DNA of 35,747 nt from Spirochaetia bacterium (GTDB lineage: Bacteria > Spirochaetota > UBA4802 > UBA5550). The notes beneath the pieces were generated by a model. That model was not told where the DNA came from. It worked only from the letters and a program-made list of their open reading frames with translations, and made no database searches. This document shows positions 1 to 35,747 of this stretch, piece after piece. Both the position numbers and the translations under genes were made by a program. Where the stretch lies: positions 1 through 35,747 of the forward strand of contig VFJS01000026.1 in assembly GCA_009885955.1 (NCBI GenBank). Direction: 5' to 3'. Position 1 is the first letter of the stretch; each line of letters starts with the position of its first letter.

Positions 1-105
1 GCTTGAGATGAATCCTGTCGGTAAGCCGTATGCCTTAATAGGGCACGTACGGTTTGATGAGGGGCTTCTGGTCGGATGTAGATATCCGACCAGAGTCTAC
101 TCTAT
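1..105 (+). mobile_element. Group II intron, 3' end (domains V and VI; body lies upstream of the window)
   Basis: Bases 23-55 fold as a group II domain V: a lower stem starting AAGCCGUAUG (23-32), containing the catalytic AGC (24-26), pairs with CACGUACGGUUU (44-55), including the two-nucleotide CG bulge, with a short tip helix around 33-43. Bases 59-102 then form a domain VI-like hairpin: a perfect 10-bp stem 68-77/84-93, and outer pairing of GAG 59-61 with CUC 100-102 that leaves A99 as a bulged branch-point candidate. The sequence after it, CTACTCTAT, resembles known bacterial intron 3' ends, so the 3' splice site is probably near 105. The intron-encoded reverse transcriptase would be before base 1. 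That the intron is active is not shown. Confidence 0.8.
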
Positions 106-175
106 TGTGTATCCGTGAGCGAATATTTTTTAGTTTATCAGTTACGAATAATAATCATATTACAGGAGTAATACC

Positions 176-1339
176 ATGGATTTTGCACTTAATGATGAAC
201 TGGAGATGCTGCGCGAGACAGTCAGGAGATTTGCCGCAGGGAAGATTGCCCCCTATGCCAATGAATGGGACGAAAAGCACTACTTTCCCTACAAGGAGGT
301 CCTCCTCCCCATGGGCGAGCTCGGATTTTTCGGGACTGTAATACCGGAACAGTACGGCGGCAATAACATGGGGTGGCTTGCCACCATGATCCTTACCGAA
401 GAGATAGCCCGGGCATCGAGTTCACTCCGGGTACAGATCAACATGGAGGCCCTGGGCTGCGCCTTCACCATATTCAGATACGGGACAGAGGCGGTAAAAA
501 ATAAGTACATCCCGAAACTGGTAACGGCAGAGTACCTCGGGGGCTTCGGAATCACCGAGCCCAACGCAGGATCCGACGTAATGGCCATGACATCCACGGC
601 AGAGGACAAGGGGGACCACTGGCTCATCAACGGCTCGAAGACATGGATATCCAACTCGAACAATGCTGATGTTCTCATCTTTTACGCCTATACCGACAGG
701 GATGCCAGGGGGAAGGGGCTCTCGGCCTTTGTCATTGAACCGAAGAATTTCAACGGCATATCAACATCGAACCTTGACAAGCTCGGCTCCCGCTCATCGC
801 CAACGGGCGAGTTATTTCTCGATAATACAAAAGTTCCCAAGGAGAATATTCTTGGGAAACCGGGGGACGGGGCTAAAATAGTCTTCAGCTCGCTGAACCA
901 GACCAGGCTCTCTGCCGCTGCCGGCGGCGTCGGACTTGCCCAGGCGTGCCTCGACTCCATCATCAGCTACTGCAAAGAGAGGGAACAGTTCGGCAAGCCC
1001 ATAGGCGAGTTCCAGATGAACCAGGACATGGTGGCGCAGGTATCGTGCGATCTCGAAGCGGCAAGGCTCATGGTCTACAGGGCAGCATGGCAGAAGGACA
1101 AAGGCCAGCTGGATAATACCCTTGAAGTTGCCCAGGCAAAGTATCTCGCAGGGGAGATCGCGGTTAAAGCCGCAAACATTGCCATGAAGATCCTCGGGGC
1201 CTACGGCTATTCCACGGAATACCCCGTAGCCAGGTACTACCGGGACGCCCCTACGTACCAGCTCGTTGAAGGCTCATCGAATATCTGCAAGATGATTGTC
1301 GCCCTTGACCAGCTTGGGATCAGGAAGGCAAACAAGTAG
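176..1339 (+). CDS. Acyl-CoA dehydrogenase, glutaryl-CoA dehydrogenase type (probably non-decarboxylating)
   Basis: 387-residue FAD flavoprotein of normal acyl-CoA dehydrogenase length, cytoplasmic. It has the N-terminal helical domain (1-115), the middle beta domain with FGITEPNAGSD, and the C-terminal helical domain with KEREQFGKPIGEFQ and LGAYGYS. The catalytic base is E365 in VEGSSN. R85, in the SSSLR stretch, falls where human glutaryl-CoA dehydrogenase has Arg94, which binds the distal carboxylate. V364, just before the base, replaces the tyrosine of decarboxylating enzymes; Val at this place is reported for the non-decarboxylating Desulfococcus enzyme. The predicted reaction is therefore glutaryl-CoA to glutaconyl-CoA with electrons passed to ETF. 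The next gene encodes a glutaconyl-CoA decarboxylase subunit, which supports this. The start is fixed by AGGAG at 164-168. Other short-chain acyl-CoA substrates remain possible. Confidence 0.88.
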   Translation: MDFALNDELEMLRETVRRFAAGKIAPYANEWDEKHYFPYKEVLLPMGELGFFGTVIPEQYGGNNMGWLATMILTEEIARASSSLRVQINMEALGCAFTIFRYGTEAVKNKYIPKLVTAEYLGGFGITEPNAGSDVMAMTSTAEDKGDHWLINGSKTWISNSNNADVLIFYAYTDRDARGKGLSAFVIEPKNFNGISTSNLDKLGSRSSPTGELFLDNTKVPKENILGKPGDGAKIVFSSLNQTRLSAAAGGVGLAQACLDSIISYCKEREQFGKPIGEFQMNQDMVAQVSCDLEAARLMVYRAAWQKDKGQLDNTLEVAQAKYLAGEIAVKAANIAMKILGAYGYSTEYPVARYYRDAPTYQLVEGSSNICKMIVALDQLGIRKANK

Positions 1340-1387
1340 GGGCAGGAATGCCAAGATGAATTTTTAACCAACTTCAGGAGAGGTGCT

Positions 1388-3121
1388 ATGAGACCATACT
1401 TTGAGAAGATGCCCGATATCGGCCAGGCAGTCAATGAACGGGAGATGAAGAGGACCGAAGAGAACCTGAACCAGATAACAAAAATAGAATCCGAGATGGA
1501 CGGGCTTGCACAAGCAGTCAGGGCCGCGGGGCTTACCGAAGCTGATATAAATAAGAGGGGCGAGATGACGGTATGGCAGAGGCTTGAGTACCTGGTCGAT
1601 CCCGGCACATGGTGCCCGCTGCATACGCTCTTCAACCCTCTGGACAACGAGGAGGGGACAACCAATGTCATAGACGGGCTTGGGAAGATTTCGGGCAAAT
1701 GGGCGGTCATCATAGGATTTGACAGCAAGGTCATGGCAGGGGCATGGCTTCCGGGCCAGCCTGAGAATATCCTCCGGGTCACCGATCTTGCCAAGAGGCT
1801 GAACATCCCGCTGGTATGGCTCGTGAACTGCAGCGGCGCCAAGCTCTCGCACCAGGAGCTTTTTTATGCCAACCGCCGCGGTTCCGGAACACCGTTCTTC
1901 AGACACGCCGAACTGAACCAGCTCGGCATCCCGATCCTTGCGGGCATATACGGAACAAACCCCGCAGGCGGGGGCTACCAGAGCATAAGCCCCACAGTGC
2001 TCTTCGCGCACAAGAACTGCAATATCGCCGTGGGCGGGGCGGGTATCGTGAGCGGTATGGCGCCCAAGGGCGATTTTAATGAAGACAACGTGGCGGATCT
2101 CATTGACAAGACAAGGCACTTCAAGAGCAACCCTCCCGGGACCGTGAAGATACATTACGATGAGACCGGCTTTTTCAGATATGTCTATGACGAGGAGACG
2201 GGGGTGCTGGACGGGCTCAAGAGCTACATGAAGGATATCCCCTCCTATAATCCAGAATTTTACCGTGTGGCAAAACCGGCAGAACCGAAATTTTCATCAG
2301 ACGATCTGTACCATCTCCTCCCGGTGAACCAGAGGGAGGTGTACGTTTTCGACGAGATACTGGCAAGGCTCGTGGACAACAGCGAGCATATGGAATTCCG
2401 GCCGGGGTACGGCCCCGAGATCTATACCGGGCTCTGTAAGCTTGACGGATTTGTTGTGGCCTGCATAGGAAACCGCCAGGGGTTTTTAGGCAAGGGATAT
2501 CCCGAGTATGCCGATTATCCCGGGTTCGGCGGAAAACTCTATCGACAGGGGCTGATAAAGATGAATGAGTTCGTGACCCTGTGCGGGAGGGACAGGATCC
2601 CAATCGTCTGGTTCCAGGACACCAGTGGAATAGACGTGGGTGATGATGCTGAAAAGGCCGAGCTCCTGGGCCTCGGGCAGAGCCTCATCTACTCCATACA
2701 GCAGACCGATGTTCCGCAGATGCTCGTGGTGCTCAGAAAGGGTACTGCCGCGGCCCATTATGTCATGGGCGGGCCCCAGGGCAATGACCACAACGCCTTT
2801 ACGTTGGGAACTCCGGCTACTGAGATATATGTCATGCACGGGCAGACTGCAGCAGTGGCCATGTATTCCAGGAGGCTAGTCAAGGAGAAGGACGCGGGAA
2901 AGCCGATCCAGCCCGTGCTTGACAACATGAACAAGATTGCAAATGATTATTACAACAACTCGAGGCCCGCGTCATGCGCGAAGGCAGGGCTGGTTGATGA
3001 AATAGTATCTCTCAGGAGTCTGAGAAAATATCTGGCTGCATTTGCCGGGGCGGTATACCAGAACCCCACATCCATATGCCCTCATCACCAGATGATACTT
3101 CCCAGGATAATAAAAGGGTAG
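1388..3121 (+). CDS. gcdA: Glutaconyl-CoA decarboxylase alpha subunit (carboxyltransferase)
   Basis: 577 residues, close to the roughly 587 of Acidaminococcus GcdA, which it resembles from end to end as I recall that sequence. Shared stretches include NKRGE, PGTWCPLHTLFNP, LVNCSGAK, GIYGTNPAGGGYQSISP, GGAGIVSGM, GPEIYTGL, WFQDTSGIDVGDDAEKAE, LRKGTAAAHYVMGGPQGND and the C-terminal SICPHHQMILPR. It is a two-half crotonase-fold carboxyltransferase that moves CO2 from glutaconyl-CoA to a biotin carrier, giving crotonyl-CoA. In characterised systems the membrane beta subunit then releases CO2 and pumps Na+. No beta, gamma or delta subunit gene is present in this window. It lies 48 nt after the dehydrogenase gene and has AGGAGAGG (1376-1383) before its ATG, so the two are very likely one operon. 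Confidence 0.93.
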   Translation: MRPYFEKMPDIGQAVNEREMKRTEENLNQITKIESEMDGLAQAVRAAGLTEADINKRGEMTVWQRLEYLVDPGTWCPLHTLFNPLDNEEGTTNVIDGLGKISGKWAVIIGFDSKVMAGAWLPGQPENILRVTDLAKRLNIPLVWLVNCSGAKLSHQELFYANRRGSGTPFFRHAELNQLGIPILAGIYGTNPAGGGYQSISPTVLFAHKNCNIAVGGAGIVSGMAPKGDFNEDNVADLIDKTRHFKSNPPGTVKIHYDETGFFRYVYDEETGVLDGLKSYMKDIPSYNPEFYRVAKPAEPKFSSDDLYHLLPVNQREVYVFDEILARLVDNSEHMEFRPGYGPEIYTGLCKLDGFVVACIGNRQGFLGKGYPEYADYPGFGGKLYRQGLIKMNEFVTLCGRDRIPIVWFQDTSGIDVGDDAEKAELLGLGQSLIYSIQQTDVPQMLVVLRKGTAAAHYVMGGPQGNDHNAFTLGTPATEIYVMHGQTAAVAMYSRRLVKEKDAGKPIQPVLDNMNKIANDYYNNSRPASCAKAGLVDEIVSLRSLRKYLAAFAGAVYQNPTSICPHHQMILPRIIKG

Positions 3122-3181
3122 TTCAATGATTGCCGGATACAGGAATGAATGGCTCTGCAAATTGACTGATGGCAAGTCTGT

Positions 3182-3994
3182 ATGAGCCAGGCCCGTAAGC
3201 TTTATGCCGGCGCAGATATCGGGGCATCAAGGACAAAGGTGGTTCTCATCGATGAAGACCGGAAAATCTGCGGCCATGCAACGGAAAAATCCGGTACCGA
3301 TTTCACCCAGACCTCTGAAAGATGCCTCAGGCTTGCCCTTGCCATGGCCGGCACCGGAAAGGAGAGCATCGCCGGGGCGGTATCCACGGGATACGGAAGG
3401 AAGAATGTGGCATTTTCAAATGATACGAAGACCGAGATTGCCTGCCATGCCAGGGGGTGTTTCCATTATTTCCCCGAAGCCATAACGATCATCGACATAG
3501 GCGGGCAGGACAATAAGATTATCAAGATAGACGGCACAGGCCGGAGGACGGCTTTCAAGATGAACAGGAAATGCGCGGCAGGAACCGGTGCGTTTCTCGA
3601 GGAGATGGCCATGAGGCTCGATATACCCCTTGAGGATATGAACGGCCTTGCGGAACTTTCCACTGATATGGTGAAGCTCGGGAGCTACTGCACCGTATTC
3701 TCCGGCACCGAGGTGCTGGAGAACATCAGGCACGGCAAAAAAGTCGAGGACATCGTGAAGGGGCTTTTTTATTCAGTCATTATCAGGATTGTGGAGATGG
3801 ACTCCTTTACCGATACCGTTGTATTCACCGGCGGAGTCATTGCGCATAACAGGTTCATGGCGGAAATGGCCAGGGAGATTTTAGGGAAGGAGATACTCAT
3901 CCCTGAACATCCCCAGCTCACCGGGGCGCTGGGAGCTGCGCTTTATGCCCTTCATGATGATGAAACTGAAATGTTGGGGAAAATGGATTTCTGA
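3182..3994 (+). CDS. BadF/BadG/BcrA/HgdC-family ATPase, activator of a 2-hydroxyacyl-CoA dehydratase-type Fe-S protein
   Basis: 270 residues, matching HgdC-type archerases (about 260). ASKHA nucleotide-fold motifs are visible: ADIGASRTKVVLID (phosphate 1), STGYGR, DIGGQD (105-110) and FTGGV near the C terminus. C131 in KCAAGTG and C170 in YCTVFSGTEV match the two cysteines per monomer that bridge the [4Fe-4S] cluster of the HgdC homodimer. The known family role is ATP-driven injection of a very low-potential electron into a partner dehydratase, benzoyl-CoA reductase or double-cubane protein. The likely partner is encoded at 4186. An in-frame stop just upstream fixes this as the first possible ATG; no good ribosome binding site precedes it, so translation may be weak or coupled to gcdA 60 nt earlier. 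Confidence 0.88.
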   Translation: MSQARKLYAGADIGASRTKVVLIDEDRKICGHATEKSGTDFTQTSERCLRLALAMAGTGKESIAGAVSTGYGRKNVAFSNDTKTEIACHARGCFHYFPEAITIIDIGGQDNKIIKIDGTGRRTAFKMNRKCAAGTGAFLEEMAMRLDIPLEDMNGLAELSTDMVKLGSYCTVFSGTEVLENIRHGKKVEDIVKGLFYSVIIRIVEMDSFTDTVVFTGGVIAHNRFMAEMAREILGKEILIPEHPQLTGALGAALYALHDDETEMLGKMDF

Positions 3995-4013
3995 AAATTT
4001 ATTTTTTCAAATA

Positions 4014-4128
4014 ATGCCCTCACCCCCTACCCCTCTCCCGGTAGGGAGAGGGGAGTTCGCGGATCATTTAATGGATTAGAAACCCTCGCCCTATTGGGAG
4101 AGGGTGCGCAGAGCGCGGGTGAGGGCAT
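4014..4128. repeat. Family A palindromic repeat, copy 1
   Basis: The element opens with ATGCCCTCACCC and closes with its inverse complement GGGTGAGGGCAT. The left part contains a perfect hairpin, 10-bp arms 4030-4039/4044-4053 with a GGTA loop. The right part contains a second one around CCCTCGCCCTATTGGGAGAGGG (4083-4104). The upstream flank ATTTTTTCAA is shared with copies 2 and 3, so it is part of the unit. It separates the activator gene from its probable partner and could stabilise or terminate mRNA there. Confidence 0.85.
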
Positions 4129-4185
4129 TCAGTATAAGTGAGTATAATATTATATGAATATATTAATATGATGTTTGGAGGAAAC

Positions 4186-5433
4186 GTGGTAGAAGAAAAG
4201 GAAATAGTCATTAGAAGGCTGAATACAGCCAGGGATCTCGGAAAGTTCATGTCCGAATATTATTATGAGCTCGATGCCGCTTCAAAGTCGGGCGATAAAA
4301 AAATTGCGTGGTGCACAAGCGTAGGCCCTGCCGAAATACTGAGGGGCCTGGGGTTCCTCGTCTACTTTCCCGAGACCCACTCCGCCATGCTCGGGACAAC
4401 ACGGATGGCCACAGAGCTTATCCCCGTGGCAAATGCCATCGGGTATTCCCCTGAGATCTGTTCGTACCTTACTGCCGATGTGGGTGCATTTCTCAGGAAC
4501 GTGACCCCGCTTTCAAAGGCTTTTCCCGGGATAGAAAAGGTGCCCAGGCCCGATGTTCTTGTCTATAATACGAACCAGTGCAGGGATGTCCAGGACTGGT
4601 TCGCCTTTTACGCGCACAGGTTCAATGTCCCCCTCCTGGGTATAAATTCCTACCGCGGCGTTGGCGATGTCACGGGATCGCACCTGGCATCAATAAAAAT
4701 GCAGCTCGAAAACCTGATTGAACCCCTGGAAAAGATCATGGGGAAAAAATTTGACATGGACCTCTTCAGGGAGGCGGTGAAGCTTTCGCGGGAGTGTTCC
4801 GATCTCTGGGAGCAGACCCTTGCAACGGCATCGGCAAAGCCGTCGCCGCTCTCCTTTTTTGACGGGACGACCCTCATGGGCCCTGCCGTAGTTGGCAGGG
4901 GGACAGAGGCTGCAAACAACTGTTACCGGATGCTTAACAGCGAGCTCAGGGAGAGGGTGGATAAAGGGATTGGCGTCATTGACAATGAGAAGCACAGGAT
5001 CTACTGGGACGGCATGCCGGTATGGGGCAGGCTGGGCCAGCATTCAAAGCTTTTTGCCGGCCTCGGGGCGAATGTCATTGCTTCGACGTACTGCAGCAGC
5101 TGGATCTTCTCTGCCCTTGACCCGAAAGACCCCTTTGAGAGCATGGCCAGGGCCTACACCGAGCTGTTCATCGTGAGGGATGATAACTATAAAGAGAACT
5201 ACATACGAAACAAGCTCGATTTCTTCGACGTGGACGGCGTTGTCTACCATAATTCCAGGACATGCCCCAATAATACAAACTGCCTGTACGGCATGCACCA
5301 GAGGCTCGAGAAGGAGACAGGCATACCGAGCCTCGTGATTGACGGAGACCTGAACGATCTGCGGTGCCTCTCTGACGAGCAGACCAGGACCAATGTCGAG
5401 GCTTTCATAGAACAGCTGGAGGAAAATGCGTAA
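4186..5433 (+). CDS. 2-hydroxyacyl-CoA dehydratase / benzoyl-CoA reductase BcrB-HgdB-family subunit (single subunit)
   Basis: 415 residues if it starts at GTG 4186, which has GGAGG at 4177-4181; an upstream in-frame ATG (4168) and GTG (4138) have no ribosome site. Overall layout resembles BcrB. Three cysteines fall where family members bind their active-site [4Fe-4S] cluster: C92 (ICSYLTADVG), C132 (NTNQCRDVQDWF) and C360 (SRTCPNN). Further cysteines include C43 (WCTSVG) and C366, six residues after C360. Family members normally form AB heterodimers, but no second subunit is encoded nearby. Homodimeric double-cubane-cluster proteins also pair one such subunit with an HgdC-like reductase and are an alternative. 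The substrate is unknown; the gcdA context makes 2-hydroxyglutaryl-CoA a candidate. It is translationally coupled to the next gene. Confidence 0.82.
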   Translation: MVEEKEIVIRRLNTARDLGKFMSEYYYELDAASKSGDKKIAWCTSVGPAEILRGLGFLVYFPETHSAMLGTTRMATELIPVANAIGYSPEICSYLTADVGAFLRNVTPLSKAFPGIEKVPRPDVLVYNTNQCRDVQDWFAFYAHRFNVPLLGINSYRGVGDVTGSHLASIKMQLENLIEPLEKIMGKKFDMDLFREAVKLSRECSDLWEQTLATASAKPSPLSFFDGTTLMGPAVVGRGTEAANNCYRMLNSELRERVDKGIGVIDNEKHRIYWDGMPVWGRLGQHSKLFAGLGANVIASTYCSSWIFSALDPKDPFESMARAYTELFIVRDDNYKENYIRNKLDFFDVDGVVYHNSRTCPNNTNCLYGMHQRLEKETGIPSLVIDGDLNDLRCLSDEQTRTNVEAFIEQLEENA

Positions 5434-7511
5434 TGCTCGATTCATTGTTTAAACCAAAATCAGTCGCAGTCATCGGGGCCTCGACACGGGAGCTCCATAT
5501 AGGGAACAGGGTAATCAGGAACCTTGTTGAATTCGGATTCAAGGGGGCCATTTATCCTATAAACCCGGGCTCCGATGAAATAAGGGGCATCAAGTGCTAC
5601 AAATCGATCCTGGACTGCCCCGACAATGTGGACGTGGTCCACATGGTTATCCCGGCAAAGCTTGTGCCTCAGGCCGTTGAAGAATGCGGAAAAAAAGGGG
5701 TAAAGAATATTATCATCAACTCCGGGGGATTTTCAGAAACAGGCCCCGAAGGGATTGCCATAGAGAAGGACTTCATGGAGAAGGCAAAGAAGTACGGTAT
5801 CAGGATGCTCGGCCCCAACTGCCAGGGAATCATCAACTCCGACCCCGACTGCAGAGCCTACTGCAATTTTACATTCACCAGGCCCGATCCCGGATACATC
5901 TCCATAGTTTCATTGAGCGGAGGCGTGGCCGAGGTGATACACCAGGGCTTTTCAGAGATGGGAGTTGGCACCAGGTTCTATGCATCCAACGGCAATGCCT
6001 GTGATATCACCATACCCGAGATCATCCGTTATTACGGGAACGATGATAAGACAAGGGTCGTGGTCACCTACGTGGAGGGCCTCAGGGACCCGGTGAATTT
6101 CATGGACGTAGCTACGGAAGTTGCCGGGAAAAAACCGGTCCTTGCTATGAAGGCGGGGAGGACGAGTGAAGGGGCGCAGGCCGCAGCCTCGCATACCGGA
6201 GGGCTTGCGAAGGAGGACCTTGCCACAGACCTCATATTCAAAAAGGCCGGGATAGTTTCATTCCAGGATGAGGGGGAGCTTATACATGCCGCAGCCGCTT
6301 TTGCGTCCCAGCCCGTGCCGAAGGGGAACAGGGTGGGCCTCATAACAAATACCGGCGGGCCTGCCGTAATTGCCACCGATGTCCTTGTGGGCGCGGGATT
6401 GAAAATTCCGCCGCTTTCCGGGAAGACCAGGAATATCCTGTCGGAAAAGCTGTTCAAGGATGCATCAATAAACAACCCCGTAGATGTCCTTGCAACCGGC
6501 ACTGCTGAGCACTACAGGGCCGCCCTAGACGCAATGATGGATGACGACGGAATAGACTGTATATATATTGGCCTGGTTACACCCTTCTTCGTGGACACCG
6601 ACAGCATAGCAAGGGAGATCGTCGAGGTGAACAGGCAGAGGAAAAAACCAATGGTGTGCAACCTTATGACCGACAGGCGCCAATGGACAGAAACTGTTGA
6701 TATTCTTCGTAAGGGCGAGGTGCCCTGCTACAGTCTTCCCGGCGCAGCGGCACGGGTCATGTGCGCCCTGGTGGCTTACCGGAATATTCTTGACAGGGAA
6801 AAGGGGACGGTAAAGGATTTCAAGGATACCGACAAAGCTGCTGCTGAAAAGATAATCAAAGCAGCGGCTGCCGCAGGGAGAAAGATGCTTTCCGCAGGCG
6901 AGGTCTATAAAATCCTTGAGGCCTATGGAATTCCTGCGGCACCATGGCGCATGGCCTTAACCCCGGAAGAGGCAGTGAAGGCAGCAGGTGAGTTAGGCTT
7001 TCCTGTCGTAGTCAAGGCCGATGCCGAGAGCATCATCCACAAGAGCGACATGGGCGGGGTTGCCGTAAACTTAAAAGATGGAGATGCGGTGAAGATGGCG
7101 GCCTCTGACATGAAAGGGAAATTCAAAACAGCAGACCTGAAATTTTTTGTTCAGAAATTTATTCCCGGAGGCTTGGAGATCATTGCCGGGGCCAAGGCAG
7201 AGGAGGGCCTGGGCCATATTATCATGTTCGGCCTTGGCGGCATCTATGTGGAGATCATGAAGGATGTGGTTTTCAGCCTCACCCCGGTAACTGATGCTGA
7301 AGCCGATGAAATGCTCTCCTCGATAAAGGGGGCGGCCCTTCTATCGGGAGCCAGGGGCCGCAAGGGCGTTGACAGGGAAAAGCTTTTGGAACTGGTACAG
7401 AGGCTCTCCAGGCTTGTAACTGATCTTCCTGAGATAAAAGAGATGGATCTTAACCCCATCATGGCTTTCGAAGATAGTGCCTTTGCGGTTGACGCACGGA
7501 TCAGCCTGTAA
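5433..7511 (+). CDS. ADP-forming acyl-CoA synthetase (acetate-CoA ligase, fused alpha/beta type)
   Basis: 692 residues, the usual length for fused ADP-forming acetyl-CoA synthetases. In order: CoA-binding Rossmann domain (1-130; VAVIGAST, YPINP, SGGFSETG), succinyl-CoA-ligase-like domains (about 150-450) with the phospho-histidine H254 in SHTGGLAK, and a C-terminal ATP-grasp domain (about 470-692) with GFPVVVKADAESIIHKSDMGGV, FGLGGIYVEI and MDLNP. These enzymes interconvert acyl-CoA + ADP + Pi and acid + CoA + ATP, and in fermenters mostly run toward ATP. The TAATG stop/start overlap with the previous gene and GGAGG just upstream show coupled translation, linking it functionally to the Fe-S subunit. 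The acid it uses (acetate or another) cannot be read from the sequence. Confidence 0.9.
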   Translation: MLDSLFKPKSVAVIGASTRELHIGNRVIRNLVEFGFKGAIYPINPGSDEIRGIKCYKSILDCPDNVDVVHMVIPAKLVPQAVEECGKKGVKNIIINSGGFSETGPEGIAIEKDFMEKAKKYGIRMLGPNCQGIINSDPDCRAYCNFTFTRPDPGYISIVSLSGGVAEVIHQGFSEMGVGTRFYASNGNACDITIPEIIRYYGNDDKTRVVVTYVEGLRDPVNFMDVATEVAGKKPVLAMKAGRTSEGAQAAASHTGGLAKEDLATDLIFKKAGIVSFQDEGELIHAAAAFASQPVPKGNRVGLITNTGGPAVIATDVLVGAGLKIPPLSGKTRNILSEKLFKDASINNPVDVLATGTAEHYRAALDAMMDDDGIDCIYIGLVTPFFVDTDSIAREIVEVNRQRKKPMVCNLMTDRRQWTETVDILRKGEVPCYSLPGAAARVMCALVAYRNILDREKGTVKDFKDTDKAAAEKIIKAAAAAGRKMLSAGEVYKILEAYGIPAAPWRMALTPEEAVKAAGELGFPVVVKADAESIIHKSDMGGVAVNLKDGDAVKMAASDMKGKFKTADLKFFVQKFIPGGLEIIAGAKAEEGLGHIIMFGLGGIYVEIMKDVVFSLTPVTDAEADEMLSSIKGAALLSGARGRKGVDREKLLELVQRLSRLVTDLPEIKEMDLNPIMAFEDSAFAVDARISL

Positions 7512-7576
7512 TGAAGCGGCTGCGATAAATCAATTATCGTAACCGGTAATGCTTAATAATTTTATTTTTTCAATTA

Positions 7577-7769
7577 ATGCCCTCACCCCCGGCCCGTCGA
7601 GCGCTTTTCGGACATCCTGTCCGCGCTCGACACTAAAGCATCCTGCTTGTCGCCTCTGATTTTAGAATTGGGAAGGGGAGAGGGGAGTAGAGTAAAAAAT
7701 ATTAGGAAATTTTTAAACGGAAGCCCTCGCCCTACCGGGAGAGGGCGCGCAGAGCGCGGGTGAGGGCAT
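7577..7769. repeat. Family A palindromic repeat, copy 2, with a nested hairpin; fills the 7512-7841 gene gap
   Basis: It has the same ends as copy 1 (ATGCCCTCACCC and GCGCAGAGCGCGGGTGAGGGCAT-like right arm, 7747-7769) and the same TATTTTTTCAAT flank, but is 193 nt instead of 115. The extra length is in the left arm: a separate hairpin (7596-7631, outer arms GTCGAGCGC/GCGCTCGAC, inner CGGACA/TGTCCG) followed by AAAGCATCCTGCTT-containing sequence up to about 7670. The rest of 7512-7841 is AT-rich leader with a ribosome site (CAGGAG) for the next gene. I see no other gene in this gap. Confidence 0.8.
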
Positions 7770-7841
7770 GTAATTCGGTGATAATGTATATTTTCGAGAG
7801 AACTAGTCATTATTGAACAATATTTTAACAGGAGTACTTCT

Positions 7842-9386
7842 ATGTCTCATTGGATGAATTTAGGCCAGATGCTTAAGATGAATGCAAAAAAGTTCCCTGG
7901 TATGGTTGCGCTTAAGGATGCAACGCGGAGTTTTACTTATCCCGAACTCAATAAAAGGGTAAACAGGCTCTGCCACAGCCTTCTTTCCATGGGACTTAAA
8001 AAGGGGGACAAGGCCGCTGTCCTCATGGAAAACAGCATCGAGATAATTGAAATATACCTTGCCACGGCAAAGACCGGTATAGTAATCGTTCCCATAAACT
8101 TCCGGCTTGTGGCAAGGGACATCGAGTATATCGTCAACAATTCCGACGCCAGGGCCTTCATTGCCGATGGTGAATTTTGCGGGACCGTGGATTCAATCCG
8201 GCATGAATTGAAAAACATACCTTCAGACTGCTTCATTTCCGTTGGCGGGGGAGTGAAAGGGTACAGGGAGTACGAGGAGTTCATCTCCACATCGGGCGAT
8301 GGCGAGCCCGAGTCAAGGGTGGAAGCGAAGGATACATGGATACTTATATACACATCGGGAACAACGGGAAAACCAAAAGGGGTTCTCAGGTCCCATGAGT
8401 CCCATATCGCCTTTTACCTGATAAATGCAATCGATTTCGGCTTTACCGGCACCGACATCTGCATGAACGTCATGCCGCTATGCCACATTAATTCCACCTA
8501 TTTCACTTTCACATTCCTCTATCTCGGCGCCGGCGTCTATGTCCACCCGGCACGTTCATTCCGGCCCGAAGAGATTCTGAAAATTGTTGAAAGGGAGAGG
8601 ATTACCTTCATATCCCTCATCCCAACGCACTATAACCTTATCCTCAATGTTTCCGATGAGGGGAAAAGATATCATCGGGGCTCTGTAAAAAAGCTCCTCT
8701 GCTCCTCGGCGCCTGTAAGAAAGGATGTGAAGCTTGCAATCATGGAATTTTTTCCGGGCGTGGAACTCTATGAAGCCTATGGGTCAACGGAGGCGGGAAT
8801 TGTGACCACGCTCAAACCCGTGGACCAGATGAAAAAGCTCGGCTCCATCGGACAGGAATCCCTGGGTACGGATTTTGTAAAAATACTCGATGAAAACGGG
8901 AAGGAAGTGGAGCATGGATGCGTTGGAGAGCTTTATTCCCGTGGTCCCATGCTGTTCGACGAATATTATAAGCTTCCGGAGAAGACAGCCTCATCGCACC
9001 GCGGGGAGTGGTTCTCCGCAGGGGATCTGGCCAGGCGGGATGAAGACGGCTTCTATGAAATTGTCGACAGGAAGGACAATATGATAATCACCGGCGGCGA
9101 GCATGCATATCCAAGCGAGGTGGAGCAGGCTGTCGGGTGCCATCCCGATGTTTTTGATGTTGCCGTAATAGGAATTCCCGATGCAAAGTGGGGGGAAAAG
9201 ATCGCGGCCATAGTAATCAGAAAAAGGGATGTGACAAAGGAGGGAATTATTGAGCATTGCCGGGGAAAACTGGCAGGGTTCAAGATACCGAAAGAGATCA
9301 TATTCATATCCCAGGAGGAGATGCCGCGCACGGCGACCGGGAAGATTCTTCACCGGGTGCTGCGCGAGAGATACCAGAGCATATAA
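7842..9386 (+). CDS. AMP-forming acyl-CoA synthetase (ANL superfamily)
   Basis: 514 residues, typical for medium/long-chain or aryl acyl-CoA ligases. The adenylation signature YTSGTTGKPKG spans residues 170-180. YEAYGSTEAG, the hinge-region GEWFSAGDLARRDEDGF, DRKDNMIITGGEHAYPSEVE and the C-terminal catalytic-lysine motif PRTATGKILHR are all present, so both half-reactions should work. It activates a carboxylic acid with ATP and CoA, releasing AMP and PPi, in the cytoplasm. AGGAG precedes the ATG. It follows the acyl-CoA cluster on the same strand but behind a 330-nt gap with a repeat, so it may have its own promoter. Closest-looking relatives are fatty-acid and feruloyl-type ligases; the substrate is not determinable here. 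Confidence 0.9.
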   Translation: MSHWMNLGQMLKMNAKKFPGMVALKDATRSFTYPELNKRVNRLCHSLLSMGLKKGDKAAVLMENSIEIIEIYLATAKTGIVIVPINFRLVARDIEYIVNNSDARAFIADGEFCGTVDSIRHELKNIPSDCFISVGGGVKGYREYEEFISTSGDGEPESRVEAKDTWILIYTSGTTGKPKGVLRSHESHIAFYLINAIDFGFTGTDICMNVMPLCHINSTYFTFTFLYLGAGVYVHPARSFRPEEILKIVERERITFISLIPTHYNLILNVSDEGKRYHRGSVKKLLCSSAPVRKDVKLAIMEFFPGVELYEAYGSTEAGIVTTLKPVDQMKKLGSIGQESLGTDFVKILDENGKEVEHGCVGELYSRGPMLFDEYYKLPEKTASSHRGEWFSAGDLARRDEDGFYEIVDRKDNMIITGGEHAYPSEVEQAVGCHPDVFDVAVIGIPDAKWGEKIAAIVIRKRDVTKEGIIEHCRGKLAGFKIPKEIIFISQEEMPRTATGKILHRVLRERYQSI

Positions 9387-9449
9387 CAGGTGCCGGTTGA
9401 CGCCGGCAAGGTCTTATCAGGATATATCACACATTACACGGAGGAATAC

Positions 9450-10061
9450 ATGAGAGCAGCAATTTTTATTGATGGAGCGTATGTTTTATCGAACATGAAA
9501 CCGCTCAACCTCGCGCCCAACTACAAGGATATTCCTGACTTTCTCCTTAAACCGCTTCGAAAATCGGTTCCCCTCGATCTTCTGCGCTGTTACTTCTACT
9601 ACTGCCCGCCGTGGATGTCGGTAGAACCAACGGATACTGATAAGCGGAGGATGGAGGAGCATCTGGTGCTGATGCAGGAGATCAGATCCCTTGAACGGTG
9701 GGCTGTGCGCCTGGGAAAACTTCACCGCCGGTGGGAGGGGCACAAGGAGATCTTTGAGCAGAAACGGGTAGATGTCCTTCTTTCCGTCGACATGGTGCGG
9801 CATACGGCAGCGGGGCATATCCAGCACGCCATTGTGATTGCCGGCGACAGTGATTTCATCCCTGCCATCGAAGCAGCGAAGGAATCGGGGGCAACGGTTT
9901 CTCTCTGGTGCAGTAATGATAATTCGGTCCATAAAGATCTTATTGAGCTTGCCGACATCGTGCACCGCGTTGAATGGAAAAGGTTCCCCTCGGAAAAACT
10001 GAAGATGAGCGATGTCAACAGGCCCGCCAAGGCGAAGAGGAGAAGGTTTTTCCGGAGGTAG
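9450..10061 (+). CDS. NYN-domain (LabA/DUF88-like) putative ribonuclease
   Basis: 203 residues from ATG 9450, chosen because GGAGG (9440-9444) lies 5 nt upstream. The PIN-like NYN fold is recognisable by IFIDGAYV at the N terminus (first acidic residue D8), KRVDVLLSVDMV in the middle and IVIAGDSDFIPAIEAAKESG, which carries the clustered metal-binding aspartates. The C-terminal tail is strongly basic (KAKRRRFFRR), compatible with RNA contact. LabA-type proteins are thought to be metal-dependent nucleases, but their bacterial substrates are mostly unknown. It starts 63 nt after the CoA ligase and may be co-transcribed; no functional link is evident. Confidence 0.82.
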   Translation: MRAAIFIDGAYVLSNMKPLNLAPNYKDIPDFLLKPLRKSVPLDLLRCYFYYCPPWMSVEPTDTDKRRMEEHLVLMQEIRSLERWAVRLGKLHRRWEGHKEIFEQKRVDVLLSVDMVRHTAAGHIQHAIVIAGDSDFIPAIEAAKESGATVSLWCSNDNSVHKDLIELADIVHRVEWKRFPSEKLKMSDVNRPAKAKRRRFFRR

Positions 10062-10155
10062 TAAGGGGGTCGGCTCAGCCCGCAGGGAGATGTCCTGGTG
10101 GCCTGTCTGCGTATTGCAATAATTGTATCCAAAATTTCAGGATGTGGAGTTTTCT

Positions 10156-11532
10156 ATGAATAGTCTATCAGGGCTGATATCAGGGTTCATAGTCAGGGAA
10201 AATATTTTTTCACCAATTTCATTTAATTCCGGGCCCCTCTATTTCAGGATCATTTCAGCAGCAGCAATTCCCCTCCTGTCCCTTCTTATTTCAGGCTGCA
10301 TAGACTACTCGCGCAAGTCCGGGAATTTTAATGCCCCGGGTAACTGCAGGTGGGAATCGGCCCATGTTGAAATTGAACACAAGTCAGCCCATGTCCGCGG
10401 ATCGGACATGGGGCCGCGCCATATCTCTGCCTATAATATCCATACACTTGTGCTTAAAGGCATAAACCCCCTGAAATTCAGACTGGCCGGCGACCCGGGA
10501 CCGGGTGATTATAATCTCCGTTTTGCACCGGACTGCAGGGCCCTGGCTGTTTCCGGTGACAGGGGGCTCCATTCAAGCCTCGTTTTTCTCGACTCATCAC
10601 TCCCCTTCATGTGCAAACATATGGAAATTGATTCTTCCAATCCGGATTTCTGGCAGAGTGTCCCCTCCACAAAAGAGGTGGTCCTTGAAATTTTAAGGAG
10701 TTCCACGGATGCACGGTTCACCAGGGGAAAGAACCATGCCCTGGGTTACGATTACGGCCAGATCTCCCGTCAATACGGCAGTGAGCTCCTGGGGGGCCTC
10801 ACCTATGCAGTTGATCATGCAGACGACAGGGATTTGCGCCATGCACTTTTTGAATTTATGATGCTTCCCGGCGAACAGGGACATCTTCACCAGGCTTATA
10901 TTATGAAGGAGATGCCTGGAATCATCGGGAGGTATGAAGATATAAAAAAGCTTGCCCTTGATAAGCTGGGCGAACCCGGTTCGGGCCTCATCGCATCGGT
11001 CCTGGCTGCTCATCCCGATACCGGTTTCCAGGGTCTTATCGCGGGGAAACTGGGCGAGGTATACAGGCTTCCCGCAAGTGACGGGAACTGCAGCCGCATA
11101 TCCGACCTGACCGCGGCCCTGGTCCTGAAAACGGCATATATGAAACGCGGGGATTTTGAAACAGTGAGCATTCTAAGAAAAATTTTGAACGATCCTAAAT
11201 GCCCCCTTCGTCTTGTACCCCCGACCCCCAGCGATTACAGGGAAGCCTGGAGCATCAGGGGGGAGATAACCCGCATCAATAGCCTGAAGGGCCTTGCTGC
11301 CAGCGGCAATGGGGATGCGATGAAGACCGTGGCAGATGTTGCCCGGGGTACATGCTATACCTACCAGAGAATAACCATGGGCGCATCGGATGAGGTGAAG
11401 AAGAATGAAGGCAGTTTTATCTACAACCTCAGTATCGAACCGGATAAAATAGTCGGAGCATGGGTGGGGACCCACAACCGGGAGGATATTGCCTGCTATG
11501 CACAGGCCCTGCTGAAGATGACGAAGAAGTAG
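10156..11532 (+). CDS. Lipoprotein of unknown function
   Basis: 458 residues from ATG 10156 (TGGAG 7 nt upstream). A hydrophobic stretch ending in LLSLLISGC gives a plausible lipobox with C48 as the lipidated residue. The region before it (1-30) is unusually long for a signal peptide, and no better start lies closer. The mature part has no family I recognise. From about 210 it looks mainly alpha-helical (segments around HALFEFMMLPGEQGHLHQ, MKRGDFETVSILRKIL), with a C-terminal region that could be globular. It would sit at a membrane facing the periplasm or surface. The next gene also encodes an envelope protein. Confidence 0.7.
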   Translation: MNSLSGLISGFIVRENIFSPISFNSGPLYFRIISAAAIPLLSLLISGCIDYSRKSGNFNAPGNCRWESAHVEIEHKSAHVRGSDMGPRHISAYNIHTLVLKGINPLKFRLAGDPGPGDYNLRFAPDCRALAVSGDRGLHSSLVFLDSSLPFMCKHMEIDSSNPDFWQSVPSTKEVVLEILRSSTDARFTRGKNHALGYDYGQISRQYGSELLGGLTYAVDHADDRDLRHALFEFMMLPGEQGHLHQAYIMKEMPGIIGRYEDIKKLALDKLGEPGSGLIASVLAAHPDTGFQGLIAGKLGEVYRLPASDGNCSRISDLTAALVLKTAYMKRGDFETVSILRKILNDPKCPLRLVPPTPSDYREAWSIRGEITRINSLKGLAASGNGDAMKTVADVARGTCYTYQRITMGASDEVKKNEGSFIYNLSIEPDKIVGAWVGTHNREDIACYAQALLKMTKK

Positions 11533-11582
11533 GGCCTCTTCTGTTTCCCGGCACTTTTCACTTAACAGCCATTAGTAAAAGT

Positions 11583-11596
11583 TATCTCCGGAGATA
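11583..11596. promoter_or_regulatory. 14-bp perfect palindrome, possible operator
   Basis: TATCTCCGGAGATA is perfectly self-complementary and lies in the 160-nt gap before the envelope protein gene, about 50 nt upstream of the candidate promoter. Size and symmetry fit a dimeric-regulator site. No second copy was noticed in the window and no regulator gene is adjacent. Confidence 0.25.
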
Positions 11597-11645
11597 CCGC
11601 TGATGCTATGCTGGGAGATTTTGTCTGTTTTGATCCATTTAACTA

Positions 11646-11675
11646 TTGACATGAAAAAGGATTTTTAACAATATT
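11646..11675 (+). promoter_or_regulatory. Candidate sigma-70-type promoter for the barrel/TPR protein gene
   Basis: A perfect TTGACA (11646-11651), an 18-nt spacer and AATATT (11670-11675, 4/6 match to the -10 consensus). The transcript would start within a few nucleotides of ATG 11693, giving an almost leaderless mRNA. That fits the absence of a ribosome binding site there. Confidence 0.35.
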
Positions 11676-11692
11676 AAGCCGGTATTCATATA

Positions 11693-12799
11693 ATGGTACA
11701 TTTTAGAAAACATACTTTTTTCCTTAGCCTCCTGATCCTTATTTCCTTTTCCCGGGTTCCGGTCCATGCCGTGGAAAACCGGTTGTTCTATCCTGGCTCT
11801 CCTGTTTTCGGCATTACCGGGGGCTACACGCACGTTACCGGGTACTATGCCTCCTATTTCAATAATGGAAGTTATTACGGGATAAATGCAGCCTTTCCCT
11901 TATCCGTACTCAATGGCCGCCTCCTGGCCGACGGCGATGCCATGTATGAAAAATTTCTCATGAACCATAACGATGATTTTAACCTCACCTTGTACTCGTT
12001 CCGGGCAGGCCCGCTCCTCTTCTATCCCATGTTCAATAGCCTCTATCCGTTCATAGCGGCATATGCGCAATATTCGAACATCTACTTCATCACGAGGAAT
12101 TCGGGGGTAAAAGACCAGTCCAGGAAGGGGGGATACGCCCTGAAGGCCGGGACAATATCCCCTCTCTATGGCGGCTTCGGCCTCAGGCTGGGAGCAGAGT
12201 ACAAGGCGCTCTCACTTTCAGGCCAGTGGTTCGGCCAGTTTCTTTTTACCGGATCGCTGGTTTTCAGTTTCAAAGGTTATATTCTCAGGGAAGAGCATGG
12301 ACGAAGCAGCAACGGGGGGGTGAGGGAGAAATCCGATAAGGGGAATGTGATCGAGGATCTCCTCTTTCATGGATTGAAGCTGTTCAATGACAACAGGGTG
12401 CTTGAATCCCGGGAACCTTTCTCAAAAGCCCTGGCCCTTGACAGGGGCAACAGGGAAGCGGAAAAATATCTTGCCTTCATTGCCGATTACGAAAGAAGGC
12501 TGAAAACCGCTGAAGATTTCATGGAGAAGGGGAATTTCTACGAAGCCATCCCTATCCTTGTCGGGCTCAGGCCTTATCTCCGGAAGGCTGATGATCTGCT
12601 CAGACAGGCAAGGGGAAAACTTTTACATGAGATGCCAGGCATGGAAAAGAGAGGCATAGATGCCTATGAGAACAGGGATTATGATCTGAGCATCCAGTAC
12701 ATGGAGAAGCTCCTCCTCATTGATCCTGACAACAACACGGCAAAGATATATCTTCCCAGGTCCAGGAACAGGAAAGAGGCCCTGGATAAGCTCAAGTAA
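11693..12799 (+). CDS. Envelope protein: beta-barrel-like N-terminal part with C-terminal TPR-like repeats
   Basis: 368 residues. Residues 1-26 form a signal peptide ending in VPVHA. Residues 30-200 are rich in alternating aromatic/glycine strands (GITGGYTHVTGYYASYF, GGYALKAG, GGFGLRLGAEYKALSLSG, GSLVFSF), as in outer-membrane barrels. After a polar linker (about 202-220), residues 225-368 look like tetratricopeptide-type helical pairs: FHGLKLFNDNRVLESREPFSKALALD, FMEKGNFYEAIPILVGL and AYENRDYDLSIQYMEKLLLIDPDN. The TPR part would be periplasmic if the barrel is real. No ribosome site precedes the ATG. The function is unknown; the domain order is seen, the location inferred. Confidence 0.68.
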   Translation: MVHFRKHTFFLSLLILISFSRVPVHAVENRLFYPGSPVFGITGGYTHVTGYYASYFNNGSYYGINAAFPLSVLNGRLLADGDAMYEKFLMNHNDDFNLTLYSFRAGPLLFYPMFNSLYPFIAAYAQYSNIYFITRNSGVKDQSRKGGYALKAGTISPLYGGFGLRLGAEYKALSLSGQWFGQFLFTGSLVFSFKGYILREEHGRSSNGGVREKSDKGNVIEDLLFHGLKLFNDNRVLESREPFSKALALDRGNREAEKYLAFIADYERRLKTAEDFMEKGNFYEAIPILVGLRPYLRKADDLLRQARGKLLHEMPGMEKRGIDAYENRDYDLSIQYMEKLLLIDPDNNTAKIYLPRSRNRKEALDKLK

Positions 12800-12874
12800 G
12801 CTGATTGTTTTTTTCACCGGCGGCCTGGCGGAGGGCAGGCAGGGTAAATTTTTCCCGGGACCGCGCTTTCCGGG

Positions 12875-14263
12875 TCAGGGCCCGGTAACGCACCGGGCAA
12901 AGTTCCAGGGGCTTTTTTTGGTGTTCATGTACGCAGTGTACCCTGTATATCCACAGCGCATCTGTACCTCCCAGCCGAAGATCGATTCATACATGGGGGT
13001 CGTAGCTGCCCAGTAGACCTGGTATATGTTTTCATAGAGGGGGACGGGTGTTTCAGTGGACCAGACGTGCGGCGGTTTCGAGAATAAGGGGCTCAGTGTT
13101 GTCTCCGATGCGTCCCAGGTCTGGTAATTGATGATGGTGTTATGCTCGTCCATGGTGGGGAGCCTCCAGTCGCTCCGTCCGCCCAGATCGAGATTTCCGC
13201 ATTGGTCCAGGGCATCGTACCATGTAAGGGTCGCGGGGGTCCCGGTGCAGGTGTTGGAGCCAGACAGGTAAGTCTCACCGATGTTGCATTTCTGCCAGAT
13301 ATAACCCGTTGTATTGTCCTTCACAGTACCGTTATTCTGGTCAGCGAAACTCGACGTGGCCATGGGTGCCCCGGCAACGCACATGGTAAATTTCTTTGTG
13401 TTAACGCTTCCCCACCAGGTATACCCATAGTTCGTCGTGGTATGGAGAACCCAGGATGTACTGCTCGCAGCGAGCGATTCGGCATTGTAGGTGGAAGACC
13501 AGAAAGAATAAGCTGATGTAGTCTGGGGTGCGTTGGGGAAAAAATTTTCAAAATTAGCTGTGAGCATGGCTGAGTAGTTGATGATGGTGAGGAGCTCTTC
13601 TATGGAAGGAAGCCTCCAGTCGTTACGCCCCTGGTAATTCGAGCCGTTGAGATTATTACAAGTAGTCGATGCATTAACCCAGGTAGTAGTTGTTGCCAGG
13701 CCCGAGGAGCAGTCTAATCCGCTCAGGCCGTCGGCGCATTTTTTCCAGATGAGCCCGGTTTTACTGTCGGAAACAGTATTGCCGTTGTCGGTAAAGGTAA
13801 GGGCCCTCTTCTGCCCGGTGGTGAAGGACCCCGTGATCCTGTCGTGCATGATCCGCCTTCCGTACATGTCGATGAGGCTGTTCTCCAGGAGCTCCCAGGT
13901 GAATGCGGTGTTTTCCGGGAGGCTGTTCCATTTCAGAACTATTCTGATGGTGTCGTTGGGCAGGGCGCTGCCCGTCCATATGACCTGCGACACGATGTCA
14001 GGCATGAGTATATTGTCAATGGAGATATTCACGCTGGTTATGGGGATGGTATTGGCCCCCAGGGTTTTGTTGAATACAACATTCAGGTTATTTGTATTGG
14101 TCGATATGGAGACGCTGTTGTTCGCCGGAACCGTATAACTGGAAAGCCCCAGATCAATATATATCTCCTCATCCATGTTTGATTTGATGGTGTCGCTGCA
14201 GGAGATTATGCCAAAGGAAAGTATTGACAGGCTGATGAAATAGATTAATGTTTTATTTTTCAT
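12875..14263 (-). CDS. Lipoprotein with two DUF1566 (Lcl C-terminal) domains
   Basis: 462 residues. The N terminus is a hydrophobic signal ending in FGIISC, a lipobox of the relaxed kind seen in spirochaetes. Residues about 40-150 resemble a bacterial Ig-like (Big_5-type) domain: VVFNKTLGANTIP, WNSLPENTAFTWEL. Two DUF1566 units follow, each with TGxIWxKC, a cysteine-rich loop, GRNDWRLPSIEELLTIINY or GRSDWRLPTMDEHNTIINY, a WSST or WSTE segment and a closing CVAG/CVTG. DUF1566 is common in surface and Leptospira-type lipoproteins and is related to lectin-like folds; its ligand here is unknown. It converges on the barrel/TPR gene, with 75 nt between stops, and has a strong promoter upstream. Confidence 0.85.
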   Translation of the reverse strand: MKNKTLIYFISLSILSFGIISCSDTIKSNMDEEIYIDLGLSSYTVPANNSVSISTNTNNLNVVFNKTLGANTIPITSVNISIDNILMPDIVSQVIWTGSALPNDTIRIVLKWNSLPENTAFTWELLENSLIDMYGRRIMHDRITGSFTTGQKRALTFTDNGNTVSDSKTGLIWKKCADGLSGLDCSSGLATTTTWVNASTTCNNLNGSNYQGRNDWRLPSIEELLTIINYSAMLTANFENFFPNAPQTTSAYSFWSSTYNAESLAASSTSWVLHTTTNYGYTWWGSVNTKKFTMCVAGAPMATSSFADQNNGTVKDNTTGYIWQKCNIGETYLSGSNTCTGTPATLTWYDALDQCGNLDLGGRSDWRLPTMDEHNTIINYQTWDASETTLSPLFSKPPHVWSTETPVPLYENIYQVYWAATTPMYESIFGWEVQMRCGYTGYTAYMNTKKSPWNFARCVTGP

Positions 14264-14325
14264 ATGTAGTTCCGCTGAAAATCAATGGATTTTACCGATA
14301 TCAACAATTAAATAATTATATGATA

Positions 14326-14354
14326 TTTATAATAATTATGCAGCTGCATGTCAA
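14326..14354 (-). promoter_or_regulatory. Promoter of the DUF1566 lipoprotein gene
   Basis: On the minus strand there is a perfect TTGACA (14354-14349), a 17-nt spacer and TATAAA (14331-14326, 5/6 to consensus). The implied 5' leader is about 55 nt. A 12-bp palindrome, ATGCAGCTGCAT (14338-14349), fills most of the spacer and could be an operator. Confidence 0.6.
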
Positions 14355-14483
14355 TAGAAAATCAGTTTTTCTCATGTATTTGCGCAGATTTTAATATTCA
14401 GAACTATTCATGCCGGGATCAATTAGTATTGACAAAAAAACAGGTTTCTTCATTCTGTATGAAAATTCCTCCAGTAAAAATTT

Positions 14484-16880
14484 ATGATAGTCGAAACAGA
14501 TAAACATATCGTCCATATTATACCAGACATTGTGTATAAGATTGATGCCGATGGGTATTTTCAGTATTTGAATGAATCAGTTCATATACTGAATTATGAG
14601 CCGCATGAATTGATCGGCCTGCATTACACAGTTCTTCTCCATCCCGAAGACACCATGGAAATACAGAGGAGTGCGGTCATAGGCAATAAGAAAGTATTGA
14701 ACAGGCATGACGGGCAGCCGCAGCCATTGCTTTTTGACGAGAGAAGAACGGGAAAACGCATTACAAAAAAACTCAAGGTGAGGCTTCTCCCGAAAGGGTG
14801 GGAAAAAAGTGACAATGCGGCAAAAGATATCCATTGCGAGATATATTCCATAGGCTTATATGAAGGAGACGAGGCAGATCAAAAGACCTTTTCCGGCACC
14901 CTGGGTATCATCAGGGACATAACGGGACTGGTAGAAACAGAAAAGAATATCTACCGGGTCAAAAAGTTTTACCAGTCCCTCATCAGTCAAGCTTCAGATA
15001 TTTACATGATCATTGCCACGGACGGCGACATTCTTTCCCTCAGCCCATCCATAAAAAAATATCTCGATTATGATGCCTATGACCTTATAGGGGAAAGTAT
15101 TCAGAAGATTATTCACCCGGATGACTCGATATTAATCTCAAACATTCTGGCCGGTACGGATTTCTCGGATGAATATTCGGGTGATATTGAATTAAAAACA
15201 TGCCATCGTAACAGGTCCCTGAGGCACGGCAGGATGAAATTCAGAACTGTCATCGGCATCGGCAATGAGGTAAGTTGCCATGTGATAATTATCCACGATA
15301 TCACCTCCTATAAAAAAACCGAACAGCTCTTACAAGATAGCGATGACAGGACACACATGATCCTGGAAGAGATCCAGGATTCCTATTTTGAGACTGATAA
15401 TACCGGATTAATTATATTCTGTAACAAGGCGGCCTGTTCATTTACCGGGCATGGAAAAAATCAGCTTGTCGGCATGAATTTCTCGGAACTGTTCTCCGGT
15501 GAATCCAGAGTATCTATCAGCAATTCATATATTACCGCAGGGCAGGATAAAAAACATATTCAGCTGCCGGCAGTGCCATTTCACGCTCCAGGCGGACATA
15601 CGCTCTATCTGGACATTACAATTTCCCCTGTGGTTAATGTAAATGATGACATAATCGGATTCAGGATTATTACAAGGGATGTTACTGAAAAAAAAATAGA
15701 ATTGGACAGTCTCCATGACGAAAAAGAGCGTGCCCGGGAATCGGACCGGATCAAATCACATTTCATCGCAAGTATGTCTCATGAAATCAGAACCCCGATG
15801 AATTCGATCATCGGGTTCACCGATCTTCTTATGGACGATGAAAGAGACCTGTTAAAGAGCGAATATCTGTCCCAGATAAAGAACAGCAGTGAGCTCCTCC
15901 TATCATTAATTAACGATATTCTTGACCTTTCACGGATTGAGGCTGATAAGATAAAAATTGAGAACACCGGGTTTAACCTTAAAACGTTACTTGATGAAAT
16001 CATTGCCCTTGCCAGAATGCTCATCATTCAGTATGGCAAGGAGATCATTATCGATTATTCCATATCGAACAACGTTTCCCATCATATCATCTCTGATCCA
16101 ACGAGGCTGAAGCAGATAATCATCAACCTGATTACCAATGCCATAAAGTTTACCGAACGCGGGAGGATAGATATTAATTGCGTAGTTGCAGGGCCCGATA
16201 TCCTGGAATGTACGGTCAAAGACACTGGAATCGGAATTCCCGCTGATAAACAGCATGAAATATTCATGATGTTTCACCAGTTATCAAATTCTGATTACCC
16301 CAGGTCCCCGGGCACCGGTGTGGGACTTACAATAGTCAAACGTCTTATCATGCTGATGGGAGGCGATATACGGGTTGAATCGCGTACTGACAATACCGTC
16401 GGGACGTCGTTCATCTTTACTATTCCATATCATCAGGCGCCCGGCGGAAAGAATATTCCGGCAGCGGCGGCTGATGAAAAAAATGCATTCAGGGAATTGA
16501 CCGTCCTCATTGCCGATGATGACCGGAGCGGGCTTTTTCTGCTCAAGCGGATCATGGAGAAGTATGGTTTTCATGTGATCACAGCCGAGAATGGGCATCA
16601 AGCCATCGGCCACTTCGAAGCAAACAGTTCTATCGACTTCATCATTGCCGATATCCAAATGCCCATTATGGACGGCATAGAAGTCGCAAGACAAGTCAGG
16701 ATTATTGAAAAAAGAAGCCAAAGAAAAAAAATCCCCCTTATTGCGCTGACTGCCGCAGCAATGAAAGGGGACCAGGAAAAATTTATTTCAGCCGGTTTTG
16801 ATGCCTATGTACCCAAACCGCTGAACCGCGACTGCCTTTTAGAAGTAATCAGATCATTTTTTCATGATTTCAATACATAA
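14484..16880 (+). CDS. Soluble hybrid sensor histidine kinase (PAS-PAS-PAS-HisKA-HATPase-REC)
   Basis: 798 residues with no signal peptide or membrane segment, so a cytoplasmic sensor. Three PAS domains lie at about 5-155, 160-280 and 285-400, each ending in a PAC-like segment (GIIRDITG, IIIHDITSYKK, RIITRDVTEKK). The dimerisation helix carries H433 in ASMSHEIRTPMNSIIGF. The ATPase domain (about 530-645) has the N box IIINLITNAIKFTERG, DTGIGIP and GTGVGLT. A C-terminal receiver (about 670-795) has the acidic pair in ADDD, phospho-acceptor D723 in IIADIQMPIMDG, and the late lysine in YVPKP. The PAS ligands are unknown, and no output regulator or phosphotransfer protein is adjacent. TTGACA at 14429 may belong to its promoter, but no convincing -10 follows. 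Confidence 0.93.
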   Translation: MIVETDKHIVHIIPDIVYKIDADGYFQYLNESVHILNYEPHELIGLHYTVLLHPEDTMEIQRSAVIGNKKVLNRHDGQPQPLLFDERRTGKRITKKLKVRLLPKGWEKSDNAAKDIHCEIYSIGLYEGDEADQKTFSGTLGIIRDITGLVETEKNIYRVKKFYQSLISQASDIYMIIATDGDILSLSPSIKKYLDYDAYDLIGESIQKIIHPDDSILISNILAGTDFSDEYSGDIELKTCHRNRSLRHGRMKFRTVIGIGNEVSCHVIIIHDITSYKKTEQLLQDSDDRTHMILEEIQDSYFETDNTGLIIFCNKAACSFTGHGKNQLVGMNFSELFSGESRVSISNSYITAGQDKKHIQLPAVPFHAPGGHTLYLDITISPVVNVNDDIIGFRIITRDVTEKKIELDSLHDEKERARESDRIKSHFIASMSHEIRTPMNSIIGFTDLLMDDERDLLKSEYLSQIKNSSELLLSLINDILDLSRIEADKIKIENTGFNLKTLLDEIIALARMLIIQYGKEIIIDYSISNNVSHHIISDPTRLKQIIINLITNAIKFTERGRIDINCVVAGPDILECTVKDTGIGIPADKQHEIFMMFHQLSNSDYPRSPGTGVGLTIVKRLIMLMGGDIRVESRTDNTVGTSFIFTIPYHQAPGGKNIPAAAADEKNAFRELTVLIADDDRSGLFLLKRIMEKYGFHVITAENGHQAIGHFEANSSIDFIIADIQMPIMDGIEVARQVRIIEKRSQRKKIPLIALTAAAMKGDQEKFISAGFDAYVPKPLNRDCLLEVIRSFFHDFNT

Positions 16881-17066
16881 CGGGCAGGATTATTCCCATA
16901 CTGATACATGAGTGATAGCAGATCACCATGGCCTTTGCCGCTGGAAATTATCAAAAAAAAAATAATTCTTGTCTCCCTTGTACCCTGCATGTATACTTGC
17001 ATCAAGTGCCAAAACAGGACATAAGTGCTTCTCCGCAAACAGCAATGACTGTGACCCGGAATAGTG

Positions 17067-17087
17067 CCGTTCAATTTATTGAAACGG
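17067..17087. promoter_or_regulatory. Imperfect inverted repeat before the second acyl-CoA dehydrogenase gene
   Basis: CCGTTCAA and TTGAAACGG flank a short AT centre, with one unmatched base, about 30 nt upstream of the start codon. It could be an operator for a TetR- or FadR-like regulator or just a hairpin in the leader. The rest of 16881-17118 shows nothing I can name. Confidence 0.2.
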
Positions 17088-17118
17088 AGATGAGGCCCGT
17101 CCGGCCGGGGAGGTTGCC

Positions 17119-18387
17119 ATGTATGATTTTTTACTTGATCAGAAAGAGAGGGATTTAAGGGACAGTGTCAGGAATTTTGTCCGCGATGAGGTGTCCAGCG
17201 GTTTTCTTCAAGCCATGGACAGGGATGAGATAAAGTATCCCAGGGAATTCGTGGAGAAACTGGCAGCACATAAATTTCTCGGGCTCAGGTTTCCTGAAAA
17301 ATGGGGGGGCAGGGGAATGTCCTGGGCTGCAGAGGTTGCGGCCCTAGAGGAGGTCGGGTGCCTTGGCATGGCCCTGTCATGTTCCTTTGCCATGCCTTCC
17401 ATAGTAGGCGAGGCACTGAACCATTTCGGAACCGATGAACAGAAGAAAAAATATCTCAAACCCTGCCTCGAAGGGAGGCTTGTTGCTGCTGAGGGGCTTA
17501 CGGAACCCAGGGGAGGCTCGGATTTTTTCGGCGCCACAACCAGGGCCGTTCTCAAAAACGGCAGGTTTGTGCTGAACGGCCAGAAGCGCTTCGTCGTCGG
17601 GGCTGAAGGCGCTGACTTTTTTCTGGTGTACTGTAAAACCAACTTTGAGCCCGATGCCCCGAAGGCTGAAAGGATAAGCCTCATCATTGTCGACAGGGGC
17701 CCCGGCGTGAAGACTGAACACCTTTACGGCCTCATGGGATGCAGGGGCGGCGGGACCGGCAGGCTTGTATTCAGGAACGCCGAGGTCCCATTGGAAAATC
17801 TGCTCGGGACACTGCACGGCGGTGCAGCCTGCTTCAACCAGATGATGATACCGGAAAGGCTCACATCGGCTGCAGGCTGCCTGGGCGCATGGGGCGCCCT
17901 TGATCTGGCCGTCCGGTATTCAAATAAACGGAAGGCCTTCGGCAGCTCCCTGTCCAGATTCCAGGCGGTGAATTTCATGGTTGCCGACTCCATAACCAAG
18001 CTCGATGCGGCGCGGGCGCTTGTCTACATGGCTGCCAGGGCAGTGGACAGCAATTATCCGAACCAGAGGAGGATCGTGAGCGAGGCCAAGCGGTTTGCCA
18101 CGGAATCGGCCTGGGACATAGTCAATAATGCCATGCAGATCCTGGGCGGAATAGGATACACCAGCATATACCCCGTGGAGAAAATGCTCCGCGACACCCG
18201 CCTTGCGCTCATATGGACAGGGACGAGCCAGATCATGAACCTCCTGGTCCAGCATGAATATTATGACGAGGTTCTGAAACAGCCCTATGAACGGAGGAGG
18301 GCGGAGCAGGATGCCATGAATCCCGATGAACGAGAGAGGTGCTTTACCGATGAGGACATGTGGGAAGTTCATGACAGGGGGATCTGA
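17119..18387 (+). CDS. Acyl-CoA dehydrogenase with relocated catalytic glutamate
   Basis: 422 residues. Standard family motifs are present: GLTEPRGGSDF in the middle domain, NKRKAFGSSLSRFQ, and ILGGIGYTSIYPVEKMLRD. At the usual catalytic-base position (EGT) the protein reads WTGTSQI, with T367 in place of Glu. E246, directly before the Arg of PERLTSAAG, lies where isovaleryl-CoA and long-chain acyl-CoA dehydrogenases carry their base, so the enzyme is probably active with that geometry. This suggests a branched or long-chain acyl-CoA substrate. The C terminus is extended by about 35 polar residues (YERRRAEQDAMNPDERERC). GGGGAGG sits 5 nt before the ATG. The stop is followed immediately by the start of murJ, implying co-transcription. 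Confidence 0.88.
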   Translation: MYDFLLDQKERDLRDSVRNFVRDEVSSGFLQAMDRDEIKYPREFVEKLAAHKFLGLRFPEKWGGRGMSWAAEVAALEEVGCLGMALSCSFAMPSIVGEALNHFGTDEQKKKYLKPCLEGRLVAAEGLTEPRGGSDFFGATTRAVLKNGRFVLNGQKRFVVGAEGADFFLVYCKTNFEPDAPKAERISLIIVDRGPGVKTEHLYGLMGCRGGGTGRLVFRNAEVPLENLLGTLHGGAACFNQMMIPERLTSAAGCLGAWGALDLAVRYSNKRKAFGSSLSRFQAVNFMVADSITKLDAARALVYMAARAVDSNYPNQRRIVSEAKRFATESAWDIVNNAMQILGGIGYTSIYPVEKMLRDTRLALIWTGTSQIMNLLVQHEYYDEVLKQPYERRRAEQDAMNPDERERCFTDEDMWEVHDRGI

Positions 18388-19953
18388 GTGGGTTCAATAA
18401 TCAGGTCAACGGGAATTGTTGCTCTCTCAACCATGGCGAGCAGGGTCATGGGTTTCATCAGGGACATGCTCATGGCATCATACTTCGGGGCAACGGTGAT
18501 GTCCGATGCCTTTTTCGTTGCCTTCAGGATCCCCAATCTGCTCCGGAGATTCATAGCCGAGGGGACCCTCACCGTGGCATTCATCCCCATCTATACCGAT
18601 GTCCTCATGAAGAAAGGGGAGGATGAGGCCCTGCGCCTGGCACAGAAGGTCTTCACAATGCAGATGGCCGCAATACTTGCGCTGACAGCTGCCGGCATCA
18701 TTTTTTCTCCGCAGATTGTTGAAATCATGGGGTACGGGTTCACTGACCGGAACATAATCGGCATAACCGTGGACATAAACAGGATCATGTTCCCCTATCT
18801 TTTTTTTGTCGGGCTCGTGGCATTTTCCATGGGGATACTGAATTCCCACGGGTACTTTTTCGCGCCTGCATTTTCCACTGTTCTTTTTAACCTGGGGATT
18901 ATCATCGGCATCGTCTTCTTCAGCCGCTTTTTTGATCAGCCCCTTTACGGAGTGAGCATCGGGGTTCTTCTCGGGGGCTTTTTACAGTTTATTCTTCAAA
19001 TCCCTTACATGATCAAGGCAGGGTTCAGGGTTAAAATTTCCTTTGACTTTAGAAATCCAAGCATAAGGAGGATCATGAGGCTCTTTGTCCTTGCCTTTTA
19101 TGCCAATGGCATCATACAGATAAACATACTGATAAGCACAATTTTTGCAACGTCCCTTCCAGCAGGGAGTTTGTCCTATATTTATTACAGCGACAGGCTT
19201 GTGGAACTTGTGCTCGGCATATTCATCATATCCATAAGCAGTGTCATTCTCCCTGAAATGTCAAAGCTCTCATCATCGGAAGACCACGGGAAGATGAAGG
19301 AGCTTTACACGTCCTCCATCAGGAGCGCCCTTTTTCTGGCCATCCCGGCCTGCGTGGCGCTCATGGCGCTGGGCCTCCCCATCATATCGGTACTTTTTGT
19401 GAGGAATAAATTCACCATGGATGATGCTGTCATGACGCAGAGCGCCCTGTTTTTTGCTGCTGCCGGCATACCCTCGGTATCCATTCTGAGGATAACGACG
19501 CCGGCATTTTTTTCACTGGAGGATGTGAGAAAACCGGTAATATCGGCAACTGTAGGGCTGGCCGTTTTCCTCATATCAGGTTATACGTTGATGCATACCG
19601 GGCTGAAGCATGCAGGCCTTACACTGGCAAATTCACTGTCTGTCACGGTGCAGATGGCCCTGCTCCTCTTCTGGCTGCAGAAAAAAATTGGAAGAATAAG
19701 CCCTGAAAAAATAATCCCCGCCCTTGCAAAATACCTTTTTTCCTCGCTGGTGATGGGCGGGGCGGTCTACTGGCTGTCAGTCATGGTTCCCTGGGACAGC
19801 GGAGGGTTGATTTTAAAAGCAGGCAGCCTCATGGCGATTATTCTCTCGGGATCGATAATATACTTCGGCCTCTGCTATTTTCTGAAAGTGGAAGAGTTCA
19901 CCTATCTGAAGCGTAAAATGAGGGAGAGACTGGCCAAACGAAGGATCCGGTAA
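18388..19953 (+). CDS. murJ: Lipid II flippase MurJ
   Basis: 521 residues, the typical size, with about 14 hydrophobic helices throughout. The N-terminal block GFIRDMLMASYFGATVMSDA with FRIPNLLRRFIAEG and AFIPIYTDVL is the MurJ/MviN hallmark, including conserved arginines facing the central cavity. It moves the lipid-linked peptidoglycan precursor across the inner membrane. The start is a GTG placed directly after the stop of the acyl-CoA dehydrogenase gene; AGGGGG inside that gene's end serves as the ribosome site. The basic C terminus (MRERLAKRRIR) is cytoplasmic. No other cell-wall gene is adjacent, so the pairing with a dehydrogenase is probably transcriptional convenience. Confidence 0.94.
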   Translation: MGSIIRSTGIVALSTMASRVMGFIRDMLMASYFGATVMSDAFFVAFRIPNLLRRFIAEGTLTVAFIPIYTDVLMKKGEDEALRLAQKVFTMQMAAILALTAAGIIFSPQIVEIMGYGFTDRNIIGITVDINRIMFPYLFFVGLVAFSMGILNSHGYFFAPAFSTVLFNLGIIIGIVFFSRFFDQPLYGVSIGVLLGGFLQFILQIPYMIKAGFRVKISFDFRNPSIRRIMRLFVLAFYANGIIQINILISTIFATSLPAGSLSYIYYSDRLVELVLGIFIISISSVILPEMSKLSSSEDHGKMKELYTSSIRSALFLAIPACVALMALGLPIISVLFVRNKFTMDDAVMTQSALFFAAAGIPSVSILRITTPAFFSLEDVRKPVISATVGLAVFLISGYTLMHTGLKHAGLTLANSLSVTVQMALLLFWLQKKIGRISPEKIIPALAKYLFSSLVMGGAVYWLSVMVPWDSGGLILKAGSLMAIILSGSIIYFGLCYFLKVEEFTYLKRKMRERLAKRRIR

Positions 19954-20110
19954 ACATTTTTTATCAGTATGGTAATAATTTTCTTTTAATGACGCCTGGA
20001 TCCTTTTTACTACTTGCAAATACAAAGGCATTTTATATATTTATCTTGAAGATTTTCTGATGACAGCTGCATGTTACGGTCATCAATTCAACCGACAAGG
20101 GGCTGATGAT

Positions 20111-21262
20111 ATGATTTCCTCAAGGGCTAAAGATGTGAAACCGTTCCTGGCCATGGATGTTATGGCAAGGGCAGGGGAACTTGAGAAAGCAGGGCATAAC
20201 GTGATACACCTTGAAATAGGTGAGCCCGATTTTGAAACTCCAATGCCGGTTCAGGAAGCGGCAATCGCAGCGATTAAGTCAGGAAAGACCCACTATACCC
20301 ATGCCCTGGGGCTCATGGAGCTCCGTGAGGAGATTTGCCGCCATTACTTCGATGAATACAAGGTTTCCATCTCCCCTGACCAGGTGCTCATAACCTCAGG
20401 TACGTCCCCATCCATGCTCCTCATGATGCTTGCTATCATAGAATCAGGTGATGAGATTATTATCTCCAATCCGCATTATGCCTGCTATCCCAACTTTGTC
20501 AATATAACCGGCGGCGTGACAAAGCTGATAACAACCAGCCCCGAGGATGGTTTTCAATTCAGGCCTGAAGAGATAAAAAAGAACCTCACACCGGCAACCC
20601 GGGGGATCATGATAAATTCTCCATCCAATCCAACGGGCATAGTGATGAATGAAAAGACCCTTGAACTGATTGCATCTTTTGACAGGCAGTACATACTCTC
20701 CGATGAGATATATCATGGCCTTGTGTATGAAGGGAAGGCAAGGTCCATCCTTGAATTTACTAAGAATGCCTTTGTGATAAACGGATTTTCCAAGCTCTAC
20801 TCAATGACCGGGTGGAGGCTCGGTTACCTCATTTTTCCCCGGAAATTTTCAAAAGTCATGCAGAGCATCCATCAGAATTTCATGATCTCGGCAAACTGTT
20901 TTGTCCAGTATGCCGGTATTGCTGCCCTGAAGCATTGTAGCGGGCATATTTTGAAGATGAAGGATGTTTATAATGAAAGAAGAATTTTTATGATTAAAAG
21001 GCTGAGGGAGATAGGATTTAAAATCAGCGTGGAACCCACCGGCGCCTTTTATGTTTTTGCCGATGCCCGGGGTTTCTGCAAAGATTCCCTGAAGGAGGCT
21101 TTTAATATACTTGAAAACGTTAAAGTAGGGGTGACTCCCGGGATTGACTTCGGGTCCGGAGGGGAGGGGTTCATCAGGTTTTCCTATGCCAATTCCATAG
21201 AAAATATACGCGTAGCGCTGGACAGGGTGGAAGTTTACATGAAAGAGAGGGGATTCTGCTGA
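20111..21262 (+). CDS. Class I/II PLP-dependent aminotransferase
   Basis: 383 residues from ATG 20111. This start was chosen over an in-frame ATG at 20060 because AAGGGG lies at the right distance and MISSRAKDVKPF is the common family N terminus. Fold-type I motifs are in order: IGEPDFETP, the PLP-phosphate region TSGTSPSMLLMML, SNPHYACYPNF, SPSNPTG (substrate/cofactor Asn), LSDEIYHGL (Asp on the pyridine N, Tyr on PLP), and K228 in GFSKLYSMTGWRLGY as the Schiff-base lysine. A C-terminal arginine, in GFIRFSYA, binds the substrate carboxylate. It belongs with aspartate/alanine-type transaminases; the exact amino donor is not resolvable. It appears to be a single-gene unit between murJ and the EF-G paralogue. 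Confidence 0.9.
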   Translation: MISSRAKDVKPFLAMDVMARAGELEKAGHNVIHLEIGEPDFETPMPVQEAAIAAIKSGKTHYTHALGLMELREEICRHYFDEYKVSISPDQVLITSGTSPSMLLMMLAIIESGDEIIISNPHYACYPNFVNITGGVTKLITTSPEDGFQFRPEEIKKNLTPATRGIMINSPSNPTGIVMNEKTLELIASFDRQYILSDEIYHGLVYEGKARSILEFTKNAFVINGFSKLYSMTGWRLGYLIFPRKFSKVMQSIHQNFMISANCFVQYAGIAALKHCSGHILKMKDVYNERRIFMIKRLREIGFKISVEPTGAFYVFADARGFCKDSLKEAFNILENVKVGVTPGIDFGSGGEGFIRFSYANSIENIRVALDRVEVYMKERGFC

Positions 21263-21314
21263 TTTATCAGATAAGACATTATCATTCTTTTCCAATAAAG
21301 GACTTTACAAAAAA

Positions 21315-21357
21315 AACTCCCCGTAATAGTTTTACCAGCGGGAATCCTTTTTTTATT
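21315..21357 (+). terminator. Weak candidate terminator after the aminotransferase gene
   Basis: CCC/GGG and GTAA/TTAC pairings interrupted by a bulge, followed by a run of seven T (21348-21354). The stem is poor, so this is a low-confidence call. Confidence 0.25.
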
Positions 21358-21450
21358 ATCAATTTTATTAAATAGGATGCCCTGTATCATACAAACAAAG
21401 GCATGTAGTCCAGTATTATTATTTTGGAAATAATTTTGGAGGTCATTTGA

Positions 21451-23562
21451 ATGATTAAAGAGTATTCAGCGGATAATATCCGGAATGTTGTCATTGTGGG
21501 CCATAGTGTTACCGGAAAATCCACCTTATTTGAAGCAATGCTTTATCTTGGTGATAAAATTGAAAAAATGGGGAACCGCGACAGCGCCACCCTCGTTTCC
21601 GATTATGATGCAGATGAAAAAGAGAAAAAAATGTCAATACGCAGCGCCCTCGGTTTCATTGAAATTGAAGGCGTTAAGATTAACATACTCGATACCCCGG
21701 GCAAGATTGGGTTCATCGGCGAGTCAAGGGGGGCCCTGCAGGCTGCCGACGCCGCTATCCTTGTTGTAGACTCCGTTGACGGCGTGCAGATTCAGACTGA
21801 AAGTAACTGGAGATACCTTGAGGAAAACAAGATTCCCAGGATTATCTTTGTAAATAAAATGGATAAGGAGCGGGCTGATTACGACAAGGTCGTTCAGGGA
21901 ATCAAGACCAGTTTTAAATCCAAATTTATCTCCATTTGCCTCCCTGACGGCGAAGGGGAGAATTTTAAGGGAGTTGTTGACATCATTGATATGAAGCTCA
22001 TGACCCCCAGGGAAGGCGGGAAGGGTGTCACCGTTTCAGAAATTCCCGGTGATCTGAAAGAGATAGCTGATTTAGAGAAGAGCAGCCTCATGGAGCTTGC
22101 CGCAGAGGGAGACGATAATCTCATAGAGAAGTTTTTGAATGAAGAAAAATTAACTGATGATGAAATAAAACTGGGCCTCAGGGTACAGTTGGAGCAGGCT
22201 AAAATAGTCCCAATCATCTGCGGATCATCGGAAAAGCTGATCGGAGTCATGAACCTCATCATGAAAATTAAGAATTTTGCGCCATCACCCAGGCTTGGAG
22301 CTGAATATACGGGAATTGAGCCCGGCGATTCGAAGAAGGAAATAAAGGTGAAGGGTGATGCAAGCGGTTTTTTTTCAGCCGTTGTCTGGAAAACATACAT
22401 TGACCAGTATGCCGGAAGGTTTAACTACCTTAAAATAATTTCCGGTTCACTCATCCATGACACTGATGTGTACAACGGGAATAAGCAGGTAAAAGAGAGG
22501 ATATCAAAGATATATACCCTCATCGGCAACAAAATTGTTGAAGTGCCGAAACTGAATTGCGGCGACATAGGCGTTGTTGTCAAACTCGACAGAACAGCCA
22601 CCCTGGACACCCTTTCCGATATAAAGCATCCTGTTATCCTTGATATACTTAAGTTTCCCAGGCCTGTATTCTCTTATGCGGTTGAGGCGAAGAACAAATC
22701 CGAAGTGGATAAGGTCGGGCAGTTCTTTCATAAGATTATGGACGAGAACCCCACGGTAAAATACGAGTTCAACGCAGAAACCAAGGAGTCTGTTCTTTCA
22801 GGAATGGGGGAGATGCAGCTCGATATTATTCTAAATGCTCTCAAGGACAGGAATAAACTTGAAGTTATTACAAAAGAGCCCAGGGTAGCCTATAGGGAGA
22901 CCGTCACAAAGAAGGCCGAGTCTCAGTATAAGCATAAGAAACAGTCAGGGGGCCACGGGCAGTATGGCGAGGTCTACTTCAGAATGGCGCCGCTCTCAAG
23001 GGGGACGGGTTATGAATTCATAAATGCAATAGTGGGGGGCGTAGTTCCGAAGAACTATATCCCTGGAATAGAGAAGGGTGTAATTGAAGCAATGCTTGAA
23101 GGCGTCCTTGCAAAGTACCCTGTAATTGATGTGGCAGTTGAGCTCTATTACGGTTCGTATCACGATGTTGATTCTTCTGAGATGGCTTTTAAAATAGCTG
23201 CGCGTCACGCCTTTAAGTTAGGCATGGAGGCCGCCGGGCCCCAGCTGCTCGAGCCTGTCATGAATGTCAAGGTCTATGTAGACAAGGTTTACATGGGGGA
23301 TATCCTGAGCGATATTACCTCGAGAAGGGGCCGTGTCCTTGGGATGGAGGATGCGCAGGAATCGGGCGGGAGCATATCTGTTGTAAAGGCCCATGTCCCG
23401 CTCTCTGAGCTCCTCAGATACACCATTGACCTCAGGGCAATGACAAGCGGTAAGGCGAGCTTTGAGATGGAATTTTCCCACTATGACCCGATTTCAGGCA
23501 AGGAAGCTGAAAAAATCATTGAAAAGAGAAAAGTGGAACTTGTGGAAGAGGCCAATAAATAG
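21451..23562 (+). CDS. Elongation factor G paralogue (EF-G2-like GTPase)
   Basis: 703 residues with the full EF-G layout: GTPase domain, beta-barrel domain II, and domains III-V (ending near KASFEMEFSHYDPISGKEAEKI). It differs from canonical EF-G in the GTPase centre. The P loop reads GHSVTGKST (17-25) instead of AHIDAGKTT. The switch I RGIT segment is replaced by KKMS. Switch II is DTPGK with K85 where canonical factors have the catalytic histidine. NKMD (135-138) is intact, and GGHGQYGEV in domain IV is kept. This pattern fits the bacterial EF-G-II group (Thermus EF-G-2 type), whose role in translation is unsettled. GGAGG precedes the ATG. It stands alone, not in a str operon, so it is not the main fusA. 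Confidence 0.88.
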   Translation: MIKEYSADNIRNVVIVGHSVTGKSTLFEAMLYLGDKIEKMGNRDSATLVSDYDADEKEKKMSIRSALGFIEIEGVKINILDTPGKIGFIGESRGALQAADAAILVVDSVDGVQIQTESNWRYLEENKIPRIIFVNKMDKERADYDKVVQGIKTSFKSKFISICLPDGEGENFKGVVDIIDMKLMTPREGGKGVTVSEIPGDLKEIADLEKSSLMELAAEGDDNLIEKFLNEEKLTDDEIKLGLRVQLEQAKIVPIICGSSEKLIGVMNLIMKIKNFAPSPRLGAEYTGIEPGDSKKEIKVKGDASGFFSAVVWKTYIDQYAGRFNYLKIISGSLIHDTDVYNGNKQVKERISKIYTLIGNKIVEVPKLNCGDIGVVVKLDRTATLDTLSDIKHPVILDILKFPRPVFSYAVEAKNKSEVDKVGQFFHKIMDENPTVKYEFNAETKESVLSGMGEMQLDIILNALKDRNKLEVITKEPRVAYRETVTKKAESQYKHKKQSGGHGQYGEVYFRMAPLSRGTGYEFINAIVGGVVPKNYIPGIEKGVIEAMLEGVLAKYPVIDVAVELYYGSYHDVDSSEMAFKIAARHAFKLGMEAAGPQLLEPVMNVKVYVDKVYMGDILSDITSRRGRVLGMEDAQESGGSISVVKAHVPLSELLRYTIDLRAMTSGKASFEMEFSHYDPISGKEAEKIIEKRKVELVEEANK

Positions 23563-23639
23563 CCGGTGAGCAAAAGTTTTTTGTAACTGAGCCGGTTCGA
23601 TGATTTCATAATTATACGGAATCTGTATTAAAAATGTCA

Positions 23640-23781
23640 GCCACGGAGACACAGAGGCACAGAGTTTAATGAGTTTTTTTATTAATATTTATAATTAATG
23701 TTATCATTATTATATTGATAAAAATTATCTTAATTCAATATAAATTACAATCATTCCTCCGTGTCTCTGCGCCTCTGTGGC
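23640..23781. repeat. Family B palindromic repeat, copy 1
   Basis: Two inverted 25-nt arms (23640-23664 and 23757-23781) enclose 92 nt of AT-rich DNA. Each arm starts GCCAC and is made of three similar 8-nt units of the form CACRGAGR. The element lies between the EF-G paralogue and the TonB-like gene, ending 33 nt before its start codon. Confidence 0.85.
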
Positions 23782-23814
23782 AAAATATTATTATCTTTCA
23801 TCAGGCTCTATAAT

Positions 23815-24711
23815 ATGATTAAGACATATGACATAAAGTTAAAACTCCTTTTTATGATTTCGATGTTTCTCCACCTTCTTTTTTTCATCATGATTATCCT
23901 CCCGAATTACCAGAGTTACAGCCAGAAAACGGACGAACTGCTGAAAAAAATGTCCTGGGGCGGCGGAAGGGATATTATTGTAAATATCAATCCCGATGGT
24001 GATAAGCTTTTGAATGATACTACACTCCTTTCCGATGTGGATTCCAGCGCCCAGGGATATATCACCAGGGAACCGGGCGACCGGTGGCTGAACAATTCCC
24101 TTGATTTTTTCAACCGGCAGGGTACCAGGAGTGTGGGACGGAACAGGGTTTCCTATCCAAGGAAAGTTGAGAATGTCATACTCAGCACCGATTCCGAGAT
24201 TGCCCTTTTAATAAAGCAGTATAACCCCGATGAAGGGGCCTATGGAAGTGACGGAGCTGATGAGCGGATCAGGATCCCCGACAAAAACGGGGTGAATATG
24301 AAGAATGCCATCTTCTATTCCAATAACGGGCTCTTTTCATTCAATACGGTAAAATTTAAGAATTTCAAGTACTTCAAGGAGATGAAGGATAAAATTTCAT
24401 CCAACTGGATACTCCCGGGCATGGCCAATATCGCCTTCGGACCATACAACCCGGTAACCGGCGCCTACAGCACCGCCCGCGGCTATGAAAGGTACATGCC
24501 CATCCCGAGCCAGCATGTGAAAATATTTTTTACCATGAACAGGAAGGGGGATATACTCAAAGTCATCCTCATCGATTCCATGGGAAACCGGCACCTTGAT
24601 AATTCATGCATTGATGCCATCAGGCTGTCGGTCGGTTTCGGGCCTGTGCCCGATGATATGAGGGGGGAGGAGATCGGCATTCCCTTCATATTCGGCTTTT
24701 ACGCATATTAG
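23815..24711 (+). CDS. TonB C-terminal-domain-like membrane protein
   Basis: 298 residues from ATG 23815; an earlier in-frame GTG lies inside the repeat arm and is unlikely. A single N-terminal membrane anchor (about 13-36, LFMISMFLHLLFFIMIILP) is followed by a periplasmic region. The last 75 residues resemble the TonB C-terminal fold: a beta strand FTMNRKGDILKVILIDSMGN, then LDNSCIDAIRLSVGFGPVP, matching the usual LD-x-A-AI-x-x-F-P pattern. It lacks the proline-rich spacer of classical TonB, and ExbB/ExbD are not nearby. A role in coupling to the outer membrane is possible but unproven; adaptor or gliding-type TonB-like proteins are alternatives. It is bracketed by two family B repeats. Confidence 0.68.
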   Translation: MIKTYDIKLKLLFMISMFLHLLFFIMIILPNYQSYSQKTDELLKKMSWGGGRDIIVNINPDGDKLLNDTTLLSDVDSSAQGYITREPGDRWLNNSLDFFNRQGTRSVGRNRVSYPRKVENVILSTDSEIALLIKQYNPDEGAYGSDGADERIRIPDKNGVNMKNAIFYSNNGLFSFNTVKFKNFKYFKEMKDKISSNWILPGMANIAFGPYNPVTGAYSTARGYERYMPIPSQHVKIFFTMNRKGDILKVILIDSMGNRHLDNSCIDAIRLSVGFGPVPDDMRGEEIGIPFIFGFYAY

Positions 24712-24754
24712 CTATATGTGCTTCCTGAATAAGCCGTTAAATGTTAAGAAATCG

Positions 24755-24895
24755 GCCACGGAGACACTGAGGCACAGAGGAGGATTAATATATAATAATA
24801 TTTTTTACTTATAAATTAAACCCTGTTTAGTGAGCGAATTTTTTTAATTTTATATATCTAACCATTTTTTCTCCGTGTCTCTGTGTCTCCGTGGC
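24755..24895. repeat. Family B palindromic repeat, copy 2
   Basis: Inverted 25-nt arms at 24755-24779 and 24871-24895 enclose 91 nt of AT-rich DNA. Length and arm sequence match copy 1 almost exactly, but the interior is unrelated. It lies between the converging TonB-like gene and the YihY-propeller gene, 33 nt past the latter's stop. Confidence 0.85.
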
Positions 24896-24928
24896 AATAT
24901 TTTTTTGTATAATAAGCATACCCTGTTA

Positions 24929-27262
24929 TCACGCCTTATCCAGCAGGTCCCTCATCGTCATATTGCCGAAAGCCTTTTTGCTGGAGTTCATGATATTTCC
25001 GAAGATCTCCTTCACCGCGCTCTTCAGTGGCGATGCCTTGGCTGAAGGAGGAATATCCAGGCTCACCTTGTTTATGATGTCGACAACTTCAGCCAGTTTT
25101 AAATTTTGCGGGGCATTTGACGGGGAATAGGTTGAGTCTTCTTTTTTCAGTATCAGGTTTTCCTCGATAAACAGGTTCAGGAAAAATTCCGTGTCATCAT
25201 CGCTCCCGTTTGTCGCATCCAGCACCTCTTTTTCCGTTGAGGAACCTTTCCCTTCGTCAAATTTTTTGTAAATCTGACCGAGCACGGCAAGCCCGAAATA
25301 TACATAGACATCTTTTTTCTCCCTGAAAGTCCTTGATAAATTCATGTATGTTTCAGGATGCATAAGGGTGTACGATACCTCCGCCCCGTAGAGGATTATT
25401 ACGGTGGAGGAATAAATCATCAGAAGGAAGAGAGGAATGGATGCCAGGGTTCCATAAACGGCAAAGGTCCCCTTTGCAAAGGCCTTTACATAGAATATGA
25501 AGAGAAGTATGAAAATAACCCAGACCGCACCGGTGAAGGCAGCCCCTATGGAAGCGTACTTGAACGGGACCTTTGTGTTGGGCAGCGTCATGTAGCATAG
25601 GGCGAAGAGGAGCCAGATGAATGCGAATGGGGCAAAGAAGTTTATGAGCATGGCTATGACGCTTTTTCCCTCAATTCCCTTCCATGTTCTCCCCATGTCC
25701 GTGGTATAATGGACAAGCCCCGTATCGCCGAAGGCCCAGACTCTGTCGCCCTTCTGGATGAGCCTGTTGATCTTGTAGGTCTCGAATTCCTGGGATTTCC
25801 AGTTGTCCCCCCCGTCGTCGGTGAATATGATATTCCCCTTGCTCCCTGCGATAAACCCGTTTTTTGCATCAAAAAAATGAGATGCATAGTAGTCGAATTC
25901 CTTGAATTTTTTTACTTTCCATGATGTCCCGCCGTCCTGGCTTACCAGATTAATGCCTTCATTGCAGTTGAGCCATATGGTCTTCGGGTTTACGAAAAAG
26001 GCATTGTTGATGTCCAGGTGCTTGTCTTTTCTTTTTGTCTCCTCCACCTGTTTCATGTTCCAGGTCTTGCCGCTGTCGCTGGTAAAGAGTATTGTACCCC
26101 TGCTTCCGGTGACAATGCCCTGATTTTTATTGAACGTAATCGATGTAAAGTCCGAGGTGACGCCTTCCCACTCCCTGGATTCCCAGTTTTTCCCGCCGTC
26201 TTCGGTGATGAAAAACATCCCGTCCCCGGCAGAGATGAATCCCCTTTTCTCACTCAGCATATGGATATCATTTAAATCGAAGGTATCCCATTTGGCAAAT
26301 GACCAGGTGAGGCCGTTGTCATAGGTATGGAGAATGACACCTTTCGTCCCGATTATCCAGCCTTCATTTCCGATGAACTGGATGTCCTTGAATTTTATGT
26401 CCTTCAGATCTATGGGCTCAAAACGAGTATCGTTGATCTGAAAGGATTTATCATTCTTATCAAAGGTGTAGACCCTCTGGTTGTCAAAATCGACGGAGTC
26501 TACGTTGAATTTTGCAAATTGAAAGCCCCCGTCCTTTGAGTGGAGAATGCTGGATTTGCTTCCCACAACCCAGTAACTGCCATTATCAGCTATATGTGCT
26601 GAGTAATAATCGGAAGATGAAAAGAATTCCGTGACCTTGGTGGCAACAGTGGTCCCGGCAATCAGCATCGCAGGGCCAAGCGTCAGGGCTGCCCAGTAGA
26701 AGATTACCCTGAGGACAATGGACCTCAGCTTTTTTACTTTCCATATATCATTAAGAGATTTCTCCAGTGATCTCAGCATTGCTGTTGCGGAAAAGACCAT
26801 GATGACAGCCCCGATTCCACCAATTTTGCCTGCATTGTCGACAAGCCCCGATATGGCCCCGAATATGGGGTCGATATTGATCTTCATGTTATGTTCCACC
26901 ATGAACATGGAGATTTTTCTGAAGAGCTCTTCTTTTTTTCCTCCAGCTCCTGAAAATACTGTGTAGAAGGTGAGGATAACCGTGACCGTTGGAATAAAGG
27001 ATACGACAATGGTATATGCTGTAGCAGAGGCCTTTGTAAGGCAGTCGTCAATCATGAATTTCCGGGTTGAAACGATGAATATTTTTATGAAATTTACGAC
27101 CTTATTCATGAATTTTTTATTCAGGGACTCTCCCATATAAATTTTTTTAATGAGGGAGGATAGGGATTCCTTTTTTTTCAGCAGCTTTTCCTTTAATTTT
27201 TCTTTTTTTACCGGGATTATTTCTTCCCTGGCGGTTTCATTTTGCGTAGTGTTATCGGCCAT
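24929..27262 (-). CDS. YihY/BrkB-type membrane protein with a beta-propeller inserted in a periplasmic loop
   Basis: 777 residues, against about 300-400 for ordinary YihY/UPF0761 proteins. A basic cytoplasmic N terminus (1-70) precedes helices at about 81-104, 147-165 and 184-210. Residues 212-532 are then soluble and repeat-built: seven Asp-box/YCF48-type units near 229-250, 301-322, 341-360, 382-402, 428-448, 469-488 and 508-527, of the form G-x-G-x-I-x-x-T-x-D-x-G-x-T-W, plus a degenerate one near 263-277. Helices 4-6 follow (about 533-557, 568-592, 602-627), then a winged-helix-like cytoplasmic tail (about 650-735). The positive loop at 166-183 places the propeller in the periplasm. YihY function is not established; BrkB relatives were linked to serum resistance. 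AAGGAG before the ATG supports the start. A single uninterrupted frame argues against an assembly artefact. Confidence 0.88.
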   Translation of the reverse strand: MADNTTQNETAREEIIPVKKEKLKEKLLKKKESLSSLIKKIYMGESLNKKFMNKVVNFIKIFIVSTRKFMIDDCLTKASATAYTIVVSFIPTVTVILTFYTVFSGAGGKKEELFRKISMFMVEHNMKINIDPIFGAISGLVDNAGKIGGIGAVIMVFSATAMLRSLEKSLNDIWKVKKLRSIVLRVIFYWAALTLGPAMLIAGTTVATKVTEFFSSSDYYSAHIADNGSYWVVGSKSSILHSKDGGFQFAKFNVDSVDFDNQRVYTFDKNDKSFQINDTRFEPIDLKDIKFKDIQFIGNEGWIIGTKGVILHTYDNGLTWSFAKWDTFDLNDIHMLSEKRGFISAGDGMFFITEDGGKNWESREWEGVTSDFTSITFNKNQGIVTGSRGTILFTSDSGKTWNMKQVEETKRKDKHLDINNAFFVNPKTIWLNCNEGINLVSQDGGTSWKVKKFKEFDYYASHFFDAKNGFIAGSKGNIIFTDDGGDNWKSQEFETYKINRLIQKGDRVWAFGDTGLVHYTTDMGRTWKGIEGKSVIAMLINFFAPFAFIWLLFALCYMTLPNTKVPFKYASIGAAFTGAVWVIFILLFIFYVKAFAKGTFAVYGTLASIPLFLLMIYSSTVIILYGAEVSYTLMHPETYMNLSRTFREKKDVYVYFGLAVLGQIYKKFDEGKGSSTEKEVLDATNGSDDDTEFFLNLFIEENLILKKEDSTYSPSNAPQNLKLAEVVDIINKVSLDIPPSAKASPLKSAVKEIFGNIMNSSKKAFGNMTMRDLLDKA

Positions 27263-27414
27263 GATATCTCCTTCCTGATAAATAGAAATATTGATATGAA
27301 TCTGGGAAATACAATCTATGTAATGATAATATCTAAAATAATATCAAAAAATCAAAATAGTCAATTAAATTTTTTATTTTAATCTTTGCCAAAATTATTT
27401 TTTATAATTTTACA

Positions 27415-27443
27415 TTGACAAAAATATTATTAATATTTTAAAT
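27415..27443 (+). promoter_or_regulatory. Promoter of rpsU
   Basis: A perfect TTGACA (27415-27420), a 17-nt AT-rich spacer and TTAAAT (27438-27443, 4/6 to -10 consensus), about 35 nt before the rpsU start. The rest of the 27263-27478 gap is very AT-rich and serves both divergent genes. Confidence 0.5.
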
Positions 27444-27478
27444 GTCATAAAATTTACTTTGTTAAGGATGTGATTTCT

Positions 27479-27745
27479 ATGACGAGCCCCCTTGTAGTTG
27501 AAGTTAATGGAGATATCGAAAAGGCCTTTAAAAATCTTAAAAAGAAGATGGCCTTTGAAGGGATATTCAAGGAATTAAAAAGAAGAAGATATTATGAAAA
27601 ACCGAGCGTAGAAAAGAAGAGGAAACGCGAAGAAGCTGAAAGAAGGCGCCTCAAGAAAATGAGAAGGATGAACGTAACAAATACCAAAGTAAAGAAAATT
27701 GTAAAAGGCCCCAATCAGGTGAGAGAAAAAACCGATACGATATAA
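27479..27745 (+). CDS. rpsU: Small ribosomal subunit protein bS21
   Basis: 88 residues from ATG 27479, with AAGGA at 27464-27468 upstream; a GTG at 27470 is a poorer choice. The core VNGDIEKAFKNLKKKM and FKELKRRRYYEKPSVEKKRK match bS21, including the RRRxYEKP signature, and the basic tail is typical. It is somewhat longer than the 71-residue E. coli protein owing to a C-terminal extension ending in REKTDTI. bS21 joins the 30S platform near the anti-Shine-Dalgarno end of 16S rRNA. It has its own promoter and a terminator, so it is a single-gene unit, divergent from the YihY-propeller gene. Confidence 0.92.
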   Translation: MTSPLVVEVNGDIEKAFKNLKKKMAFEGIFKELKRRRYYEKPSVEKKRKREEAERRRLKKMRRMNVTNTKVKKIVKGPNQVREKTDTI

Positions 27746-27784
27746 TACATGTCTGATATTCTTTATTTTTTCAGGTAAATTTTT

Positions 27785-27811
27785 AAAAATCCGGCGCAAC
27801 CGGATTTTTTT
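27785..27811 (+). terminator. Rho-independent terminator of rpsU
   Basis: AAATCCGG and CCGGATTT pair across a CGCAA loop and run into T7. It ends about 9 nt before the rarA start codon. Confidence 0.85.
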
Positions 27812-27819
27812 ATTAAATC

Positions 27820-29106
27820 ATGAACCATTCGGCAAACTACAATACCACGACCCCCCTGGCAGAAAGGTCCCGGCCGCTTGCATTAAAGGACTTCATCGGT
27901 CACGAATATATCACCGGCGACGGAAAGCTTATAAAATCGGCCATGGACAGCGCCAGGATATTTTCAATAATCTTCTGGGGCGGGCCCGGTTCAGGCAAGA
28001 CCACCCTGGCAAAAATCATTTCTGAATCGAGCGGGGTGGAATCATTTTTTCTCAGCGCCATTTCCTCGGGAGTGGCAGATGTCAGGAAGGTGCTGGATAT
28101 TGGAAAAAAGAACAGGGTGAGCGGGATGCAGACCATCCTTTTCCTCGATGAGATTCACAGGTTCAACAAGGCACAGCAGGACGCGGTACTCGGGGCAGTT
28201 GAATCGGGAGATGTTGTCCTCATAGGGGCAACCACTGAAAATCCCTCCTTCAGCGTCATCTCGCCCCTACTTTCAAGGGTCAGGGTTATAAAGTTGAGCA
28301 ACCATTCTGATAAGGACCTCCTGGCCATTATGGCCAACGCCCTGGACAGGGACCAGGTCATCAACAGGGATACCGTTGTTTTTGATGAAGGGGTTAGGGA
28401 GAGGATAGCCGCGCTTTCAGGAGGGGATGCCAGGAGGATGCTCAACATTCTTGAAACGGCCTTTTATCTTTCAAAGGACGGGAAAATTTCCATGGAAATT
28501 TTAAAAGATGCCATGGAGAGCAGCCTCCTGTATTACGACAGGGCCGGCGACAGGCATTACGACACCATTTCAGCCTTCATAAAATCGATGAGGGGCTCTG
28601 ATCCCGATGCCGCAGTCTACTATCTTGCTAAAATGCTTATCGCAGGAGAAGACCCGGAGTTTATCGCGCGGAGGATGATAATTTTTGCCTCGGAGGATGT
28701 TGGCAATGCATCGCCCCACGCGCTTCCAATAGCCGTTGCCTCACTCACTGCAGTTCAGAACATCGGAATGCCCGAATCGGAAATAATCCTCTCCCAGTGC
28801 GCAGTATTTCTTGCATCTTCACCCAAGAGCAATGCATCCTATCTTGCAATAGTGAAGGCAAAGGAGACAGCCGGACAGTCGAATTATGAAATACCCATGC
28901 ATATCAGGAACGCGCCAACTGGGCTCATGAAAAAAATGGGATATGGCAGGGATTATAAGTATCCCCATGACCATGAAGGCCATTTTGTTGAAGATTCATA
29001 CCTTCCGGCTGAAATAAAGGATCAGAAATTTTATTCCCCCTCGGAAGAAGGGAGCGAAAAAGGAATACTTGAAAGGCTCCGGCGCCTGTGGCCCGGGAGA
29101 TATTGA
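27820..29106 (+). CDS. rarA: Replication-associated recombination protein A (RarA/MgsA), AAA+ ATPase
   Basis: 428 residues, usual length. Walker A GGPGSGKTT spans 54-62 and Walker B FLDEIHRF 108-115; sensor 1 (GATTENPS) and GGDARRMLN follow. The C-terminal MgsA-type oligomerisation domain has YYLAKMLIAGEDPEFIARR, ASEDVGNA and RNAPTGLMKKMGYG. It acts at stalled replication forks with SSB and the recombination machinery. The N-terminal PLAERSRP motif, starting 12 residues in, makes ATG 27820 the only reasonable start. No ribosome binding site precedes it because the rpsU terminator hairpin occupies that space, so it may be translated from a leaderless transcript or by readthrough. Confidence 0.94.
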   Translation: MNHSANYNTTTPLAERSRPLALKDFIGHEYITGDGKLIKSAMDSARIFSIIFWGGPGSGKTTLAKIISESSGVESFFLSAISSGVADVRKVLDIGKKNRVSGMQTILFLDEIHRFNKAQQDAVLGAVESGDVVLIGATTENPSFSVISPLLSRVRVIKLSNHSDKDLLAIMANALDRDQVINRDTVVFDEGVRERIAALSGGDARRMLNILETAFYLSKDGKISMEILKDAMESSLLYYDRAGDRHYDTISAFIKSMRGSDPDAAVYYLAKMLIAGEDPEFIARRMIIFASEDVGNASPHALPIAVASLTAVQNIGMPESEIILSQCAVFLASSPKSNASYLAIVKAKETAGQSNYEIPMHIRNAPTGLMKKMGYGRDYKYPHDHEGHFVEDSYLPAEIKDQKFYSPSEEGSEKGILERLRRLWPGRY

Positions 29107-29126
29107 TTGTTACTTTTAAAAGATAA

Positions 29127-29151
29127 GCCACAGAGACACAGAGGCTCAGAG
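29127..29151. repeat. Family B repeat, single arm (copy 4)
   Basis: One 25-nt arm of the GCCACAGAGACACAGAG type without an inverted partner. About 48 nt further on a family A element begins instead. Confidence 0.7.
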
Positions 29152-29198
29152 AGTGATAAAATACTTTTTGTATGAAAACATTATTTTTTCAATTAGAA

Positions 29199-29240
29199 CT
29201 CCCCTCGCCCTATTGGGAGAGGGGTCGGGGGTGAGGGCAT
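29199..29240. repeat. Family A repeat, short copy 3
   Basis: CCCCTCGCCC and the GGGAGAGGGG arm form a hairpin around TATT, followed by the family A right end GGGTGAGGGCAT. The TTATTTTTTCAATTA flank of the other copies precedes it. The left terminal arm is missing. Confidence 0.75.
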
Positions 29241-29310
29241 GCAGTTAAGGGACAATGCATATTAATCATTTACCAATATTAGATGAAAAACCAATCTTTC
29301 AGGAGGCATT

Positions 29311-29892
29311 ATGATTGAAATAAACGAAGTTTATGTAAGGCTGCTCGATATTTTATACACGAAGTCATTCATTTACCGGGAGAACCCTCCCTTTAAACTG
29401 GTTTCAGGCAGGGAGAGCTTTTATTACTTCGACTGCAAGGCCACAACCCTGGACCCTGAAGGGCTTTCACTCATCGGGATGGCGGTATATGATAAATTAG
29501 CGGAGATGTTGAGGCCCCATGGAACCTGCGGCATTGGCGGGCTCACCCTTGGAGCAGATCCCATTTCTCTTGCGGCGTCTCTGGAGGCTTACAGGAATAA
29601 TGTCACCCTCTACCCGCTCATAGTCCGCAAGGAGCCCAAGAAGCACGGCACATCAAAATGGATCGAAGGGAACATCGGCGGCATACAGAAAGTCATTGCC
29701 GTGGATGATGTTATCACTACTGGGGGCTCGACTATAACCGCAATAGAGAGGCTGCGCGAATCGGGATTAGAAGTATTAAAGGCCGTTGTACTCATAGACC
29801 GTGAAGAGGGCGGCAGGGAAAATATTGAGAAAGAGGGGGTTGAGGTCATTTCCCTTTTTACAAGGGCCGATTTTGACAGGAAGAGGTTATGA
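29311..29892 (+). CDS. pyrE: Orotate phosphoribosyltransferase
   Basis: 193 residues, usual size. The PRPP-binding signature VIAVDDVITTGGST spans residues 129-142. KLVSGRESFYYFDCKA near the N terminus and the flexible-loop RKEPKKHGTSKWIEGN are characteristic of PyrE rather than other type I phosphoribosyltransferases. It makes OMP from orotate and PRPP in de novo pyrimidine synthesis. AGGAGG precedes the ATG. No other pyr gene is in the window, and it seems to form its own unit ending in a repeat hairpin. Confidence 0.93.
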   Translation: MIEINEVYVRLLDILYTKSFIYRENPPFKLVSGRESFYYFDCKATTLDPEGLSLIGMAVYDKLAEMLRPHGTCGIGGLTLGADPISLAASLEAYRNNVTLYPLIVRKEPKKHGTSKWIEGNIGGIQKVIAVDDVITTGGSTITAIERLRESGLEVLKAVVLIDREEGGRENIEKEGVEVISLFTRADFDRKRL

Positions 29893-29929
29893 TGCACTGG
29901 GGGCTTTCCAAAAAAAGCAAAAAGAATTT

Positions 29930-29987
29930 GCCACAGAGGCACTGAGACACAGAGAAAAGATACTCCGTGCCTCCGTGTCTCTGTGGC
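29930..29987. repeat. Family B repeat, compact copy 3; likely bidirectional terminator
   Basis: Inverted 25-nt arms (29930-29954, 29963-29987) are separated by only 8 nt, giving one long imperfect hairpin followed by a T-rich run. It sits between the converging pyrE and the minus-strand barrel gene, a natural place for termination from both sides. Confidence 0.8.
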
Positions 29988-30016
29988 TTATCTTTTTTAA
30001 TTTTAGATAATAACCG

Positions 30017-30559
30017 CTAAAACTTCAGCATAAACCCGGCAAGCACTTTTATCATGTTCTGATTGAAATTGGCTATGTCGTTGAAGCAGTATCTCCCTTC
30101 CAGCATCAGGGATACGGATCCGGTGAGGTTGATATCAGTCCCGATAAAAAGCTCCATTCCCGCATCGGAATCGTCATCGGCCTTGTTGTTGTTCCTGTTG
30201 CTGAACACGTTTAACGCGGCTCCAATCCCGAAATAGGGCGCAATTTTCGACTGCCCCATGAAATGGTAGTACCAGTCCAGGTGAATGCCGTAAATCCTGA
30301 TGTCCCGGGTGTTGTCTTTGTCTTTTAACCTGATATAATCAAGGCTGGGCCTGAAATTCAGGTTATTAAAAAGAAACTTGCCCATGTCGAAATAGATCCC
30401 AACGGTATAGGTGTTCTCGTACTGCAATGCATCATAGTCGTCGCGCATGGTTGCCCAACCGCCTTTGATTCCAATTCCGCTTGCATCGGCATTTTTCATA
30501 CTGTAAAATGATATGAAAAGGGAGAGTGCAATTATAACCAGAAATTTTGCTTTTGTCAT
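30017..30559 (-). CDS. Outer-membrane beta-barrel-like protein
   Basis: 180 residues. A signal peptide ends in KNADA (about residue 26). The mature protein is a series of amphipathic strands: SGIGIKGGWATM, TYTVGIYFDMG, LNFRPSLDYIRL, YGIHLDWYYHFM, APYFGIGAALNVFS, GMELFIGTDINL, GSVSLMLEGRYCF, MIKVLAGFMLKF. The terminal phenylalanine is the classic outer-membrane assembly signal. The strand count suggests an eight-stranded barrel like OmpW/OmpX types. GAGGAG lies before the ATG. No specific function can be assigned. Confidence 0.8.
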   Translation of the reverse strand: MTKAKFLVIIALSLFISFYSMKNADASGIGIKGGWATMRDDYDALQYENTYTVGIYFDMGKFLFNNLNFRPSLDYIRLKDKDNTRDIRIYGIHLDWYYHFMGQSKIAPYFGIGAALNVFSNRNNNKADDDSDAGMELFIGTDINLTGSVSLMLEGRYCFNDIANFNQNMIKVLAGFMLKF

Positions 30560-30645
30560 TGAAACTCCTCATTCAGTTTTAAATATTTGATATGTTCAGA
30601 AAAATTATAAAAAGGAAAAAATACAAATACAAAATTTAATTTTTT

Positions 30646-31221
30646 TTATTTTTTATCCGTAACCGGCACATCCGGTGAAATTGAAGGCTTATCATGATAA
30701 AAAACTTTGCAGTCTGCATGGACAGATATGCTGTAATCAGATTTGAATGACTTGAAAATGGAAAATCTCAACCGGTAAAAGGTCTTCTCCCTGAACCTCA
30801 GTATGGGATCATATTTGCTGCTGCATAGTGTAAGTTCCCTTGTGCTGTTCCATGATGTATCAAAGTTTCTTCCCATTTCCGAGTAGACATAATTTTCCTT
30901 TTGGCCAGTAAATCGGGAGACATCTATAATCTGTTCAACAATAAAAAAGGCCTTAACGGGCTCCTTTTTCCCGGTGAAAGGATTATCAACATGGCTTGAT
31001 GACAATTCAACCCTGATGCAGTCTGTTGATTTTTCCAGGGTAAAATAAATTTCATAGGTAACCTCCTTTTCTATTTTTTCCTGTGAAACCCTGATGCTGT
31101 CTGCTGACCGTTCAAAATTATTTTTATTCTTAAACTCTCTTATTCCCGTTCCGCCGGAACATGAAAATAATAGTAAAAAAAATATTATGTATGATATGCC
31201 TTTTATGGTCTTCTTTTCCAT
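30646..31221 (-). CDS. Small lipoprotein of unknown function
   Basis: 191 residues. MEKKTIKGISYIIFFLLLFSC is too short a leader for anything but a lipoprotein signal; the lipobox is LFSC with C21 lipidated, followed by SGGTG. The mature part appears to be a beta-rich domain (TYEIYFTLEKSTDCIRVEL, RLRFSIFKSFKSDYSISVHADCKVFYH) and contains three more cysteines. I recognise no family. The ribosome site is weak. It precedes the barrel gene on the same strand, 86 nt away, so the two may be co-transcribed. Confidence 0.72.
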   Translation of the reverse strand: MEKKTIKGISYIIFFLLLFSCSGGTGIREFKNKNNFERSADSIRVSQEKIEKEVTYEIYFTLEKSTDCIRVELSSSHVDNPFTGKKEPVKAFFIVEQIIDVSRFTGQKENYVYSEMGRNFDTSWNSTRELTLCSSKYDPILRFREKTFYRLRFSIFKSFKSDYSISVHADCKVFYHDKPSISPDVPVTDKK

Positions 31222-31362
31222 TTAATTGCTTGTTAAGTCCAAATTATAAATACATTATCTGCTATTGATTCCTCTCTATAGCTGAAATATCAATAATTTT
31301 TTCTATTTTCGTAAAATATTCTTGCCTTATGTCGTATATTTTTTTTATTATCAGGTTGTAAA

Positions 31363-31384
31363 TTTGGTATTTTAAAATATCAAA
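31363..31384. promoter_or_regulatory. AT-rich near-perfect palindrome in the divergent gap before smc
   Basis: TTTGGTATTTT faces AAAATATCAAA with one G/T mismatch across 11-bp arms. It lies in the 249-nt gap between the minus-strand lipoprotein gene and smc, which otherwise shows only AT-rich DNA. An operator role is possible but unsupported. Confidence 0.25.
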
Positions 31385-31470
31385 ATGGCTTAAGAATTTT
31401 GATATTCTTTACACTTTGTTTTGTTTATCTGTAAAATCCGGCATATTATCGTTATATTTGGATATTAATA

Positions 31471-34239
31471 ATGTACCTTAAATCAATGGAATTGTTCGGT
31501 TTTAAATCTTTTGCTGACAGGACTCTGGTCAAGTTCGGTCAGGGGATTACCGCCATAGTGGGCCCCAACGGATGCGGAAAATCGAATGTTGTAGATGCTA
31601 TAAAATGGGTGCTGGGGGAGAAATCGGCCAGGAATATAAGGGGCGATAAAATGGAGGATGTAATATTTTCCGGTACAGACCAGAGGAAAGCGGTGTCCCT
31701 TGCCGAGGTTTCGCTGACCATCGACAACTCCAAGAAGATACTCGATTTCGATTCCGACTCCGTTACCATAGGGAGGAGAATTTTCCGCGACGGCGAGTCG
31801 GAATATCTATTAAACAAGTCGCCGGTAAGGCTGAAGGATATCGAAAAGCTCCTCATGGACACAGGGATAGGGAAGTCGGCCTATTCAGTCATGGAACAGG
31901 GGAAGATGGATCTTATCCTCTCCACCAGCGCTGAAGACAGGAGGTATATCTTTGAGGAGGCCGCGGGAATATCCAGGTACAAGCATCAGAAGAAGGAGTC
32001 GCTGAAGAAACTCCAGGACACCGGAGCAAACCTTGAAAGGATAAATGATATCATAAATGAAATAGAGAGGGAGAAGGAATTCAAGAGAAAGCAGGCCGAA
32101 AAGACCCGGATCTACATAGATTACATGAAGAAGTATTCCGATTTCGATATCAGGCTCAATGTCATTAAACACAGGGATATACTTAAAAGGCAGGAGAAGA
32201 TTCAGGAAGATATTGAAAGGCTGATGAGGGAGAGGGAAGCCATATCGGCAAAGGTGGCATCAATCTCATCGGAGAATGAGAAGGATGAAAAGAGGAAAAA
32301 TGATATACAGAACAATCTCTGGGAGCTCGACAAGGAGCTGAGCGGCTACCGGTTCAGGCTGGAAGACATAGACGTCAAGACAGATAAGAACAGGAGGCTC
32401 ATCGAGGATCAGAAAAAGCAGATAGAACTCATAGAAAAAAAGATCGAGGAGCGTTCATCAAGCATGGCAGGGCTCGCCCAGGAGAAACTCAAAGCCGAGC
32501 AGACCGGGATAGAGATAAGGAAAAAGATTGATAATGACCGTGAGAAGCTCAAGAGCTTTGCCGAATCCAAAAAGAGAAAGATTGAATCCATTAAAAACTC
32601 AAAGGAGAAAATTGAGAGCAACAGGAAGCTTATCAGGAAAAGGGACGATGACCAGAAGAGTATGAGGGATGAACTTGAAGTGGTCATTAAGAGGCTCATT
32701 GACGCCATTGACAAGCGGAAGGCCGAACTCTCGGGCTCCGAGGATGAGAGGCAGGCTCTGCGGGGCAAAATCCACAGCTCCATTGAAGGCATAGGCGGCG
32801 CATTACGGGCTGCCATGGACCTGCTTAAGAACGGCAGTGTCAATGAGGCCCTGAACCTGCTGCAGCCCCTTGACATGCAATCCCTCTACGGAGACATCGT
32901 CAGGTTTGAAAGCTTCGAGGACGGCTTCAGGTCAATCCTTTTCGATAAGACCGGCATTCACGCGAAGAAGGAGGAGCTTGACGGAAGGATTGCGGCCGAG
33001 GAGAGGGCCATCGATGAGCTCCTTGCCGAGAATATCATGCTGGAGAGGCGGATCCAGGATGACCAGTCCGAGCTTGAGGACATCAACGGGATGATAACAC
33101 GGGTTGAGATTTCACTCTCCACAAATGAGACCGACAGTGACTGGATCGAGCGGAGCATCAGCTCATACGATTATCAGATAAAAGACATTTTGAAGCAGAT
33201 AGAGAACCACCGGGACGATATCGAGAGGTCCAGGACCGCGATTAGAAATTTTACAAAGGAGATCGAGGAGTGGGAGACAAAGCTCATTGAATTCAATGAA
33301 AGGAGCAATGCCTTAATATTGAATATTTCCGATCACACCTCCACCAGGGACGAGATTGAAAGGAAAATTCATGACAGGAAGAGCATTTCCAGAAAGGACG
33401 AGGAAGACCTCAGAAAAATTGTGGAGAGGATTACATCCATGGACAAGAACCTCGTGGAATTCATCTTTCGGCGAAACAATATTGAGGAATACATCTGGAA
33501 TGAATATGAGATGAAGCCCGCGTCCCTTGCCAGGTACGATTCAGACAGCTCCCAGACCGGGGCGATAACCGGGGAGATACAGGAGCTCAAGAAAAAGATC
33601 CAGGACCTGGGACCAATCAACAACCTGGCGATAGAAGAATACAATGACTTGAAGAAGCGCTTCGAATATTACATTACCCAGAGGAATGACATAGAGAAGG
33701 CCCGGAAGGACATCCTGTCCGTCATAGACGATATAAATAAGACTTCAATCGACCTTTTTCTCGACACCTTTACAAGCATACGGAAAAATTTTTCCGAAAT
33801 ATTCAAGCAGCTTTTCGAAGGCGGAGATGCAGCCATTGAGATTATGGATCCCGGTAATGTCCTTGAGTCCGGGATAGATATCATGGTGAGGCCCCCCGGT
33901 AAAAAGCTGAAGAGCATTAACCTCCTTTCCGGAGGGGAGAGGGCGCTGACCGCAATAGCCCTCCTCTTTGCCACGTACATGGCAAAACCCTCGCCATTCT
34001 GCTTTCTCGACGAGATAGATGCCCCTCTCGATGAAGAGAACATCAGGAGGTTCGTCAAGATGCTCAGGGAATTTTCAAAGAGCACCCAGTTTATCATTGT
34101 CACGCACAATAAGAATACACTGAGCACAAGCGAAGCGGTCTACGGCGTGACAATGGAGGAGCCCGGGATCTCCAAGGTACTGTCGCTCAATTTAAAAAGA
34201 GGCGACGGTAAGGCGGCCCAGGAAACTGTCTCATTATGA
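31471..34239 (+). CDS. smc: Chromosome segregation protein SMC, short form without a canonical hinge
   Basis: 922 residues, against about 1,150-1,190 for most bacterial SMCs. The head is complete: Walker A GPNGCGKS (31-38), Q loop MEQGKM (Q143), STSAEDRRYIFEEAAGISRYK, ABC signature LSGGERALT from 819, Walker B FCFLDEIDAPLD with D847/E848, and a switch histidine in IVTHNK. Coiled-coil arms run from about 170-430 and 500-745. Between them (about 436-498) is a roughly 60-residue segment with LRAAMDLLKNGSVNEALNLL that lacks the glycine-rich SMC hinge motifs. Short SMCs occur in spirochaetes. It should bind and organise the chromosome with ScpAB. ATG 31471 lacks a strong ribosome site. Confidence 0.92.
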   Translation: MYLKSMELFGFKSFADRTLVKFGQGITAIVGPNGCGKSNVVDAIKWVLGEKSARNIRGDKMEDVIFSGTDQRKAVSLAEVSLTIDNSKKILDFDSDSVTIGRRIFRDGESEYLLNKSPVRLKDIEKLLMDTGIGKSAYSVMEQGKMDLILSTSAEDRRYIFEEAAGISRYKHQKKESLKKLQDTGANLERINDIINEIEREKEFKRKQAEKTRIYIDYMKKYSDFDIRLNVIKHRDILKRQEKIQEDIERLMREREAISAKVASISSENEKDEKRKNDIQNNLWELDKELSGYRFRLEDIDVKTDKNRRLIEDQKKQIELIEKKIEERSSSMAGLAQEKLKAEQTGIEIRKKIDNDREKLKSFAESKKRKIESIKNSKEKIESNRKLIRKRDDDQKSMRDELEVVIKRLIDAIDKRKAELSGSEDERQALRGKIHSSIEGIGGALRAAMDLLKNGSVNEALNLLQPLDMQSLYGDIVRFESFEDGFRSILFDKTGIHAKKEELDGRIAAEERAIDELLAENIMLERRIQDDQSELEDINGMITRVEISLSTNETDSDWIERSISSYDYQIKDILKQIENHRDDIERSRTAIRNFTKEIEEWETKLIEFNERSNALILNISDHTSTRDEIERKIHDRKSISRKDEEDLRKIVERITSMDKNLVEFIFRRNNIEEYIWNEYEMKPASLARYDSDSSQTGAITGEIQELKKKIQDLGPINNLAIEEYNDLKKRFEYYITQRNDIEKARKDILSVIDDINKTSIDLFLDTFTSIRKNFSEIFKQLFEGGDAAIEIMDPGNVLESGIDIMVRPPGKKLKSINLLSGGERALTAIALLFATYMAKPSPFCFLDEIDAPLDEENIRRFVKMLREFSKSTQFIIVTHNKNTLSTSEAVYGVTMEEPGISKVLSLNLKRGDGKAAQETVSL

Positions 34240-35510
34240 GGTTTGCCCTGCTTTTCATCCTTGCCGGAGTGATTTTTTCCTCATGCGCAGCTGAAAGGCA
34301 TCGCCACAAATACACCGAAGGCGATACCTTTACCAGGCCCCCGGTCTACCATTCGCCTGAGAGCATGGCAACAGAATTAAACATGCTCCATGCCGCATAC
34401 CCCCTGATAACCAGTACCTCGACTGTGGGTTACAGCGTCAGCGGAAGGCCCATATATGCATTCATCATATCCGGCAATCCTGCCACCAGCACAATCAACA
34501 TTAGCGGCACCGATTTTTATAAACCAAGGATACGGCTCACCGGATCCATTCACGGGAATGAATATATCTCAGGGGAGATCCTCATAAGCTTTATAAAATA
34601 TCTTTTACAAAACTATGACGCTGCTCATCCTGAATATAATGTGACCAGGCTTGTAGACACCAGGTATATAGCCATTATCCCCATGCTCAATCCCGACGGC
34701 GTAGCATCCAGCACAAGGAACAATGCCCATGGTGTTGACCTGAACAGGAACTTCAGCTACAAGTGGACTTCGGGCGGGGACCATGGCACCTCTTCCTTTT
34801 CCCAGCCTGAATCTGCGGCTTTGCGGGACTATTCTCTTGGAAATGTTTTTCACCTTGCAGCCACATACCATTCAGGGGCAGTAATCGTGAACATGCCCTT
34901 TGATTACGGATGCGAGAATCGTATGTCCGGTGACTGTGCCGGGCATCCCGATGCGCCGATTGAGAATGATTTTGTGAAATATATATCCAGGGTATATACT
35001 GCGGCCGGGACTTTTTTGACTAATCCCGGAATATTAAATGATCCCCCCTATGTTGTCCAGGGAACAATAAACGGCGGGGACTGGTATGTTGCCAATGGCA
35101 CTCTTCAGGACTGGAGCTACATGGAGGCCGGGTGCATGGAAGTGACCATTGAAGTGGCAAACAGCAGCCCTCTCACCGCTGAAGGCATTGACCAGGTGTT
35201 CATGTACAACAGGGACTCCATAATTGCCTATATGGACGCAGCAGGTACCGGGGTCTACGGCCGGATTACGCCCAATGGAACTACAACCCCGGTTGCCGGG
35301 GCAAAGGTTTATATCTGGGCAACGACTACCGAGGGGGATCTGCAGGTCCGCTCGGATTCCGACGGATATTACTTCAAGATATTGAAAAACGGGACGTATA
35401 CAGTATATGCATCTTCAACGGGGTATTCCCTGGCATCAACCACGGTAACCATTGAATCATCAGCCACGTCAACCAGGGCAGTGAGACGGGATTTTCAGCT
35501 GATTCCGTAA
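34236..35510 (+). CDS. M14-family zinc carboxypeptidase lipoprotein with C-terminal Ig-like regulatory domain
   Basis: 424 residues. A signal ending in IFSSC gives lipidated C17. The peptidase domain (about 35-335) has the zinc ligands H106 and E109 in GSIHGNEY and H212 in TYHSG, the substrate-binding NRNF (170-173) after NPDGV, and catalytic E306 in MEVTIEVANS. This layout is like carboxypeptidase D/N-type (M14B) enzymes. Residues about 337-424 form a transthyretin-like domain (GVYGRITPNG, PVAGAKVYIW, DSDGYYF, GTYTVYASSTGY), as in that subfamily. It should trim C-terminal residues from peptides outside the inner membrane. Its ATG overlaps the smc stop by four bases (ATGA), so the two are translationally coupled despite unrelated roles. 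Confidence 0.9.
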   Translation: MRFALLFILAGVIFSSCAAERHRHKYTEGDTFTRPPVYHSPESMATELNMLHAAYPLITSTSTVGYSVSGRPIYAFIISGNPATSTINISGTDFYKPRIRLTGSIHGNEYISGEILISFIKYLLQNYDAAHPEYNVTRLVDTRYIAIIPMLNPDGVASSTRNNAHGVDLNRNFSYKWTSGGDHGTSSFSQPESAALRDYSLGNVFHLAATYHSGAVIVNMPFDYGCENRMSGDCAGHPDAPIENDFVKYISRVYTAAGTFLTNPGILNDPPYVVQGTINGGDWYVANGTLQDWSYMEAGCMEVTIEVANSSPLTAEGIDQVFMYNRDSIIAYMDAAGTGVYGRITPNGTTTPVAGAKVYIWATTTEGDLQVRSDSDGYYFKILKNGTYTVYASSTGYSLASTTVTIESSATSTRAVRRDFQLIP

Positions 35511-35519
35511 TCATCCTGA

Positions 35520-35564
35520 CCTCACCCCCGGCCCCTCTCCTGGCAAGAGAGGGGGGTAGGAGGG
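35520..35564. repeat. Family A repeat, short copy 4
   Basis: CCTCACCCCCGGCCCCTCTCC followed by an inverse arm AGAGAGGGG forms a hairpin just after the carboxypeptidase stop, where it may act as a terminator. The remaining bases to 35747 are AT-rich and hold no gene I can see. Confidence 0.7.
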
Positions 35565-35714
35565 ATGGAAAAGATGTTTATATTTTTAGCTTAATATATT
35601 TTTTTATTTTTTCAATAACAGATTCCGGATTATTTAAAATTTGTAACTACTCAGCTATTTTTTTTAAAAAAAATAAAAAAAGAATATTAATCGGGTAGGC
35701 ATGTTTTAGATTAT

Positions 35715-35732
35715 GTCTCATGAAAATGAGAC
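35715..35732. other. Small hairpin with a GAAA loop near the window end
   Basis: GTCTCAT and ATGAGAC pair perfectly around GAAA. It could be a leader element of a gene beyond the window or an operator; nothing here decides. Confidence 0.3.
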
Positions 35733-35747
35733 GAGAAGATATTGAAA

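Follow-up and report, generated by a model that had tools for sequence, protein, structure and literature searches.

YihY/BrkB membrane proteins are widespread, but no clear function has been assigned to them. The best-known Ycf48-like beta-propellers assist photosystem assembly. The YihY/BrkB family (PF03631; TIGR00765) is built on a compact, uninterrupted core of six transmembrane helices, and E. coli YhjD, which belongs to the same Pfam family, reportedly binds both LPS and LptB and acts in LPS transport (PMC3219608). Ycf48 uses a patch of arginines to attach to the membrane protein D1 on its lumenal face (PMC10403576). Here we analyze a stretch of 35,747 nucleotides from a Spirochaetia bacterium (contig VFJS01000026.1, here called the window), in which one gene joins a YihY/BrkB core to a Ycf48-like propeller. 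A search of an open-access library turned up no description of this architecture, in agreement with the initial annotation of the window, which knew of no such protein.

A propeller inserted in a YihY/BrkB core

The initial annotation, made from the sequence alone, described a single open frame encoding a YihY-type protein with a propeller spliced into a periplasmic loop. The frame, its strand, its coordinates, and the domain layout were borne out (Table 1), and the junctions that had been placed at about 26630 and 25665 fell at about 26627 and 25667. A Pfam scan, which the annotation had proposed, found both domains in one protein: Virul_fac_BrkB matched in two stretches (5e-40, 138 bits against a cutoff of 33.7), and PSII_BNR/YCF48 matched in three stretches that lay between the BrkB halves (1.6e-30, 106.8 bits against a cutoff of 27). 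Consistent with membership in the family, the window protein scored 105 bits against the TIGR00765 cutoff of 73 and kept the six-helix core with its conserved residues, but the compact core of the family is here interrupted by an insert of ~320 residues between TM3 and TM4, which makes the protein a variant. The nearest type is the long-tailed NF003256/PRK04214, which shares the six-helix core and the C-terminal tail but is not an equivalog (131.5 bits against an equivalog cutoff of 500). E. coli YhjD has no propeller and belongs to subfamily TIGR00766 (cutoff, 213.65 bits), to which the window protein gave no match at 0.01.

Table 1. Features of the YihY-propeller gene, with positions given in the window
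Feature	Residues	Coordinates	Strand	Basis
Whole gene, YihY core with inserted propeller	777 aa	24929..27262	-	Open frame, Pfam, survey
Charged N terminus and TM1-TM3, YihY/BrkB core	1-212	26627..27262	-	Pfam BrkB first part, hydropathy, HMM boundaries
Ycf48-like beta-propeller in TM3-TM4 loop	213-532	25667..26626	-	Pfam, Asp boxes, fold matches
TM4-TM6, YihY/BrkB core	533-640	25343..25666	-	Pfam BrkB second part, HMM boundaries
Predicted cytoplasmic C-terminal tail, no recognized domain	641-777	24932..25342	-	Pfam, hydropathy
Asp box SKDGGFQF	242-249	26516..26539	-	
Degenerate repeat 2, holding D258, N261, and Q262	252-284	26411..26509	-	
Asp box TYDNGLTW	313-320	26303..26326	-	
Asp box TEDGGKNW	353-360	26183..26206	-	
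Asp box TSDSGKTW	394-401	26060..26083	-	
Asp box SQDGGTSW	441-448	25919..25942	-	
Asp box TDDGGDNW	481-488	25799..25822	-	
Asp box TTDMGRTW	520-527	25682..25705	-	

Repeats and fold of the insert

All seven strict Asp boxes of the window protein were within the insert and none was outside it. Shuffled versions of the insert contained a mean of 0.1 and a maximum of 3 Asp boxes (20,000 shuffles), which rules out a chance origin of the repeats. An eighth repeat at residues ~250 to 290 was degenerate and contained no Asp box, matching the count of seven canonical repeats and one degenerate repeat made earlier. Within the degenerate repeat, D258, N261, and Q262 were nearly invariant across the window's order, and D258 was also present in 19 of 21 proteins from other, distant families. 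Conservation of these residues in a repeat that is free of an Asp box suggests that they form a specific site.

The insert was clearly similar in sequence to Ycf48/HCF136 (PF14870; 2e-21 across the insert) and had the same kind of Asp-box propeller repeats, and the closest solved structures by sequence were those of Ycf48 and HCF136 (PDB 2xbg, 5ojr, and 8am5). Structure prediction of the insert, also proposed in the initial annotation, bore out the claim in part, as Ycf48 was the top fold match but the propeller-only model was of low confidence (mean pLDDT, 52). The whole-protein model was likewise of low confidence (mean pLDDT, 43), and the TM score of the first-ranked Ycf48 in the Foldseek search with a low-confidence model was only ~0.3. 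Because the alignments were thin, the models are too weak for blade counting or surface mapping, and the spacing of predicted strands within them would fit eight repeats. The VIA-align rows that could be recognized were propellers, which backs the fold class only. We conclude that sequence comparison gives good support to a propeller fold and that the number of blades is probably seven or eight, the repeats being compatible with either.

The resemblance to Ycf48 has limits. Ycf48 is a separate seven-bladed protein, either lumenal or lipidated, whereas the window propeller is a loop insert in a membrane protein and may have eight repeats, and the window protein scored 109 bits against a cutoff of 326 for the Ycf48 equivalog NF010237. 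Moreover, Ycf48 has a conserved arginine patch, but in the window's order the sole arginine column above 80% was R280 (26/30) and no comparable cluster of six arginines was seen among the columns conserved in the order. We take the analogy between Ycf48 and the window propeller to be structural only.

Distribution and origin

To follow the architecture through the phylum, 296 Spirochaetota genomes were surveyed, of which 158 matched the window protein somewhere, a number that includes core-only and propeller-only matches. Loci were examined if the TM3-TM4 gap exceeded 250 residues within one open frame, and at 51 loci the same insert was found in the same loop, in the kind of search that the initial annotation had suggested. 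The insert was 321 to 330 residues long at 30 loci of the window's order and 346 to 398 residues long in 21 proteins of families f11, f22, f34, f38, and f41, with a weak propeller signal in f34; the TM3-TM4 loop of the other YihY proteins compared was at most 28 residues long. Core motifs such as NDIWKVKK were retained in the propeller-bearing proteins, and the propeller evolved faster than the core. Dozens of genomes that were assembled independently contain the composite, which refutes, to near certainty, the joining of two separate genes by misassembly. The gene was broken in one genome (G180; L091 7700-9900), and the interruption is explained by an N gap and by changes of frame, both most likely arising from the assembly.

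A maximum-likelihood tree was built from the membrane core alone, with the insert columns left out. Propeller-bearing proteins formed one clade (support, 100/99), and the tree required two changes, one propeller gain and one loss. The loss was represented by G107, a member of the window's own family, which encoded a 468-residue YihY protein without a propeller at the same locus and between the same neighbors. Where the two could be aligned, the G107 protein and a propeller-bearing relative were 63% identical; ~323 residues were absent from the G107 protein exactly at the loop, its core was intact, and a propeller of this kind was not found in the rest of the genome. In two further genomes of the same genus (G092 and G122), the YihY genes seen were all short and plain, and no long YihY was found. 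We conclude from the core tree that the propeller was gained once in an ancestor within Spirochaetota and was inherited mostly vertically, and that the architecture, a variant of a known family, evolved once and is found in several families of one phylum. The expression "spliced into" is apt as an evolutionary statement but not as the description of a recent or local event.

Outside Spirochaetota, the phylum of a Bacteroidota MAG (296 genomes) and the phylum of a Proteobacteria MAG (249 genomes) contained no composite among the matches listed, in which YihY proteins and propeller proteins were both present but separate. In the Proteobacteria survey, three genomes had longer YihY frames, which were rejected as composites because they carried N-terminal extensions and no insert. 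Within Spirochaetota, a different YihY insert of ~94 to 132 residues was seen in family f15 (L055, L056, and L073), a low-GC family that is probably Brachyspira-like. Like the propeller, the f15 insert occupies a loop predicted to face the same side of the membrane, but it lies between TM5 and TM6, has no Pfam match to a propeller or to any other domain, and represents a separate event.

Topology and tail

Hydropathy indicated six hydrophobic peaks in the window protein. Positive charge was found in the N terminus and in the TM2-TM3 loop, and the TM5-TM6 loop was uncharged. Hydropathy and charge together suggest that the N and C termini are cytoplasmic and that the insert is periplasmic. The tail had been described in the initial annotation as winged-helix-like, but Pfam detected no winged helix and nothing else of significance in the tail of the window protein. 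The earlier interpretation was supported for a YihY core with a conserved, Ycf48-like, predicted periplasmic propeller between TM3 and TM4 and was not confirmed for the tail.

Possible functions

The reading we tentatively prefer is that a YihY core in the inner membrane, which may handle lipids, carries its own docking platform on the periplasmic side. The core would keep its ancestral inner-membrane job, possibly the handling of an envelope lipid, and the propeller would act as a fixed platform that recruits a partner from the periplasm to the core, much as Ycf48 docks on D1. The two ends of a propeller lie close together, and the loop would therefore tolerate one. The lipid link of the core is drawn by family resemblance only, and in the host organism export of such a lipid would proceed by a route other than LptFG. 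One alternative with a lipid is help in LPS transport, like the role proposed for YhjD with LptB, for which the binding partners of YhjD speak, as does, in family f38 alone, a gene for an OstA/LptA-like protein immediately upstream of the YihY-propeller gene. YhjD belongs to a different YihY subfamily, however, and a search of 20 genomes from the window's family f1 detected neither LptF/G nor LpxC, although LptF/G was present in 252 of 296 Spirochaetota genomes. The f1 organisms probably lack LPS, and because these genes were not detected, canonical LPS export is unlikely in the family; an LPS-export role in the host organism is disfavored, and we regard LPS transport help as very doubtful. 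A further, very unlikely reading is that the propeller-bearing YihY serves as the inner-membrane component of a pathway that traffics lipid to the outer membrane, in which TamB has no part and, in the window's family, neither does LptFG; the propeller would then dock the periplasmic carrier or bridge. TamB was found in 168 of 203 genomes of propeller-free families and in 4 of 93 genomes of propeller-bearing families, two of these four being weak (counted by hand from tables), but the pattern was not used as evidence of a link, because it may reflect one shared ancestry event. Strongly matching TamB genes were seen in G032 and G097, where they were possibly reacquired, and no paper was found that joins YihY, AsmA, and TamB.

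The protein could also be a membrane-anchored analogue of Ycf48 that aids insertion or assembly of another inner-membrane complex, as its closest solved relatives are Ycf48 and HCF136 and as Ycf48 itself acts on a membrane protein. We consider this doubtful, since no conserved six-arginine cluster was seen, Ycf48 itself stands alone as a lipoprotein or lumenal protein, no client came to light, and homology alone indicates a common fold only. The propeller could instead be a periplasmic sensor that binds a small ligand or a damaged envelope component and signals via the YihY helices to the tail. In favor of a sensor, the periplasmic module and the cytoplasmic tail belong to one chain, the fold matches included periplasmic propeller sensors of Bacteroides, and f15 tails, though only these, gave a weak Rrf2/MarR-like match below the cutoff (2e-6). 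Against a sensor, the window protein's tail contains no recognized output domain, the tail was about as variable as the propeller, and long-type plain YihY proteins have the tail without any propeller. A sensor is thus unlikely, and signaling from propeller to tail is speculation because the tail is not recognizable as a winged helix. Finally, the propeller could be neutral decoration that is tolerated in the loop and has little function, consistent with its clean loss in G107, with the failure to find a long YihY in two other genomes of that genus, and with its faster evolution. The near-constant length of the insert and the conservation of repeat residues across the order, together with the presence of the propeller in five more families, make mere decoration quite unlikely.

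A probable binding module fixed onto a YihY core offers a handle on the partners of that core. The propeller can serve as a soluble bait, and G107 provides a natural matched relative that lacks the propeller alone. With this architecture, the Ycf48-like propellers also gain an example that is embedded in a membrane protein.

Genomic neighborhood

In most of the window's order, the YihY-propeller gene is a lone unit that lies between a convergent gene encoding a TonB_C-domain protein, with EF-G beyond it, and a divergent rpsU followed by RarA/MgsA. These neighbors suggest no function and no lipid link. The protein encoded by the convergent gene of the window (23761-24711, +) has one helix and a TonB C-terminal domain, and its counterpart accompanies most members of the order, the propeller-loss locus included. 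A promoter and terminator scan gave consensus matches and nothing beyond. The host genome (4.77 Mb in 117 contigs) also carries a plain YihY frame of 346 residues, and thus the idea that the composite is the sole YihY copy was wrong; no other Ycf48-like propeller was found in that genome. In family f34, an uncharacterized one-helix protein was encoded directly upstream of the YihY gene in most loci (L049, L050, L051, L052, L060, and L062), and the two tested gave no Pfam match. In one f34 genome, a POTRA/Omp85 outer-membrane assembly gene (L054:7665-10802, +) was located just beyond the YihY-propeller gene.
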